The notes under the pieces: model-generated
Databases searched by the model: none
The model's input: the letters and a program-made list of their open reading frames with translations, nothing else
Told to the model about the DNA's origin: nothing
Translations under genes and position numbers: made by a program
Shown: in pieces, positions 1 to 64,000 of the stretch
How positions within the stretch are numbered: position 1 is the first letter of the stretch
Layout: each line of letters starts with the position of its first letter
Assembly (NCBI GenBank): GCA_030614785.1
Contig: JAUWTJ010000003.1
Location: 1-64,000, forward strand
Origin: Alphaproteobacteria bacterium
GTDB taxonomy: Bacteria > Pseudomonadota > Alphaproteobacteria > M2410
Direction of reading: 5' to 3'
DNA: 64,000 bases

Positions 1-111
1 ATGTTCGGCCGCCTCAAGGACTGGCGGCGCATATCAACCCGATACGACCGATGCTCTCACACCTTCTTCTCGGCAATCTGCATCGCCGCCATCGTCATAT
101 GGTGGATTTAA
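1..111 (+). pseudogene. IS5-family transposase, C-terminal fragment (cut by window edge)
   Basis: An open frame from base 1 to a TAA at 109-111 encodes the last 36 residues of a protein. They include FGRLKDWRR, TRYDRC and HTFFSAICIAA, the typical end of IS5-family (IS427 group) DDE transposases. The residues after TRYDRC form the usual hydrophobic C-terminal tail. A likely terminal inverted repeat follows at once. The upstream part lies outside the window, so I cannot tell whether the element is intact. The internal ATG at base 1 is not a true start. Confidence 0.8.
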
Positions 112-112
112 T

Positions 113-127
113 GAGTCCTGACCCTAG
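113..127. repeat. Probable right terminal inverted repeat of the IS5-like element
   Basis: The bases GAGTCCTGACCCTAG directly after the transposase stop codon match, from memory, the ends of IS427-group elements (complement CTAGGGTCAGGACTC). The left copy would lie outside the window, so the exact end and the target duplication cannot be checked here. Confidence 0.55.
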
Positions 128-157
128 GTCTGGATGAAAATCAGATCCGGATGTGAA

Positions 158-191
158 GAGGGCATCCGCTCCCCCCGAAGCGAATGCCCTC
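158..191 (-). terminator. Hairpin downstream of the small membrane protein gene
   Basis: GAGGGCATCCGCT (158-170) and AGCGAATGCCCTC (179-191) pair over about 12 positions with one mismatch and an 8-base loop. It lies 20 bases past the stop codon of the minus-strand gene, so it may end or stabilise that transcript. No clear T-run follows on the minus strand, hence low confidence as an intrinsic terminator. Confidence 0.4.
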
Positions 192-210
192 AAATTCACC
201 CGCCTCGAGC

Positions 211-477
211 CTAATCGCGGCTACGGAACAAGAACGCCAATAACAAACCAACACCCCCAAGTGTGAGTGAAGCTGGCAGCCCCAGCGCGGCCGCAGCAAA
301 GCTGGCGGACGCCGCATCAAGCGAGGCAGGGTGAAGCATGGCCCATATCTGTTCAAGAGAATGGGTATGAGAAAGGAAGCCACCTTCATTGGCCTCCAGC
401 ATTGCAAAGAGGTCTCCGCCGAGCAGCATCAAAGATGCAACAATCAGCAACAAAGCCACAAATCGAAAAATAACCAT
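211..477 (-). CDS. Small two-helix membrane protein, unknown function
   Basis: The 88-residue product starts at an ATG (477-475). It has two hydrophobic segments, about residues 3-27 and 63-84, joined by a loop containing the motif IWAMLHPASLD. It ends in positively charged residues (FRSRD), which suggests a cytoplasmic C-terminus. I recall similar two-helix proteins with an LWxxLHxxSLN-type loop as hypothetical genes in Alphaproteobacteria, but no function is known to me. It stands alone, facing the IS5 remnant downstream and divergent from the tRNA gene. I prefer this frame to the overlapping 141-407 frame because only this one shows a coherent membrane pattern. Confidence 0.65.
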   Translation of the reverse strand: MVIFRFVALLLIVASLMLLGGDLFAMLEANEGGFLSHTHSLEQIWAMLHPASLDAASASFAAAALGLPASLTLGGVGLLLAFLFRSRD

Positions 478-817
478 CCGCTAAAACCCCCGTTTCAATA
501 CTCACTACGCTACAAATCGAGGCGTTTTGGCCTCTTTAACAGTCGAACTCGAGAATTCCTGCAGATCCCTCAATCCCGATCATTACAACATTGTAACGTT
601 TGAAGCTGTCCCAGACAAGCACATGTTTTACATAATATCGCGGAGTGGGTCCGCCGGGCAACAGGTGCCTGAGGCGCGGCGGAACACCACGAATTCTGCC
701 AGAATAATGCGCTGCAAAGTCTTGCGTTTTGGGGGCCAATCGTATAGTTCCGGCCCGTGCTGCGCGCAGGGTCCCCCGTGACCGGTAAAATGTGCGACCG
801 GCATTTGATGCTGAGCA
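478..817. other. Gene-free stretch upstream of tRNA-Ser
   Basis: About 340 bases with no convincing coding frame. It should hold the promoters of the small membrane protein (minus strand) and of the tRNA. The best tRNA promoter candidate is TTGCGT (722-727) and TATAGT (743-748), but the 15-base spacer is short, so I do not annotate it separately. Confidence 0.4.
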
Positions 818-907
818 GGAGAGGTGGCCGAGTGGCTGAAGGCGCACGCTTGGAAAGCGTGTAGGCGGGGAACCGTCTCGAGGGTTCGAATCCCTCTCTC
901 TCCGCCA
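818..907 (+). tRNA. tRNA-Ser (anticodon GGA)
   Basis: The 90-base gene folds as a class II tRNA. The acceptor stem is GGAGAGG with TCTCTCC (one G-U pair). The anticodon stem CACGC/GCGTG encloses the loop TTGGAAA with anticodon GGA, followed by a long variable arm and a T arm with GGGTTCGAATCCC. CCA is encoded. Serine tRNAs are frequent integration sites, and a degraded serine recombinase, a secretion-locus remnant and IS scars lie within 2.5 kb. I did not find a second copy of the tRNA 3' end in the window that would mark an att site. Confidence 0.95.
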
Positions 908-1211
908 GTACTCGTAAAGGTGGTTCTAGTATGCTGCGCACTCGTTAAAAGAGTGTGATTTCCTTTATGATGTCAATGCGTTGGTGCAGGTGCTGCTTTG
1001 AGGTTGGTCACCGGGAGACTTGTTGGCGCGTGCACTCAAGGACAAAGATCGCCATTGTCTCAAGTGGCCTCTTTTTGACGACCGATCGGCCTTCGAACGA
1101 TCCGTCATCGGATCTTTTTTACACTGAGGAACAGGAACGAAAAAGCCACCCGACCGGGCGGCTATTTAGTGCGGTGCATACTGTGAGTCCGAGTTGGTCT
1201 GCGGAGGCAGT
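908..1211. other. Gene-free stretch downstream of tRNA-Ser
   Basis: About 300 bases with no gene I can support. It contains a weak hairpin at 939-955 (CACTC/GAGTG) soon after the tRNA and the better hairpin with T-run at 1099-1120. A 121-residue frame crosses the region but has random composition and no ribosome site. Confidence 0.5.
1099..1120 (+). terminator. Intrinsic terminator, plus strand
   Basis: GATCCG (1099-1104), loop TCAT, CGGATC (1109-1114), then six T residues. The only plus-strand gene upstream is tRNA-Ser, 190 bases away, so it may end the tRNA transcript or be a relic of an inserted element. Confidence 0.6.
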
Positions 1212-1862
1212 CTATCCTGTCGACAAACTTGCGAAGCCCAGCTTTACTTTTTGCTCATCCCAATCCAGAGGAAGGCGCGTGTCGAGCATCAGTTGCCGCG
1301 CGGTCAGTTCGGGAGGCTGACGTCCCTCAAGGATAGCTTTTGCGATATCCGGCGCCAGCCATGTCAGTCGAACCATTCGTGTGAACCATGATCCGGAATG
1401 ACCTGCTGCTTCGGCAGTTGCCGCAAGGGAGGTTTCATCGCTCTCGAGTAACTGCCTGCTCAGGTGATGTGTTTTGACAATGAGATTGACGAGGGCGGGA
1501 TCGGGATTTCTCCCGCTGCCTTCGATGTGGAGTTTTGCTCCGGCTCCGGACCGCCGCAGACGAACCCTTACATTGAGCTCAATCGACCGTTCGTTATCCG
1601 AGGTCTCCGGGAGACGGGATCCCTTCAGGAAAGCAAGGAGGCCGGAGGGGCTGATGGCGATCCGTACTTCTTCATCACAGATGGCAATGCGCGGGTTCAG
1701 GGTCAGCAGGTTCGACCGGATATCAGCCAGGGGGTGCTCGTGCCAGTCCCGAGCGAGGTTGCCTGTGAATTGCCGATTTGACCTTTCCGTCCGAGCGTCT
1801 GTTTTCGGCGCAATATCGCCCTTCAGAGCTGGAAATGCCTGCGATGACCGCATATTCCTCAA
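1212..1862 (-). pseudogene. Serine recombinase remnant (C-terminal domain only)
   Basis: A 216-residue frame whose last third matches the C-terminal tail of large serine recombinases as found in alphaproteobacterial elements: the LAPDIAKAILEGRQPPEL and LPLDWDEQKVKLGF motifs, preceded by a helix-rich region. The N-terminal resolvase domain with its catalytic serine and the recombinase/zinc-ribbon domains are absent. The upstream sequence (1863-2100) does not supply them in any frame. The first 35 residues look unrelated to the family, so the gene was probably truncated by a deletion. An intact protein would be about 500-700 residues. It lies about 300 bases from tRNA-Ser and is probably the scar of an integrated element. 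Assignment is from motif memory. Confidence 0.65.
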
Positions 1863-2118
1863 TTCCGGACGCGATTCACTGTGACCTTTGAAGACTCATG
1901 GTGACCCCCAGCGGACATTCGACGGGTTATTCGCTTGTGTCGCTTGTGTCAGCCGAGACCTGGAATGATTTGAAATGTTAACAAAGTGGAAATTGGCCAG
2001 TGCAAATGCTCACTAAATATAGTTTAGTAACGAATGCAGATGAATGGTACTTTGGCTTCTTCCCAGAGGAGAATCCAAATGGCAATGGGTTGTTGCGAGC
2101 TGATGCTGAACAGCGAGG

Positions 2119-2499
2119 TTGCGGCAGAAACCGGGATTTACGATATTGGCTGTTTTCACGAACTGTGAAGCAAGACAGGGAGATTTGCGGGCCATACATC
2201 CGATTATTGTCTCTGTATTGATCATACTGAGCTGCTGGAGCATTGGGGATTCTGCGCAGGCGCAGGACGTGCCGAATTCCGTGACGCCGGGCACGCTGGG
2301 CAAACCGTTTGAATCAGTGCCCGAGGCGTTGTCTGACGGAAGAATTATTGTGCCGCCTCCTGCCGAACAGAGGGCGCCGAGCCGGGCCGAACAAATTCGC
2401 TTCAAGCTCAACGGCGTTTCTCTTCGTGGCAACACCGTTTTCAGCGACGCGGACTTGTAGATCTATTTTCGCGACAAACTGGACGCCGACGTTTCGTGA
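2119..2499 (+). pseudogene. Two-partner secretion transporter (ShlB/FhaC-type), N-terminal remnant
   Basis: The frame encodes a signal-peptide-like stretch ending in SAQAQ, a proline-rich linker, and the start of a POTRA domain (FKLNGVSLRGNTVFSDADL). An in-frame TAG at 2458-2460 stops it. The same frame then continues the POTRA-like sequence (IYFRDKLDADVS) to a TGA at 2497-2499. The rest of the POTRA region and the whole 16-strand barrel are missing; an intact protein would be about 550 residues. The original start is unclear, since the only upstream start in frame is a TTG. A fragment that may be the secreted partner follows directly, so transporter and exoprotein probably collapsed into one scar by deletion. 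Confidence 0.65.
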
Positions 2500-2511
2500 G
2501 CACCGTCAAAG

Positions 2512-3102
2512 GTGTGGATTTTGTTCAGCCCTATGCCTTTCTTTGTCTGTCGGAGAAAACGGATCGGTTTCCATTCAGATGGCAGATGGCAGATGGCAGA
2601 TGGGCGATCTGTCGATGGTATTGTGGTTGAAAATATTGCTGTTACAGAAGAGAGCAACGTTGTGATATTGAGTCACACCAACGCTGGTAATGAGGTCAGA
2701 GAAGCATCAAGTAGCATCATTTCGATTTTCATCCTGCGTGATGGTGGCGGTCCTGCAGCGGCCGGGGCCTATTTGATAACCGACAACGTGAAAGAATTAC
2801 GCATTCAGGCCACGGACAACAGCACTCCTGTCCAAGAGCGTTCCGACACTACAATATCAGAGTCCGCACATTTCACAGCAACAGACAATGATGGTAACAC
2901 GATTGGCTTCACTATCACCTCTTCCGAGAACGGATTGATTATCCATCCGGAAGGAGAAGCTGCAAAACGAATGTGCCTTGCGAGGCCTGACCTGGTACTG
3001 GGGCTCGCACTTGTTGAACTGCAAGAGCTGCCTGACTTTCAAATTGGTGGTATCACCACAGTATATTTCAAGGTAGATCAGGGACCGGACCCGGCAATTT
3101 AA
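2512..3102 (+). pseudogene. Possible C-terminal fragment of a large secreted protein
   Basis: The frame is open for 196 residues. From about residue 40 (base 2630) onward it has the composition of an exported beta-rich protein: many S, T, N, D and G, short alternating strands, one cysteine, and a terminal segment GITTVYFKVD. The first 30 residues overlap the heptamer repeat and look like random read-through. Position right after the transporter remnant suggests the C-terminal end of its filamentous hemagglutinin-type partner, but I do not recognise a specific domain. It has no credible start codon or ribosome site. Confidence 0.4.
2576..2603 (+). repeat. Four tandem copies of the heptamer CAGATGG
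   Basis: CAGATGG occurs four times head to tail at 2576-2603, between the two halves of the broken secretion locus. A 7-base unit shifts the frame with each copy number change, so slippage here would switch reading frame. In this damaged context it is more likely part of the decay or of an old deletion joint. Confidence 0.85.
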
Positions 3103-3716
3103 CCAGTTCTTTGGTCGGGGAACTGCGCTGGTGACAGTGTGAGGTTCTGCCGTGCTCGGAGCCGGGGTCTGACTGATCGAAAGGTTTTCCTCTTCCATCT
3201 CAAGCGTTCGGTCGTGACTGTCAGTCCGCTTTGAGGGTCTGCGGCAGCAACTCATTGATCTTGTAGATCGGATGATCGGCGATGGGGTCTGTGCGCCGCC
3301 TGTTTTCTCGGGAGATTATATGTTCCCTGATACGCAAATCGCATTCCCTGTTCCGCCGAAGAAATTCGCTGTTTCCATTTTCTGGGAATACAAGCGCAAC
3401 ACATTGATTTTGCGGCTTGATCTGGGGTGAATTTCCTGAGTTTTGACCAAAACCGGAAAATTTCCCTGTAAATCCCTGTAAATCCCTGTTTATCAGGGAA
3501 ATCCGGTGGAGACGGGTTCGCTGCAGACTGTGTCCACCGCCAGTGTCCCTTTCCCCGCAGCAGGGGGCATGGCTTGGCGCCGCAGTGAGACGCTGGTGTT
3601 TTCTCACCGGGCACGGCTTTCTCCTTCGGCGCACTCGTGCTAGCATTTATTTCCTGTTTTCACTGTAACCGCTCCCTGCAAACAAGAGCGGTAGATTCAA
3701 AAACCGGGATGGAAGA
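3103..3716. other. Non-coding stretch with repeat scar, upstream of the GMC oxidoreductase gene
   Basis: About 610 bases without a gene I can support. The middle part is occupied by the CAGGGAA-type repeat described separately. The last 100 bases must hold the promoter of the downstream catabolic genes; I see no clear -35/-10 pair or operator there. The long minus-strand frames across this stretch resemble spurious translations of a dispersed repeat rather than a protein. Confidence 0.5.
3225..3545 (-). repeat. CAGGGAA-rich dispersed repeat / mobile-element scar
   Basis: TTCCCTG occurs at 3323, 3344 and 3462 (CAGGGAA on the minus strand). A 10-base tandem TCCCTGTAAA follows at 3463-3472 and 3473-3482, with a variant at 3483-3492, then the inverted TCAGGGAA at 3493-3500. 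The minus strand also translates to phrases I recall from spurious hypothetical proteins in many alphaproteobacterial genomes (for example HWRWTQSAANPSPPDFPDK and IYKINELLPQTLKAD), which arise from one dispersed repeat. It is therefore probably a scar of a mobile element, not a gene. Confidence 0.5.
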
Positions 3717-5321
3717 ATGACAGACGACCCCGTTGATGTATTGATTATTGGCGCCGGGGCCTCGGGCGCGGCTATGGCGTGGAGCCTTGCCGATACAAAG
3801 ATGCGCATTGTATGCCTCGAACAGGGCAGCTGGCCGAATCCGTCGACCTACCCGAGCACCGGCCGTGACTGGGAGGCCCGCGCTTTTGGAGACATGGGGT
3901 TCAATCCCAATCAGCGCAAAGCACCGGCGGACTATCCGATCAACGAAGACAATTCACCGATCAAGATCGCCAATTTCAATGGTGTTGGCGGTGGTACCGT
4001 GCTGTACGCCGGACACTTCCCGCGGTTCCTGCCATCGGATTTTCGCGTCAAGTCGCTCGACGGGGTCGCAGATGACTGGCCGATTAATTACGAGACGCTG
4101 GCGCCGTTTTACACTGAGAACGACCGCATGATGGGGGTCTGCGGTCTTGCAGGAGATCCTGCCAATCCTGCGAACAACGGAGTCCAGATGCCGCCCCTGC
4201 CGCTGGGCAAGGCGGGTGAAGCGCTGGCGAAGGGTTTTAACAAACTGGGCTGGCACTGGTGGCCGTCGGATTCAGCGATTGCCACCGAGCCCTATGACGG
4301 CCGGGACAAGTGCATCAATCTGGGGGCCTGTCTTTCGGGCTGCGCGCAGGGCGCCAAGGCCAGCACCGACATTACCTATTGGCAGCACGCGCAGCGTGCC
4401 GGCGTCGAGCTCGTCACCGAGGCTCGGGTGCGCGAGATAACCGTCGATGATGAGGGCATGGCGTCCGGCGTGATCTTCTATGATGCCGATGGCAATGAGA
4501 TCAAGCTCGCGGCTCATGTGGTTGTGCTGGCCTGCAACGGGATCGGCACGCCGCGTCTGCTGCTCAATTCAAAGTCGGCGCATCACCCCGACGGGCTTGC
4601 CAATTCAAGCGGTCTTGTCGGTAAAAACCTGATGTTCCACCCCTACGCCTTTATTCAGGGCGTCTTTGAAGACGCGCTGGATGGCTACCGGGGATCAAGC
4701 AATTGCATGCGAAGTCAGCAGTTTTACGAGACCGACGAAGCGCGCGATTTTGTCCGGGGCTATACCTTCGAGATCTCTCGCGGTACCGGTCCGGTGAGTA
4801 CGGCGCTGAGCGGTTTTGGCCGCGGTATCATTCCCTGGGGTGAGGGGCATCATGATGCTTTTCGCAAGCTGTATAACAGGATGACGGGCATGGTCGCGAT
4901 CTGCGAGGACCTGCCGGAAGAGCATAACCGGGTCACGCTTGATCCGGAACTGAAGGATGCCAACGGCATTCCTGCTCCCCGGATCGACTACACTTTGAGC
5001 GATAATTCCCGCAAGATGCTGGACCACGCCGTTGCCCGGGCAACAGAGGTTTTGCGGGCAGCGGGGGCGACAGACGTCTATCACGAGGCGCCGCTCGGCG
5101 CTGCCGGCTGGCACTTGATGGGGACGGCGCGCATGGGGCGGGATCCGGCGCGGTCCGTTGTCAATGAATGGGGCCGGGCGCATGATGTGAAGAACCTTTT
5201 TGTCATCGATGGTAGTATCTTTGTAACATCCGCCGGAGTTAACCCGACCCGCACCATTCAGGCGCTGACGCTTTATGTGGCGGACCAGATGAAGCAACGC
5301 CTTGCAAACCTGTTCGACTAG
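3717..5321 (+). CDS. GMC-family FAD-dependent oxidoreductase (gluconate 2-dehydrogenase-like large subunit)
   Basis: The 534-residue protein oxidises an alcohol or sugar-type hydroxyl group using FAD. The dinucleotide-binding GxGxxG is at residues 12-17 and the ribose-binding acid is E35. The C-terminal GMC domain carries H466 (WHLMGTARMG) and N509 (TSAGVNPTRTIQ), the expected catalytic pair. Cysteines 199, 205 and 209 (CINLGACLSGC) are typical of the gluconate/fructose dehydrogenase branch. No signal peptide is visible. The start is ATG after GGAAGA. The stop codon abuts the ATG of a subunit-3-like gene, which fits a two-subunit enzyme. Substrate is unknown; no cytochrome c subunit is nearby. 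Confidence 0.88.
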   Translation: MTDDPVDVLIIGAGASGAAMAWSLADTKMRIVCLEQGSWPNPSTYPSTGRDWEARAFGDMGFNPNQRKAPADYPINEDNSPIKIANFNGVGGGTVLYAGHFPRFLPSDFRVKSLDGVADDWPINYETLAPFYTENDRMMGVCGLAGDPANPANNGVQMPPLPLGKAGEALAKGFNKLGWHWWPSDSAIATEPYDGRDKCINLGACLSGCAQGAKASTDITYWQHAQRAGVELVTEARVREITVDDEGMASGVIFYDADGNEIKLAAHVVVLACNGIGTPRLLLNSKSAHHPDGLANSSGLVGKNLMFHPYAFIQGVFEDALDGYRGSSNCMRSQQFYETDEARDFVRGYTFEISRGTGPVSTALSGFGRGIIPWGEGHHDAFRKLYNRMTGMVAICEDLPEEHNRVTLDPELKDANGIPAPRIDYTLSDNSRKMLDHAVARATEVLRAAGATDVYHEAPLGAAGWHLMGTARMGRDPARSVVNEWGRAHDVKNLFVIDGSIFVTSAGVNPTRTIQALTLYVADQMKQRLANLFD

Positions 5322-5783
5322 ATGAGCGAGATTGATATGATGTATACAGTTAACGAACGAAGTGTATTGGGCGCGCTGGTCGAAAGGATCATTCCGGCAA
5401 GCGAGACGCACGGTGTTCCAGGTGCCAGCGATGAAGCCATTCTGACTGACATTCTTGGCGTCGCTGCGCCGCATCATGGCGCCCTATGCGGCGCACTGGC
5501 TAATCTTGAGGCGCTTGCGGAGGGTGCGTGCGGTGCCGGCTTTATGGAGCTTTCAGACAGTGATCAGGCAGCGGCGGCCAAGGCGTTCAGGGCTGCGCAG
5601 CCCGAACTTGCCGGATTGATTGCCGCTCTGACGGCGCAATGTTACTACCGGGACGACCGTGTTATGCGGGCGCTTGATATGGAGACAAGACCGCCCTTCC
5701 CGAAGGGTTTTGAAGTGGCGGGCGGCGACTGGTCTTTACTTGACCCGGTGCGGACACACCAGGCGTTCTTCAGGAAGGTCTGA
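5322..5783 (+). CDS. Gluconate 2-dehydrogenase subunit 3 family protein
   Basis: The 153-residue protein has the layout of the small (gamma/subunit 3) partner of GMC dehydrogenases: an early LVERIIPASETHGVPGASD segment, a helical middle, and a C-terminal aromatic segment with RPPFPKGF. The ATG follows the stop codon of the large subunit with no gap, so translation is probably coupled. Family members usually begin with a Tat signal that exports the pair. Here no twin-arginine or hydrophobic leader is present and no alternative upstream start fits, so the complex may stay in the cytoplasm. Confidence 0.72.
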   Translation: MSEIDMMYTVNERSVLGALVERIIPASETHGVPGASDEAILTDILGVAAPHHGALCGALANLEALAEGACGAGFMELSDSDQAAAAKAFRAAQPELAGLIAALTAQCYYRDDRVMRALDMETRPPFPKGFEVAGGDWSLLDPVRTHQAFFRKV

Positions 5784-5891
5784 AAAACAGACGAACAGGG
5801 TGGAGCGAACCGAGTTGCCTTGTTTGCCAGCGGTATCCGGTGATGTGGTTCCGGTACGGATCAATCATGATAACCAAAGAGGTGGAACGTA

Positions 5892-6668
5892 GTGACTTTT
5901 CAGCTTGCCTCACGCTGGTTTGAACGAAAGCACGTGTCGGAGGGTCTTACATTGTTGTGGGAGCCGCATGTGCATCCGCTGGTGCGCTGCAATATCTGGC
6001 ATGTGCGCGGGCGTGACCGGGACATGCTGATTGACACCGGCCTCGGGGTCGCTTCGCTCAGGCTCGAAATACAGGATCTTGTGGACAAACCGCTTGTGGC
6101 GGTGGCGACCCATATTCATTTTGATCACGTTGGTGGTCTGCATGAGTTTGACGAGCGCCTTGTGCATGCCGATGAAGCTGAGGGGATGGCCAACTACAAA
6201 GGGTTTTCCGGATTGTCTCGCGCGTCGCTCGGGGCCGAGGTTCTGGAAGGACTGGCCGCAGCAGGTTACCCGATTGATGAGCCCTATCTTATTGACGCCT
6301 TGCCGCGCCCGGACTTTTGTCCGGATGATTTCACTATTTGCTCAACGGCGCCGACCCGGATCGTGGAAGATGGGGCGAGCGTTGATCTGGGCGATCGTCA
6401 CTTTGAGGTCTTGCATCTTCCCGGGCATTCGCCGGGCAGTATTGGCCTGTGGGAGGCTGCGACAGGCACGCTGTTTTCCGGCGATGCCATCTACGAGGGT
6501 CCGCTTCTGGATGAAGTCAGCGGTTCGGATATCCCCGACTATGTGGCGAGCATGAAGCGCCTCAGGGCGGTGCCTGTGAATGTGGTCCATGGTGGCCACG
6601 ACCCGAGCTTTGGCCGGGAGCGTATGGTCGAGATTTGTGATGAATATCTCGCGCACCGGGACAGCTGA
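5892..6668 (+). CDS. MBL-fold metallo-hydrolase
   Basis: The 258-residue protein has the metal-binding HxHxDH motif at residues 74-79 (HIHFDH), further ligands H179 (LPGHSPGS), D198 (SGDAI) and H236 (HGGHD). This is a complete two-zinc metallo-beta-lactamase-fold site, probably a glyoxalase II-like or lactonase-like hydrolase. The start is GTG at 5892 after GAGGTGG. It lies in the same direction as the GMC pair after a 108-base gap. A hydrolase opening a lactone or thioester would suit a catabolic cluster, but that is inference from context. No signal peptide. Confidence 0.82.
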   Translation: MTFQLASRWFERKHVSEGLTLLWEPHVHPLVRCNIWHVRGRDRDMLIDTGLGVASLRLEIQDLVDKPLVAVATHIHFDHVGGLHEFDERLVHADEAEGMANYKGFSGLSRASLGAEVLEGLAAAGYPIDEPYLIDALPRPDFCPDDFTICSTAPTRIVEDGASVDLGDRHFEVLHLPGHSPGSIGLWEAATGTLFSGDAIYEGPLLDEVSGSDIPDYVASMKRLRAVPVNVVHGGHDPSFGRERMVEICDEYLAHRDS

Positions 6669-6811
6669 TCCGCCAATTTCTCCCCGAAAAAACCGGTGGC
6701 GGGGCTCCCTGAGGCGCGCTAGGATGCCGCCGGAATACAGAATGCAACAAGAGAGCGGCAGGTTTCAGCGAAACCGGACCGATCCGAACACTCAAAAAGG
6801 GAAGAAACCTC

Positions 6812-8902
6812 ATGACAGCCATCAATGAAGTCACCGACCTTGTCGTCGAAGGCGATATTGCCGTCCTCACCTTGAATTCTCCGCCTGTGAATGCGCTGTC
6901 CGCCAAGGTGCGAGATGGCATTTTCAATGGCATCGAACAGGCCGTTGGCGATGATGCCGTGAAAGCCGTTGTTCTGATCTGCGACGGACGGACGTTTATT
7001 GCCGGCGCTGATATCACCGAGTTCGGCGGCGCGCAGACGGGTGCCAGCCTGTTCGAAGCTCAGGCGATGATCGAGGGGTCTTCCAAACCGGTTGTAGCGG
7101 CCATTCACGGCACGGCGCTTGGCGGCGGCCTCGAAGTGGCGCTGACCTGTCATTACCGGATCGGCGTTCCTTCTGCAAAATGTGGATTGCCGGAAGTCAA
7201 CCTCGGGCTGCTGCCCGGGGCTGGCGGGACGCAGCGGCTGCCGCGGATTGTTGGCGTTGAGAAGGCCCTTGAGTTCATGACCTCGGGCACCCACGTTCCG
7301 GCGAACGCCTGTCTTGAAATAGGGCTGCTTGATGAAATGGCCGCCGAGGGTAACCTGCGCAGCGACGCCATCGCCTTTGCACAGAAACTTGTTGCCGAAG
7401 GGCGCCCGCTTAACAAGGTGCGCGATCTCAACGACAAGGTCGAAGCGGCACGCGGCAAGCCGGAAATCTTTGCCAACTTCCGCAAATCGATCGCGCGCAA
7501 AACCCGTGGGTTCAAAGCGCCTGAAGCGATTATCCAGTGTGTCGAGGCTGCCGTGGACGAGAGCTTTGACGACGGGATCAAGGTTGAACAGGCTCTCTTC
7601 CGTGACCTTGTCACCGGTGATCAGTCAGCGGCCCAGCGGCATGTGTTCTTTGCCGAGCGTCAGTGCTGGAAGATCCCTGATGTGCCCAAAGACACCGCTA
7701 CGATCCCCGTGGAAAAAGTTGGTATCATCGGTGCCGGTACCATGGGCGGCGGTATCGCGATGAACTTTGCCTCTGCGGGTTATCCGGTCACCATCGTTGA
7801 GACCAAACAGGACGCGCTGGACCGAGGTCTCGGAGTTGTCCGGGCAAACTATGAACGCTCCGCCAAGCGCGGGCGCTTTACCATGGAGGAAGCCGAGGCT
7901 CGCATCGCGCGGATCACCGGCACCCTCAGTCTTGAAGATCTGGCCGATTGCGATCTGGTCATTGAAGCGGTTTTCGAAAACATGAAGATCAAGAAAGAGA
8001 TCTTTGGTAATCTCGACCGCATTGTGAAGCAGGGCGCGATCCTTGCGTCCAATACGTCAGCGCTCAATATTGATGAAATTGCAACGGCAACCACACGCCC
8101 TGAAGCGGTTATTGGTCTGCATTTCTTCTCTCCGGCCAACGTCATGCGTCTGCTGGAAGTCGTGCGTGCGGATCACACCTCCAAGGACGTGATCAATACG
8201 TCGATGCAAATCGCCAAGAAGATAGGCAAGATCGCCGCGCTCGTCGGTGTCTGTCCCGGTTTTGTCGGCAATAGGATCCTTGGTCGGCGTCAGGCCATGG
8301 CCCAGCGCCTTATGTTTGAAGGCACGATGCCGTGGGATGTGGACCGGGTGCTGTTTGGTTTTGGTTTCCCGATGGGGCCGTTTGCCATGTCGGATCTAGC
8401 CGGGCTTGATATTGGCTGGAACAAGGAAGCCTCAAAGGGTGAGACCATTCGCGATGTGCTGTGCGAGATGGATCGCCGGGGTCAAAAGACCGGTGCTGGC
8501 TATTATGACTATGATGAAAACCGCAATGCCAACCCGTCTCCTGTGACCGAGAAAATCATCAACGAGTTTGTTGACAAATCGGGGATCAACAAGCGCAGCT
8601 ATACGGATGAAGAGATTCTCCAGCGTTGTCTGTTCCCGATGATCAATGAAGGCGCCAAGCTGCTTGAAGAAGGTATGGCAATCCGCTCCTCGGACATCGA
8701 TATCGTCTGGATCAACGGCTACGGCTGGCCGGCCTATCGCGGCGGCCCGATGTTCTATGGTGATCTCGTCGGTCTCGACAAGGTGCTGGCAGGCATGAAG
8801 GAACTCGAAGCCGAGCTCGGCGCGGAGTTCAAACCTGCAGCGCTGCTTGAAAAGCTTGTCGCAGAAGGCAAGAAATTTAGCGACGTTCCGCCAAAGGGAT
8901 AA
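6812..8902 (+). CDS. Bifunctional enoyl-CoA hydratase / 3-hydroxyacyl-CoA dehydrogenase (FadJ/FadB-type)
   Basis: The 696-residue protein carries two steps of beta-oxidation. The N-terminal crotonase domain (about 1-200) shows FIAGADITEFGG and HGTALGGGLEVAL for the oxyanion hole and LPEVNLGLLPGAGGTQRL with the catalytic acid. The NAD-binding domain begins near residue 300 (VGIIGAGTMGGGIAMNFASA), followed by ASNTSALNIDEIA and GLHFFSPANVMRL with the catalytic histidine. A C-terminal dehydrogenase repeat completes it. The length suits the family. The start is ATG after GGGAAGA. No thiolase gene is adjacent, so the last step is supplied from elsewhere. Confidence 0.93.
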   Translation: MTAINEVTDLVVEGDIAVLTLNSPPVNALSAKVRDGIFNGIEQAVGDDAVKAVVLICDGRTFIAGADITEFGGAQTGASLFEAQAMIEGSSKPVVAAIHGTALGGGLEVALTCHYRIGVPSAKCGLPEVNLGLLPGAGGTQRLPRIVGVEKALEFMTSGTHVPANACLEIGLLDEMAAEGNLRSDAIAFAQKLVAEGRPLNKVRDLNDKVEAARGKPEIFANFRKSIARKTRGFKAPEAIIQCVEAAVDESFDDGIKVEQALFRDLVTGDQSAAQRHVFFAERQCWKIPDVPKDTATIPVEKVGIIGAGTMGGGIAMNFASAGYPVTIVETKQDALDRGLGVVRANYERSAKRGRFTMEEAEARIARITGTLSLEDLADCDLVIEAVFENMKIKKEIFGNLDRIVKQGAILASNTSALNIDEIATATTRPEAVIGLHFFSPANVMRLLEVVRADHTSKDVINTSMQIAKKIGKIAALVGVCPGFVGNRILGRRQAMAQRLMFEGTMPWDVDRVLFGFGFPMGPFAMSDLAGLDIGWNKEASKGETIRDVLCEMDRRGQKTGAGYYDYDENRNANPSPVTEKIINEFVDKSGINKRSYTDEEILQRCLFPMINEGAKLLEEGMAIRSSDIDIVWINGYGWPAYRGGPMFYGDLVGLDKVLAGMKELEAELGAEFKPAALLEKLVAEGKKFSDVPPKG

Positions 8903-9008
8903 AGTATATCCGGAACCTGGCCGCGCTTCTGAACAGGGAGTGCGGCCTTGTTCTGGCGTATTGCAACTCCGATGAAACCTTGACACCTCCCCTGAGGGGA
9001 AAGAAACC

Positions 9009-10817
9009 ATGACCAGCCTTGCGAAATCACTGTTCCGTGCTTTCCACTTTGCTGCCGCGGCCCTGTTTGCTGTCGTTGTTCTGGCCGCCTGCAACGACGC
9101 GGCCGTGCGTGAGACGCCGCAATCGGCGGCGCCAGGAGAAGTGCACGTCTATGTAGCGAAGAAGATCATCACCATGGAACCGGCGATGCCGGAGGCGAAG
9201 GTGGTTGCGATCCGGGACGGGCATATTTTGGGGGTCGGACGCACGCTGGACGATCTCGAGCCGTGGACGCGGGGGCAGCCCCACGTCATTGACTACGGGT
9301 TTGCCGACAAAGTGCTGATGCCTGGCCTTATCGATCCGCACCTGCACCCAATCATGGGTGCGGTTCTTCTGCCAACGGAGTTTATCACGCCCGAGGACTG
9401 GAACCTGCCGGGCAATTATGTGACGGGCGTGCGCACGCCGGAGGCCTACCGCAAACGGCTGGCCGACGCGATTGCGGCGAGCGATGCAACGTCCGGCAAA
9501 CCCTTCATTTCCTGGGGCTATCATAAGCTCTGGCATGGCAGCCTCTCCCGCGCCGACCTTGATGCCATCGAGGCCAACCGGCCGGTGATCGTCTGGCAGC
9601 GTTCCTTCCACGAGATCATCGCCAATACGGCGGCCATGGCGATGATGGGATTTAACAGTCCGGCGGATCTTGAGCCTTTCCTGAAAATGCCGGGTGTCGA
9701 CCGCCATCATGTCAGTTTTGAAGACGGCCATTTCATGGAAACGGGCCTTGTCGCGGCGCTGGCGAAGCTCCAGCCGCATATCCTGTCGCCCGAGCACCTC
9801 GGCGAGGGCTTCTCGATCATGCAGACCATGCTGCTTGATGCGGGTGTCACGATGATCGCCGACATGGCGACCGGTATTTTTGCCGATTTCAAAACAGAAG
9901 CGGCGATGATTGAGAATGCTTTTGAGAAGACCGGTGCGCCGGTCCGGATTCTCATGGTGCCGCTGGCCAAGACGCTGATGGCACAGAAGGGAAGTTTCGA
10001 AGAGGCGAATGCTTTCATCCGCGAGCAGGAGAAGATCTACGAGGGTCGCCGTCTGTTCATGAACAATCGTATCAAGCTTATCGCCGATGGCGCGTTCTTT
10101 TCGCAGTTCATGCGCATGAACGCTCCGGGATATACTGATGGTCACGAGGGCAAATGGATCACCGAGCCGGATGAATTGCGGGCCATGGCGATTGAATTCT
10201 GGAACGCCGGATACAAGATCCATACCCATGTCAATGGCGATGAAGGCCTTGATGTCGTACTGGATATTCTTGAAGATCTGCAGGCGGATAAACCACGGCC
10301 AGATCATCGGTTCACGCTGGAACATCTGGGCTATTCCACGGAAAGCCAGAACCGGCGGCTGGCGGAGCTTGGGGCTCTGGTGTCGGCCCAGCCCAATTAT
10401 GTCTATGTGCTGAGCCATGAATATGCCCGCAATGGCATGGGCTATGACCGCGCCTCGCAGATCTCGCGCCTGGGATCGCTTGAGCGGCTCGGCGTGCCGC
10501 TGGCGCTTCATTCCGATCTCACCATGGCACCTGCCCAGCCTTTGTTCCTCGCCTGGCTCGCCGCCAACCGGGTTAACATGGAAGGCAATGTCATGGCGCC
10601 GAACGAGCGCATCAGCCTTGACAAGGCATTGCGGTCGATCACGATCGACGCGGCTTATGTGCTGGGGCTGGAAGACGAGATTGGCTCCATTGTCGCTGGC
10701 AAGCGCGCTGACTTCGCCGTGCTTGAAGAAGATCCGATGCAGATGGGTGCCAAGGGATTGAAAGATGTGCCGGTCTGGGGTGTGGTCTTTGAAGGTGAAG
10801 TGCACCCGCGGAAATAA
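9009..10817 (+). CDS. Lipoprotein amidohydrolase (YtcJ-like, amidohydrolase family 3)
   Basis: The 602-residue protein starts with a lipoprotein signal: a charged start, a hydrophobic stretch and the lipobox LAAC at about residues 24-27. The mature enzyme would therefore be anchored on the periplasmic side. The body is a metal-dependent amidohydrolase: GLIDPHLHP supplies the first HxH pair, IHTHVNGDEG and FTLEHLGYS later histidines, and LALHSDLTM the final aspartate. The C-terminal SIVAGKRADFAVLEEDP segment closes the composite beta-domain. Members hydrolyse amides or cyclic ureides; the substrate is unknown. ATG follows AGGGGAAAG. It lies about 105 bases after fadJ in the same direction. Confidence 0.87.
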   Translation: MTSLAKSLFRAFHFAAAALFAVVVLAACNDAAVRETPQSAAPGEVHVYVAKKIITMEPAMPEAKVVAIRDGHILGVGRTLDDLEPWTRGQPHVIDYGFADKVLMPGLIDPHLHPIMGAVLLPTEFITPEDWNLPGNYVTGVRTPEAYRKRLADAIAASDATSGKPFISWGYHKLWHGSLSRADLDAIEANRPVIVWQRSFHEIIANTAAMAMMGFNSPADLEPFLKMPGVDRHHVSFEDGHFMETGLVAALAKLQPHILSPEHLGEGFSIMQTMLLDAGVTMIADMATGIFADFKTEAAMIENAFEKTGAPVRILMVPLAKTLMAQKGSFEEANAFIREQEKIYEGRRLFMNNRIKLIADGAFFSQFMRMNAPGYTDGHEGKWITEPDELRAMAIEFWNAGYKIHTHVNGDEGLDVVLDILEDLQADKPRPDHRFTLEHLGYSTESQNRRLAELGALVSAQPNYVYVLSHEYARNGMGYDRASQISRLGSLERLGVPLALHSDLTMAPAQPLFLAWLAANRVNMEGNVMAPNERISLDKALRSITIDAAYVLGLEDEIGSIVAGKRADFAVLEEDPMQMGAKGLKDVPVWGVVFEGEVHPRK

Positions 10818-10854
10818 TGTCCACCCAACAAGAAAAACAAACGAAGAGAGTGAT

Positions 10855-11931
10855 ATGACCGACTTGTTCGAGCCGATGACATTTGCCCGCGGGAAGCGCA
10901 TGAAAAACCGCTTCATGCTGGCCCCGCTGACCAATACCCAGTCCCACGAAGATGGCACGCTGGGCGATGATGAATATCACTGGCTGACCATGCGGGCGAA
11001 GGGCGGCTTTGGTGCGACGATGACCTGCGCCGCCCATGTCCAGGCCGTCGGACAGGGTTTTCCCGGGCAACTTGGGATCTTCAGTGATAATCATCTGAAA
11101 GGTTTGACGCGTCTTGCCAAAGGCATCAAGAATGAAAACAGTCTTTCCATCGTGCAGCTGCATCATGCCGGGATGCGTTCGCCGGACGCGCTCATCGGGC
11201 AAAAGCCCGTGTGCCCCTCGGAGAATGAAGAGACCGAAGCCCGGGCGCTTTCGACCGAAGAGGTTGAGGAGCTGACCGAGGACTTTGTAGCAGGGGCCGT
11301 GCGGGCAGAGCGGGCAGGGTTCGACGGCGTCGAACTTCATGGCGCGCACGGGTATATTCTTTGCCAGTTTTTGAGCCCGGTGATCAATCAGCGCGATGAT
11401 AAATATGGCGGCTCGCTGGAAAATCGCTCGCGGCTCATCTTTGATATTATCAAGGGCATTCGGGAGCGCTGTCGGCCTGATTTCAATCTTGGCATCAGGC
11501 TTTCGCCGGAACGTTTTGACGTCAAGCTCGCTGAAATCCTGCAACTTGCGCAAAAACTGATGTCGGAGGGCGAAGTGGATTATATCGATATGTCGCTCTG
11601 GGATGTCTTCAAGGAACCGGTCGAGGACGAGTTTCAGGGGCGCAGTCTGATGTCATATTTCACCGCGCTCGACAGGGGCGATGTGCGGCTCGGCGTCGCT
11701 GGCAAGGTGCGCACGCCGCAGGATGCTCGGCAGTGTCTTGAAGAGGGCGCAGATTTTGTGCTGCTGGGACGGGCTGCTATTTTGCATCATGATTTTCCTG
11801 ATCGGACAAAGGCGAATGCCGAGTTTGAGCCGGTCAACAACCCGGTAAGCGCTGACTATCTGCGTTCCGAAGGACTTGGCGAGGCGTTTATCAATTATAT
11901 GAGCGCCTGGAAGGGTTTTGTTGAAGGGTGA
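10855..11931 (+). CDS. NADH:flavin oxidoreductase, Old Yellow Enzyme family
   Basis: The 358-residue FMN enzyme reduces activated C=C bonds. Seen in sequence: MLAPLTNTQSHEDG near the FMN site, QLHHAGMRSP, the HGAHGYILCQFLSP motif with the paired histidines that bind the substrate carbonyl, the YGGSLENRSR phosphate-binding segment, and GRAAILHHDFP near the end. The frame could be opened further upstream, inside the preceding gene, but the ATG at 10855 after GAAGAGAG begins the conserved region and is preferred. The downstream enoyl-CoA hydratase gene starts 18 bases after the stop. An alkene reductase beside two hydratases suggests breakdown of an unsaturated or cyclic compound. Confidence 0.88.
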   Translation: MTDLFEPMTFARGKRMKNRFMLAPLTNTQSHEDGTLGDDEYHWLTMRAKGGFGATMTCAAHVQAVGQGFPGQLGIFSDNHLKGLTRLAKGIKNENSLSIVQLHHAGMRSPDALIGQKPVCPSENEETEARALSTEEVEELTEDFVAGAVRAERAGFDGVELHGAHGYILCQFLSPVINQRDDKYGGSLENRSRLIFDIIKGIRERCRPDFNLGIRLSPERFDVKLAEILQLAQKLMSEGEVDYIDMSLWDVFKEPVEDEFQGRSLMSYFTALDRGDVRLGVAGKVRTPQDARQCLEEGADFVLLGRAAILHHDFPDRTKANAEFEPVNNPVSADYLRSEGLGEAFINYMSAWKGFVEG

Positions 11932-11949
11932 ATTGTGGGAGAAGAGATC

Positions 11950-12720
11950 ATGACCAGCGACAGTGATATTTTAATTGTGGAAAAGCGCGGTGCTGTTGAG
12001 TGGGTGACGCTCAATCGTCCGGATCGTCTGAATGCTTTGAGCGGTGAAATGGTCCGGCGCTTGCGTGAGTATTTCGAAGCCAAATACCGCGACGACGAAA
12101 CCAGGGTCATTGTTTTGAAGGCCAATGGCCGGGCCTTTTGTGCCGGACTTGATTTGAAAGAAAGCGATGGCGGCGGCGACGGGTCTGTTGAATCAGCCAT
12201 GAGAGGCCAGCGCAACATTCAGGATATCTACAAGGCCATGCGGCGGTGCCCGCAACCGGTTATCGCTCTTGTTCAAGGGGCTGCCTGCGGCGGGGGCATG
12301 TCGCTCGCGCTGGCGTCGGATATTCGTATCCTCGGCGAGTCGGCAAAGCTCAATGCGGCCTATCTCACCATTGGAACGACGGGTTGCGATATGGGGGCGA
12401 GCTACTTCCTGCCCCGGCTGGTCGGGCTTTCTCTGGCCTCGGAGCTCCTGCTGACCGGGCGCTTCATTCATGCTGAAGAGGCGATACAGCACCGACTTGC
12501 CTCGCGTATGGTTCCTGACAGCGAACTGGAAGGGGCTGCTGCTGATCTCATCGAGGCGATGCTGGCGGCGACCGGGTTTGGTTTGCGGATGACCAAGGAT
12601 GCGCTCAATTTCTCGATTGATGCACAAAGCATGGAAGCCGCCATGGCGATGGAGGACCGGCAGCAAATTCTGGCTGTTATGAGCGGCGAGCTGGCAGAGC
12701 GGCGGAAAAAGTTTCTCTGA
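11950..12720 (+). CDS. Enoyl-CoA hydratase/isomerase family protein
   Basis: The 256-residue crotonase-fold protein has the CoA-binding and oxyanion segments RAFCAGLDLKE and QGAACGGGMSLALA, then TGCDMGASYFLPRLVG where the usual acidic residue of classical hydratases is replaced by other polar residues. It could be a hydratase, isomerase or other CoA-ester enzyme. The frame also has a GTG at 11935, but GGGAGAAGAG at 11937-11946 is a good ribosome site for the ATG at 11950, which I use. It is the last gene of the co-directional catabolic set; no clear terminator follows. Confidence 0.85.
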   Translation: MTSDSDILIVEKRGAVEWVTLNRPDRLNALSGEMVRRLREYFEAKYRDDETRVIVLKANGRAFCAGLDLKESDGGGDGSVESAMRGQRNIQDIYKAMRRCPQPVIALVQGAACGGGMSLALASDIRILGESAKLNAAYLTIGTTGCDMGASYFLPRLVGLSLASELLLTGRFIHAEEAIQHRLASRMVPDSELEGAAADLIEAMLAATGFGLRMTKDALNFSIDAQSMEAAMAMEDRQQILAVMSGELAERRKKFL

Positions 12721-12896
12721 TGATGAATATGATCTGGTGGGTGTATTTCCATCGGGCATCTTTGCGCGCAACTATAAGCAGTTTTTTTTATTTATGTGCG
12801 GTAAAGTAGAAGTTGTTGCGATTCACTCGCAATTAATATCCCTCTGTCACATTGCCATCAGTTGATGGAATAACTGAACGACATATGGGGACTACT

Positions 12897-14399
12897 ATGC
12901 TGAAACGTAACTGGACGTCTCAAGGGGTTTTTTCTGGAAGTCAGAATAGCGACCGCTTTGAGAATATGGTCAAGACCATGCCGATTGCGGTCATGACCTG
13001 CGACATACATAACGACTTCAAGATCGATTACATCAACGACAGTACCTTGCAAGAGCTTGGCAAGGTTGAGCACCTTCTTCCGTGTAAGGTAGCGGAATTG
13101 ATGGGGCAGTCGGTCGATATCTTCCACAAGAATCCATCCTTTCAAAGACAGATTCTCTCTGACCCAACGAAATTGCCGCACAAGGCGACGATTACACTGG
13201 GCGAAGAATTTCTCGATCTTTATGTAACAGCCATGTTCGACGCGGGCGGCAAGTATACCGGTCCGATGTTGACCTGGAGTGTGGTGACCGAACGGGTCGA
13301 GAAAGAAAGGGAGACAGCGCGTCTTCTGAAAATGATGGATGACATGCCGGTTAACGTGATGATGGCGGACAAGGATACGCTTGAAGTTATCTATGCCAAC
13401 AAAACCAGCATCGACACATTGACAACGCTGGAACGTCTTTTGCCGATCAAGGCGAAGGATCTTATCGGGACCTGTATTGATATTTTCCACAAGAACCCGG
13501 CGCATCAGCGAGCCCTGTTGGCCGATCCAAAGAATTTGCCATGGGAATCCAACATTTCCCTGGGTGATGACACGCTCTCCTTGCGGGTCACGCGCCTTGA
13601 TGATGCCGACGGCAACTATATTGCGCCTTTGCTGACGTGGAATGTCATCTCGGACCAAATCAAGATGGCTGACAATGTCGGCAATGTATCGGTTTCTGTT
13701 TCTGCAGCGGCGACGCAGCTTGATGCGAACTCTGTTTCAATGGCGGCTGCTACGGATGAGACGTCCGCACAGGCTGCTGCTGTGGCCGCGGCTTCGGAGC
13801 AATTGTCAACCAGCGTCAATGAAATCTCGTCGCAAGTGGTCAAGTCAGCCGAAATTGCAGATGCCGCCGTTAAGGAAGCGCGCCGTTCAAGCGACTCGAT
13901 TGATGCACTGGCAGAAGGCGCCAATAAAATTGGTGATGTTGTGACCCTTATTCAGGACATTGCCAGTCAGACTAACCTGCTTGCCCTCAACGCAACAATT
14001 GAAGCGGCCCGGGCTGGCGATGCCGGCAAGGGCTTTGCGGTTGTGGCGTCTGAAGTCAAGACGCTGGCCAATCAAACGGCCAAGGCAACCGAGGATATCG
14101 CTGCGCAGGTCACCGGCATTCAGCAGAATGTGAGTGATTCCGTTGCTGCGATCAAGACAATCACCGAGACCATCGAGAACATGGATGAAATCACCACGGC
14201 AGTTTCGGCGGCGGTTGAAGAACAGGGTGTTGCCACTCAGGAAGTCAATCAGAACATCCAGGGCGTCATGACGGCGGCTGAAGATACCGGGCACCTTGCG
14301 GCGCAGGTTCGTGAAGCGTCTTCAGAGCTCAGCCAGCAGTCTGAGGCAATGAACGGCCACGTCAACCAGTTCCTGGCGCAAATGGGCGTCAAACGATAG
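12897..14399 (+). CDS. Soluble methyl-accepting chemotaxis protein with two PAS-like domains
   Basis: The 500-residue protein has two copies of a PAS-like domain (about 20-140 and 150-260), each with the phrase DIFHKNP, a following DP.NLP-type segment and a closing GP/APLLTW strand. The rest is a methyl-accepting signalling domain whose tip reads IASQTNLLALNATIEAARAGDAGKGFAVVA, in part the CheA/CheW contact region. No membrane segment is present, so it is a cytoplasmic receptor for an internal signal, perhaps redox or a cofactor. A longer frame exists upstream, but GGGGA six bases before the ATG at 12897 favours this start. No other che genes are in the window. Confidence 0.88.
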   Translation: MLKRNWTSQGVFSGSQNSDRFENMVKTMPIAVMTCDIHNDFKIDYINDSTLQELGKVEHLLPCKVAELMGQSVDIFHKNPSFQRQILSDPTKLPHKATITLGEEFLDLYVTAMFDAGGKYTGPMLTWSVVTERVEKERETARLLKMMDDMPVNVMMADKDTLEVIYANKTSIDTLTTLERLLPIKAKDLIGTCIDIFHKNPAHQRALLADPKNLPWESNISLGDDTLSLRVTRLDDADGNYIAPLLTWNVISDQIKMADNVGNVSVSVSAAATQLDANSVSMAAATDETSAQAAAVAAASEQLSTSVNEISSQVVKSAEIADAAVKEARRSSDSIDALAEGANKIGDVVTLIQDIASQTNLLALNATIEAARAGDAGKGFAVVASEVKTLANQTAKATEDIAAQVTGIQQNVSDSVAAIKTITETIENMDEITTAVSAAVEEQGVATQEVNQNIQGVMTAAEDTGHLAAQVREASSELSQQSEAMNGHVNQFLAQMGVKR

Positions 14400-14430
14400 T
14401 TCATCAGAGCGATACCAATATTTGAGATCG

Positions 14431-14454
14431 GGGAGCCTTGCGGCTCCCCTTTTC
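14431..14454 (+). terminator. Intrinsic terminator after the chemoreceptor gene
   Basis: GGGGAGCC (14431-14438), loop TTGC, GGCTCCCC (14443-14450), then TTTTC. It lies 30 bases past the stop codon, between convergent genes. Confidence 0.88.
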
Positions 14455-14490
14455 TTTGCTCGGCTCACAAGATGTATTCGGTCGGGATGA

Positions 14491-15276
14491 TCAGGTGACT
14501 GCTCTGGTGTAAAGGTGCCAGGTGGCGTGCCCCAACACAGGCAGGGTGAAGAAGAGGCCGATCAGGCCGCTGAGCAGGGAAAGACCGATCAGGAGGCCGA
14601 TGATGAACCACCACAGGATCATGGGGCCGGGATTGGTCTTTACGACTTTGACGGATGTTATCATTGCGGTGACAAAATCGACATCTCGATCAAACAGGAG
14701 CGGCAAGGAAACGACGGTAATGGAAAAGACAAAAAAGGCGATCATGGCGCCGGTGAGATTGCCAAGCACCAGAAACACCAGGCCGGTTGGTGTGGTGAAG
14801 ATCTGGGTTATGAACTCGGATGGCGAGAAGGATTTTAATCCCATAAAGCCGAAAAACAGAAGGGCCGCAATATCCATCCAGATAATTATGGCGAAACCGG
14901 TGATCAAGGCCATCCAACCCAGGTCGCGCCGGCTTGTTCCTTTTACCGATGAAAGAACGTCGGGCCAGGAAAGGGCCTCTGATCTGGAAAGCTTGCGGCT
15001 GACATCATAGAGCCCCGCAGCCATGAACGGTGCCAGGATGGCGAAACAGATCACCAGGGGATAGACGAAAAACGGAAGGCCCGCGAGGGTCAGCAAAAAA
15101 TACATCATCCACCCGCCAAGTGCATAGACGCCGCCGAAAAACAAACCGTATTGAGGGACGCTTCGAAAGTCCGCGAGCCCGCTTGCAAGAGCTGCCCGGA
15201 TATCTGCGATCTCAAGGTTCCGGATTTCGGGGGCGCGCGCTGCCTCGCCCTGAGGTATGGTCGTTGTCTCGCTCAT
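14491..15276 (-). CDS. DUF2189 integral membrane protein
   Basis: The 261-residue protein has a short polar N-terminus with the EIRNLEIADIRAALASGLADF start typical in part of DUF2189, then about six hydrophobic segments (near 42-65, 70-92, 125-150, 165-195, 200-215, 220-250). FMAAGLYDVSRKLSRSE between the second and third is a conserved cytoplasmic loop. The family occurs in proteobacteria and is sometimes labelled cytochrome-oxidase-like, without experimental support known to me. The DUF1992 gene follows upstream on the same strand with a 20-base gap, so the two may form a small operon. Confidence 0.8.
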   Translation of the reverse strand: MSETTTIPQGEAARAPEIRNLEIADIRAALASGLADFRSVPQYGLFFGGVYALGGWMMYFLLTLAGLPFFVYPLVICFAILAPFMAAGLYDVSRKLSRSEALSWPDVLSSVKGTSRRDLGWMALITGFAIIIWMDIAALLFFGFMGLKSFSPSEFITQIFTTPTGLVFLVLGNLTGAMIAFFVFSITVVSLPLLFDRDVDFVTAMITSVKVVKTNPGPMILWWFIIGLLIGLSLLSGLIGLFFTLPVLGHATWHLYTRAVT

Positions 15277-15296
15277 TCTGGTTTCACCCGTTGTTT

Positions 15297-15614
15297 TCAG
15301 AGCTTTTTTTGCTCGACGAAAATCTGGATCTTCAATTGCTTGTCTGCGATCTGTTTTTGAAGCGCCTTGCGTTCCTGCTGATCGGTCTCTTGCGCAAATT
15401 TCTTGCGCAAACCTTCGAGCTCCTTGAAGAGCCCGACTTCACCAGGAGCAAAACCGGAGTTCTTCAGGACCTTGAAGGCGATTTTGAGCTCTTCGGGGGT
15501 TTGAGCGAAACCGTCTTGCAGATCAAGCTCCTTTCCGAAGTGCTTGCTGCGTTTCAATTCGCCGCTCTTTTCGGCCTCTTTGACCCACTTTCCTGCAATG
15601 TCATCACTGGTCAC
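15297..15614 (-). CDS. DUF1992 (DnaJ-C28-like) domain protein
   Basis: The 105-residue protein carries the DUF1992 pattern: an early GELKRSKHFGKELDL segment, PEELKIAFKVLKNSGFAP in the middle, and a charged coiled-coil C-terminus rich in K, Q and E. The domain is named for its presence in human DNAJC28 and has no settled function in bacteria. The start is GTG at 15614 after a strong AAGGAGAG. It is soluble, with no signal peptide. It probably heads the transcript that continues into the DUF2189 gene. Confidence 0.8.
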   Translation of the reverse strand: MTSDDIAGKWVKEAEKSGELKRSKHFGKELDLQDGFAQTPEELKIAFKVLKNSGFAPGEVGLFKELEGLRKKFAQETDQQERKALQKQIADKQLKIQIFVEQKKL

Positions 15615-15915
15615 GATCTCTCCTTCAGGTCGCCGCTGAGGTGATTGCCGTCTGTGGTCAATAGACCATAGTTTCTCGTAGTTTTAAACCGCAAGACGAT
15701 CTTGCGGAAATCCTTGAAGCTCGCATTTTGGGTCAATGGCTCAGCCGTGAGGAATGGACCCTGGATTAGCACGTGGAATAATTGCCGCAGGGGGGCTAAA
15801 ATTGCTTGATTCGCGGCTGTGAGGAGCGGTAACTGCTTTGTGGGCACTGCGCTGCCGTGCCCGCGCTGCCGCGGCTCGTTGAAGGCGCGTGAGGGTTCTG
15901 ACAGGGAAAGAAACT
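15615..15915. other. Divergent promoter region
   Basis: About 300 bases between the DUF1992 gene (minus strand) and the NDUFA9-like gene (plus strand). No coding frame with a believable composition or ribosome site is present. Both promoters should lie here but I cannot identify them with confidence. Confidence 0.4.
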
Positions 15916-16926
15916 ATGACAGCAATTGCCAAAACCGGGAAAACCGTCACTATATTTGGAGGTTCGGGCTTTGTTGGTCGCCATCTGGCTCAGCGGCTGG
16001 CAAATGAAGGCTGGCGTATCCGCGTCGCAGTGCGCCGCCCGCATGAAGCGCAGGAACTTGGTTCAATTGGCGATGTGGGCCAGCTCCAGATCGTGCAGGC
16101 CAATGTCCGTGATGTGGCCTCTGTTACGGCAGCTGTGCAGGGCGCCGATGTGGTGATCAATCTGGTTGGTCTTCTTGTCCAGGGGGGCAAACAAAAATTC
16201 ACAGCGGTTCAGGCTGCCGGAGCCGGTAATGTTGCCCGCGCTGCGGCCACTGCAGGGGCACGCCGCCTTATTCATATGTCTGCGCTGGGCGCCGACAAAA
16301 CGTCTGTCAGTGCATACGCACAAACAAAGGCGGCTGGCGAAGAGGCGGTTCTTGAAGCTTTCCCTTCTGCGACGATTATGAGGCCGTCGGTTATCTTCGG
16401 GCCTGCCGATGGATTTATTACCCGATTTGCGAGTCTCGTTCGGATGATGCCGATTGTTCCTCTCATCGGCTCGGGAAAGACACGCTTTCAACCGGTTCAT
16501 ATTAACGACGTGGTCGATGCGTTCATGGCGGTGATCGGATCGAATGAGACCAGAGGCAAGGTCTTTGAATTGGGCGGGCCGGATGTCTTCACGCTGGCCG
16601 ACATTCTGCGCATGATGGCGCGGGATATGGATCGACCCCGGCTGTTTGTTCCATGGCCGTTCTGGGCGGCAAAGATCAACGCCTTTTTCCTGCAGATGCC
16701 GTACACGTTCCTGCGCATTCCCCCCTTGTTGACAGTGGATCAAGTCAAGCTGCTGCAACATGATAATGTAGTGGGTATGTCGGGCGAACCAGGAGTTCTG
16801 ACCATCAAAGATCTGGGCAAGGGTGCTGGCGCTGGTCAACTGGTGTCGCTGGAAGCGGTCTTGCCAGATTATCTGGTGCGCTTCCGCAAGCATGGTCAAT
16901 ATGATGCGCGCCCGGCTACCAGCTAG
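15916..16926 (+). CDS. NAD(P)-binding protein, complex I NDUFA9-like / epimerase family
   Basis: The 336-residue protein is an extended short-chain dehydrogenase/reductase. TIFGGSGFVGRHLAQRL near the N-terminus is the NAD(P)-binding glycine motif and MSALGAD with a downstream YAQTKAAGEEAV keeps the YxxxK signature. The NIVGLL-like region and the C-terminal VHINDVVDAF segment match the NDUFA9-type group found next to, but not necessarily in, respiratory complex I in Alphaproteobacteria. ATG at 15916 follows AGGGAAAG; the frame is open further upstream but without a ribosome site. Precise role unknown: complex I assembly or quinone-related metabolism is inference. Confidence 0.8.
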   Translation: MTAIAKTGKTVTIFGGSGFVGRHLAQRLANEGWRIRVAVRRPHEAQELGSIGDVGQLQIVQANVRDVASVTAAVQGADVVINLVGLLVQGGKQKFTAVQAAGAGNVARAAATAGARRLIHMSALGADKTSVSAYAQTKAAGEEAVLEAFPSATIMRPSVIFGPADGFITRFASLVRMMPIVPLIGSGKTRFQPVHINDVVDAFMAVIGSNETRGKVFELGGPDVFTLADILRMMARDMDRPRLFVPWPFWAAKINAFFLQMPYTFLRIPPLLTVDQVKLLQHDNVVGMSGEPGVLTIKDLGKGAGAGQLVSLEAVLPDYLVRFRKHGQYDARPATS

Positions 16927-16941
16927 AGCGGGTTCGCCGGT

Positions 16942-17736
16942 TCAAAAAATAGTCAACAGGATGACACCGAGGGCGACCCGGTAGATCACAAACGGCATAA
17001 AACCAATTTTCTCGACCAGAGCCATGAAGAGCGCGATGGACGCGTAAGCTGCAGCAAATGACAGGGCCGCGGCGATTGCGGCGGCGCTCCAGGGCGTGTT
17101 GCTCGCGGTGCCGCCCAGGTCCAGGGCTTCAAAGGTCCCCGATGCGATTATGATCGGGATCGACAGAAGCATTGAAAACCGAGCGGCCTCGGAACGGGTC
17201 ATATGCAGGGCCCTGGCCGCAGTCATGGTAATGCCCGAGCGCGATGTGCCCGGTATGAGCGCCAAAGCCTGAGCAAGGCCAATGAGAATAACATCCTTCA
17301 TGGACAGGTCTTTGACGGCTCGCTCTCTCGGCGGCCAGTGATCGGCGGCGTAAAGCACCAGGCCAAAGACAATTGACGCAATGGCAATGACGTCAATGGA
17401 GCGCATCAGGTCATTCCATCCCGTCAAGCCGACCACAGCGCCTGCGATAACCGCCGGGATGGACCCGATCACAAGAAAGTCGAGAAGGCGTACATTGTCG
17501 GACATCTTGCGCCGAAAGAAATCGGGCACGGCGGTGAGTAAGGATCCGATGTCCTTGCGGAAATAGGACGTGACGGCACCCAGCGAGCCCACATGGACGG
17601 CAACATCCATGACAACGCCCTGATCCTCAAAATTCGTCAGTTGAGGCAGAAGTATGAGATGGGCCGAAGAGGATATTGGCAAGAATTCTGTCAGCCCCTG
17701 GATGAGGGCAAGGAGCAAGAGCTGTTCAATTGGCAT
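16942..17736 (-). CDS. uppP: Undecaprenyl-diphosphatase (BacA/UppP)
   Basis: The 264-residue integral membrane enzyme removes a phosphate from undecaprenyl diphosphate to recycle the lipid carrier for cell-wall synthesis, and confers some bacitracin resistance. Both family signatures are present: GLTEFLPISSSAHL near residue 14 and PGTSRSGITMTAARAL near residue 160, with about eight hydrophobic helices. The length is standard. The start is ATG at 17736 after AGGGA. It is convergent with the NDUFA9-like gene, 15 bases apart, and has its own upstream region of about 100 bases. Confidence 0.95.
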   Translation of the reverse strand: MPIEQLLLLALIQGLTEFLPISSSAHLILLPQLTNFEDQGVVMDVAVHVGSLGAVTSYFRKDIGSLLTAVPDFFRRKMSDNVRLLDFLVIGSIPAVIAGAVVGLTGWNDLMRSIDVIAIASIVFGLVLYAADHWPPRERAVKDLSMKDVILIGLAQALALIPGTSRSGITMTAARALHMTRSEAARFSMLLSIPIIIASGTFEALDLGGTASNTPWSAAAIAAALSFAAAYASIALFMALVEKIGFMPFVIYRVALGVILLTIF

Positions 17737-17840
17737 GTGAAAATATTCCCTGGCTCTTGTCGTTTTGTATGCTGCTCATCCGGGATAGCGAAAAAGAAGT
17801 GATGCTTCAAGAGCTGGTTTGTCAGACTTCAGGTGACAAA

Positions 17841-17870
17841 AAACCCGCGAGAGGTGGGTCTCGCGGGTTT
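17841..17870 (-). terminator. Intrinsic terminator of the pil_N-domain gene
   Basis: AAACCCGCGAGA (17841-17852) pairs with TCTCGCGGGTTT (17859-17870) around a six-base loop. On the minus strand the stem is followed by a T-run (complement of the A-run at 17838-17843). It lies 25 bases past the minus-strand stop codon at 17895. Confidence 0.88.
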
Positions 17871-17894
17871 TCAAATCTCTCGGAAGGATCGGGG

Positions 17895-18416
17895 CTACTT
17901 TGAGGCGGCGTCTATCTGACCCGCCCGTCCGCTCATTTCGCCATTTTGCTCGGTAAAGGTCACTGGACCGAGGTCCGCTCCTGGCAGTCCCAGGCGGTCA
18001 CCGGGCAGCAGGACCCTTTCGCAGCGCGGGGCACACGAGTAGGAAAAGATACCGGGGCCCCGGACATAGGTCACACTTCCTGCGTTGGCAACTGATGTAA
18101 CGCGAACCCGTTTTGTGGCAATCGGCTTGCCGTCGCTGTCCAGCGCAATTATATTTGTCACACCATACATCCGACCAACGACAAGAATAATCTTGTCATT
18201 GTGTACTGAAACATCAGCGATAGACGGGTTGGTTACGGCCACTGTTGTAACCGGTTGATCCACAACGAAGACCTTTGACTCGTCTATTGGGACCTGAAGC
18301 TCGGACGCCCCGGCAGTGCCGGTTACTGACAAGATCAGTGCAAGTCCTAAAGTAACCATCGTGAGCAGGTGCCCGGGGACCGGCCCGGCAGTGCGATCTA
18401 CGTTATGGTGTCCCAT
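17895..18416 (-). CDS. Secreted pil_N-domain protein (Tad locus accessory)
   Basis: The 173-residue product has a signal peptide ending near TAGA/SEL (about residue 38). One pilus-assembly N-terminal (pil_N) domain follows, with VAVTNPSIADVSVHNDKI and VVGRMYGVTNIIALD. This is the same domain that begins the secretin CpaC in this locus (VMVSNPMIVEAVV, FSRQIGQANVFILD). The secretin part is absent. A tail with two close cysteines (SCAPRCE) could form a disulfide. The gene is divergent from the flp pilin gene across a 476-base region. A periplasmic role in secretin or pilus assembly is inferred from domain and location. ATG follows TTGGAG. Confidence 0.78.
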   Translation of the reverse strand: MGHHNVDRTAGPVPGHLLTMVTLGLALILSVTGTAGASELQVPIDESKVFVVDQPVTTVAVTNPSIADVSVHNDKIILVVGRMYGVTNIIALDSDGKPIATKRVRVTSVANAGSVTYVRGPGIFSYSCAPRCERVLLPGDRLGLPGADLGPVTFTEQNGEMSGRAGQIDAASK

Positions 18417-18610
18417 CTTCTTTTACTCCAACTCATTAAAGGCGCGAGGTCTTCCTCTTACGGAAGGATGCTAGCGAAAAAAAATGAATAAGCCCTAAAA
18501 GGGAGGGGGCGAATTTTCATGGTTTTATACTTGATTTATACTCTGCCACCATTTGCATGCAGACTCCGACAGTTTTCGACCGCGTCACAATTGTCAGTAA
18601 AATATTATAA

Positions 18611-18625
18611 TTAACGATGTCTTGA
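18611..18625 (+). promoter_or_regulatory. Near-consensus CtrA-like box
   Basis: TTAA (18611-18614), seven bases, TTGA (18622-18625): one mismatch from TTAA-N7-TTAA. It is 31 bases upstream of a perfect box, about three helical turns, so both would lie on the same face of the DNA. Confidence 0.45.
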
Positions 18626-18641
18626 AGGAAATCTACCATGG

Positions 18642-18656
18642 TTAATCAAGTCTTAA
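18642..18656 (+). promoter_or_regulatory. Perfect CtrA box upstream of the flp pilin gene
   Basis: TTAA (18642-18645), TCAAGTC, TTAA (18653-18656) is an exact match to the CtrA consensus TTAA-N7-TTAA. In Caulobacter the pilA promoter is CtrA-activated (established knowledge). Here the box lies in the A/T-rich region between the divergent pil_N gene and the pilin gene. Confidence 0.65.
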
Positions 18657-18892
18657 GGGCGATGTCATGGGAGTATAGAGTTCCAATAATCGAAGTATAG
18701 CTATGCGATTAATCTAATATAATTCTAATTAATATAGTATATATATGATTATAGAAATATAAACCATTATATTTTACCGTTTATTAATGAGGTGTCGGTA
18801 GTGTGACAGCCGTACGCGGTGGTCTGTCCATCCACAGGGGTAAGGCTTCGCGTCCATAGTGCTGTGTAGTAGATTGTAAGGAGTTCTAGAAC

Positions 18893-19051
18893 ATGACTTT
18901 TCTCAAAAATTTTCTGAATGATGAATCCGGTGCGACGGCTATTGAGTATGGCCTTATTGCTGCCGGCATTGCTGTTGCCATTATTACCGCTGTTGGTACT
19001 GTTGGTACGAAAGTTACCGCGACATTCACCAGCGTAGCCGCTGGTTTGTAA
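18893..19051 (+). CDS. pilA: Flp/Fap-type IVb pilin
   Basis: The 52-residue prepilin is the major subunit of the Tad pilus. A short leader (MTFLKNFLNDESG) is followed by ATAIEYGLIAAGIAVAII. Cleavage after G13 by the CpaA peptidase would leave the required glutamate at +5 (E18) and the Flp-type tyrosine at +6 (Y19), then the hydrophobic assembly helix. The C-terminus is short, rich in T, V and G. ATG follows AAGGAG at 18878-18883 after a long leader region with CtrA-like boxes. A strong terminator lies 34 bases downstream, separating it from cpaA and allowing high pilin expression. Confidence 0.95.
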   Translation: MTFLKNFLNDESGATAIEYGLIAAGIAVAIITAVGTVGTKVTATFTSVAAGL

Positions 19052-19084
19052 TCGTACGCAAGTTTGGCATCAAGTGCCTGGCAG

Positions 19085-19116
19085 GGGCGGGTCTTCGGAC
19101 CCGCCCTTTGTTTTTT
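19085..19116 (+). terminator. Strong intrinsic terminator after the pilin gene
   Basis: GGGCGGGTC (19085-19093), the very stable loop TTCG, GACCCGCCC (19098-19106), then TTTGTTTTTT. It should stop most pilin transcripts before cpaA, while some read-through or a separate promoter drives the assembly genes. Confidence 0.95.
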
Positions 19117-19324
19117 GTGGGTTGCAGGTCTTGGGATGTAACCGAGAGCCGAACGTCAACCGCTACCCGTTCTGTCTGATCGTGATAGTGGCCTGTGTGC
19201 TGCGGATCATATTTCCCCGGCATAACCGACCAACAGGATAGCCGGATTTTCACTAAATTAACCGTTCCGTGTCAAGTTCAGGGCTTGAAGATCAGGTGTA
19301 CTCGACAGCTTCAGAGGTTCGGAT

Positions 19325-19825
19325 ATGGAATTACTTCCTGTACTGATTTTACCGTTGCTACTGGTCGTCGCCGCGATGAACGATATTGCGACAATGACAA
19401 TCCCGAACTGGATTTCGGGACTTCTCGTTGCGTCATTTTTGCCCTTGGGGTTTGCATTTGGAATGCCGATTGGTGATATCGCTGTGGCATTGGGTGTCGG
19501 GTTTGGGTTTCTTCTGGTCGGGATGGCGTGCTTTGCTCTGGGGTGGATCGGCGGCGGGGATGCCAAATTGATCGCGGCAACAGCCGTGTGGTTTGGTTGG
19601 CCAGCGTCATTGACCTTTATGTTCTGCACAATGTTGGCGGGTGGGGCGGCAACGCTGGTGCTGTTGCTTTTCCGTTTTATGCGGGTGCCAGACCCGGTTT
19701 TGTCCGTGCCGTGGGTTGGACGCCTGCACAGTACCAATGAAGCTCTGCCCTATGGCGTGGCGATTGCCGCCGGGGGGCTCATCGCGCTGCGGCAGTCTCC
19801 ACTCATCGATCTCATGGCCGGGTAG
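19325..19825 (+). CDS. cpaA: Prepilin peptidase (type IV, Tad system)
   Basis: The 166-residue inner-membrane aspartyl protease cleaves the Flp prepilin leader. The two catalytic aspartates are visible: AAMNDIATMTIPNW (near residue 20) and LGWIGGGDAKLIAA (near residue 79), the second in the family GxGD-type motif. About five or six membrane segments span the protein, and it lacks the N-terminal methylase domain of PilD, as usual for CpaA. ATG at 19325 has a GAGG about ten bases upstream. The 270 bases between the pilin terminator and this gene hold a degenerate CtrA-like element (19247-19261). Confidence 0.92.
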   Translation: MELLPVLILPLLLVVAAMNDIATMTIPNWISGLLVASFLPLGFAFGMPIGDIAVALGVGFGFLLVGMACFALGWIGGGDAKLIAATAVWFGWPASLTFMFCTMLAGGAATLVLLLFRFMRVPDPVLSVPWVGRLHSTNEALPYGVAIAAGGLIALRQSPLIDLMAG

Positions 19826-20031
19826 GTTCAAATGGGGAACAGGTTAAGAAAGTCTCACTTTGAAATCTAACATACTGAAGACCCGGTTTACCGAAATGGA
19901 ACAGCTTGTTGTTAGTGTCAAATCAGGGTCGATGAAATGGTGTTGCGGTCAGGCGTATTCCGGGTGCTGCATCTTCATCGATATAAGGGCCGCAATGGCC
20001 GGACTAAAAGACAGAATAAAGGGCAATTGTC

Positions 20032-20826
20032 ATGAATCTCGCGCGTTTGATTGTAATGGGGATCGCGATACTGACAGCAGGGATGGCCGCATTTTTGGTC
20101 CGCTCAATGTCGACTTCGCAGGGACCGGCTAACGCCGCTCTGGAACCCCAGGTAGTCGTTGTTGATACAACAGGTGTTCTTGTCGCCTCACGTAACATCA
20201 GCGTGGGCGAAACCATGGTCGCCAATGATTTTCGCTGGCAGACATGGCCAAAGGAAGCGGTTCACGAAACCTATATTATCCAGGCCGCAGACACCGATGT
20301 CAGCAAGAACTGGGTCGGCGCCGTATTGCGCTCGCCGGTTGTTGTCGGTGAACCTTTGACGGGCCACAAGATGGTGCGCATTGGCGAGGGGGGGGTCATG
20401 GCTGCCATCATTCAACCGGGTATGCGCGGTGTTGGCGTCAAGATTTCAGCAGAGACCGGCGCGGGCGGGTTTATTCTTCCCAATGACCGGGTCGACGTTA
20501 TTACGACGTATAAATCCCGAGCCGGTGGTGAGCGCTCGGATAATTTTACCGGTGAAACCATCCTTCAGGATGTCAGGGTGCTTGCTATCGATCAAACCTT
20601 CCGGGAAGAAGACGGTCAACAGGTCGTCGTCGGGCGCACCGCGACGCTGGAACTTTCATCGGTGCAGTCTGAAGACCTTATTCTGGCTGCACAAATGGGT
20701 GAAGTCTCGCTCGTGCTGCGTAGCCTCGCCGGTGAAGGCGCAGGAGACGGGCATGTTGCCCTGAGCCGAAAATCCAAAAACCAGGTTGTCGTCGTTCGAA
20801 ACGGTCGAGTATCCGGAAGCCGATAA
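20032..20826 (+). CDS. cpaB: Flp pilus assembly protein CpaB (RcpC)
   Basis: The 264-residue protein has one N-terminal membrane anchor (residues 4-24) and a periplasmic SAF-type domain: VLVASRNISVGETMVANDFRW, in part, is the typical opening, followed by GVGVKISAETGAGGFILPNDRVDV. It works with the secretin CpaC at the outer membrane. The start is ATG after AAAGGG. It is separated from cpaA by 206 bases in which I see no gene, and its stop is 11 bases before the cpaC start, so cpaB to tadC look like one transcript. Confidence 0.9.
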   Translation: MNLARLIVMGIAILTAGMAAFLVRSMSTSQGPANAALEPQVVVVDTTGVLVASRNISVGETMVANDFRWQTWPKEAVHETYIIQAADTDVSKNWVGAVLRSPVVVGEPLTGHKMVRIGEGGVMAAIIQPGMRGVGVKISAETGAGGFILPNDRVDVITTYKSRAGGERSDNFTGETILQDVRVLAIDQTFREEDGQQVVVGRTATLELSSVQSEDLILAAQMGEVSLVLRSLAGEGAGDGHVALSRKSKNQVVVVRNGRVSGSR

Positions 20827-20836
20827 AGGAATGATC

Positions 20837-22267
20837 ATGAGTGTACTGCGTAACGTCAAAATCGGTCTTGTCACATCAACCTTGCTCTGTTGTCTGGTGG
20901 CTTCGGCTCAGGCGGAGCTGAAGGGCTCTGGCCGAACGCCTGAAAACATCATGCTGGTCAAGATTGATGCCGGTGGAGAAGGCCCTAAATCAGAAAATCT
21001 GATCCTGCCGCTTGACAAGGGTGCGATCATTGAATTGCCGGCAGATGCCCGCGATGTCATGGTCTCCAATCCCATGATTGTTGAGGCGGTCGTGCGTTCT
21101 CCGCGTCAGGTTTACATTTTCAGCCGCCAGATTGGTCAGGCCAATGTTTTCATTCTTGACGCTGCGGGCAAGCAAATCCTCAATCTCGAGGTTCAGGTCG
21201 AGCGCGATCTTGATGCCCTCCAGGCTATGGTCGACAAATTCCTGCCGGACTCTCGTGTGACGATCGAATCTATCAATGACAATATTGTCCTGTCTGGTTT
21301 TGTCTCCAGTCCGGCAGCAGCAGAACAAGCCCGTGATCTGGCTGCTCGCTTTGTCGGTGATCCGGCGCGCGTCCTCAACATGGTCGCCATTGATACCAAT
21401 GAACAGGTCATGCTCAAGGTTTCCATCGTCGAGATGCAGCGCAATGTGTCGAAGCAATTTGGCGCTTCCTGGGGCGGATCCTACATTCAGAACGGGAGTA
21501 CGAGCTGGGGTTTTGACAATCTCAATCCGTTCAGCCTGATCGGGAGTGCCCTGTCAAACACGGCGGCAACTTACGCCTATTCGGGCCCGAGGGGCGAAGC
21601 CTCCGCTGTGCTGCGTATGCTCGAACGGGTTGGATTGGTTCGCACTCTTGCAGAACCCACTTTGACTGCCATCTCGGGAGAGTCGGCTAATTTTCTGGCC
21701 GGGGGCGAATTCCCGGTTCCGACAGGCGTCGATAGAGACGGCAATGTCGTCGTTACATTCCATCAGTTTGGTGTGGGTCTGGGGTTTACGCCGGTGGTGA
21801 TGTCAGAAGGGCGGATTTCACTCAAGATCTCGACAGAGGCCAGTGAGCTTGCCTCTGCCGGTGCTCTGAACTTTGGTGGAACTACAATTCCTTCCTTGCG
21901 GGTGCGCCGGGCCGAGACGACAGTGGAATTACCGAGTGGTGGCAGCATGGTTATGGCCGGGCTGCTGCAAGAGGATATCCGTCAGAATATTGATGGCATT
22001 CCAGGCGCCAAGGATGTCCCCATCCTGGGTGCGTTGTTTCGCAGTCGCGATTTCGAAGCCAATGAAACCGAGCTGGTCATCATTGTGACGCCCTATCTGG
22101 TGAACCCGACAAATAGGGGCAACCTGGTTACGCCTGTTGATGGTTTTGCGGCGGCGAGCGATCTTGACACGATTTTGATGGGACGTCTCAACAAGGTCTA
22201 TGGTGTCAGTGGTCAAGAAGTGTCCAAGCGTAACTGGCAAGGCCCGGTTGGCATGATTGTACAGTGA
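20837..22267 (+). CDS. cpaC: Tad pilus secretin CpaC (RcpA)
   Basis: The 476-residue outer-membrane channel protein has a signal peptide ending at ASAQA (about residue 28), a pil_N domain (about 45-125), a BON-like segment (RVTIESINDNIVLSGFV) and the secretin domain (about 230-430) with LAEPTLTAISGESANFLAGGE in part and the closing VPILGALFRSRDFEANETELVI. The ATG at 20837 is preferred over the one at 20831 because AAAGGA at 20825-20830 is then correctly spaced. It overlaps the leader of cpaD, whose ribosome site lies on this stop codon. Confidence 0.93.
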   Translation: MSVLRNVKIGLVTSTLLCCLVASAQAELKGSGRTPENIMLVKIDAGGEGPKSENLILPLDKGAIIELPADARDVMVSNPMIVEAVVRSPRQVYIFSRQIGQANVFILDAAGKQILNLEVQVERDLDALQAMVDKFLPDSRVTIESINDNIVLSGFVSSPAAAEQARDLAARFVGDPARVLNMVAIDTNEQVMLKVSIVEMQRNVSKQFGASWGGSYIQNGSTSWGFDNLNPFSLIGSALSNTAATYAYSGPRGEASAVLRMLERVGLVRTLAEPTLTAISGESANFLAGGEFPVPTGVDRDGNVVVTFHQFGVGLGFTPVVMSEGRISLKISTEASELASAGALNFGGTTIPSLRVRRAETTVELPSGGSMVMAGLLQEDIRQNIDGIPGAKDVPILGALFRSRDFEANETELVIIVTPYLVNPTNRGNLVTPVDGFAAASDLDTILMGRLNKVYGVSGQEVSKRNWQGPVGMIVQ

Positions 22268-22278
22268 GGAGTGACGTG

Positions 22279-22992
22279 ATGTCTTTGAAAAATGAAAACA
22301 TGATAAAGTTGGCAGTGATGTTTGTTGCGGCCCTTTCACTATCAGCCTGCGGATCTCTTCCCGTAACGTCCGACGGATCGATGGTGACGCGACGCGGTCC
22401 GGTGGATAAATTCCCGATTCAGGTCGCGGATGAGAAAGAAGAAATTACCCTGGTTATTGCGCCGCATGTCTTTGCCCTGAGCCAGGCCGACAAGAACCGT
22501 GTTGCTATGCTGGCAGAATCCTACAAGCATGTCGGGCACGGTGATATCTGGGTAGTTGCGCCGACGGGATCTGCCAACTCGGCTTCATCGATAGGCGCCG
22601 CTGCAGAAATCGCAAAGGTTATGGTCGATCAGGGTATTCGCCCGACCTCCATTAAAATGAATTCCTACCTTGCTGCCGAGACTGATGAAAGCGCGCCGGT
22701 GACGGTGCTTTTCAGACGGTATCATGCCTTCACGAGCGATTGTGGTCTGTGGAACAGGAATATTGCGTTTACACCGACCAACCAGTCTTCGCCGAACCTG
22801 GGCTGCACCACGCAGTCCAATCTGGCGGCGCTGGTTGAAGATCCGCGAGACTTGATTGAGCCGACGCGCATGGATCCTGCAGATCCGGCACGACGAGCGA
22901 CGGTCTTCGAAAATTACAGAGCCGGCGCTGTGACGACCAGTGAGCGGTCAGATCAGGAATCCGGTGTTGTCACAGACATCGGTAGCGAATAG
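22279..22992 (+). CDS. cpaD: Tad pilus assembly lipoprotein CpaD
   Basis: The 237-residue product has a lipoprotein signal with lipobox LSAC (about residues 22-25 from this start) and the CpaD-type body, including YKHVGHGDIWVVAPTGS and DCGLWNRNIAFTPTNQSSPNLGC with two cysteines. It is thought to help localise or stabilise the secretin. An upstream GTG at 22264 is possible, but GAGGAG at 22266-22271 sits right for the ATG at 22279. It is followed 27 bases later by cpaE. Confidence 0.88.
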   Translation: MSLKNENMIKLAVMFVAALSLSACGSLPVTSDGSMVTRRGPVDKFPIQVADEKEEITLVIAPHVFALSQADKNRVAMLAESYKHVGHGDIWVVAPTGSANSASSIGAAAEIAKVMVDQGIRPTSIKMNSYLAAETDESAPVTVLFRRYHAFTSDCGLWNRNIAFTPTNQSSPNLGCTTQSNLAALVEDPRDLIEPTRMDPADPARRATVFENYRAGAVTTSERSDQESGVVTDIGSE

Positions 22993-23019
22993 AGCAAAAA
23001 ACCAGAGTGGAAAGTAAGC

Positions 23020-24444
23020 ATGGCCAAAAATGTAGATAACTCGGCACCAGTGGATGTTGATGTTGAAGACGTGTCAGAGCGCCGGGAACCTGCGCTTGAA
23101 TTGCCGAGTCTGGATGATATGCCGGTTCGATCGGAAGCGGTCCTGCCAGAAGCAGTTCTGGATGCCGAGTTTGATGACGTGTCCCGGCAAGCCCCTGTGG
23201 TGGAGGAACAGAGTTCTTCAGTGAAGGTGAATACACCGCTTCAGGATCGTCCTGTGCCGCGCATCAGCATTGAGGCGTTCTGCAAGTCGCCTGAGAACGG
23301 GTCGGTCATGCAGCAGGTTGCCAGTGATCGGCGGTTGTCCCGGGCGCATGTGACGGTTCACATGGGCGGCATTCAAGCTGCGGTGCAACACTTTTCTGTG
23401 ACACCAACACCCAATCTGATCCTCGTTGAAGCCACTCAGGACCATGATGCAATCTTCAAGGGTCTTGAAGAACTGGCCGCCGTCTGTGATGCCGGTACCA
23501 AAGTTATTGTTATTGGTCAGGTCAATGATATTATTCTGTACCGCGAGCTTATTCGTCAGGGCGTCAGTGAATATCTGGTCGGCCCCCTTACCGTCCCACA
23601 GGTTATTGATGCCGTATCGACGCTCTACGTCGATCCAGGTGCAACGCCGATCGGTCGTAGTCTGGTCTTTACCGGTGTCAAAGGGGGTGTCGGATCAAGT
23701 ACTTTGTCGCACAATGTGTCCTGGTGCATTGCGGAACGCATGCTGCATGATGTGACGCTCATCGATCTTGATCTTCCGTTTGGCACAGCTGGCCTCGACT
23801 TCAATGAAGACCCGGCTCAGGGTGTTGCCGATGCGCTGATTGCGCCGGAACGCCTTGATGATCAATTGCTTGATCGCCTGCTTGTCAAGTGTTCGGAACA
23901 TCTCAGTCTATTTACGTCGCCGGGTGTTCTTGACCGCGACTTTGAACTGGAGTCCGCGGCTTTTGAAAATGTTCTGGACAGAGTTCGCTCAACGGTGCCC
24001 TGCATGGTGGTTGATCTGCCGCATATCTGGGTGCCATGGACGCGGCACATCCTTTTGACCGCGGATGAGATTGTCATCACGGCAACGCCAGATCTCTCCA
24101 GTCTCAGAAACGCCAAAAATCTGGTCGACCTTTTGAAGCAATCCCGGACGTTTGACAATCCGCCGAAGCTGGTCCTGAACCAGACAGGTGTCGCCAAGCG
24201 GCCAGAGATATCCGAGAAGGAATTTGCCGAGGCTGTTGGTGTGCCTGTTGTGCTTTCGGTGCCGTTTGAGCCGCAGATGTTTGGAACAGCCGCCAATAAT
24301 GGCCAAATGGTTGCTGAGATGAAGCCTGACAGCAAGGTGACGCAAGGTTTGCTCAGCCTTGCCGGGTTGCTTACGCAGCGCGAACCGGTCGAGCAAAAAA
24401 CCTCTACGCTCCAGAAGTTTATGGCCCAGCTCAAGGGAAAGTAA
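23020..24444 (+). CDS. cpaE: Pilus assembly ATPase-like protein CpaE (TadZ)
   Basis: The 474-residue protein directs Tad machinery to a cell location, in Caulobacter the pole. It has an acidic, probably disordered N-terminus (about 1-75), an atypical receiver-like domain (about 100-200) and a MinD/ParA-like ATPase domain with the deviant Walker A FTGVKGGVGSSTLSHN (about residue 218) and DLDLPFGTAGLDF. The position where classical MinD proteins have GKT reads GSST, as in other TadZ members. ATG at 23020; 12 bases separate it from cpaF. Confidence 0.92.
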   Translation: MAKNVDNSAPVDVDVEDVSERREPALELPSLDDMPVRSEAVLPEAVLDAEFDDVSRQAPVVEEQSSSVKVNTPLQDRPVPRISIEAFCKSPENGSVMQQVASDRRLSRAHVTVHMGGIQAAVQHFSVTPTPNLILVEATQDHDAIFKGLEELAAVCDAGTKVIVIGQVNDIILYRELIRQGVSEYLVGPLTVPQVIDAVSTLYVDPGATPIGRSLVFTGVKGGVGSSTLSHNVSWCIAERMLHDVTLIDLDLPFGTAGLDFNEDPAQGVADALIAPERLDDQLLDRLLVKCSEHLSLFTSPGVLDRDFELESAAFENVLDRVRSTVPCMVVDLPHIWVPWTRHILLTADEIVITATPDLSSLRNAKNLVDLLKQSRTFDNPPKLVLNQTGVAKRPEISEKEFAEAVGVPVVLSVPFEPQMFGTAANNGQMVAEMKPDSKVTQGLLSLAGLLTQREPVEQKTSTLQKFMAQLKGK

Positions 24445-24456
24445 TTACGGGGATTT

Positions 24457-25917
24457 ATGTTCGGAAAACGTACGCCAGATGCTCCAGGGGGCGACCAGGC
24501 CCGATCGATTCGCAAGAAATCGGTCGAGGAGGATGCTGGCGTGCCTGCTGAGACCGAGGAGTTGGCACCGCCTATCCCGGCGCCCAAACCCTCTCTTGAG
24601 AAAGCCAAAACAACCGAGGATCCTTTCGTTGTTGAAGATCGCTCGGAAGAGTATTTTCAGGTCAAATCGACGATCTTCAATGCGTTGATCGACACGATTG
24701 ATCTGAGTCAGTTCGCCCAGTTGGATCAGGCCAGCGCGCGAGATGAAATTCGCGACATCGTTCAGGAAATCATTGCGATCAAGAACGTCGTCATGAGTAT
24801 CGCTGAGCAGGAAACCCTGCTGCAGGATATCTGCAACGATGTTCTTGGCTACGGGCCGCTTGAGCCTCTGCTTGCTCGCGACGATATCTCGGACATCATG
24901 GTCAATGGTGCCGGGCGCGTTTACATCGAAGTCAACGGCAAGATCCAGGTCACAAATGTTCGGTTCCGGGACAATGGTCAGTTGATGAATATTTGTCAGC
25001 GGATCGTTAGCCAGGTTGGTCGCCGGGTCGATGAGTCGAGCCCTATCTGCGATGCGCGCCTGCTTGACGGTTCTCGGGTCAACGTTATTTCCGGCCCGCT
25101 CGCAATTGACGGCCCAGCACTCACCATTCGGAAGTTCAAGAAAGACAAGCTCCAGATGCAGGATCTTGTGACCTTTGGCTCGATATCGCCTGAAGGTGCA
25201 ACGGTTCTCAATATTATTGGCGCGGTGCGTTGCAACGTCCTGATTTCCGGCGGTACCGGTTCAGGTAAAACAACGCTCTTGAACTGTATGACGGCCTTTA
25301 TCGACGAGGACGAGCGGATCATCACCTGTGAGGATGCGGCGGAGCTTCAGTTGCAGCAGCCCCATGTCGTGCGTCTCGAAACCCGCCCGGCCAATCTTGA
25401 AGGCTCCGGTGAAATTACCATGCGCGAACTGGTCAAGAACTGCCTTCGGATGCGCCCAGAGCGGATCATTGTTGGTGAAGTCCGGGGGCCTGAGGCCTTT
25501 GACCTTCTTCAGGCCATGAATACCGGTCATGACGGTTCGATGGGAACCCTGCACGCCAACTCGCCGCGTGAAGCTCTCAGTCGTCTTGAAAGCATGATTA
25601 CAATGGGCGGCTTCAATCTGCCGTCAAAGACCATTCGCGATATGATTTGCGGTTCGATTGATATTGTTGTTCAAGCAACGCGCCTGCGTGACGGGTCGCG
25701 GCGCATTACCCATGTTACCGAGGTTCTTGGAACCGAGGGCGATGTCATTATTACACAAGATCTGTTTATCTTTGAAATGGATGGCGAGGACGAAGATGGA
25801 AACGTCAAGGGTAGACACAAGTCGACCGGAATTGCGCGCCCGGCATTCTGGGATCGCGCACGGTATTATGGCCGCGAGGCTGAACTTGCCATGGCGCTTG
25901 ATGCGGCTGCCGACTAG
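24457..25917 (+). CDS. cpaF: Tad pilus secretion ATPase CpaF (TadA)
   Basis: The 486-residue hexameric ATPase powers pilus extension and, in this family, retraction. The Walker A is [14 protein letters not shown] (about residue 265). The aspartate and Walker B regions show [21 protein letters not shown] in part and [16 protein letters not shown], and the histidine box is [15 protein letters not shown]. An N-terminal CpaF-type helical region with [17 protein letters not shown] precedes. Length is normal. ATG follows ACGGGG. It lies between cpaE and the tadB/tadC platform genes. Confidence 0.95.
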
Positions 25918-25954
25918 GGCAGTATTGTAAGTTGAAAGAGAATGAGGAATTCGA

Positions 25955-26947
25955 ATGTCATCATCTGATATCACATTTATCTTTGTGATCCTGACAGGCA
26001 CAGTCAGTGTTCTGGCTCTGGGCTACGTGTTCTTTGGACAGGCGGCCACCGCTCGGGCCAGGACGTCGAAGCGCCTGCAGTCCATAGCGCAACCGGGCAA
26101 GGAAAAGAAGTCCCGGTTTAGCGGCGATGCCATTAAGGAGCGCCGCAAGGCGGTTCAGGATACGCTTGATGAGCTGGAGGAGCGCCAGAAGGAACAAAAG
26201 CAAAGACTGTCGCTCAGAGTGCAAATTGATCAGGCCGGACTTGAGATTTCCGAACGAACGTTTTGGGTCATATCGGCAGGGGGTGGTGCCGTTCTTGCCG
26301 CACTTATCTTTGTTGCGGGGCAAGGCGCCATCGCTATTGCTCTGGGTGGTCTTGTTGGTGTCATTGGGCTGCCGCGCTGGGTTCTTTCCTTCCTGCGCAC
26401 GAGGCGCCAGAAGAAGTTCACTGAAGAGTTTGCCAATGCGCTTGATGTGATTGTTCGTGGTGTGAAATCGGGCTTGCCGCTCAATGAATGCCTCAAGATT
26501 ATTGCGCGAGAGTCCGCGCAACCGGTTCGGGGTGAGTTTGCTCTTGTGACCGACGGACAAAAGGTTGGCATCCCCCTTGAGCAGTCGCTGCAAATGCTGT
26601 TTGAGCGGATGCCAATTGCCGAGGTCAATTTCTTCATGATCGTGCTGATCATTCAACAATCTGCGGGTGGTAATCTATCCGAGGCTCTTGGTAATCTTTC
26701 CGATGTTTTGAGATCTCGCAAACAGATGCGTGCGAAGATTCAGGCTATGTCGTCTGAGGCCAAATCATCTGCCATGATTATTGGATCCTTGCCGCCGGGT
26801 GTTGCCGGTCTGGTTTATATGACGTCACCGGAGTATATGATTACCTTGTTCACGTCAGAGCCTGGACACATAATGCTGGGTCTGAGCGCGGTGTGGATGT
26901 CGACCGGTATTCTTGTGATGCGCAAGATGATCAATTTCAACTTTTAG
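25955..26947 (+). CDS. tadB: Tad inner-membrane platform protein TadB
   Basis: The 330-residue protein begins with a membrane segment (about 8-28), then a charged cytoplasmic linker rich in E, K, Q and R (about 60-90). A T2SS F-type domain follows with VRGVKSGLPLNECLKIIARE and two C-terminal helices (about 275-325). It forms the platform that couples CpaF to pilin assembly together with TadC. ATG after GAGGAA. The next gene starts 14 bases after the stop. Confidence 0.92.
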   Translation: MSSSDITFIFVILTGTVSVLALGYVFFGQAATARARTSKRLQSIAQPGKEKKSRFSGDAIKERRKAVQDTLDELEERQKEQKQRLSLRVQIDQAGLEISERTFWVISAGGGAVLAALIFVAGQGAIAIALGGLVGVIGLPRWVLSFLRTRRQKKFTEEFANALDVIVRGVKSGLPLNECLKIIARESAQPVRGEFALVTDGQKVGIPLEQSLQMLFERMPIAEVNFFMIVLIIQQSAGGNLSEALGNLSDVLRSRKQMRAKIQAMSSEAKSSAMIIGSLPPGVAGLVYMTSPEYMITLFTSEPGHIMLGLSAVWMSTGILVMRKMINFNF

Positions 26948-26961
26948 TGACAGGTTTTCCG

Positions 26962-27933
26962 ATGGGACGTTTGATCAGTTTCTTTTATGACCCTCAGCTT
27001 CTGTTGACGCTGCTTGTTGCGGTCGCGGCTTTCGCCTCAATCATAACCATTGCGATGCCATGGCTGGCGCGTGACAAGTTGAATGACCGCCTTAAGTCTG
27101 TTGCCAATCGGCGTGAGGAGTTGCGCAAGCAGCAGCGGCAGGATTTGTCAAAGACGAAGTCCGGAGCGCGGTTGCGGCACAAGTCAGACGGGTTCTATAA
27201 GGAGTTTGTTGAAAAACTCAATCTGCGTGAAATGCTTGAGGGCCCGGAAACAAGGATGAGGCTGGCGCAGGCCGGTTTTCGGGGGCCAGGGCCGGTTTTT
27301 ACTTTTGTCTTTTTCCGTGTCGTTATGCCGCCGGTTGTGTTTGCCCTGGTGCTTGCCTATCTGTTTCTCCTGAACGATTTTGGTTATCCTGTCGGAAAGC
27401 GCTTTTTGATGGCGGGTGGCGGAGCTGTCTTCGGGTTTTTTCTACCGAATATCTTTATCAAGAACTTTGCCCAACGCCGCCAGGAGACAATTTTTGCGTC
27501 ATTTCCCGATGCCCTTGATCTGCTTCTCATCTGTGTGGAGTCAGGTATGTCCATTGAGGCTGCCTTCGCCAAAGTGACCAATGAAATCGGCGCGCAATCT
27601 GTTCCGCTAGCTGAAGAGCTTGGGCTGACAACGGCAGAGCTGTCGTATTTGCCCGAGCGCCGAATGGCTTACGAAAACCTTGGTGAACGGACGGGTCACC
27701 CCGGCATCAAGGCGGTCTGCACGTCGCTTATTCAGGCGGAGCGCTACGGGACACCCGTTGGGCAGGCTCTGCGAGTTATGGCGCAGGAAAACCGGCAGAT
27801 GCGGATGAATATTGCGGAGAAGAAGGCGGCCTCTTTGCCTGCCAAACTGACCGTACCAATGATTGCATTTTTCCTGCCGGTCCTGTTTGTTGTAATTTTG
27901 GGACCTGCGGCTATCAAACTGATGTGGAGTTGA
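26962..27933 (+). CDS. tadC: Tad inner-membrane platform protein TadC
   Basis: The 323-residue protein is the second T2SS F-type platform subunit: an N-terminal helix (about 12-32), a basic linker, two helices near 110-165, then the domain with LLLICVESGMSIEAAFAKV and a C-terminal anchor (FFLPVLFVVILGPAAIKL). The frame is open back into tadB, but the ATG at 26962 starts just before the first helix and is preferred. It is the last plus-strand gene of the locus. The pseudopilin genes tadE/F/G are not in this window. Confidence 0.9.
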   Translation: MGRLISFFYDPQLLLTLLVAVAAFASIITIAMPWLARDKLNDRLKSVANRREELRKQQRQDLSKTKSGARLRHKSDGFYKEFVEKLNLREMLEGPETRMRLAQAGFRGPGPVFTFVFFRVVMPPVVFALVLAYLFLLNDFGYPVGKRFLMAGGGAVFGFFLPNIFIKNFAQRRQETIFASFPDALDLLLICVESGMSIEAAFAKVTNEIGAQSVPLAEELGLTTAELSYLPERRMAYENLGERTGHPGIKAVCTSLIQAERYGTPVGQALRVMAQENRQMRMNIAEKKAASLPAKLTVPMIAFFLPVLFVVILGPAAIKLMWS

Positions 27934-27996
27934 TCGGACTTGCCGAGAGGCGGACGTAGACGCTGCCGTGCCCATAGACTTTGTCATGTCACGTAA

Positions 27997-28032
27997 AAAA
28001 CCCGCCGAAGGCTTTTGCCTCTGGCGGGTTTT
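27997..28032. terminator. Bidirectional terminator between tadC and tadD
   Basis: AAAACCCGCC (27997-28006) pairs with GGCGGGTTTT (28023-28032), with a smaller inner stem GGC/GCC. T-runs on both strands fit termination of tadC (plus) and tadD (minus). Confidence 0.9.
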
Positions 28033-28056
28033 GTATTTCACTTCAAGTGAGCGCCG

Positions 28057-28905
28057 TCAGGACGGCAGGTTTCCCGGCATGCTGTCGTCGTAATCGCCGT
28101 CGGTCGGGCGGTGCCAGCGCGCAGGCTGGGTCAGGAGGGATCGCAGATAGGCCATGTTCTCTTCGACTGTTGCCGGTGGCAGATAGGCGCGGGCGATACG
28201 CTCGGATTCTTCAAAGTCTCCCTTGAGGCCAACGATGAGGGCAAGGTTGAGATTGACCTCCTGGGTAGCGTCAGGATGGGTAACCGCCCTGCGGAGCATG
28301 TTCTCGGCTTCGCCAAGGCGCCCCTGCGTGGCAAGTGACAGACCGTAGTTAGCCAGGACAACAGGATTGCCCGGCGAATAGGTCAGGGCCATTTGATAGG
28401 CGTCCTGAGCCTTTTGATGGTCTTCCAACTGATCCAGGGCAATGCCGCGCGCCGACATGATGCTCCAGTCAGACGGTAGCTTGCTTGCCGCCTGTTCGAG
28501 CAGTTTCAGACCTTCTTTCGGCGATCCACGTTCGATCAGCGTCTTGCCCATTTCGGACAGAAGATAGGGGTCATTGGCAGCGATAGCGGTCGCACGCAGC
28601 AAGACACCGAGGGACTCGTCATACTTCCTCTCCTTGCGCAATTGACGCGAAAGGCCGACGGCCGCATTAATGTCGTGCGGATTGGCCTTGAACCTTTCGG
28701 CCCAGCGCTGCACCGCCGGAGACGTCGGGGCCTTCCGGGAGGTATCGGAATATCGAGGCGCGTCGAGGGAGGCCATGTCATTACTTTGCGTCGTCTGGCA
28801 GGCGCTCGCCGCCAGGCAGACGACAGCCATTGCTGCCCCGCGAAAGATCCTGGTGCTGCCGAGAAGTTCGGTTTTGAAATTTTGCGCCATGCCTGGTCCG
28901 ATCAC
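28057..28905 (-). CDS. tadD: TadD-like lipoprotein with TPR repeats
   Basis: The 282-residue product has a lipoprotein signal with lipobox SAC (about residue 36) and several tetratricopeptide repeats between about 70 and 235: RQLRKERKYDESLGVLLRA, GSPKEGLKLLEQAA, EDHQKAQDAYQMAL and GRLGEAENMLRRAV. TadD proteins assist secretin multimerisation in Tad systems, like pilotins. The start could be the GTG at 28905 (AAGG nine bases upstream) or the ATG at 28890. It faces tadC across a shared terminator and is transcribed on its own, divergent from the aminopeptidase gene. Confidence 0.85.
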   Translation of the reverse strand: MIGPGMAQNFKTELLGSTRIFRGAAMAVVCLAASACQTTQSNDMASLDAPRYSDTSRKAPTSPAVQRWAERFKANPHDINAAVGLSRQLRKERKYDESLGVLLRATAIAANDPYLLSEMGKTLIERGSPKEGLKLLEQAASKLPSDWSIMSARGIALDQLEDHQKAQDAYQMALTYSPGNPVVLANYGLSLATQGRLGEAENMLRRAVTHPDATQEVNLNLALIVGLKGDFEESERIARAYLPPATVEENMAYLRSLLTQPARWHRPTDGDYDDSMPGNLPS

Positions 28906-29108
28906 AATGATTTACCTTAACAAAGAGTATCCCAGCCAAATTCCAACAAACCTTTAATTCTATTGAAGAATTTTGAAATATTGCCGTATGATCGGGGTGA
29001 AATGGACGGCGGCGCGGAAGGTTGAAGCGGGTCTTCCAGAGAGCTGGTGTGACGATCTGTTGTGCCCATGCCCATGCCCGGACCTGTTTTGGAAAGTGAG
29101 AATGCCCT

Positions 29109-30503
29109 GTGCTTGATATATTTGCCAGCCGCAGCGATGCTGCCCACATCGTTCACCTTGTTTCGTCAGATCAATCGACATTGGACCTTGAAGGCTTGCC
29201 TGCACCCGCAAAGGCCTTTGCCGGTGTTGCGGGCTTTGTCGGGGAGGCCGGGCGCATTCTTTATATTCCGGCTGATGACGGCACTCTTGCGCGCGTGCTC
29301 TACGGCATCGGGGATGGCGGCGATCCTTTCGTCCTTGCAGGTCTGTCCAGTGCGCTCGTCCCGGGCGATTATGAACTTGCAGGACTGAAAGATGACGATG
29401 GGACCAGGGCGGCGCTTGCCTGGGCCTTTGGGGTCTATGACTTTGATGTCTACAAATCGTCCAACAGTGACACCACGGCGAAAAAAGACGGCGCCCTGCC
29501 ACGCCTCGTTTTGCCTCAGGGGGTTGACGGCGAGAGGGTGTCGATTATCGCACGCGGTGCTTCGCTCGCCCGGGACCTTGTGAACACGCCGTCGAGCGAT
29601 ATGGGGCCGGAGGAACTTGCCAGCGCTGCCGAAGCGCTTGCGGCGCGATGTGGTGCGCAGCTGGTCGTAACGGTCGGGGATGATTTGCTGAACGAAAATC
29701 ATCCCATGATCCATGCGGTGGGACGCGCCTCTGACCGGCTTCCCCGGTTGATCGATATGCACTGGGGCGAAGAAAGTGCCGCGAAGATTACCCTTGTCGG
29801 CAAAGGGGTTTGCTTTGATACCGGCGGCCTCAATCTGAAGCCCGGCGGCTCGATGGCCCTGATGAAAAAAGATATGGGCGGGGCGGCGAATGTTCTTGGC
29901 CTCGCTTCCATGATCATGGAGGCCGGGTTGAATGTGCGCCTCAGGGTCCTTGTTCCGGCGGTTGAAAATTCGATTTCCGGAAATGCCTTTCGCCCCGGAG
30001 ACGTTCTGAAAAGTCGCAAGGGTCTTTCTGTCGAGATCGGCAATACTGATGCCGAGGGTCGGCTGGTGCTGGGTGACGCGTTGACGCTTGGCTGTGAAGA
30101 CAAGCCTGACCTGCTTGTTGATATGGCGACCCTTACCGGTGCGGCCCGGGTTGGGCTTGGTCCGGAACTGCCGCCGTTCTATACGGATGATGAGGCATTG
30201 GCTGCGGAGATTTCCAAGGCTGCAGGCGATGTGAACGATCCGGTGTGGCGCATGCCGTTGTGGCAACCTTACGCGGATGGTCTGAAGTCACAGGTCGCCG
30301 ATATCAATCACATAACAAAAGATGGATTTGCCGGTTCGGTCACGGCGGCACTGTTCCTGCAGAAATTCGTTGAGCCGGAAACCTCCTGGGTGCATTTTGA
30401 TATTTTCGGATGGAACGCCCGGGACCGCCCGGGGCGCAAGATCGGCGGCGAGGCGCAGGCCATTCGGGCGCTGTTCGACCTGCTGTCCAGACGTTATGGT
30501 TAA
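29109..30503 (+). CDS. Leucyl aminopeptidase family protein (M17)
   Basis: The 464-residue cytosolic metallo-exopeptidase removes N-terminal residues from peptides. The catalytic domain shows VGKGVCFDTGGLNLKPGGSM with the metal-binding lysine/aspartate, KKDMGGAANVLG, and the M17 signature NTDAEGRLVLGDAL. The N-terminal half is the typical macro-like domain. It resembles the PepB-like branch common in Alphaproteobacteria. The start appears to be GTG at 29109; the ribosome site is weak. The upstream 200 bases are shared with the divergent tadD gene. Confidence 0.9.
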   Translation: MLDIFASRSDAAHIVHLVSSDQSTLDLEGLPAPAKAFAGVAGFVGEAGRILYIPADDGTLARVLYGIGDGGDPFVLAGLSSALVPGDYELAGLKDDDGTRAALAWAFGVYDFDVYKSSNSDTTAKKDGALPRLVLPQGVDGERVSIIARGASLARDLVNTPSSDMGPEELASAAEALAARCGAQLVVTVGDDLLNENHPMIHAVGRASDRLPRLIDMHWGEESAAKITLVGKGVCFDTGGLNLKPGGSMALMKKDMGGAANVLGLASMIMEAGLNVRLRVLVPAVENSISGNAFRPGDVLKSRKGLSVEIGNTDAEGRLVLGDALTLGCEDKPDLLVDMATLTGAARVGLGPELPPFYTDDEALAAEISKAAGDVNDPVWRMPLWQPYADGLKSQVADINHITKDGFAGSVTAALFLQKFVEPETSWVHFDIFGWNARDRPGRKIGGEAQAIRALFDLLSRRYG

Positions 30504-30579
30504 AGGCCGTTAACCGGTTCTTCACCTCGTGGGCCTAGCCTGTCGAAACGGTTGCGAAACGTCTTTAGAGGGCCCTCCC

Positions 30580-30936
30580 ATGGAAATGCAGGAAAACACA
30601 GCACTTGAAGCGCTCGGGTTCTGGCGATCAGTGACACTGGAATCGGTGCGCCGCGAGGCGCCGGACCTCACCGCAAGGCAGATGGCCCTGTTGCTGACGG
30701 TCTATCTCGTTGAAGCACCACACACCGTACGAGGCCTTGCCAGCCAGCTTAAAGCCTCAAAGCCGGCCATCACCCGGGCGCTGGATACACTGGGGCAGAT
30801 GGGCCTGGTCAAGCGCAAGCGCGATGAGGCCGACAAGCGAAACGTGTTGGTCCAGAGAACCGTCCAGGGGTCGGTCTATTTGCGTGACTTCGCAGACATC
30901 ATCCAATCCGGCGCAACCCCGGCAGTCCCGCAATAG
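30580..30936 (+). CDS. MarR-like winged-helix regulator
   Basis: The 118-residue protein has a winged helix-turn-helix: DLTARQMALLLTVYLVEAPH, then TVRGLASQLKASKPAITRAL as the recognition unit and KRKRDEADKRNVLVQRT as the wing. Short helices at each end would form the dimer interface; it is shorter than typical MarR proteins (about 140). AGAGGG lies upstream of the ATG at 30580. It lies 76 bases after the aminopeptidase gene and is convergent with the cytochrome c gene, 11 bases away. Target genes are unknown. Confidence 0.78.
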   Translation: MEMQENTALEALGFWRSVTLESVRREAPDLTARQMALLLTVYLVEAPHTVRGLASQLKASKPAITRALDTLGQMGLVKRKRDEADKRNVLVQRTVQGSVYLRDFADIIQSGATPAVPQ

Positions 30937-30947
30937 AGTTCCAATTT

Positions 30948-31511
30948 CTATTGAAGCGTCGCCACAAAGGCGATGAGGTCGGCTCGTTCCTGTTCTTTTT
31001 TAATTTTCAGGCTCATCTTTGTGGCTTTCACAAAAGCCTTTGGGTCGGCCAGGAACGTATCAAGATCAGCATCAGACCAGGATCCGCCCATCGCCTTCAT
31101 ATTGGCGGAGTATCTGTAGCCTTCCGCCGCTGCGCGTCCGCGAACCATTACGCCAAACAGATTTGGCCCAACCTTGTGACCTTCACCGGATCCGAACGTG
31201 TGGCAAGTGCCGCACTTCTTTTTGGCTGTTTTGGCGCCTGCAGCGGCATCGCCGACCAGGGCGGCCACCACTTCGGCAGCACTGTCGATCGTGGCTTCAT
31301 GGGTAGCATCTGCCTCACCCATCCCGGTGTCAGGCGTATGGCCCGCATCTGCGACATGACTGGCATCTGCGACCTGTTCAGTATCGGCGTGCTCGCCGCC
31401 ATGGGTGCCGCTGGAGCCTCCCAACATATCACCAATCAGATTGATGCTGAAAAGTCCGAGATAGGCAAAGCCAAGGGCCATCCCGATTTTGATCCAAAGT
31501 GGTGTATGCAT
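30948..31511 (-). CDS. Membrane-anchored class I cytochrome c
   Basis: The 187-residue product has an N-terminal membrane anchor (about 5-29), a long His/Asp/Ala-rich linker (about 32-80) and one cytochrome c domain with the haem site KKCGTCHTF. Later methionines near KATKMSLKIK give the likely axial ligand. It should carry electrons in the periplasm between the bc1 complex and an oxidase, like CycM-type cytochromes. ATG at 31511 follows GGAG. It is divergent from kdsB; cytochrome c-kdsB-pheA is a common alphaproteobacterial order. Confidence 0.88.
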   Translation of the reverse strand: MHTPLWIKIGMALGFAYLGLFSINLIGDMLGGSSGTHGGEHADTEQVADASHVADAGHTPDTGMGEADATHEATIDSAAEVVAALVGDAAAGAKTAKKKCGTCHTFGSGEGHKVGPNLFGVMVRGRAAAEGYRYSANMKAMGGSWSDADLDTFLADPKAFVKATKMSLKIKKEQERADLIAFVATLQ

Positions 31512-31667
31512 GAAGTTTCTCCGGCCTGAATTCTTGAGCAGAATTGTATTATTTGCGCGGGCGCGCGCGATTTGTGATAGTGCGGCGCGGAATGTAACGA
31601 CAGGAGGCTCCTGAAGCAAGCCCGGATGGGGCGTTAATCTTGCAGGATCAGGGGCGAAATTGAGCCG

Positions 31668-32405
31668 ATGAACCCGATTGTGATTATACCGGCGCGGCTG
31701 GCCTCGACCCGGCTGCCCGACAAGCCGTTGGCTGATATCGGCGGCGCGCCGATGATTGTCCAGGTGGTGCGCCGGGCCGAAGAGGCCGGGCTTGGTCCGG
31801 TCTTCGTGGCGGCGGGTGATGCGGCCATTGTGGACGCTGTCGAGGCCGCAGGCGGGCGGGCGATTTTGACCAATCCCGATTTGCCATCCGGTTCGGACAG
31901 GATCTGGCAGGCGTTGCAGAGGATTGACCCGGACGGCGCGCACGATGTGATCATCAATCTGCAGGGCGATCTGCCGACGATTTCATCGCCAGTGCTGAAG
32001 GCGATCATGGAGCCGCTGCTAGACCCTTGCGTCGATATTGCTACTCTGGTTGCCGAGATCACTGATCCCGAAGAGGCGACCAACCCGAATGTCTGCAAGG
32101 CGATTGTCTCTAGAGTTGAGGGCAGTGCGTCGGGGCGGGCGCTCTATTTTACCCGTGCGACGGCACCGAGCGGCGATGGACCGCTCTATCATCACATCGG
32201 GATCTACGGCTATCGCCGCGCTGCCCTTGAGCGGTTTGTTGCGCTGCCGCCGTCGCCGCTGGAAAAGCGCGAGCGGCTTGAACAATTGCGCGCGCTGGAA
32301 GATGGTATGACGGTCGGCGTCATGATTGTCGATGAGGTGCCGGCCGGAGTGGATACCAAAGAAGACCTTGCCAGGGCGAGACGAGAAATTGTGCGGTTCG
32401 CATAA
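31668..32405 (+). CDS. kdsB: 3-deoxy-manno-octulosonate cytidylyltransferase
   Basis: The 245-residue enzyme activates Kdo with CTP to CMP-Kdo for lipopolysaccharide inner-core synthesis. The N-terminal nucleotide-binding motif is [16 protein letters not shown], in part, with [10 protein letters not shown] and NLQGDLPTI following and HIGIYGYRR near residue 176. Length is standard. ATG at 31668 follows AGGGGCG. It indicates an LPS-bearing envelope. pheA follows 25 bases later in the same direction. Confidence 0.95.
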
Positions 32406-32430
32406 GAAAAGAAAGTGAAGGAGTATCGAC

Positions 32431-33267
32431 GTGGACAAGATCGCGTTTCAGGGTGAGCTCGGGGCCAATTCGGATATGGCCTGCCGGAAGTATTTCCCGG
32501 ATATGGAGCCCTTGCCGTGCCAAACCTTTCAGGCGGCGCTGGATGCGATCCAGTCCGGCGAGGCGGCGCTTGGCATGATTCCGGTCGAAAACACTGTGGC
32601 GGGACGTGTTGCAGACATTCACCATCTGTTGCCGGAGGCCAGTCTCTATATTGTCGGCGAGCGCTTTTTACCGATCAATCATCAGCTGATGGGCGTGAAG
32701 GGCGCGGACCCGGCGAAGTTCACTAAAGTGATCTCCCACGTCCACGCTCTTGGCCAGTGCCGCAACAAGATCCGCGACAAGGCTCTGAGGGCCGAAATTG
32801 TCTTTGATACTGCCGGTGCGGCTCGCCAGGTGGCGGAGGAAAAGGATCCGACTCTCGTTGCCATCGCTTCGCCGCTCGCGGCAGAACTCTATGGTCTTGA
32901 GGTCTTCGATCCGGAGATGGAGGATGCGGCGCATAACACGACCCGCTTCCTCGTCATGGCGAACGAGCCCGACGACGCGGAGCCCGAGGTCGAAAAGGTT
33001 ATGACCAGCATTATATTCCGTGTCCGGAATGTACCTGCATCGCTCTACAAGGCGCTCGGCGGCTTTGCCACCAACGGGGTCAATGTAACCAAGCTTGAGA
33101 GCTACCAGGTCGAGGGCAGTTTCAATGCGACCCAGTTCTATGCTGATTTCGAGGGCCACCCCTCAAACCGGCTGGTGCGTCTGGCGCTTGAGGAGCTCAA
33201 GTTCTTCTGCTCCGAACTGACGGTGCTCGGGGTCTACCCGGCCGATCCGTTTCGCGACGGGATGTAA
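32431..33267 (+). CDS. pheA: Prephenate dehydratase
   Basis: The 278-residue enzyme converts prephenate to phenylpyruvate in phenylalanine synthesis. The catalytic domain covers about 1-180 with GELGANSDMA, IPVENTVAGRV and the catalytic HNTTRFLVM motif. A C-terminal ACT domain (about 190-270) with KLESYQVEG gives feedback control by phenylalanine. No chorismate mutase domain is fused. The start is GTG at 32431 after GAAGGAG. It lies downstream of kdsB and ten bases before an orphan membrane-protein gene. Confidence 0.95.
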   Translation: MDKIAFQGELGANSDMACRKYFPDMEPLPCQTFQAALDAIQSGEAALGMIPVENTVAGRVADIHHLLPEASLYIVGERFLPINHQLMGVKGADPAKFTKVISHVHALGQCRNKIRDKALRAEIVFDTAGAARQVAEEKDPTLVAIASPLAAELYGLEVFDPEMEDAAHNTTRFLVMANEPDDAEPEVEKVMTSIIFRVRNVPASLYKALGGFATNGVNVTKLESYQVEGSFNATQFYADFEGHPSNRLVRLALEELKFFCSELTVLGVYPADPFRDGM

Positions 33268-33277
33268 GAGAGGTGAT

Positions 33278-33709
33278 ATGAGTGGGGCCTTCAAAGCAGC
33301 GTTGGGATGGTTGTTCGCCTATTTTGCTGCGTCCATCACCGCCGGACTTACAGCATTGATTGCGTTCATGACCTCGGGTTTGTTGCTATATGGAACGCGG
33401 TCGAAGTTCGATGAGCGGACATTCTCATTTTTCTTAACAGGAACTCTCGAACCCTTTTTGATAGCGACTTTGGTCATTCTAGTTGTGACTTTTCCGCTGG
33501 CTCTGTTTTGGTCTGCCATTCCAGAAGCTATGAGGGTAAAGCCAAACTTGGCGCGCTATTCCCTCTTCGGCATGGGATCGGCCTGTCTTCTAACAGTAGT
33601 CTTGGGGTCGGTAACTTCGTTTCCCTTTATGTTGACGTTCGGGTTGCCAATTTCACTACCTGCCGGTCTTGCTGGTGGAGCTACTTTATATGTACTTCGT
33701 AAGAGGTAA
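33278..33709 (+). CDS. Small membrane protein, unknown
   Basis: The 143-residue protein has four hydrophobic segments (about 8-38, 55-78, 93-113 and 116-136) with short loops and a basic C-terminus (RKR). I do not recognise a family. GAGAGGTG precedes the ATG with good spacing, and it follows pheA by ten bases. Its codons use more A and T in third positions than the kdsB/pheA genes beside it, which suggests later acquisition or relaxed selection. Confidence 0.6.
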   Translation: MSGAFKAALGWLFAYFAASITAGLTALIAFMTSGLLLYGTRSKFDERTFSFFLTGTLEPFLIATLVILVVTFPLALFWSAIPEAMRVKPNLARYSLFGMGSACLLTVVLGSVTSFPFMLTFGLPISLPAGLAGGATLYVLRKR

Positions 33710-33805
33710 GTGGCCAGGATCTGACATCCTGTCTACGCTCTCTCCATCTAGCGGAAGTGAGTCGTCGATGTGGTCTGGAGTTATTTATGTCGAAAGGTGG
33801 TGAAC

Positions 33806-34429
33806 ATGAGCGATTTTCGTTTCTTGTCCCTTGTTGCATTCCTAGCTCTCGCGAGCGCTACCGCCTCCGCTTGGGCGGACCTTGTCATCAGCGGCCACGC
33901 TCCGGATGTTGCCGATCTTTCCGGTGAGCGCGGCGACTGGATTGAAAGCGGGAAAGAACTCTCTCGCGGCAAGGCAGGGATTGGTCTGACGATCATTTCT
34001 CGCGGCGGTGTTTCCTGCGGCGTTGCTCTGGAAGGGCGCACGCTTGGGGTTAACGGGAATTTTGAGACAGAAAGATATAGCCGGTGTCGGAGCGGCGAGG
34101 GTTATAATGATGAAGAGGCCCTTGAACTCAGTTACCGGGCGCATATGACCGGGCTTCGGGTCTGTACCAGCCGGGATGATCCGATCCGCATTGGCGGGTT
34201 CGAGATTGTCGGCGGCGAGATCGATGATGACGGCCAGTTGAAGAGATCGGATGAATCGGAACGACACAGCAGCGCCAGTTGTGACCGCTGGGGTGACGAG
34301 TCATCGTGTGACGGGAATTTCGTCGTGACCGGCTTTGTGGCTCACTTTATGAGGAAAGAGCGCGACAGTCCGTTTCCGGATACTCTTGTGGGGCTGCAGG
34401 CCGTGTGCCGCGAAGTCATTGAAAGGTAA
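33806..34429 (+). CDS. Secreted protein, unknown
   Basis: The 207-residue product has a signal peptide (hydrophobic FLSLVAFLALASATASAWA, cleaved near residue 22). The mature part is acidic and glycine-rich with six or more cysteines (for example VSCGVAL, YSRCRSG, SSCDGNF), which suggests disulfides in the periplasm or outside. No known domain is recognised. AAAGGTGG precedes the ATG at 33806; a longer frame upstream lacks a ribosome site. It sits between an orphan membrane protein and a histidine kinase on the other strand. Confidence 0.65.
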   Translation: MSDFRFLSLVAFLALASATASAWADLVISGHAPDVADLSGERGDWIESGKELSRGKAGIGLTIISRGGVSCGVALEGRTLGVNGNFETERYSRCRSGEGYNDEEALELSYRAHMTGLRVCTSRDDPIRIGGFEIVGGEIDDDGQLKRSDESERHSSASCDRWGDESSCDGNFVVTGFVAHFMRKERDSPFPDTLVGLQAVCREVIER

Positions 34430-34460
34430 AGTGAGGCGTTTTTGTGCCTCGGCATCAGCT

Positions 34461-35504
34461 TCAGGCGCTTGCCGCGATGGCGGGGGTGGCGAGGGTGACG
34501 TCGAACTCAAGGGTGAAGCGCGATCCTCTGCCAACTTCGCTTTCGACGTGGATTTCTCCGCCCATCAGTTCTGCCAGTTTTCGCGAAATGTTAAGGCCGA
34601 GGCCGCTGCCGCCGTGGAGCGCGGAGACCGATTTGTCGGTTTGCTCGAATTCTTTAAACAGCAGGGGTATTTGCTCTTTGGTCATGCCGGAACCGGTGTC
34701 CTGGACATAGAGATGCAGCCTGGCGTTTCTCGTTCCTTTTTCCTCGATATCGGCGCCGAGTTTCACGCTACCCTCTTCGGTGAATTTTACGGCATTAGAG
34801 AGGAAATTGTTGAGGATTTGTCTGCAGCGAAAGTCGTCAATGATGATGGCATGGTTATGGTCGGGTTTATCGAGAATGAATTCGACACTCTTCCCGCTCA
34901 GTGTATGCTGCCATAATTCGGCAAGCTGACCCAGGAAAGCATGCAGCGAGATTTCCGTTTCATTGAGGTCCAGTTTACCGGCTTCAATTTTGGCACTGTC
35001 GAGAATTGTGGTCAGAAGATCGAGCAGGGCATCCGACGTGTTGAGTAACATTGTCAGGAAATTCTTTGATCTGTCCGAAGACGGATCTGTTTGAATCAGT
35101 TCGATCAATCCTCTCATGCCGCCGAGGGGTGTACGGATTTCATGGCTGATCATCGCCATATAGGTAGATTTGGCCTCGTTGGCGGCGATGGCTTCATCTT
35201 TTGCCTTTGCCAGAACGTCGGACAGGTCGGTGAGCTTTTCTTTTTGCTCCTTGATGGTCGCTATGTAATTCAGAAGAACGAGGGAGATAACCGGAGTGAG
35301 TAGAAGGGGCATCAGGACCGGCATGAGCAACGGGACCGGCATATTATAATTCTCCCAGCCAACAATCCAGTAAGTCAAATAGGCAAGGCCGCCGGAAATC
35401 AGGACGGAAATGATCGCCACCAGCGCGACGCGCCTGGCGATCCATGCACGGTTTTTCGGGCTCAGTTTTGCTTTGGCGGCTGACTTTTGGTCTGTTTCGG
35501 ACAA
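34461..35504 (-). CDS. Membrane sensor histidine kinase (hybrid-type core, no receiver)
   Basis: The 347-residue kinase has two membrane helices (about 24-47 and 58-82) with almost no periplasmic loop, a short coiled coil, a HisKA domain with the phosphate-accepting H121 (MISHEIRTPLGG) and an ATPase domain with the N box (NFLSNAVKFT), DTGSGM and GGSGLGLNIS. The small external part suggests sensing within or near the membrane. The start is TTG at 35504; an in-frame stop lies just upstream and no ATG precedes the first helix. No response regulator gene is adjacent. Confidence 0.88.
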   Translation of the reverse strand: MSETDQKSAAKAKLSPKNRAWIARRVALVAIISVLISGGLAYLTYWIVGWENYNMPVPLLMPVLMPLLLTPVISLVLLNYIATIKEQKEKLTDLSDVLAKAKDEAIAANEAKSTYMAMISHEIRTPLGGMRGLIELIQTDPSSDRSKNFLTMLLNTSDALLDLLTTILDSAKIEAGKLDLNETEISLHAFLGQLAELWQHTLSGKSVEFILDKPDHNHAIIIDDFRCRQILNNFLSNAVKFTEEGSVKLGADIEEKGTRNARLHLYVQDTGSGMTKEQIPLLFKEFEQTDKSVSALHGGSGLGLNISRKLAELMGGEIHVESEVGRGSRFTLEFDVTLATPAIAASA

Positions 35505-35670
35505 ACTTCACATCCCCGGTTTGCCTGGTTCGATGTTCAGTTTAGCTGCCACATCTTAAAATTGTCCTGCGATCAGCTGGAGAACGGGGGTTGATTGAAC
35601 TTTTAAACAAGACAGCGGAATTATTGCCTCTCAGGCCCGGAAATATGGAAAAGTCTTCTGGAGGCTTTCG

Positions 35671-36657
35671 TTAGCTCTCCACCCACGCCTTCACGAGCTG
35701 GTGCGCGATGGCCATTGGTGGCGGGACCCAGAGGGCGGCGCTTTTGGGGCCGGGGAGGCGGCCGCCTTTTGCGGCCTGTTCGACGGCCTCGGCAAGATCC
35801 GCTTTATCGAACCACTGTGCATCGGAGAGCTCATTGCCGTCGATGGTGATTTCGGTGGAAGACGCTACCGCATGACAGCCGATCATCAGGGATGAGGGAA
35901 ACGGCCACGGCTGGGTGGTGTGGTAGGTGACGTCCGAGACGCGCACTGCGGTTTCCTCAAAGACCTCGCGGGCGACGGCTTCCTCGATGGTCTCGCCGGG
36001 CTCAACAAATCCTGCAAGGGCTGAATACATTTTGTCGGGCCAGCCGGGGCCGCGGCCCAACAGCGCCTTGTCTCCGTTTGTGGCCAGCATAATGACCACA
36101 GGGTCGGTGCGCGGGAAATGTTCGGCGTTGCAGGAGGGGCAGGCGCGTTTGTATCCGGCTTCGGCGATTTGTGTTGGCTCGCCGCAGACGGCGCAGAAGC
36201 CGTGCCGGGCGTGCCAGTCGATCATCGCCTTGGCCTGGGCCAGGATGGCGGCGTCGCCCGAGGGCAGGATGGCCGCTGCACCGCGCAGTTCAGTAAACTC
36301 GCCAAGGCCTTTCAGCGGGCCTTCGGCTTCCGGTTTGGCGGTTTTATCGATTTCGGCGGCAAAGAACGCCTTGCCGTTCTTGACCCCGAGGAAAATTTCA
36401 AGGCCGGTGGTGGCCGCCTCATCAATGTCGGCGGGACGCAGCCATCCGGCATCGGGGCCGTCGCCTTCATTGATTTCCGGCAGGATGAGGGGTTTGAGGT
36501 CCCACATGGGTACGATCAGGCTGGTCGGGTCCTTGCGCTTTTCGGCGATCCAACTGGCATCGGTGCGCTTGTCGCTGGCCCGGTCAAGGGGGTTGTTGGC
36601 AAAGGTATTGATCGCGCGGGCAAGATCGTGGGTTTCATGTGTAGTTTTGGTGGCCAT
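35671..36657 (-). CDS. nudC: NAD+ diphosphatase / NADH pyrophosphatase
   Basis: The 328-residue Nudix hydrolase splits NADH, and in known homologues NAD-capped RNA, into mononucleotides. A zinc ribbon (CAVCGEPTQ ... CPSCNAEHF) leads into the Nudix box GFVEPGETIEEAVAREVFEE, in which the usual final EExG glycine is alanine (EETAV). The family marker SQPWPFPxS is present as TQPWPFPSS. It has an alphaproteobacterial N-terminal extension. ATG at 36657. It is 166 bases upstream of the histidine kinase gene and divergent from SRP RNA. Confidence 0.92.
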   Translation of the reverse strand: MATKTTHETHDLARAINTFANNPLDRASDKRTDASWIAEKRKDPTSLIVPMWDLKPLILPEINEGDGPDAGWLRPADIDEAATTGLEIFLGVKNGKAFFAAEIDKTAKPEAEGPLKGLGEFTELRGAAAILPSGDAAILAQAKAMIDWHARHGFCAVCGEPTQIAEAGYKRACPSCNAEHFPRTDPVVIMLATNGDKALLGRGPGWPDKMYSALAGFVEPGETIEEAVAREVFEETAVRVSDVTYHTTQPWPFPSSLMIGCHAVASSTEITIDGNELSDAQWFDKADLAEAVEQAAKGGRLPGPKSAALWVPPPMAIAHQLVKAWVES

Positions 36658-36742
36658 GGAGGTTCCTCAGGCTGGAATCACGGGTATTTTTGAGGCTCAG
36701 TCTATGGACCTCAGAAAGATCCGGCAATGTCTGTCTTCTGGC

Positions 36743-36773
36743 TTGCATGTGGGCCCTGTTCATCTGCTATAAT
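36743..36773 (+). promoter_or_regulatory. Promoter of the SRP RNA gene
   Basis: A perfect TATAAT at 36768-36773 lies about five to seven bases before the RNA 5' end. TTGCAT at 36743-36748 is the likely -35 element, with a rather long 19-base spacer. Confidence 0.6.
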
Positions 36774-36777
36774 GCCC

Positions 36778-36876
36778 TCGGAAGGTTGGCTGCGGACACG
36801 CCGCTCGCGAACCCGGTCAGGTCCGGAAGGAAGCAGCCGCAACGAGATTTTCGTGGGTCGCACGTCAGCCTTCCAC
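36778..36876 (+). ncRNA. ffs: Signal recognition particle RNA (4.5S, small bacterial type)
   Basis: About 99 bases form one long hairpin: GGAAGGTTGGC (36780-36790) pairs with GTCAGCCTTCC (36864-36874). The apical part has the invariant GGTCAGGTCCGGAAGGAAGC, in part, with the GGAA tetraloop and the Ffh-binding internal loops. It guides membrane proteins to the SRP receptor. It lies 35 bases upstream of dnaX, a common bacterial arrangement. The exact ends are estimates. Confidence 0.95.
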
Positions 36877-36911
36877 CCTAGCAATTCAGATAAACTGACA
36901 TCAGGATCGTG

Positions 36912-38762
36912 ATGACCGAGGACAGCCAGACGCCATCACCAGAGTCAGATCAGGGCCCGGGTTTTGCCCTTGATGGCGGCAGCGTGAAGACCGCCCCGGA
37001 TACCGGCTACAAGGTCCTCGCGCGCAAATATCGCCCGAACAGTTTTACCGACAATTTCATTGGCCATAACGCCATGGTCACGACCCTGGGCAATGCCTTT
37101 GAGGCAAACCGGATTGCCCATGCCTTTATTCTGACCGGGGTGCGCGGGATCGGCAAGACGACGACGGCGCGGATTCTGGCCCGGGCGCTGAATTACTCGG
37201 CCCATGGCAAGGAAGGTGCGCCGTCGATCCATATGGGCGAGGAGGGCGAGCATTGCCGCGCCATCATCGAGGGACGTCACATGGACGTCATCGAAATGGA
37301 TGCGGCATCACGCACCGGTATCGGCGATATTCGCGAGATTATCGAATCGGTGCGCTTCCTGCCCGTCTCGGCGCGCTACAAGGTTTACATCATTGACGAA
37401 GTGCACATGCTCTCGACGGCGGCCTTCAATGGCCTCTTGAAGACGCTGGAAGAGCCACCGGAGCATGTGAAGTTTATCTTTGCCACCACCGAAATCCGCA
37501 AGGTGCCGGTCACAGTCCTGTCGCGTTGTCAGCGGTTCGACCTGAAGCGGGTTGACGCTGAAACACTGGTTGCGTTCCTTGCCAAAATCGCCGGAATGGA
37601 AGGGGCAGAAGTTGCAGACGCCGGGATGCGGCTTATCGCCCGCGCTGCAGAAGGATCGGTTCGCGACGGGTTGTCGCTGCTGGATCAGGCGATTGCGCTT
37701 GGTGCCGGCGCCCCGGTGAGCGAGGTTCAGGTGCGCGATATGCTCGGTCTGGCCGATCGGGCGCGGATTGTTGACCTGTTCGATACCATCATGCGCGGTG
37801 ATGTCGGGGCGGCCTTGCTGGAGCTGCGAAGCCAATATGACGGCGGTGCGGATCCCTCGGTGATCATTTCCGATCTGATTGAATTTACTCACTGGATGAC
37901 CCGGCTCAAGGTGGCGACCTCTGCTGCGGACGATGCAACCGTGTCGGAGGATGAGCGCGAGCGCGGCAAACAAATGGCGGCGCAGCTGTCGATCCAGGTG
38001 CTGAGCCGGACGTGGCAAATGCTGCTCAAGGGCCTGGAAGAAGTCCGCATGGCGCCGGTGCCTGTGACGGCGGCGGAAATGATCCTCATTCGTCTTTGTT
38101 ATGCTGCCGAGCTTCCCGCTCCGGCTGATCTGGTTCGTCAGTTGGCGGATGGAGCGCCTGGTGGTGCAGTGCCGCGGAGCAGCGGAGCTTCTGCTGCGCC
38201 TTCTGGTCCCGGGAGCGGCCGGGCGCCAACGACCTCCTCGAGTGGCAGCGCGGCGGTGCAAATGCACTCTCAATCGGCCCCGCAAGCCCAAACAATGGCG
38301 GCGCCTCAGGCTTCGAGACCGCAGCTGGCTGCCGTGCCATCCTCCGCACCGCGCCTGCAGAGTTATGAAGACGTTTTGAAACTGGTGACGCACAGACGCG
38401 ATATTCAGCTTCAGACGGCGCTGAAAGACAAGGTTCATCTGGTGAATTTTGCTCCGGGCCGTATTGAGCTGCGCCCGGCCAACAAGAGCGCCGAGCCGGT
38501 GCTGCGGGATCTTGAGAGAAAACTGCGGGAGTGGACCGGAAAACCCTGGGAGGTTGTTACATCCTCGCAGGAAGGGGCGCCGACTGTCATAGCCCAGGTT
38601 CAGGCCGCAGAGGCCAAACGGCTGGAAGAAGCGAAGCTGGATCCGCTTGTTATTGCGGCGATGGAAGCCTTCCCCGGGGCCAGAATTATGTCGGTCAAGG
38701 ACCAGGCTGACGATATGAGCGATATTGCTGTGGCGCCTGAAAGTGAAGATAGCGGCGAGTGA
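36912..38762 (+). CDS. dnaX: DNA polymerase III subunits gamma/tau
   Basis: The 616-residue clamp-loader ATPase has Walker A GVRGIGKT (76-83), the Walker B/DEVH box IIDEVHMLSTAAFNGLLKT and sensor FIFATTEIRKVPVTVLSRCQ. The zinc module that normally lies between them has lost its cysteines: only C115 (GEHCRAI) remains. A Ser/Ala/Pro-rich linker (about 410-480) leads to the C-terminal tau domain. I see no slippery A-run for a gamma frameshift. ATG at 36912 is preferred to a GTG three bases earlier. It heads the dnaX-ybaB-recR set. Confidence 0.94.
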   Translation: MTEDSQTPSPESDQGPGFALDGGSVKTAPDTGYKVLARKYRPNSFTDNFIGHNAMVTTLGNAFEANRIAHAFILTGVRGIGKTTTARILARALNYSAHGKEGAPSIHMGEEGEHCRAIIEGRHMDVIEMDAASRTGIGDIREIIESVRFLPVSARYKVYIIDEVHMLSTAAFNGLLKTLEEPPEHVKFIFATTEIRKVPVTVLSRCQRFDLKRVDAETLVAFLAKIAGMEGAEVADAGMRLIARAAEGSVRDGLSLLDQAIALGAGAPVSEVQVRDMLGLADRARIVDLFDTIMRGDVGAALLELRSQYDGGADPSVIISDLIEFTHWMTRLKVATSAADDATVSEDERERGKQMAAQLSIQVLSRTWQMLLKGLEEVRMAPVPVTAAEMILIRLCYAAELPAPADLVRQLADGAPGGAVPRSSGASAAPSGPGSGRAPTTSSSGSAAVQMHSQSAPQAQTMAAPQASRPQLAAVPSSAPRLQSYEDVLKLVTHRRDIQLQTALKDKVHLVNFAPGRIELRPANKSAEPVLRDLERKLREWTGKPWEVVTSSQEGAPTVIAQVQAAEAKRLEEAKLDPLVIAAMEAFPGARIMSVKDQADDMSDIAVAPESEDSGE

Positions 38763-38783
38763 TCTCCAGAAAATGAGTGCACA

Positions 38784-39104
38784 ATGAAAAATATATCTGA
38801 CTTGATGAAACAGGCTGGCGAACTGCAATCGAAGATGACCGAGATGCAGAGCGCCATGGATGAGATTGAGATCGAAGGCGTGTCGGGCGGCGGTATGGTT
38901 CGCGTGACGCTGAGCGGTAAGGGCCAGATGCGCGGTCTCAAGATTGACCCGGAAATTGCCCGCGATGATATCGAGATTCTGGAGGATCTGATCGTCGCGG
39001 CCCATAATGATGCCAAGTCAAAATCCGAAGTCCGTATGCAGGAAGAAATGCAAAAACTCACCGGCGGTCTGGCGCTCCCGCCTGGCTTCAAGATGCCGTT
39101 CTAG
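38784..39104 (+). CDS. ybaB: YbaB/EbfC nucleoid-associated protein
   Basis: The 106-residue protein has the standard fold order: an N-terminal helix ([18 protein letters not shown]), a three-strand sheet with [15 protein letters not shown] and a C-terminal helix with [20 protein letters not shown]. It binds DNA as a dimer. It lies 21 bases after dnaX and 13 bases before recR, the usual recombination-repair operon order. Confidence 0.94.
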
Positions 39105-39117
39105 AGAGGGCAGAGCA

Positions 39118-39714
39118 TTGGCGTCGGGAACCGAGATTGAGCAACTGATTAATCTGCTGGCAAAATTGCCGGGGCTTGGCCCCCGTTCGGCGCGGCGCGC
39201 GGCGCTTCAGCTGATCAAGAAGAAAGAGGCCTTGTTGCTGCCGCTTGCAGACGCCATGGCAGAAGCGGCCGAGAAGGTGATCTCCTGCTCGATCTGCGGC
39301 AATGTGGATACGGTTGACCCGTGCGCTATTTGTGCGTCGCCGCGGCGCGACAAAAGCATTATCTGTGTGGTTGAGGAAGTCGGCGACCTGTGGGCGCTGG
39401 AGCGCTCCGGTGTGATGGGCGGTCTGTATCATGTGCTGGGTGGCACGCTCTCGGCGCTTGACGGGATCGGCCCCGATGATCTCAATGTTGCCGGTCTTGT
39501 GCTGCGCTCAGAAGCACGCCAGGTCAAGGAAGTGATCCTGGCCATGAATGCAACAGTCGACGGTCAGACCACGGCGCATTATATTACCGACCGGGTCGAG
39601 CATGCGGAGGTGAAAGTCACCCGCCTTGCGCACGGCGTGCCGGTTGGCGGCGAGCTTGACTATCTGGATGATGGAACGCTTGCAGCAGCCCTCAAGGCGC
39701 GGCGGGAGTTTTGA
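39118..39714 (+). CDS. recR: Recombination protein RecR
   Basis: The 198-residue protein acts with RecF/RecO in loading RecA at gaps. It has the helix-hairpin-helix [19 protein letters not shown], the zinc site [16 protein letters not shown], and a Toprim domain with [12 protein letters not shown] and [15 protein letters not shown]. The only start that fits the family is TTG at 39118, with GAGAGGG seven bases upstream; longer frames run back into ybaB. Its 3' end overlaps that of rmuC on the other strand by 23 bases. Confidence 0.94.
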
Positions 39715-40849
39715 GGCTGATCGTATCGGAGACCACTTCAGGTGTCGTTGCCTCGAGCTGGACTTCGTCGATTTTCTCGCCGTGGCGCAGGACTTTTTCA
39801 GCTGATGTTGTAATATCCCTGAGGTCGCCTTCGGCCTGGCTGAAATGTTTCTGGAGATTGCCGACCCGCTTGTGGAGCCGTTCGACATCGCCCATCATCT
39901 TTCCGACCTGGATCTGAATGAGATGGGCCTGCTCGCGCATTGCAACGTCTTTGAGGACGGCGCGGACTGTATTGAGGGTTGCCATCAGGGTTGTTGGCGA
40001 GACGATCCAGACGCGGGCGCGATAGCTGTCCTCGACCAGATCGACAAAGTTTGCATGCAGCTCCGCATAGACGGCCTCTGATGGCAGAAACATGAGCGCT
40101 GACTCGGCGGTCTCACCGGTAATGATGTATTTCTCGGATATGTCCTTGATGTGTTTCTTGACGGCCTGTTTGAAATCACGCCGGGCTTGCGCGAGGGCAG
40201 CTTCGTCCTCCGCGTCGCGAAGCGCCCTGTAGGGCTCCAGTGGAAATTTGGAATCGACGACAATGGGTCCTGGCGGATTGGGGAGCAGGATGACGCCGTC
40301 TGCCCGTTTGCCATTTGAAAGCGTTGACTGGAAGGAATAGGCCGAGGGCGGAAGGGCATTTCTGAAAATGTCTTCCATCTGGATCTCGCCAAACGCGCCA
40401 CGCGCCTGTTTATTGTCGAGAATATGTTGCAGGCCGACAACCTGACCGGAAAGTTCGGTGATGTTCTTTTGTGCTTCATCGATAACGCTGAGGCGGTTGG
40501 TCAGCTCACCCAGCGACTTGGCGGTTTTCTCGGCCGATTCAGTCAGGCTGACATTCATCTTGCCGGAGATGCCGTCAAAGCGTTCTTCAAGCACCTTCAT
40601 GGTGCGCGCCTGGGCGTTGATATGAGCTTCACTCAGGGTGCTGACCTGGCCTTTGATCTCGCTTTGCGCGCCGACCAGCTGCGCAATGGTCTGCTCAAGG
40701 CTTGTTGCGCGGGCCTCGGCAACCCGGCGGGCTTCATCGGCAAGCCGGGTGTCCCTCTGGCGTCCGCGGATGAGCAGAAGAAGCATCCCTCCGAGGAGCG
40801 CAAAAAGACCCAGAACGCCTGCTGCGATTATGATTTGTGTCAAAGCCAT
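39692..40849 (-). CDS. rmuC: DNA recombination protein RmuC
   Basis: The 385-residue protein begins with a membrane anchor (about 3-26), then a coiled coil (about 35-130) and the RmuC nuclease-like domain with [33 protein letters not shown] and [15 protein letters not shown]. It limits recombination between short repeats. ATG at 40849. The gene is divergent from def and convergent with recR, overlapping it. Confidence 0.92.
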
Positions 40850-40962
40850 CTAATCAGAATAACCCGATTCGAGCCCTGAAGGCTCATATTCCGGGCCGCC
40901 ACGGGCCTTTAAGGTCGACCTTTGGCTTGACCTTTTTGAACCGGTTGATTATTTCCCTCCTC

Positions 40963-41487
40963 ATGACCTTGCGAGAAATTCTCATTGCGCCTGATCCGCG
41001 CCTCAAAGTGAAATCCGAGCCTGTCGAGCGCGTTGATGATGCGCTGCGCAGCCTTATGGATGATATGCTTGAAACCATGCACGAGGCGCCGGGAATTGGC
41101 CTTGCGGCTGTTCAGATCGGTGTGGCGAAGCAGGTGATTGTGATGGATCTGGCCAAAGAGGGCGAGGCGCCCGAGCCGCGCTATTTTGTTAATCCCGAGA
41201 TTATATGGGAATCGGAAGACTTCCATCATTACGAGGAAGGCTGCCTGTCGCTGCCGGAGTACTACGAGGAAGTGGAGCGCCCGGCCGAGGTCAAGGTGCG
41301 GTTTCTCGACTATGAAGGCGAGATTCGCGAGCTGCATTGCACCGAGATGCTGGCGGTCTGTATCCAGCATGAAATGGACCACCTTGAGGGTATTCTGTTT
41401 GTCGACCATCTGACCCGCCTCAAGCGTCAGATGATCCTGCGCAAGCTGTCAAAAGCCAAGAAGCAACAGGCCGCAGAGCTCGCCTGA
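40963..41487 (+). CDS. def: Peptide deformylase
   Basis: The 174-residue iron enzyme removes the formyl group from new proteins. All three motifs are present: [18 protein letters not shown] (metal cysteine) and QHEMDHLEG (metal histidines and catalytic glutamate). The frame is open 42 codons upstream, but the ATG at 40963 begins the conserved [14 protein letters not shown] and gives the usual length. It is followed by fmt 58 bases later, the enzyme that adds the formyl group. Confidence 0.96.
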
Positions 41488-41545
41488 CTTTTGGCCGATG
41501 TGCGGGCCTCTTGAGTTACGGCGCGCTTCAGACTAAAAGGCGGCC

Positions 41546-42478
41546 ATGACTTTACGTTTGATCTTCATGGGAACTCCCGACTTTGCCGTTCCGGTCCTCA
41601 AGGCGCTGGTGGACGCGGGCCATGATGTGGTGCGGGTGTTGACCCAGCCGCCGCGCGAGGCGGGGCGCGGCAAAAAACTGCGCAAATCGGCGGTTCATCT
41701 GGCGGCCGAGGCGCTTGGCCTCGACGTGGCCACGCCGCAAACCCTTAAATCCAAAGAGGTTCAGGACGAGCTGCGCGCGCTTGGCGTCGATGTCGGCGTT
41801 GTCGTGGCCTACGGTCAGATCCTGCCAAAGGCCGTTCTGGAAGGCCCGCGTCTGGGCTGTCTCAATCTTCATGGCTCCTTGCTGCCGCGCTGGCGCGGTG
41901 CGGCGCCCCTGCAGCGCGCGATCCTTGCCGGTGATGCGGTAACCGGTGTTCAGGTGATGCAAATGGAAGAGGGGCTGGATACGGGCCCCGTGCTCCTGAC
42001 GTATCGCAGGGCTATTGGGCCAGAGACCATGTTCGGGGACCTGCATGATGATTTGAGCGCAAACGGTGCGGTGCTTATGGCCGAGGCGCTTGCTGGTCTT
42101 GAGGCGGGAACCCTTGAAGCTGTTTCCCAGCCGGAAGAAGGTGTCACCTACGCTAAAAAAATCAGAACGGAAGAAGCACGGATTGACTGGTCACAGTCGG
42201 CGGAGGAAATTGACCGGCAGATTCGGGCCTTTGCGCCGACGCCCGGGGCGTGGTTTGAAGCCATGGCGCGCGATCAACCGCAGCGGATCAAAATACTAAA
42301 AGCCAGGCCGGTTGATGGAGCCGGTGAGGCCGGAACGGTGTTGTGCGCACCCCTCGTGATCGCGTGCGGTAGCGGCGCTCTTGAAGTGCTCGAGGTTCAA
42401 CGCGCCGGGAAGGGCCGTGCGCGCGTCGAAGATTTCCTGCGCGGGTTTCCGCTTGATCCTGGCACGAAAGTCTTGTGA
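41546..42478 (+). CDS. fmt: Methionyl-tRNA formyltransferase
   Basis: The 310-residue enzyme formylates initiator Met-tRNA. The N-terminal domain has LIFMGTPDFAVPVLKAL, the folate/catalytic region NLHGSLLPRWRGAAPLQRAI and MQMEEGLDTGPVL; the C-terminal OB-fold ends the protein. ATG at 41546. The stop lies three bases before truA, so def-fmt-truA are probably co-transcribed. Confidence 0.96.
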   Translation: MTLRLIFMGTPDFAVPVLKALVDAGHDVVRVLTQPPREAGRGKKLRKSAVHLAAEALGLDVATPQTLKSKEVQDELRALGVDVGVVVAYGQILPKAVLEGPRLGCLNLHGSLLPRWRGAAPLQRAILAGDAVTGVQVMQMEEGLDTGPVLLTYRRAIGPETMFGDLHDDLSANGAVLMAEALAGLEAGTLEAVSQPEEGVTYAKKIRTEEARIDWSQSAEEIDRQIRAFAPTPGAWFEAMARDQPQRIKILKARPVDGAGEAGTVLCAPLVIACGSGALEVLEVQRAGKGRARVEDFLRGFPLDPGTKVL

Positions 42479-42481
42479 GCC

Positions 42482-43222
42482 ATGGCGGTCTTTAAACTCA
42501 CCATTGAATATGATGGCGGACCTTACGTTGGCTGGCAGAAGCAGACCAATGGTCCTTCGGTTCAGGCCTCGCTCGAGGCGGCAGTGTTTGCCTTTTCCGG
42601 GGAGCACGCCCGGGTCAAGGGCGCGGGGCGTACCGATGCCGGGGTTCATGCGCTGGGACAGGTCGCCGATGTCACGTTTGAGCGCGATGACTGGAACGGC
42701 GACACTGTCCGGGATGCCATCAATCATTTTTTGAAACAAAGTCCGATATCGGTACTTTCGGCGGAGCCGGCGGCTGTCGATTTTTCGGCACGGTTCAGCG
42801 CGGTGCAGCGGCACTATCTTTACCGCCTGGCTGATCGACGTCCCCCGCTGGCGCTGACGCTTGGCCGCGCGTGGTGGTGGCCCGTGCCGCTTGATGTCGA
42901 GGCCATGGCGGGCGCGGCTGATGTCTTCGTTGGCCGCCATGATTTCACGACCTTTCGGTCAACGGAATGCCAGGCCAACTCGCCGGTGCGCCATGTCGAC
43001 ACACTTCAGGTTGCCCGCGTTGGCGAGGAAATTCATATCGAGGTCTCAGCGCGCTCCTTCCTGCACAATCCGGTGCGCAGCTTTGTCGGGACGCTCAAAC
43101 TTGTTGGTGAAGGCAAGTGGACGAGGCAGGATGTTGTCGATGCTCTTGAAGCGCGTGATCGCACCCGCTGCGGCCCCCTTGCGCCGCCCGAGGGCCTCTA
43201 TCTGGCACGTGTTGATTATTAG
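42482..43222 (+). CDS. truA: tRNA pseudouridine synthase A
   Basis: The 246-residue enzyme makes pseudouridine at positions 38-40 of tRNA anticodon arms. The catalytic aspartate is in [14 protein letters not shown] (about residue 52), with [12 protein letters not shown] before it and [16 protein letters not shown] near residue 191. ATG at 42482 comes three bases after the fmt stop. Its last four bases overlap the end of a convergent membrane-protein gene. Confidence 0.96.
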
Positions 43223-43827
43223 AGCACGATCAGCCGGACGACGCCTTCGAGAGTCAGGCCGAGAGCGATGCTGATTGCCAGAATAACCCCTGCAATTATT
43301 GGCTGGGTCCGCAGCGATGCCCAGGTTGCGAAATAGAGGCAGATCATACTGACCCCCAGAATGATGACCTGAAAGCCGTAGATGCTGACAAGGTTTATGG
43401 CCCCCGTCACATAAAGCAAATGGGGGATGGCCAGCAGACCGACGATGAGGGCGTTGACCCAGTTCCATGCAATGATGAAGGGAACATAGCGTTCGGTGAG
43501 GTTAAGCGTCCTGACAACAAGGATCATCAGGAGCGGAAAGAGGACGACCTCGGCACTGTAGGCTATGGTTTTTATCGCCAGATAGATGTTGGTGGCCGGG
43601 ATGTCCGGCAAGTCTACATCCGGGTTGGTGGCGGCGGTTTCTGCGATCACGGCAAGATAGGCGACATGAACCAGAATGAAGGCCGGTAAGGCGGCCAGCG
43701 GGGCGTAAAAGCTGCGCCAGAACCCCTCTATGGTCATGTCAAATTTGTCGAGCCCATCGCGGTCCCAGAGCATGAGCTTCCAGGCGCCCTGAACGGCCGA
43801 GATGAGCTGTGACAGGGTCGGGATCAC
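43219..43827 (-). CDS. Integral membrane protein, unknown
   Basis: The 202-residue protein starts with an amphipathic segment ([18 protein letters not shown]) and a conserved-looking [16 protein letters not shown] loop. About five hydrophobic helices follow. I recall similar proteins next to truA or dapE in Alphaproteobacteria without a function. The GTG start overlaps the dapE stop codon in a GTGA (43827-43824), so translation is coupled to dapE. It could be a Yip1-like protein, but I am not sure. Confidence 0.75.
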
Positions 43828-45050
43828 GGGCCTTTACCCCCGGGATCCGGCCTTGTGTGGTCCGGGGCATAGATCGGGAAGTAATTTTCAAGAATTCGCA
43901 GGTAGATAGTCGTGAGCGCTTCCAGATCTGCCAGGCTGGTATGTTCATCAGCCTTGTGCATGCTCTGCCCGACGAGACCAAATTCTGCAACCGGGCACGT
44001 ATGAGTGATGAAGCGTGCGTCGGACGTGCCACCGCTTGTGGAGAGCTCGGTATCCAGCCCGCAGACCTCTTTGATTGAAGAGGCGATGAGATCGGTGAAG
44101 CGACCAGGCGTGGTCTGGAAAGCTTCGCCGGAGGCGCGGGCATCAAGCAGATAACTGCCGCCCATCGTGCGGGTCACTTCGGCGCAAATACCGTCAATCC
44201 ATGCAATGAGGGAGGCTTCATTGTGCAGATTATTGAATCTGATGTTAAAGCCGGCGATGACCTCTGCCGGAATAACGTTCTGCGCACCGTTGCCGGTGTC
44301 GATGGTGACGACTTCCAGGTTTGACGGTTGAAAGTGTTCCGTTCCCTGATCGAGTTTTGTATCGCTCAGACGTTTCAGTATTTCGATGAGCCTTGGCATG
44401 GGGTTGTCGGCGAGGTGCGGATAGGCGACATGGCCTTCGCTGCCGCGCACATGAAGCCTTGCATTGAGGCTGCCGCGTCGTCCGATCTTGACCATATCAC
44501 CAAGGCTCTGCCGGCTTGTTGGCTCTCCAATGAGGCAATGATCGAGTGTTTCGCCCTTGTCCGCCAACCATGCAAGCATTGGTTTGGTGCCATTAAGCGC
44601 GGGGCCTTCCTCGTCGCCGGTGATCAGAAGGGAGATCGAACCATCCGGAGCGCCGTGCTGTTCGAGCAGGGATTTGACCGCAGCGATGAAGGCGGCAATG
44701 GCACTTTTCATATCTGTGGCACCGCGCCCGACAAGCTGGCCGCCGTCAATCCTGCCTTCGAACGGCGGGGCGCTCCAGGCGTCAAGCGGTCCGGTTGGCA
44801 CCACATCAAGATGTCCGGCAAAGCAGAAATTGGGCGCTTTTGTGCCGCGCCGCGCATAGAGATTTTCAACCGGATCAGGATGAGGCTCGGTCAAGATGGT
44901 GCGCCAGACCTCAAAGCCGAGGGCCTTGAGAGATTTTTCAAGAGTATCAAAGACGGCGCCTTGTGCCGGGGTCACGCTCTCCTGCCTGATGAGAGCGCGT
45001 GCCAGATCCAGAGCGGTATTATCCGTCAGCTGATGATCTTGCGGGGTCAA
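43824..45050 (-). CDS. dapE: Succinyl-diaminopimelate desuccinylase
   Basis: The 408-residue M20 metallo-hydrolase releases LL-diaminopimelate in lysine and cell-wall synthesis. The metal and catalytic motifs are FAGHLDVVPTG and LLITGDEEGPALNGT, with GRGATDMKSAIAAF between and GGTSDARFITHTCP late in the chain. The start is TTG at 45050; its ribosome site GAGGGA overlaps the dapD stop region, so the two are translationally linked. A downstream membrane protein is coupled in turn. Confidence 0.94.
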   Translation of the reverse strand: MTPQDHQLTDNTALDLARALIRQESVTPAQGAVFDTLEKSLKALGFEVWRTILTEPHPDPVENLYARRGTKAPNFCFAGHLDVVPTGPLDAWSAPPFEGRIDGGQLVGRGATDMKSAIAAFIAAVKSLLEQHGAPDGSISLLITGDEEGPALNGTKPMLAWLADKGETLDHCLIGEPTSRQSLGDMVKIGRRGSLNARLHVRGSEGHVAYPHLADNPMPRLIEILKRLSDTKLDQGTEHFQPSNLEVVTIDTGNGAQNVIPAEVIAGFNIRFNNLHNEASLIAWIDGICAEVTRTMGGSYLLDARASGEAFQTTPGRFTDLIASSIKEVCGLDTELSTSGGTSDARFITHTCPVAEFGLVGQSMHKADEHTSLADLEALTTIYLRILENYFPIYAPDHTRPDPGGKGP

Positions 45051-45052
45051 AA

Positions 45053-45877
45053 CTAATCCCTCAGGAGATCGTTGATGGAGGTTTTCGAGCGGGTGCGCGC
45101 ATCAACCGTCTTGACGATCACTGCGCAAGACAGCGCCGGCGTGCGGTCGCCGCCGCCGAGGCTTCCGGGCACGACGACCGAATACGGTGGGACTTTGCCG
45201 GTGTGAATTTCGCCGGTTGCCCGATCAACGATCTTGGTTGTTGATGTCAGGAAGACGCCCATGGACAGAACCGCACCTTCACCGACAATGACGCCTTCGG
45301 CGACTTCGGACCTGGCACCGATAAAGCAATTGTCTTCGATGATGACAGGTTCGGCTTGCAGCGGCTCAAGAACGCCGCCAAGTCCAACACCGCCGGAGAT
45401 ATGACAGTTCTTGCCAACCTGGGCGCACGAGCCGACCGTAGACCAGGTGTCAATCATGGTGCCTTCGTCGACACGGGCGCCAAGATTGATGAAACACGGC
45501 ATAAGGACAACGCCTGGAGCGACCCATGCGGAGCGCCGTACAATGGCACCTGGAACAGCCCGGAACCCGGCTTGATCGAAATCCGCGTCCGACCAGCCCG
45601 TGAATTTGGACGGGACCTTGTCCCACCAGTCGCCGCCGCCAGGACCGCCGGAAATACGCTCCATGGGGTTGAGGCGGAAGGACAGAAGAACGGCTTTCTT
45701 GAGCCATTGATGAACTATCCATGTGCCATCGGGCACTTTTTCTGCGACGCGGTATTCACCCCGGTCGAGCCCGTCAAGGGCGGCATCGACCGCCTCGGGA
45801 ATTTCGCCTGTTGTGGCAGGAGAAAGCGCCTCGGGATTTTCCCAGGCCGCTTCGATGACGCTTTTGATGTCAGTCAT
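45053..45877 (-). CDS. dapD: Tetrahydrodipicolinate N-succinyltransferase
   Basis: The 274-residue enzyme succinylates tetrahydrodipicolinate before DapE acts. It is a left-handed beta-helix protein with hexapeptide repeats such as [32 protein letters not shown] and [15 protein letters not shown] at 45877. It is immediately followed by dapE. The succinylase branch for diaminopimelate is therefore in use. Confidence 0.96.
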
Positions 45878-45973
45878 GGATTATGATCTTGTATTTTGGT
45901 GTTGTTGTTTTCAGGCGCGCCAAATTACCCTGGGGGGCTCTCAAGTCAACCGTCGTCAAGGCTCCTGGCGGTT

Positions 45974-46702
45974 TTATCCTGGCCGCTGACCGGCCCGTGA
46001 ACCCAAGCCGTCAGGCGGCTCTTCCAGAAAACCGCCAATGGTGTCGCTGAGATGGTGGACGTGGTCATAAACCGGAAGATTATCAGTTTGTGACCCCTGA
46101 TTGATCCACACAGTGGTCATGCCCAGCTCATGAGGGACCTTGAGGTTTTCCTCCTTGTCCTCAAACATGATTGATGTGTGCGGGGTGACGTCGAAGGCTT
46201 CAATAAATCCGGCGAAGGCAGGTGCCCCGGGCTTTGGCTGGAACTGCGATGCGATGATATCGAAAATACCGTCGAAGCACTTTTCAATGCCCAGCCGTTT
46301 CAAAACCCGCTGCGCATGGGCAACGGTGCCGTTGGTATGCACAAGGCATCGCCCGGGCAAGTCTGCCAGAAGCGGCTTTAAATTAGGCGCAGGATCAATG
46401 CGCGACAGGTCAACATCGTGAACGAAGTCAAGGAACGGGTAGGGATCGGCGCCGTATTCGTGCATCAAACCGTTGAGGGTGGTGCCATGACGCTCATAAA
46501 ACCCCTGCCTCATGTCGCTGGCGTCCTCAAGTTTCAGATCCAGCAGATCAGCCATATAGAGATTCATCTTGTGATTGATCTCATCAAACAAACTGCATGT
46601 TTCGGGATAGAGGGTGTTATCAAGATCGAATATCCACGTGTCAATCGGCGCGTGCCTGAGGTCTACAGGATTGGCCTTGCGTGTTGACAAGTTGTTAACC
46701 AA
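45974..46702 (-). CDS. Pyrimidine 5'-nucleotidase-type HAD hydrolase
   Basis: The 242-residue HAD-superfamily protein belongs to the SDT1/YjjG-like branch. It has the nucleophile motif WIFDLDNTLYPET (first aspartate catalytic), motif II LVHTNGT and the final metal site SIMFEDKEENLKV. A role in pyrimidine nucleotide or phosphosugar turnover is likely. The start appears to be TTG at 46702 with AAAGG upstream. It is in the same direction as dapD, 96 bases upstream of it, and could share its transcript. Confidence 0.85.
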   Translation of the reverse strand: MVNNLSTRKANPVDLRHAPIDTWIFDLDNTLYPETCSLFDEINHKMNLYMADLLDLKLEDASDMRQGFYERHGTTLNGLMHEYGADPYPFLDFVHDVDLSRIDPAPNLKPLLADLPGRCLVHTNGTVAHAQRVLKRLGIEKCFDGIFDIIASQFQPKPGAPAFAGFIEAFDVTPHTSIMFEDKEENLKVPHELGMTTVWINQGSQTDNLPVYDHVHHLSDTIGGFLEEPPDGLGSRAGQRPG

Positions 46703-46850
46703 TGGAGCCTTTCCGACAAGTCAGCCGCCACCCGCGACGCAAATGTCTCTTGAATACCGCTGAAAGCGGTGTGCGCTAGACCGAATATTTACACTTCCTG
46801 GTGCATTCTGGACAGCAAATTGGGGTCATTTTATCATAAGGGATTTATCC

Positions 46851-48641
46851 TTGCAGTTCTTTCGAAAGCCAGGGGCAATAGTGCCGCAGCGTGCTGAGCA
46901 GAGCGTGGATTGCCTGATACTTGACGTCCAGGCGACGCTCCTGAGTTATCCCGGACCTGCGCTCATTGTGGATTCGCGGCTGATGACCCTCTCGATGAAC
47001 CGGGCAGGCGAGGTGTTGAGCCGACTTTTGAACCTTGGGGACGGGGATGATGGTGCCAGAGTTCTCAGGGATGCTGTGAAAGAGGCGACGATCCTCGACA
47101 TGCCGACAGAAACACAGATTGAACTTGTCGATTTTTCGCCGGAGCAAGTCCGCCGATTTTATGATGTTTCACTCCTGCCCTGCGCGAGTTCTACCTCGGT
47201 TGGCAATGATGTACTAGTTCTGGCACGGGAGACAACCGTCGACAGGTCCATGATGGCCGCCCTGATCCGTTCACGCGAGCTCTACCGGGATCTTCTCAAA
47301 TGCTCCTCGGATTTCGCCTGGGAGACAGACGCTGACGGGCGTTTTGAATTTATCAGCGAGCGAGGGGCTGTCGGGTATACCTCGTCGGAGCTCAATCACA
47401 AGCTTTCTGAAGAACTGATGGACCGGTCGCTGTGCGATTTCGATGCGGACTGGACACCCTTTTCGGTGACGTTTCCGATCTCCAATGTTGAGACCTGGGT
47501 GCGCAGTCTGGACGGCGCGCCTTGCTGCATATTGGTCTCGGCGGTTCCTCTTCTCGATAGTGATGGTCAACACACGGGAACACGCGGGGCCTGTGTTGAT
47601 GTGACAGAGCTGCGTCGCCATGAAAAGGCGGTGGCCGAAGCTCAGCGCCGCGATGAGCTTGTCGATGAGCTGCTTGAAACGATCCGAAGCGAGCTGGAGC
47701 CGGAGGCCCTGCTTCAGGTTTCGGCTAATGAAATTCCCGCCGCGCTTGGTGCGGATATGGGATGTCTTCTGACCTACTGTGCACTTGATGAGGCGGGGGC
47801 TCAAAATGTCTGGAGTGAGACGGCAGGCAGCGGCGTGGATGTCCATTCAGAGCCACGGGCCGTGGAAGAGCTTCTTGCCCTGGGAAATTCTTCGGTCGTG
47901 AAAATTCTGGATCAGGATAATCGGTCCATTCTTCTTTGCAGCATTCTATTTGGCGACGAAGTGAACGGGGGACTCATTCTTGTCAGGCGCAATCAGGTTA
48001 AGCCGTGGAATGATGAGGATTGTTTGCTGCTGCGGCAGATAGCAGATCAAATGGGGACCATTCTGGCTCGAGCGGCTCATGCCGAAGCGCTGGAACATCT
48101 GTCGCGGGTTGATCCTATGACCCACCTTCTCAACCGTCGTGCGTTTTTTGATGATGCAGATCTGTGTCTGGCGCGCAACGAACGGGCGTTGAAGTCGGCC
48201 GCCTATATTTTCTTTGACCTCGATGATTTCAAGCGCGTTAACGACACACTTGGTCACGGCGTTGGCGACAATTTGCTCGTCGAATTTTCCAATGTTTTGA
48301 AGGCTGCAATACGTCGCGGCGATCTGGCTGTCCGCCTCGGCGGGGATGAGTTTGGGCTTTTGCTCGATAATTGTGATGAAGCCGGTGCAATTCTGAAGGC
48401 CGAAGCTGTGCTGGGCGATCTGGGCAATGCATCCCGGAAGGCAGGCTTGCCCTGGGAGCTTTCGGTTTCGGCAGGCATTGCCATCTGGCACCCGGGCTCA
48501 AGGCAAACAATTGAAGATGTCATGGAGAGCGCTGATCGCGTCCTCTATGACGCGAAGTCTGCTGGCAAGAATGCATGGCGTGTTGCGCCGGATGCGGTGT
48601 TGCGGGACGATGCCGCTGATATGAAAAAGTCTGAGGAGTAG
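46851..48641 (+). CDS. Diguanylate cyclase with PAS and GAF sensory domains
   Basis: The 596-residue protein makes cyclic di-GMP. Order: a PAS-like region (about 20-125), a second PAS (about 140-260, SSDFAWETDADGRFEFISE), a GAF-like region (about 280-410) and a GGDEF domain (about 420-580). The active site LGGDEFGLLL is canonical, and RRGD five residues before it is an intact inhibitory I-site (RxxD). No membrane segment, so it senses a cytoplasmic signal. The start is TTG at 46851 after AAGGGA. Its stop lies three bases before the DUF2336 gene. Confidence 0.9.
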   Translation: MQFFRKPGAIVPQRAEQSVDCLILDVQATLLSYPGPALIVDSRLMTLSMNRAGEVLSRLLNLGDGDDGARVLRDAVKEATILDMPTETQIELVDFSPEQVRRFYDVSLLPCASSTSVGNDVLVLARETTVDRSMMAALIRSRELYRDLLKCSSDFAWETDADGRFEFISERGAVGYTSSELNHKLSEELMDRSLCDFDADWTPFSVTFPISNVETWVRSLDGAPCCILVSAVPLLDSDGQHTGTRGACVDVTELRRHEKAVAEAQRRDELVDELLETIRSELEPEALLQVSANEIPAALGADMGCLLTYCALDEAGAQNVWSETAGSGVDVHSEPRAVEELLALGNSSVVKILDQDNRSILLCSILFGDEVNGGLILVRRNQVKPWNDEDCLLLRQIADQMGTILARAAHAEALEHLSRVDPMTHLLNRRAFFDDADLCLARNERALKSAAYIFFDLDDFKRVNDTLGHGVGDNLLVEFSNVLKAAIRRGDLAVRLGGDEFGLLLDNCDEAGAILKAEAVLGDLGNASRKAGLPWELSVSAGIAIWHPGSRQTIEDVMESADRVLYDAKSAGKNAWRVAPDAVLRDDAADMKKSEE

Positions 48642-48644
48642 AAA

Positions 48645-49913
48645 ATGTTTGGTTCTATAAAGCGCATGTTTGGGGGGGGCTTGGGACGGTCGGCCGAGTT
48701 GACTTACGATGAGGCCAGAGCTCTGCTTGAAAGCCAGTCTGCGAAAATCAGAAGCGACCTGGCGTCGCGAGACGACACGCAGCCGGAGATGCTATACTAT
48801 TTGGCGAGTGATCAAAGTACCGAGGTTCGCCGGAGGATTGCCGGCAATCTGTCAACCCCGGGGCAGGCTTTTCGCCAGCTCACTGAAGACGAAAGTGATG
48901 AAGTTCGGTGTGAGCTGGCCCATAAGATCGGTCGTCTGATCCCCAACCTGAATGAGCACGAGACGGCAAGGCTGCGGGAATATGCTATTGAGGCGCTGGA
49001 AAAACTGGCAGAGGACCAGGTCTCGCGGGTTCGTGCGATCATCGCCGAGGAAATCAAGGATGCGGTCAACATTCCGATCGAGGTCGTTCGGAAACTGGCG
49101 AATGATCTTGAAATCTCTGTGGCCGGTCCGATCCTTGAATTTTCTCCTCTGCTATCTGATGACGACCTGCTTGAAGTGATCGCCTGCGGTCAGGTCAAGG
49201 GTGCGCTGGAAATGATTGCCAAAAGGCAAGAGGTCAGCTGCGATATTTCGGATGCTGTCGTTGCCACACTTGATGTTTCAGCCGTTTCCACCTTGCTGAA
49301 TAACAAGAACGCGCAGATCCGCGAAGACACACTCGATTTTATCATCGATAATGCGCGAGATGTTGAGACATGGCATGAACCGATGACCATGCGTTCGGAG
49401 CTTTCACTGCGTGCCTTGCGGCGCATTGCCGGGTTTGTTGCGTTTTCTATTTTGTCTGATCTCAGCGATCGCAGTGATCTCGACAAAGAGACGCAGGCGT
49501 TTCTCAAAAAGAAAATCCGTTCACGTATTGAAGAGGAAGAAACGCTTGAGCCGGATATTGCTGCGGATGCCGACAAGGTGCGACAGGACGTTGTGCAGGC
49601 CGCCCGCGAGGGGAGGCTTGATGCAGGCTTTGTGGCGGAGGCGATCGAATGCGGGCAGCGCGATGTGGTGGTTGAGGCCCTTGCTATCCTCAGTAATTTG
49701 CCATCTGAAACAGCAGAGCGAATTATGCGGTCAAAAGATGGCAAGCCGATTACCGGTATCGTCTGGAAGGCAGGGTTGCCGATGCGTGTGGCGCTGGATA
49801 TTCAAAGACTGATTGCCCACGTGCCGCCGCATGCCATGGTTATGGCCCGTGGCGGTGTTGATTTTTCATTGAGTGCTGATGAAATGGAAATGCAGGTAGA
49901 GCTCTATACCTAG
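48645..49913 (+). CDS. DUF2336 helical-repeat protein
   Basis: The 422-residue protein is almost all alpha-helical and shows HEAT-like repeats in its first half (STEVRRRIAGNLSTPGQAFR, ESDEVRCELAHKIG, VSRVRAIIAEEIKDAV), then the DUF2336 core. The family is frequent in Alphaproteobacteria; I know of no settled function. No membrane or signal segment. It follows the GGDEF gene by three bases with GAGGAG before its ATG, so the two are surely co-transcribed, which suggests a role in the cyclic-di-GMP output. Confidence 0.85.
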   Translation: MFGSIKRMFGGGLGRSAELTYDEARALLESQSAKIRSDLASRDDTQPEMLYYLASDQSTEVRRRIAGNLSTPGQAFRQLTEDESDEVRCELAHKIGRLIPNLNEHETARLREYAIEALEKLAEDQVSRVRAIIAEEIKDAVNIPIEVVRKLANDLEISVAGPILEFSPLLSDDDLLEVIACGQVKGALEMIAKRQEVSCDISDAVVATLDVSAVSTLLNNKNAQIREDTLDFIIDNARDVETWHEPMTMRSELSLRALRRIAGFVAFSILSDLSDRSDLDKETQAFLKKKIRSRIEEEETLEPDIAADADKVRQDVVQAAREGRLDAGFVAEAIECGQRDVVVEALAILSNLPSETAERIMRSKDGKPITGIVWKAGLPMRVALDIQRLIAHVPPHAMVMARGGVDFSLSADEMEMQVELYT

Positions 49914-49925
49914 GTCCTGCCGGCT

Positions 49926-50996
49926 TCAGCCCGTGCCGTCTGCGGGGGTGGTGTTTTCCGGACCGCCCATGGGGACAGAAGGATCATCTGCGGTGAAGAA
50001 TTCCTTCCACCGGCCTCTATTTTCTGTGTCAATCCGGCGGAATGGCCTGATGTCATAGCCACGTGCCTCACACGACTTGTCGCCTTCGATAGAGAAGCGG
50101 ACCGTATTGGTACAAAAGGACCGGTCTCCGTCCCACACGACAACTTCGTCGCCTGGCAATTCGGCTTCGGCATAGCTATAGTAATAGCGGTGGCCGAGCT
50201 TGTCCTTGATGGCCTTGACACATTCGCCGCGAGGGACGAGGTACCAACCGCGCGATATCCAACCGGTTTGCTTGCCGCCGTCATAGGCGATCGCGGCATA
50301 AATCTTGTGGCCTGTCTCGTTGCACAGTTCGAGGCCGGTCTGGGTCGAGAGTGAATTTGCTGTCCGTGACATGGCATCGAACAATTCTTCGGTCAGGAAA
50401 TCCCCGGCGCTGATATTTTTTTCTTGCTTGTATTTGGTGATGGCCAAACGTGTTTTGCGACCCATGAAGCCATCAACTCTGACTTTCTCGATTCCGACAT
50501 CGGCGAGAAGTCTTTGAATGCCGGCGATGCGTGCTTTGTCACGGTTATACCCGGCTGGCTCGGTAAAGGAGTTGGTCCAGGCGTCCGACGATCCGACATC
50601 TATCTTGGCAAAGCCATGCACTGACAAACCATTCTGCTCGCAATTCGCCTGATTGATGATGGAGTAAGTGCCCTTGCCGGAACAAAATGCATAGCGTCCA
50701 CCCCAGGCTTTCGTGCCACCATTGTGTCCGGGTATCGATCTGGCGAAAGCATAGTATTCGCCGCCTTTCAGACTTTCTCTGACAACGGTCTCGCACAGAC
50801 CAGGCTGAAGGGTCCACCAGCCCTCGACTTTCCACTTGCCTGCGGCCTGGTGCGCGACGGAGGCTTCAAGCATGTAGCTGGTTTCATTGCACAATGTCAG
50901 GCCCGGCTTTGCCGCAGATGCCTCATGGGCACCGGCCAGCATGGCCGTCATCATGACAAGGCTTGTGAAAGCCAGTTTAAAAATCGACTTTGTCAT
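49926..50996 (-). CDS. Secreted protein with two DUF1036 domains and a peptidoglycan-binding-like linker
   Basis: The 356-residue product has a signal peptide ending near EASA (about residue 28). A first DUF1036 domain (about 32-145: LCNETSYMLEASVAHQ, GWWTLQPGLCETVV) and a second (about 220-335: LCNETGHKIYAAIAYDG, RGWYLVPRGECVKAI) enclose a helical segment like a peptidoglycan-binding domain (IQRLLADVGIEKVRVDGFMG). Cysteine pairs recur in both halves. DUF1036 is a small secreted family of unknown role; the linker suggests wall attachment. It is convergent with the DUF2336 gene. Confidence 0.85.
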   Translation of the reverse strand: MTKSIFKLAFTSLVMMTAMLAGAHEASAAKPGLTLCNETSYMLEASVAHQAAGKWKVEGWWTLQPGLCETVVRESLKGGEYYAFARSIPGHNGGTKAWGGRYAFCSGKGTYSIINQANCEQNGLSVHGFAKIDVGSSDAWTNSFTEPAGYNRDKARIAGIQRLLADVGIEKVRVDGFMGRKTRLAITKYKQEKNISAGDFLTEELFDAMSRTANSLSTQTGLELCNETGHKIYAAIAYDGGKQTGWISRGWYLVPRGECVKAIKDKLGHRYYYSYAEAELPGDEVVVWDGDRSFCTNTVRFSIEGDKSCEARGYDIRPFRRIDTENRGRWKEFFTADDPSVPMGGPENTTPADGTG

Positions 50997-51199
50997 TTTC
51001 CGCTCAAATGTTTAACACGCCCTGCAAGAACGCCCGGCCCATCCGGTTCTCGCTGACCGATCCGTACTCCGGACCTATTATATGTGAAGGTGTGTTAAGG
51101 TTTTCTACCTCGAATTTTACAGTTCTCGCGTCACTAAAGCGTGAGAATCGCAAATTTGTTTCGGTTACGCAACATTTGCCTCGGGTTTTAGCTAAACCC
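50997..51199. other. Gap between argB and the DUF1036 gene
   Basis: About 200 A/T-richer bases. They contain the upstream region of the DUF1036 gene (minus strand) and the sequence following the argB stop codon. No gene or clear terminator is seen. Confidence 0.4.
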
Positions 51200-52126
51200 T
51201 TAGGAAATAAGGGTTCCTGCGCCCTGGTCGGTAAACAGCTCGAGGAGCAGGGCGTGAGGAACGCGGCCATCGAGAATCACAACCGCCTCAACGCCCTGAT
51301 TAATGGCATCAATGCTGGTCCTGATTTTGGGGATCATGCCGCCCGTTATCGTGCCGTCATCAATGAGGGTCTGGGCTTCACCCACCGATAGTTTTGCAAT
51401 GAGGTTGCCGTCGGCGCCCAGTACGCCGGGCACATCGGTGAGCAGGAAAAGACGCTTGGCCTCGAGTTCTCCGGCGATAGCACCTGCAGCAGTGTCAGCA
51501 TTAATATTGTAGGTATCTCCGTCCGCGCTCACGCCAATGGGTGCGATGATCGGGAGCAGATCGGCCTCGATAATGGCGTCAAGGACCTCGACGTTAATGG
51601 TCTCGGGCTCACCGACAAATCCCAGATCGAGGACGCGTTCGATGTTTGAGTCAGGGTCGCGCACCGTGCGGTGAAGTTTGCGAGCGACAATCATATTGCC
51701 GTCCTTGCCGGAAAGTCCGACGGCGCGCCCGCCGGCTCCGGAAATCGCCGAGACGATTTGCTTGTTGATCTTGCCGGCCAAAACCATTTCAACAACTTCA
51801 ACTGTGGCTTCATCACTGACCCGAAGGCCTTCGATGAAACTGCTTTTGATCTTCAGCCGATCAAGCATGCTGGCAATTTGCGGGCCGCCGCCGTGAACCA
51901 CGACCGGGTTGATGCCGACCTGTTTTATCAGCACCATGTCGCGGGCGAAGTCATGGGCAAGACGCTTGTCTCCCATGGCGTGACCGCCAAATTTGATGAC
52001 GATGGTTTCACTGTCGTAGCGCAGCAGGAAAGGCAGCGCCTCGGTCAGGGTTTTGGCCGTTGTCAGCCAGTCCTTGGCCGACTTGCGGTCTGTCGGCGGA
52101 GTTTTATCTGTATCGTCATTACTCAT
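51200..52126 (-). CDS. argB: Acetylglutamate kinase
   Basis: The 308-residue enzyme phosphorylates N-acetylglutamate, the second step of arginine synthesis. The N-terminal nucleotide motif [12 protein letters not shown] and the HGGGPQI substrate loop are clear, as are [17 protein letters not shown] and the C-terminal GGMIPKI. ATG at 52126. It is the last gene of the rpmH-rnpA-yidD-yidC-engB run, 27 bases after engB, as in many Alphaproteobacteria. Confidence 0.95.
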
Positions 52127-52153
52127 TTCGAAGCGGTCCTGTTCGGGCGCAGA

Positions 52154-52855
52154 TCAATCGGGCTCGCGGTCTTCATGTTCGGGCTTATAGCGGATCATGT
52201 CCCAATCTGCCAGTGCGCCAACATCCGCCCGGAGCTCTGCGATGCCGTGCTTTTTTTCTGATGAGGTCATGACAATGGTCGGGTGGGCGGCGGGCCTGCG
52301 CTGGATTGCCTTCTGGACGGTGGCGACGACGGCGTCAGCCCCGGAGGCGGCCAGTTTGTCGATTTTTGTCAGGATGATTTGATAGACGACCGCCGCGTCA
52401 TCGAAGAGATCCATCATTTCCAGATCTGACGGTTTCAGGCCGTGACGCGAATCGACAAGCAGGAGGGCGCGCTTGAGGTTTGGTCTGCCGGCAAGATAAG
52501 CCTTGAGGAGCTGCGTCCAGGCGCTGACCTCGGTCTTTGAAACCTTCGCGTAACCGTAGCCGGGCAAGTCAACAAGCCTGAGCCCCTCTGTCAGCGCAAA
52601 GAAATTGAGTTCCCTGGTGCGGCCCGGCGTGTTTGATGTGCGGGCCAGAGCCTTGCGGCCCGTCAGAGCATTCAGCAGTGAGGACTTGCCAACATTTGAG
52701 CGACCGGCAAAGGCAACCTCGGGAACGTCGGAGGGCGGCAGGGCAGCGATGTTTGTTACCCCCAGCATGAAGTCACAGTCCTGGGAAAACAACCATCGGC
52801 CCTTTTCAAGAGCATCGGCTGTGTGTTGATCACTATCTGTGTCTTGCGAGATCAC
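52154..52855 (-). CDS. engB: Ribosome biogenesis GTP-binding protein EngB (YsxC/YihA)
   Basis: The 233-residue GTPase helps assemble the large ribosomal subunit. G1 is AFAGRSNVGKSSLLNALT, G3 is LVDLPGYGYA, G4 is LTKIDKL, and SNTPGRTRELNFF holds the G2 threonines. It has a longer N-terminus than E. coli YihA. The GTG start overlaps the yidC stop as GTGA (52855-52852), so translation is coupled. Confidence 0.95.
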   Translation of the reverse strand: MISQDTDSDQHTADALEKGRWLFSQDCDFMLGVTNIAALPPSDVPEVAFAGRSNVGKSSLLNALTGRKALARTSNTPGRTRELNFFALTEGLRLVDLPGYGYAKVSKTEVSAWTQLLKAYLAGRPNLKRALLLVDSRHGLKPSDLEMMDLFDDAAVVYQIILTKIDKLAASGADAVVATVQKAIQRRPAAHPTIVMTSSEKKHGIAELRADVGALADWDMIRYKPEHEDREPD

Positions 52856-54801
52856 GTCGGGTCGTCTTCTTTGGTTTCCGGTTTGACTTCCGGTTCGGCT
52901 TCAGGCGGCTCGGTTTCAGGCGGCAAGTTTTCTGTTCCGGCCGCCAGTGCGACGGGCCTTTTGCTCGGAAAGAAGCGGTCAAGATTGAGGTTTTTGAACA
53001 ACTCAACTTCCACGCCGTTCTTGTGCATAATGTAGCCCTGCTGGGCCATGGAGAGCGAGTTATTCCATGCCCAATAGATGACCAGCCCGGCAGGGAACTT
53101 GGCCAGCATAAAGGTGAAGATGATCGGCATGAAGGTGAACATCTTTTCCTGGATCGGATCCTGGGGGGCCGGGTTCATGCGCATTTGCAGGAACATGGTA
53201 ATGCCCATGAGCAGAGGCCAGACGCCAATCCCCAGGAACTCTCCGATGAACGGCCAGCCGCTTGGGTCATAGGGCAGCAGCCCGAAGAGGTTGAGGATCG
53301 ATGTTGGATCCTTGGTCGACAGATCCTGAATCCAGCCAAAGAAAGGCGCCTGGCGCAGATCAATCGAGATGAAGATCACCTTGTAGAGGGCAAAGAAAAC
53401 CGGGATCTGAATAACCATGGGCAGGCACCCGGCCAGCGGATTGACCTTTTCGCGCCGGTAAAGCTCCATGATTTCCTGTTGTTGCTTTTGCTTGTCGTCG
53501 GAGAAGCGTTCTTTCAGCGCCATCATTTCGGGCTGCAACTTCTTCATCCGGCTCATGCTCTCATAGGATTTGTTGGCCAGTGGAAAGAGCATCAGTTTGA
53601 TAATAATGGTGACCAGAAGAATGGCGACACCAAAGTTTCCGATCAGGTGCCCGAAGAAATCCAGCAGGGAGAAGATTGGTTTGGTAATGAAGAAGAACAT
53701 GCCCCAGTCGATGGCGCGCTCAAATCCCTCAATGCCCAGGGTGTCGCGGTAGTCGGTCAGGGTACGGTATTTTTTGGCACCAACATATAGACGATTTTTG
53801 GTTTCGAGGCGCCCGCCTGGCGCAACGCTGGTCCCGTCAAGAATGTAGGATGCATTGTAGCGATCTGTGCCGGCAGCTTTTCGCGCGGCATAAGACCCTT
53901 CAAAATTGACCGTCTGATCCGGGACAAGGGCTGCGAGCCAATACTTGTCGGTAATGCCGAGCCAGCCACCGGTGGAAGAGGTCTTGAAATCCCCGTCCTT
54001 GACGATGTCCTTATAGTCTTCTTCGTTGAGCTCCTGGTTGTAGACGCCGAGGAAGCCTTCATGAAGAATGAAAAAGTTGGCAAGCTCGGGAAGGCCAAAA
54101 CGTGAAAGGCGCCCATAGGGGTAAAGTTCAATGGTGCTTTGTGAATTGTTTTCCACGATTTGAGTCATCGTGAACATGAACCGATCGTCCATTTCGATCT
54201 GCCTGCGGAAGGTCAGGCCTTCGCCATTGTCCCAGGTTATTTCAACAGGTGTTTGCGGTGTCAGCTTGCCCGGTCGGACCGGTGTCCAAAGGCTGTTGCT
54301 GTCAGGAACTCGCACCGCGCCTGTTCGTGCTGTGGCCCAGCCGAAGTCGGCGTAGTAGGCACCTTCCGTGCGATCCGGCGAGAAAACGAGAACTTGCGGG
54401 GAATCGTCTGCGCCGGTGACCTTGTGATTTTTCAGCGTCACATCATCAATGCGGCCGCCTTTCAAAGAGATGGATCCGATGACGCTCTCGCCTTCAAAGA
54501 AAATCCGGGCGCTGGCCAGAGCCTCGGTCCGTGACATCAAGGCGATGGAGCCATCATCGTTGAGAGAAGGGCGGTCCCCTGACATAGCTCCGGGCGCAGT
54601 CCCTGAAGCGGTCTGCGATCCGGACAGTGAAGACGTGCCCGATGGCATGGGCGTTTCGAGTGCGCGCGCTGCCTGCTGTTCAGCTTGCTGGGCAAGGCGG
54701 GCTTCTTCGGCCTTCATGATTGGCTTTGTGTAGAACTCGCTCCAGATAAACAGGATGGCGATTGAGATGGTAATAAATACCAAGAAATTACGGTTTTCCA
54801 T
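52852..54801 (-). CDS. yidC: Membrane protein insertase YidC
   Basis: The 649-residue insertase has an N-terminal helix (about 5-20), a periplasmic beta domain (about 95-365), and five core helices from about residue 370 with LLDFFGHLIGNFGVAILLVT and NPLAGCLPMVIQIPVFFALY. The tail after the last helix is acidic and proline-rich, longer than in E. coli. ATG at 54801. It lies 14 bases after yidD and overlaps engB by four. Confidence 0.96.
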   Translation of the reverse strand: MENRNFLVFITISIAILFIWSEFYTKPIMKAEEARLAQQAEQQAARALETPMPSGTSSLSGSQTASGTAPGAMSGDRPSLNDDGSIALMSRTEALASARIFFEGESVIGSISLKGGRIDDVTLKNHKVTGADDSPQVLVFSPDRTEGAYYADFGWATARTGAVRVPDSNSLWTPVRPGKLTPQTPVEITWDNGEGLTFRRQIEMDDRFMFTMTQIVENNSQSTIELYPYGRLSRFGLPELANFFILHEGFLGVYNQELNEEDYKDIVKDGDFKTSSTGGWLGITDKYWLAALVPDQTVNFEGSYAARKAAGTDRYNASYILDGTSVAPGGRLETKNRLYVGAKKYRTLTDYRDTLGIEGFERAIDWGMFFFITKPIFSLLDFFGHLIGNFGVAILLVTIIIKLMLFPLANKSYESMSRMKKLQPEMMALKERFSDDKQKQQQEIMELYRREKVNPLAGCLPMVIQIPVFFALYKVIFISIDLRQAPFFGWIQDLSTKDPTSILNLFGLLPYDPSGWPFIGEFLGIGVWPLLMGITMFLQMRMNPAPQDPIQEKMFTFMPIIFTFMLAKFPAGLVIYWAWNNSLSMAQQGYIMHKNGVEVELFKNLNLDRFFPSKRPVALAAGTENLPPETEPPEAEPEVKPETKEDDPT

Positions 54802-54815
54802 ATTCGGTCCTGGAA

Positions 54816-55184
54816 CTAATCCTGTTTGAGTAGATGAATTGAAATGTGCGGCACCGGGTGCTCGATGTCCTTGCAGTCATGGTCATGCGGGTCGGAGGCG
54901 TGCCGCGAACCGGGTACCGGATCATAGCCGGAACTGCCGCCGAGCCATTTGACCGGGTGGCAGCGCGCAATGCGCTTGAGTGCAAGCCAGGTGCCCCTGA
55001 ACGGCCCGTGGAGCTCCAGCGCTTCAAGTGCATAGGCAGAACACGTCGGTTGATAGCGACATGAGGGTGGCACCAGAGGCGACAGGCAAAGCCGGTAAAC
55101 CTGAATGAGACCTTTGGCAAAACCGAGCAAAAGCCTGCGTGTCAGTTTCCTGACCTCTGTCACTATGGTGTTCAGAGCTCTCAT
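54816..55184 (-). CDS. yidD: Membrane protein insertion efficiency factor YidD
   Basis: The 122-residue protein has an amphipathic N-terminal helix and the signature [20 protein letters not shown] followed by [14 protein letters not shown] 35-residue C-terminal tail rich in His and Asp ([12 protein letters not shown]) goes beyond the usual 80-85 residues. The ATG overlaps the rnpA stop by four bases. Confidence 0.93.
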
Positions 55185-55606
55185 GCTTTCTGGCTATTCC
55201 CGCTTTTTGGGCTGCTGACTCTTGCCTGGCGGGCGTCCGGTCTTTTTTCCCGTGGCTGATGCACCATTTGGAGGGCGAGACCAAGATCGTCAAGTAGAGA
55301 TTGCCAGGGGCGATCAAAAGTGGCGGCTCGACCAATCAGAACATAGTCAAATCCGGGCCTGGCAGCGGCTGGCAAAACCTGCTCGGTTGCCGCCCGGAGA
55401 CGTCGCTTGATCCGGTTCCTTACGACCGCATTGCCGGTCTTTTTGGTTGCGGTAAATCCCACCCGCACCTCTGAGGTTTCATCTGGTTCAGAGGGTCGCT
55501 TTTTTGCCTGAAGCACAAGACCAGGCACAGCGTAGCGCCGACCGCGCGCAGTCCTGAGGTATTCAGGCCGTGTTTTCATGCGGGAAATATTTGGGCTGGT
55601 CGGCAT
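55181..55606 (-). CDS. rnpA: Ribonuclease P protein component
   Basis: The 141-residue basic protein assists RNase P RNA in maturing tRNA 5' ends. The RNR motif is [20 protein letters not shown], in part, and DYVLIGR is the usual late strand. N- and C-terminal extensions make it longer than the typical 115-120. ATG at 55606, 92 bases after rpmH. Confidence 0.93.
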
Positions 55607-55698
55607 TTAAAGCCCCTTTCAGCCTCCCTGAATGTCCGGGAGCGAGCTGTATTTCGGGACCTCACACAGGAGATAGTGCCTCTCGGCGGGAAAAATCC

Positions 55699-55833
55699 CT
55701 AGGCGCTCAGCAGCTTGCGGCCCTTTGCCCGGCGTCGGGAAAGGATATTACGACCCCCGACAGTTGCCTTGCGGGAGCGGAAACCATGGCGCCGCTTGCG
55801 GACGAGCTGGCTGGGCTGAAATGTGCGTTTCAC
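55699..55833 (-). CDS. rpmH: 50S ribosomal protein L34
   Basis: The 44-residue protein is complete: [37 protein letters not shown] and a KLLSA end. The start is GTG at 55833 with GGAGAC upstream; a longer frame to 55905 has a non-conserved leader. It heads the rpmH-rnpA-yidD-yidC-engB-argB series. I looked for dnaA or oriC signals upstream and saw none. Confidence 0.96.
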
Positions 55834-55997
55834 GTTGCGTCTCCTGGGCCTTCGGGATGCTGTTCCCGGGGCTGCCGCCTGCCGAATAGTGCCATCACGG
55901 CCCAATGCGGTCAGGGTTGAAAATGAATGCGGGTGTATAGGTCGTCAGAGGATCAAAGTCAACGCCTGAATCGGAGCCATAACGACCCTTTGGCCGA

Positions 55998-56753
55998 CTA
56001 TTTCCTGAGGATTGAGCCAATGCGGTCCTTGCTGTCCTCGATCCGGTAAACGGCCTCTTCCTCATAGGCAAGCCCGCCGCTCAACCCGCGTTCCTGAGAG
56101 GCAATAAAAAGGTCCTTATAGGCTGCTATGGAGCCGGCGCTGTTGGCCACCATGGCATTGGTGAGTTCAGCAACTTTTGCGTCGAGGGCCTCATGCGGAA
56201 CCGAGTGATTGGCGAGGCCGATAGCGGCTGCTTCGGTGCCTGAGACAGTGCGCGCTGTATAGGCCATTTCCCGCGCCATGCGGATGCCGACGGCTCTGGG
56301 GAGGCGCTGGGTCATGCCCCAGGTAGGTCGGATACCTACCTTTGCGTGGGTATCGCCGAAAACTGCCTCATCTGAGGCAACAATCAGGTCGCAGGCCAGC
56401 GCAATCTCAAGTGCGCCGGTGAAGCAAAAACCGTTCACCTTCGCAATGACCGGCTTCGCCATGCTCTCAATGGTCTGAATTATGTTGCGGGCCAGGTCGT
56501 TCAGGTTGCCATCTATCGATCCGCCCGAGGTGCCGCCAGCGGCCAGCATTTTGAGATCGACCCCTGCCGAAAAGGCGCGTCCTTCACCGGTGAGGACAAC
56601 AACCCTGACGGCTTCGTCCTCGGCAGCGGCGGTCATGGCCTGATCGAGGGCGCCAAGAAGCTCCATATTAAAGGCGTTCAATGCCTTGGGGCGATTGAGC
56701 GTGATCGTGCTGACGCCGCCCTTGTTCTCGATAATCAGATTGGTCGCGCTCAC
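55998..56753 (-). CDS. Enoyl-CoA hydratase/isomerase family protein
   Basis: The 251-residue crotonase-fold protein has GRAFSAGVDLKML and NGFCFTGALEIALACDL for CoA binding and the oxyanion hole, then VGIRPTWGMTQRLPRAVG. The frame is open 23 codons further, but GAGGAGAT five bases before the GTG at 56753 is a strong ribosome site, so that start is chosen. It stands alone upstream of rpmH on the same strand. Its CoA ester is unknown. Confidence 0.86.
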   Translation of the reverse strand: MSATNLIIENKGGVSTITLNRPKALNAFNMELLGALDQAMTAAAEDEAVRVVVLTGEGRAFSAGVDLKMLAAGGTSGGSIDGNLNDLARNIIQTIESMAKPVIAKVNGFCFTGALEIALACDLIVASDEAVFGDTHAKVGIRPTWGMTQRLPRAVGIRMAREMAYTARTVSGTEAAAIGLANHSVPHEALDAKVAELTNAMVANSAGSIAAYKDLFIASQERGLSGGLAYEEEAVYRIEDSKDRIGSILRK

Positions 56754-56993
56754 GGGGGATCTCCTCGACGATGAAGTTTTTTCAGGATTGCTCTTTTGAT
56801 CAGTTTTGGCCGTCCGGGCCAAAGAGGCAAGGGGAAAGCGCCCGGGCTGTGTGGTTTGGATAAGGGCAGAGCTTCACTTCTTGTCACGAAACGGTGAGGA
56901 GATCTTACCTTTTGAAGATTTGCACTTTATGTATCAGGGCAGGATCGGGTCGGTTAGGTTAAGTCGCCTGTAAGTCAGGAAAGACAGTTTCAT

Positions 56994-57746
56994 ATGGTGG
57001 AGAGTGATTTGTCGGAGCAGCTTGAACAGAGACAGGACGGCAAGCCGCTTGCCCTTCGCCTGTTGCCCATCGGGGTTCTGGTCGGGGGGTTGGCGTTGTT
57101 CTTTGCGCTGGGGCTACATGAACAGGTGAATTTTGAACTGCTGCGCGACAATCGTCAGACCCTGGCCGACTGGGTTGCCGAAAGTGGTTGGATCGCGGGT
57201 CTCGTCTTTATGGTGCTCTATGCCGTCGTCGTTGCTTTCTCACTGCCTGCTGGCGGTCTTATGACCATAGCGGGCGGGTTCCTGTTCGGCACGCTTGCGG
57301 CCACATCCTATGTTGTTGTCGGGGCAACCCTGGGCGCATCGCTACTTTTTCTCGCCGCTAAAACCGCACTTGGTGACAGTTTGAAAAAGCGGCTCGGACC
57401 CAGCTTTGAAAAAATTATGAATGGCTTTAATGAGGACGCCTTTTCTTACATGATGTTCCTGCGTCTGGTGCCGGCCTTTCCGTTTTTCATCGTCAATCTT
57501 GCGCCCGCCTTTATGGGTATCAAGTTTCGCACTTATTTCATTACCACACTGATCGGGATCATTCCCGGAACCTTTGTTTTTGCGTCGATCGGAAACGGCC
57601 TTGGAGCGATATTCGATGCAGGTGAAATGCCTGACCTTTCCATCATCACCTCGCCAGCCATTCTTGTTCCGCTTGTCGGCCTCGCGGTTTTGGCTCTTGT
57701 TCCGATCATTGTGCGCCGAAAGCGTGCGCGTGAGAGCAGTGAGTAG
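56994..57746 (+). CDS. TVP38/TMEM64 (VTT-domain) membrane protein
   Basis: The 250-residue protein has an N-terminal helix (about 20-42), then the VTT/DedA-like core with FSLPAGGLMTIAGGFLFG, RLVPAFPFFIVNLAPAFMG and IIPGTFVFASIGNGLG, and a final anchor (about 220-240). Related proteins move or scramble lipids or act as small-molecule transporters. ATG after AGGAAAG. It ends six bases before a disulfide-reductase-like flavoprotein gene; the two families often occur together. Confidence 0.87.
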   Translation: MVESDLSEQLEQRQDGKPLALRLLPIGVLVGGLALFFALGLHEQVNFELLRDNRQTLADWVAESGWIAGLVFMVLYAVVVAFSLPAGGLMTIAGGFLFGTLAATSYVVVGATLGASLLFLAAKTALGDSLKKRLGPSFEKIMNGFNEDAFSYMMFLRLVPAFPFFIVNLAPAFMGIKFRTYFITTLIGIIPGTFVFASIGNGLGAIFDAGEMPDLSIITSPAILVPLVGLAVLALVPIIVRRKRARESSE

Positions 57747-57752
57747 AATCTC

Positions 57753-59165
57753 ATGGACTTAATAAAGGCAGATATCTGCATCATTGGTGCCGGATCGGGC
57801 GGTCTGTCTGTTGCCGCAGGGGCGGCTCAACTGGGCGCTAAAACCGTCCTCATCGAGCGCGGCGCGATGGGCGGCGATTGCCTGAATACCGGCTGTGTGC
57901 CGTCAAAGGCTCTGCTGAGCGCCGCCAAACACTTCAAGGCGATGAGTGACGGCGGCAAGTTTGGTTTAAGCGCCCGGGAGACTGCGGTTGATTTTAGTAA
58001 GGTGCACGATCATGTGCACGGGGTTATTGCCGGCATTGCGCCGCTGGATTCGGTCGAGCGATTTGAAGGTCTTGGCGTCACCGTCATAAAGGCCGAGGCG
58101 AAATTCGTCAGTTCCGGGGCTGTTGAAGCCGGCGGTAAGCGCATCGAGGCGCGGCGCTTTGTTGTCGCGACAGGATCACGCGCTGGTGTGCCGCCAATTC
58201 CTGGTCTTGCGGAAACGCCGCATCTTACCAATGAAACCATCTTTAATCTGACGGATCTGCCTGACCATTTGATTATTATTGGCGGGGGCCCCATTGGTAT
58301 GGAAATGGCGCAGGCTTTCCGGCGTCTTGGTTCACAGGTTACCTTGCTTGAGGGTTTCAAGGTGCTTGCCAAAGATGATCCGGAGCTCACCTCTGTTGTG
58401 ATTGATCAGGTGAAAGCCGATGGGGTTGATATTCGCGAAGGTGTTTCGATCACATCTGTTGAGCAAAGTGAAAATGGAATTCGCGTCATGCTTGGCGACG
58501 ATACGGTCGAGGGCTCCCATCTTCTGGTTGCTGCAGGCCGCTCGCCCAACGTCGAGGATCTTGGTCTGGAGGTCGCGGGAGTTGGCTTTGCGCGCACAGG
58601 CATCAAGGTAGATGAACGGCTGCGGACCTCGAACAGGAAGATATTTGCCATTGGTGATGTCGCAGGCGGGCTGCAGTTCACTCATGTGGCGGGCTATCAC
58701 GCCGGTATTGTTATTCGCAATGTGCTGTTTCGCATTCCGGCGAAAGTTGATTTGAGCGCGGTGCCGTGGGTTACCTATACCGATCCGGAATTGGCCCATG
58801 TTGGATTGAGCGAGGCGGCGGCGCGGGAGCGCTTTGGCGCGCGTGTGAAGGTTCTGACGTGGCCGCTTGCGGAAAACGACCGGGCCCGGGCGGAGCGCGA
58901 CACGCGTGGTTTCATCAAGGTCGTGGTCGGGCGCAAGGGCAGGATCCTTGGTGCCTCGATTGTCGGCGCGGGAGCGGGCGATCTGCTTCAGCCGTGGGTT
59001 CTTGCCCTGTCACAAGGTATGAAGATCGGCGCCTTTACCTCGATGATCGCGCCTTATCCGACGCGCGGTGAAATATCAAAGCGGGCGGCTGGCGAATATT
59101 ATACGCCGACACTGTTTAGTAAACGAACACGATTGCTGGTTCGGTTCTTGTCAATTTTCGGGTAG
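57753..59165 (+). CDS. FAD-dependent pyridine nucleotide-disulfide oxidoreductase (mercuric reductase-like)
   Basis: The 470-residue flavoprotein has the FAD motif CIIGAGSGGLSVAAGAAQLG, the redox disulfide GGDCLNTGCVPSKALL, the NAD motif IIGGGPIGMEMAQAFRRLG and a C-terminal dimerisation domain. The usual HxxxxE active-site pair at the far C-terminus reads HPYPTR-like (IAPYPTRGEISKRAAGEYY), as in the mercuric reductase-like group of unknown substrate. No N-terminal heavy-metal domain and no mer genes nearby, so a role in mercury resistance is not supported. Coupled to the TVP38 gene upstream. Confidence 0.86.
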   Translation: MDLIKADICIIGAGSGGLSVAAGAAQLGAKTVLIERGAMGGDCLNTGCVPSKALLSAAKHFKAMSDGGKFGLSARETAVDFSKVHDHVHGVIAGIAPLDSVERFEGLGVTVIKAEAKFVSSGAVEAGGKRIEARRFVVATGSRAGVPPIPGLAETPHLTNETIFNLTDLPDHLIIIGGGPIGMEMAQAFRRLGSQVTLLEGFKVLAKDDPELTSVVIDQVKADGVDIREGVSITSVEQSENGIRVMLGDDTVEGSHLLVAAGRSPNVEDLGLEVAGVGFARTGIKVDERLRTSNRKIFAIGDVAGGLQFTHVAGYHAGIVIRNVLFRIPAKVDLSAVPWVTYTDPELAHVGLSEAAARERFGARVKVLTWPLAENDRARAERDTRGFIKVVVGRKGRILGASIVGAGAGDLLQPWVLALSQGMKIGAFTSMIAPYPTRGEISKRAAGEYYTPTLFSKRTRLLVRFLSIFG

Positions 59166-59216
59166 AAGTGATCCTGGTTGACATTGGTTGCAGTTAAATC
59201 TGAAAAGGATGATGAC

Positions 59217-60713
59217 GTGACAAGTTCTGCGCCGATAGAAATTTCGGGCCAGGAGAGCCCGCAGCACAAGAGCCTGCTTGAGCGCCTGGTGGCGGCTCGC
59301 CACAGTCTTTCCGGACGGGTCATGAGCCTCACGCTGCTGGTCGTGCTGCTGGCCGAGGTCTTTATCTATGTGCCGTCTATTGCGAACTATCGCCTGATGT
59401 GGCTGGAGCAGCGGCTTGCTTCTGCCCAGATTGCGGTGCTGGCGCTTGAAGAGGCTCCCGAAGGCATGGTGAGCGAGGACCTGACCGACGAACTGCTCCG
59501 CAATGCCAACGTCTTTTCAGTGGCGCTGAGATCCGCCACATTTGGCGACGATCTCTATCTTAGCAAGGACATGCCGCCCGAGCCGGTGGTGTGGGAAGAC
59601 TTGCGGTCCCTTTCTGTTCCCGGCTCGATTGTCAACGCTTTTGAAACCTTGTTCCGCGGCAAGGGGCGCAATATGGGGGTGCGGGGCGCTGCGAAGTTCC
59701 GCCCTGGCAGTACCGTCGAAATTGTGATCGACGAAACGCCGCTGTGCGCCGCAATGATTGATTATTCATGGAATATCCTTCGGCTCTCGCTGGTCATCGG
59801 TCTTGCGACCGCGCTGTTTGTTTATTTTTCTTTGATGCGTCTGACCATTCGCCCGATTGAGCGGATTACCCGCTCAATGGAGCGGTTTCGTCAGCATCCG
59901 GATGACAGTCGCTATATCATTGAAGCGTCTGATCGCTCCGACGAAGTGGGCCGAACCGAACGGGGGCTCTACGAAATGCAGTGCGATCTTCAGGCGGCGC
60001 TGCATCAAAGGGCGCGGCTTGCCGAGCTTGGCACGGCGGTGAGCAAGATCAACCATGACCTCAGGAATATTTTGACCAGTGCGCAGCTGGTATCGGATCA
60101 GCTGGCGCGTATTGATGATCCAAAAGTGCGCCGGCTTGGACCAAAGTTGTTCTCGGCGATAGATCGGGCGGTCGATCTTTGCACTGATACTTTGAAGTAT
60201 GGCCGCGCCGCGGAGGCGTCGCCACATATCTCGAAAGTCGCGCTTCATGTGCTGGTGGACGATGTTCAGACTCTGCTGGGGCTTGAGGATCACAAGGATA
60301 TCACCTTTGTGAACGCGGTGGATGAGACAACGAGTGTTGATGCCGATCAGGATCAGCTCTACCGGATCCTGATGAACCTCGTGCGCAATGCGGTTCAGGC
60401 GCTCACCATTGCAGCAGTTGAGGGGCGCCGCAGTGAGATCCGTGTCATCGCGAGCGAAACAGGAGCCATGAGCGCTATCGATATTTGTGACAATGGCCCG
60501 GGGGTTCCTGAAACGATCAGAGGCGATCTGTTCAAGCCGTTTTCGACATCGGCGACGCCGGGCGGCACGGGGCTTGGCCTGGCGATTGCGCGCGAATTGA
60601 CCGAGGCGCACGGCGGCACGCTCGAGCTTGTGTCTTCAGGGGGCGAGGGATCGTGTTTTCGTATTTGCCTGCCGACGGCGCGCGCGGTAAAGAGGGCGCA
60701 TGTGGAACCCTGA
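59217..60713 (+). CDS. Sensor histidine kinase with HAMP domain
   Basis: The 498-residue membrane kinase has helix 1 (about 35-55), a periplasmic domain (about 57-185), helix 2 (about 187-208), HAMP, a phosphoacceptor H280 in KINHDLRNILTSA, and an ATPase domain with NLVRNAVQAL, DICDNGPGVP and GGTGLGLAIA. The HDLRN type is less common than HExRTP. A TTG start at 59178 exists, but AAAAGGAT at 59203-59210 fits the GTG at 59217. No response regulator gene adjoins; the stop overlaps tam. Confidence 0.88.
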   Translation: MTSSAPIEISGQESPQHKSLLERLVAARHSLSGRVMSLTLLVVLLAEVFIYVPSIANYRLMWLEQRLASAQIAVLALEEAPEGMVSEDLTDELLRNANVFSVALRSATFGDDLYLSKDMPPEPVVWEDLRSLSVPGSIVNAFETLFRGKGRNMGVRGAAKFRPGSTVEIVIDETPLCAAMIDYSWNILRLSLVIGLATALFVYFSLMRLTIRPIERITRSMERFRQHPDDSRYIIEASDRSDEVGRTERGLYEMQCDLQAALHQRARLAELGTAVSKINHDLRNILTSAQLVSDQLARIDDPKVRRLGPKLFSAIDRAVDLCTDTLKYGRAAEASPHISKVALHVLVDDVQTLLGLEDHKDITFVNAVDETTSVDADQDQLYRILMNLVRNAVQALTIAAVEGRRSEIRVIASETGAMSAIDICDNGPGVPETIRGDLFKPFSTSATPGGTGLGLAIARELTEAHGGTLELVSSGGEGSCFRICLPTARAVKRAHVEP

Positions 60714-61464
60714 CGTCTATATGAAGTTTTCTGATCTGCGCACCCGCCCGGCGCTTGAGCTGGCGACGCGCGCGGGCCCTGTGCCCGAAGGGTTGATCCA
60801 TGATCTTGGCTGCGGGCCCGGCAATTCAACCCAGGTGCTTGCCTCACTCAATCCCGGGGCGCGTCTCATCGGTGTCGACAGTTCCACGGAAATGCTGGCG
60901 CGCGCTGCTGACGAAGGCCCGGCCAGGGCCAGATGGGCGCAGGGAGATCTTGAGACCTGGGCGGCAGAGGAGCCCGCCGATCTGATCTTCTCCAACGCCG
61001 CTTTCCAGTGGCTTGATGATCATGAGCGGCTGCTGCCGCGCCTGCTGAAATCGCTCAAACCCGGCGGTCGGCTTGCGCTTCAGATGCCGCAGAACTTTGC
61101 CGCTCCAAGCCATGTCCTGATGCGTGCAATCGCCTCGCAAGGACCCTGGGCCGGGAAATTGAAGCCCCTGCTGCGCCACGATCCGGTTGGCACGCCCGAG
61201 TTTTACTACGATCTTTTTGCGCCGCTTGCCGCCTCGGTCGATATCTGGGAGACCGACTACGCGCAGGTGCTGGACGGCGATGACCCGGTTTATAACTGGG
61301 TCAGCGGCACGGCGCTGCGCCCGCTGATGGCGGCGCTTGATGAGGCTGAAGGTCTTGCCTTTTCAGGTGAGTACAAGGCGGCCTTGCGCGGTGCCTATCC
61401 CGAACGCGCTGATGGCAAGACGCTGTTTGCCTTTAAACGCCTTTTCATGGTGATCGGACTATGA
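60700..61464 (+). CDS. tam: Trans-aconitate 2-methyltransferase-like protein
   Basis: The 254-residue SAM-dependent enzyme has the binding motif LIHDLGCGPGNSTQVLASL, IGVDSSTEMLARA and the post-motif NAAFQWLDDH, all characteristic of Tam, which methylates trans-aconitate that would block aconitase. ATG at 60700 overlaps the kinase gene by 14 bases, and the stop overlaps the glucokinase start (ATGA), so the three genes are translated together. Confidence 0.85.
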   Translation: MWNPDVYMKFSDLRTRPALELATRAGPVPEGLIHDLGCGPGNSTQVLASLNPGARLIGVDSSTEMLARAADEGPARARWAQGDLETWAAEEPADLIFSNAAFQWLDDHERLLPRLLKSLKPGGRLALQMPQNFAAPSHVLMRAIASQGPWAGKLKPLLRHDPVGTPEFYYDLFAPLAASVDIWETDYAQVLDGDDPVYNWVSGTALRPLMAALDEAEGLAFSGEYKAALRGAYPERADGKTLFAFKRLFMVIGL

Positions 61465-62414
61465 GCGGAGTTCATCTGATCGGAGACATTGGCGGCACCC
61501 ATGCGCGCCTGGCTCTGGCAAGAGATGGCGAACCACAGGATATCCGCGTTTATCCGACGGCTGACATAACGTCCCTTGAGGAGACAATTACGGGCTATCT
61601 GGCGGACGCGAAAATATCTGTTCCTCTTGCAAGGCTGTCGATTGCCGCCGCCGGTCCTGTCATCGGTGCGAAGGGCGCGCGCGAGGTGGTCTGGCCGCTT
61701 GCGTGGGACATCGCGGAGGTCGATCTGCGCGAAGCCTTCGACTGCGATGGGATCGATATCATGAATGATTTTGCCGCTCAGGCGCTGTCGCTGCCGCATC
61801 TGGGCGCGCGCGACCTGAAACGGCTCGGTGACAACGGCACAAGCGTCGAGGACGGCGCCAGGGCGGTACTGGGGCCTGGCACCGGGCTCGGCGTTGCGGG
61901 CCTCGTGAGGGGTGGTCACAGGCGATGGATCCCGATTGTCGGGGAGGGCGGCCATGTCGACCTTGCGCCGTCGAGCGACGAGGAGGTGGTGATGTTCAAA
62001 ATCCTGCAGGAGCGCTACGGCCACGTCTCGCCGGAGCGGGTGATTTCCGGGCCCGGGCTGGAGGCGCTTTACCAGGTGCTGATGGCGCTGCGCGGCGAGA
62101 CGTTTGAAAACCGTTCCGCCTCCGATATTACGGAAATTGCTCGTTCCGGAGACGAAACAGCCCGCCATGCCATTCATCTTCTGAGCGCCTGGCTCGGCGC
62201 TGTGGCCGGCGATGTTGCCCTCACGCTGGGGGCGACTGGCGGGGTCTATATTTCCGGCGGCGTCATCCCGGCGCTCGGAAATTTGTTCGATGCGGCATCG
62301 TTCCGGACCCGGTTTGAAGCCAAGGGGCGGTTTGAGTTCTACGTCAGGGCGATCCCGACATGGCTGGTGACGCGAGATAATCCAGGGCTGCTCGGGCTGG
62401 CTCGTCAGCTGTGA
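61461..62414 (+). CDS. glk: Glucokinase
   Basis: The 317-residue ROK-unrelated (Glk-type) kinase phosphorylates glucose for glycolysis. The phosphate-binding N-terminus is LIGDIGGTHARLALA, the substrate region shows IMNDFAAQALSLP and the second ATP motif is VLGPGTGLGVAGL; VGEGGHVDLAP follows. Start overlaps the tam stop by four bases. Its 3' end overlaps the convergent hydrolase gene by ten bases. Confidence 0.93.
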   Translation: MSGVHLIGDIGGTHARLALARDGEPQDIRVYPTADITSLEETITGYLADAKISVPLARLSIAAAGPVIGAKGAREVVWPLAWDIAEVDLREAFDCDGIDIMNDFAAQALSLPHLGARDLKRLGDNGTSVEDGARAVLGPGTGLGVAGLVRGGHRRWIPIVGEGGHVDLAPSSDEEVVMFKILQERYGHVSPERVISGPGLEALYQVLMALRGETFENRSASDITEIARSGDETARHAIHLLSAWLGAVAGDVALTLGATGGVYISGGVIPALGNLFDAASFRTRFEAKGRFEFYVRAIPTWLVTRDNPGLLGLARQL

Positions 62415-63574
62415 AGCGAAAGCCACACCGTGTAGAGTGTTGAGTGAAGCTTCTGGTGTCGCTCACCAAAGCGCACGACGACCAGATCATGCTCGGGCAT
62501 CATATAAAGTGTTTGGCCGCCCTGACCGATAAAATAGGTGAAATGGCCCTGCAAGGGTTCACCGTCCCGGTCGAGAATATCGTGGCGAACATGATGGCTG
62601 TAGTCTCCGGAGTGCAGCGCGTCTACACCCAGATCTTTCCCCATGAATTGTCTCCACAGGTCTTCAGGTAGAAATGGCGACCCTGTCGTGCCATTGGTCA
62701 TAAGAAACCGGGCCACCGAAATCCAGTCGTGTGCTGTAGCATAGAGGCAGCAATAGGCGGAGACTTGGTTCGTGTGGGGGTATCGGCGCCACATCGCATC
62801 CGAAGCACCGGAGGGTTGCCAGATTTTTTCACCGAGTAGGGTCTCGAGAGGTTGGTCATAAACCTGCTCAAGGGCAAGTCCCAACAAGACTGTGTTGATA
62901 TTCTGGTAACTGAATGTCCCCTTGAGCTTCGGGTCGCTTGTCAATTTTTCCAGCACGGAACCAGGGCCCGAGAAGTGCAGCCGCGCCATGGGGCCAAAAG
63001 GGTTGAGCAGGGTCTGTTCCAGATCCTTTTCATCTGAACCGGAAAGAGTTTTCATGGTCCCGGTTTCGAAAACCACACCGCTCTTCATATCTAACAGAGA
63101 CTGAAGAGGCAGACTCCCGAGGCTTTGATTGGATATCTCCGGCAAGAGAGTGCCGAGGGGCACATGGGTGCCGTCAATCCTGCCTTCTGCAATTGACTTG
63201 AGAACAAGCAGTCCGATGAGGCTTTTGACCATGGAAAAGGAGTTGAACTGCGTCTGCTGGTCCATGCCCTGGGCATAGTTCTCCAGTTTCAGCTGGCCAG
63301 CCTGAGAAACCAGCAGCGCCTTGCCGCCACTCTCGGAAAAGAGTGTAGCCAGCCGGGGATGCATGAGATTATTGACTGCGGTGTTGGTTGGTGCGGGGGT
63401 TGTTTTGTTGGCACCGTGAACCACGGCGAAGGCCCCTCGGGCGGGCCATTCGGTCGCCGGATAGCGCTCTGTCAGTGCCGCACCCAGGGGCGTGGTTCGA
63501 ACAAGCAGTGCGGCGAGGGCCAGTGCCAGGAACGCGCCAATGAGCCATGATTGTTTTTTAGTAATGCCGAACAC
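62405..63574 (-). CDS. Beta-lactamase-fold serine hydrolase (class C/esterase-like)
   Basis: The 389-residue product has an N-terminal membrane anchor or signal (about 9-27), then a penicillin-binding-protein-like fold. The nucleophile is SxxK in FNSFSMVKSLIG (about residue 113), the YxN element is SYQNINTV and the late motif region reads YFIGQGGQTLYM rather than KTG. That pattern is usual for esterases or 6-aminohexanoate-type hydrolases rather than true beta-lactamases. The start is GTG at 63574 after GGAGG. It follows the gamma-glutamyltransferase gene on the same strand after 129 bases. Confidence 0.86.
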   Translation of the reverse strand: MFGITKKQSWLIGAFLALALAALLVRTTPLGAALTERYPATEWPARGAFAVVHGANKTTPAPTNTAVNNLMHPRLATLFSESGGKALLVSQAGQLKLENYAQGMDQQTQFNSFSMVKSLIGLLVLKSIAEGRIDGTHVPLGTLLPEISNQSLGSLPLQSLLDMKSGVVFETGTMKTLSGSDEKDLEQTLLNPFGPMARLHFSGPGSVLEKLTSDPKLKGTFSYQNINTVLLGLALEQVYDQPLETLLGEKIWQPSGASDAMWRRYPHTNQVSAYCCLYATAHDWISVARFLMTNGTTGSPFLPEDLWRQFMGKDLGVDALHSGDYSHHVRHDILDRDGEPLQGHFTYFIGQGGQTLYMMPEHDLVVVRFGERHQKLHSTLYTVWLSLHS

Positions 63575-63703
63575 CTGGCTGCCTCCGTTTTCCGACCACT
63601 TGTTATAACCTTTCGGTTATCTGCAGTGCGATCATGGCGGTATCATGGTGCCGAAGAGGATAATCATGGGCAGCACCGTCATTGATGGATGGCAATCCGG
63701 AGC

Positions 63704-64000
63704 CTACTCGCCTTCCGCCGTGCCGATCCGTCTTTTGTCGGAGCCGCCGTCGAGGCCGTCACTTGTGATGCGGATGGCGTTGACACCGGACATCATGCGC
63801 TGGGAGATCTTGACCTCATGGCCGAGGGCTTCGAGACCTGGCTGCAAGTGTGCAAGACCTGCCTCAAGGTCGGTTGAGCCATTGCGGTTGATGATGTTGG
63901 GCAGGTCGATGGCTTGCTGCATGGTCAGGTTCCAGTCGAGCACGCCGATCAAGGTCTTGGCGACATAGCCGATGATGCGGCTGCCGCCGGGCGAGCCCAG
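63704..64000 (-). CDS. Gamma-glutamyltransferase, C-terminal part (cut by window edge)
   Basis: The last 98 residues of a GGT-family protein: LGSPGGSRIIGYVAKTLIGV, in part, with the oxyanion-loop SPGGSRI, then LTMQQAIDLPNIINRNG and a final ALGHEVKI and DGGSDKRRIGTAEGE. These lie in the small subunit, downstream of the catalytic threonine, which is outside the window. The enzyme splits or transfers the gamma-glutamyl group of glutathione, usually in the periplasm. The start is not visible. Confidence 0.92.
   Translation of the reverse strand: MGSPGGSRIIGYVAKTLIGVLDWNLTMQQAIDLPNIINRNGSTDLEAGLAHLQPGLEALGHEVKISQRMMSGVNAIRITSDGLDGGSDKRRIGTAEGE

Follow-up and report, generated by a model that had tools for sequence, protein, structure and literature searches.

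The window, i.e., the whole 64-kb stretch of alphaproteobacterial DNA that was analysed, contains a short flp/pilA pilin gene with cpa/tad genes downstream (Table 1). An intergenic region of 476 bp (18417-18892, 38% GC) separates it from a gene that diverges from the pilin and whose short product has the N-terminal pilus domain of secretins as its sole domain. Relatives of this PF13629 protein were found near an Flp pilin in all six loci taken from named genomes. A sequence-only reading of this DNA had singled out two CtrA-like boxes in what it called an A/T-rich divergent region of about 480 bases, and had proposed that CtrA controls the pilin gene. Both boxes are indeed present where that reading placed them, 31 bp apart from start to start with a gap of 16 bp, and at -282 and -251 relative to the pilin ATG. 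A further box at 18773-18787, which the reading did not list, is found 120 bp 5' of the pilin ATG and deviates from the consensus at one position.

Table 1. Features of the pilin locus, in order along the window.
Feature	Position	Strand	Remarks
Divergent gene	17895-18416	-	pilus-formation N-terminal domain only (PF13629)
Distal box 1, TTAACGATGTCTTGA	18611-18625		TTAA-N7-TTGA, one mismatch; CtrA-like, proposed accessory site
Distal box 2, TTAATCAAGTCTTAA	18642-18656		TTAA-N7-TTAA, exact match; CtrA-like, proposed accessory site
A/T tract	18657-18772		separates the distal pair from Site 1; 116 bp, 74% AT, 24 TA steps; candidate MucR/H-NS-like silencer site
Conserved CtrA box, TTTACCGTTTATTAA	18773-18787	+	Site-1 type, overlaps predicted -35; positional conservation
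Predicted -10, TAGTGT	18799-18804	+	11 nt 3' of box 18773-18787
Ribosome-binding site AAGGAG	18878-18883	+	9 nt 5' of pilin ATG; read from sequence
flp/pilA pilin	18893-19051	+	52 aa, PF04964
cpaA prepilin peptidase	19325-19825	+	PF01478; first of the downstream cpa/tad genes
CpaB	20032-20826		3' of cpaA
Secretin CpaC	ends 22267		3' of cpaA
CpaE-like ATPase	23020-24444		3' of cpaA
CpaF	24457-25917		3' of cpaA

The presence of a ctrA gene was among the checks named beforehand. A protein 84% identical to Caulobacter CtrA over 227 aa is encoded in the genome (3.86 Mb, 99% complete) and scores 431 bits against the NCBIfam equivalog model NF045991 (cut-off, 350). SciP, GcrA, and MucR (165.5 bits) are encoded as well. 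With regard to control by GcrA/CcrM, a single GANTC was noted, at 18562.

Conservation of the third box was compared at the level of the family, using three other family genomes, none of them from the same genus. All three relatives carry a pilin box at nearly the same distance from the start codon (-118, -116, and -118), and exactly 11 nt after these boxes stand the hexamers TATAGT, TATAGT, and TACGTT, with TAGTGT at the corresponding place here. In all, four of four family members have a CtrA box followed at 11 nt by TAnnnT at -116 to -120, an arrangement that arises in the zone from -130 to -100 at a frequency of only 0.0005-0.0025 when each family upstream region is shuffled. Scored with a 32-position model built from 20 sites, all outside this genome, position 18773 comes second among the roughly 128,000 positions of the window. 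This ranking is not fully independent, since family relatives supplied three or four of the training sites. As promoters, the distal boxes at 18611 and 18642 rank tenth and fourteenth (the latter ninth on the minus strand). As a bare 15-mer, however, 18642-18656 nearly equals the box at 18773 (11.8 in its better orientation vs 12.4), so the case for 18773 rests on conservation and geometry. The CtrA-type promoter unit with the highest score in the window is located elsewhere, at 30510-30541, where TTAACCGGTTCTTCA is followed at 11 nt by TAGCCT, 70 bp before a gene for a regulator that looks to be of the MarR type.

The same arrangement emerges from a class-wide set of 86 distinct alphaproteobacterial pilin upstream regions. 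Within -200 to -50, TTAA-N7-TTAA occurs exactly in 13 of the 86 and with up to one mismatch in 43, whereas 35 other arrangements of the half-sites reach at most 6 and 23 regions, respectively, and the corresponding maxima for spacers of other lengths are 2 and 25. Box starts in these regions peak at -60 to -79 and at -100 to -129. The only favoured offset between box and TAnnnT is 11 nt, seen in 16 of 80 boxes, any other offset accounting for five or fewer, and the full unit turns up repeatedly in Alphaproteobacteria, around -105 to -125. It is also present at -120 in a Hyphomicrobiales genome that lay outside the training set. At two further loci outside that set, those of a Caulobacter sp. 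and a Phenylobacterium sp., the pilin box has the form TTTAC-N6-TTAA (at -120 and -114, respectively) and TAnnnT is absent at 11 nt. Taken together, these results suggest that Flp pilins in Alphaproteobacteria, well beyond Caulobacter, are commonly driven by a CtrA box with TAnnnT 11 nt downstream, located around -105 to -125.

The unit also recurs within the genome itself, in which patterns were searched for alongside their reversed forms as a control. The exact or a one-mismatch form lies 5' of fliL, cheZ, a CheY-like receiver gene, a globin-coupled chemoreceptor gene (globin-MCP), and sciP, and a weaker form lies 5' of a flgB-like gene. Upstream of ctrA (G000:C1, locus L067), TTAAGGTTTGTTAA, a TTAA-N6-TTAA box, is found at -116 with TAGATT 11 nt further on. 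In this respect it resembles the N6 box reported for the P2 promoter of Caulobacter ctrA (PMC11264516), and the gene looks autoregulated. Genome-wide, the pattern gives a modest excess of matches (50 vs 38 for the control). Sites outside open reading frames are far more frequent than for the reversed pattern (25/30 vs 6/30), a contrast that is overstated because TTAA, which contains the stop codon TAA, is itself under-represented in coding sequence. The genome has a second and diverged flp pilin (G000:C10:4811-4951(-), L204), with no CtrA-type box upstream. Two other sites among the best CtrA-type promoters of the genome, both of the TTTACKCG... type (G000:C148:28177-28208(-) and G000:C20:12159-12190(-); L209 and L115), precede a pair of paralogous long proteins of 575 and at least 485 aa that begin MAK[KQ]IHYEV... 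and start 75-77 bp past the first base of their promoters. The one paralogue that was searched gave no Pfam or NCBIfam match.

With ctrA in the genome and a CtrA promoter conserved class-wide, control of the pilin gene by CtrA, as originally proposed, is strongly suggested and likely, but it would act through 18773-18787, and the two boxes to which it had been attributed are probably not the promoter. The most satisfactory explanation of the locus, and one that we hold with good confidence, is a CtrA-activated Tad/Cpa pilin promoter similar to that of Caulobacter pilA. Phosphorylated CtrA would bind the near-consensus box at 18773-18787, which overlaps the predicted -35, TAGTGT would serve as the -10, and transcription would start near 18811, as conservation and geometry suggest, which would give a leader of roughly 82 nt. 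A TTAA-N7-TTAA motif near -35 is likewise shared by the Caulobacter promoters that have the full CtrA motif (PMC4287350), and the box here would begin at about -38 relative to the predicted transcription start. The distance of 240 bases between boxes and pilin gene, which had been regarded as unusual, disappears as a puzzle owing to the promoter-type box at -120.

What, then, are the two distal boxes? Box 2 is the sole exact TTAA-N7-TTAA in the window. However, exact matches are not enriched in the genome as a whole (30 sites vs 51 for the reversed control), so the match alone means little. Retention of the boxes in relatives had been named beforehand as a check, and here the expectation failed: neither box is conserved in the three other family genomes, no counterpart of the pair exists in them, and one of them has a lone one-mismatch box at -329. 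Both boxes lack the TAnnnT at 11 nt. Nor do other pilin promoters show a preference for a 31-bp spacing between box pairs, the spacing from which the sequence-only reading had suggested two CtrA dimers on one face of the DNA; distances of 11-12 recur among them as a consequence of overlapping half-sites. We regard the two boxes as real but poorly conserved extras 5' of the driver site.

Such an arrangement has a precedent in Caulobacter pilA, where four CtrA sites have been footprinted and the one at -35 drives transcription (PMC11264516). There, the upstream sites raise the affinity for CtrA, lower the output, and delay expression by about 20 min, and the most distal site has little effect (PMC11264516). 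The existence of a second box is thus less unusual than had been thought, as extra upstream CtrA sites occur elsewhere. The two loci have in common a Tad pilin gene and a one-deviation CtrA box at the -35 (a predicted one here); the two near-consensus boxes upstream are candidate counterparts of the extra Caulobacter sites. In Caulobacter, Site 2 lies 31 bp upstream of Site 1 and Site 3 a further 3 bp away (both N6), with another 78 bp to Site 4, whereas the upstream boxes here are nearer the consensus, have N7 spacers, and start 116 bp from Site 1; in the family they are not conserved. By analogy, the pair may act as accessory CtrA sites, a reading we put forward tentatively and at somewhat less than even chances. 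From about 116 bp 5' of the driver, they would keep CtrA close to the promoter and modulate the level or timing of its activity.

The distal boxes might instead be a functionless chance product of A/T-rich DNA. Their absence from the three family relatives and the lack of a genome-wide excess of exact boxes are what one would expect in that case. However, among dinucleotide shuffles of the 476-bp region, at least one exact box appears in 3.7%, and just 0.8% contain an exact box that has a one-mismatch box no more than 40 bp away, so that the pair is mildly unlikely as a chance outcome. In addition, seven exact boxes fall in the zone from -205 to -420 of pilin genes, where the control averages 0.9 and never exceeds 5. 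Among the 16 pilin regions that carry the Site-1 unit, extra upstream boxes are not in excess. On balance, we consider a chance origin rather unlikely.

A role in the opposite direction is less probable still, and we think it improbable that the pair serves the divergent pilus-domain gene, with one region controlling both directions. The pair does lie 195-240 bp 5' of the ATG of that gene, box 1 is closely followed on the minus strand by TATAAT (18608-18603), and there is precedent for CtrA sites located between divergent genes (PMC6180460). However, the minus-strand hexamers 11 nt downstream of the boxes, TACTGA and TTCCTT, do not conform to TAnnnT, and in the three family relatives no minus-strand box has the 11-nt geometry. 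That the distal pair is itself the pilin promoter, with CtrA at 18642-18656 over the -35, TATAGA (18674-18679) as the -10, and a leader of about 207 nt, is highly improbable, since, despite the exact match of box 2 and a TATAGA 17 nt past it, this spacing is unfavoured (2 of 80 boxes), both boxes are missing in the family relatives, and a better promoter unit is found 130 bp further downstream.

The A/T tract that separates the distal pair from the conserved box is a feature of this pilin locus that sets it apart from Caulobacter pilA. No 105-mers in the window are richer in TA steps than those within the tract (22 TA steps vs a mean of 2.4), and among 84 pilin upstream regions this tract has the most TA steps. 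For comparison, MucR sites in Brucella are 141-217 nt long with 74-83% AT and multiple TA steps (PMC10746212), and CtrA has been proposed to act there as a counter-silencer (PMC10746212, PMC12548446). The present locus has in common with those silencer/counter-silencer promoters a TA-step-rich A/T tract beside CtrA sites and a genome that encodes both mucR and ctrA; mucR together with such a tract is what a MucR-silenced promoter would be expected to show by sequence. However, the Brucella promoters belong to other genes, and at the pilin tract MucR binding is a conjecture from sequence. We consider it possible, if doubtful, that MucR binds the tract and adds a repression that CtrA would relieve. 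It is much less probable that CtrA at the distal pair and at the conserved box brackets the 116-bp silenced tract, so that the silencer is displaced or looped out, as a longer-distance variant of the upstream-site mechanism of Caulobacter.

What began as a guess about two boxes has thus become the prediction of a specific CtrA-controlled pilin promoter at 18773-18804. By the example of Caulobacter, it is reasonable to predict cell-cycle timing of the pilin; some symmetrically dividing alphaproteobacteria can do without CtrA (PMC7200025). In Caulobacter, pilus production affects sensitivity to pilus-binding phage, and the present locus lends itself to asking how the production of pili is tuned by CtrA sites further upstream.
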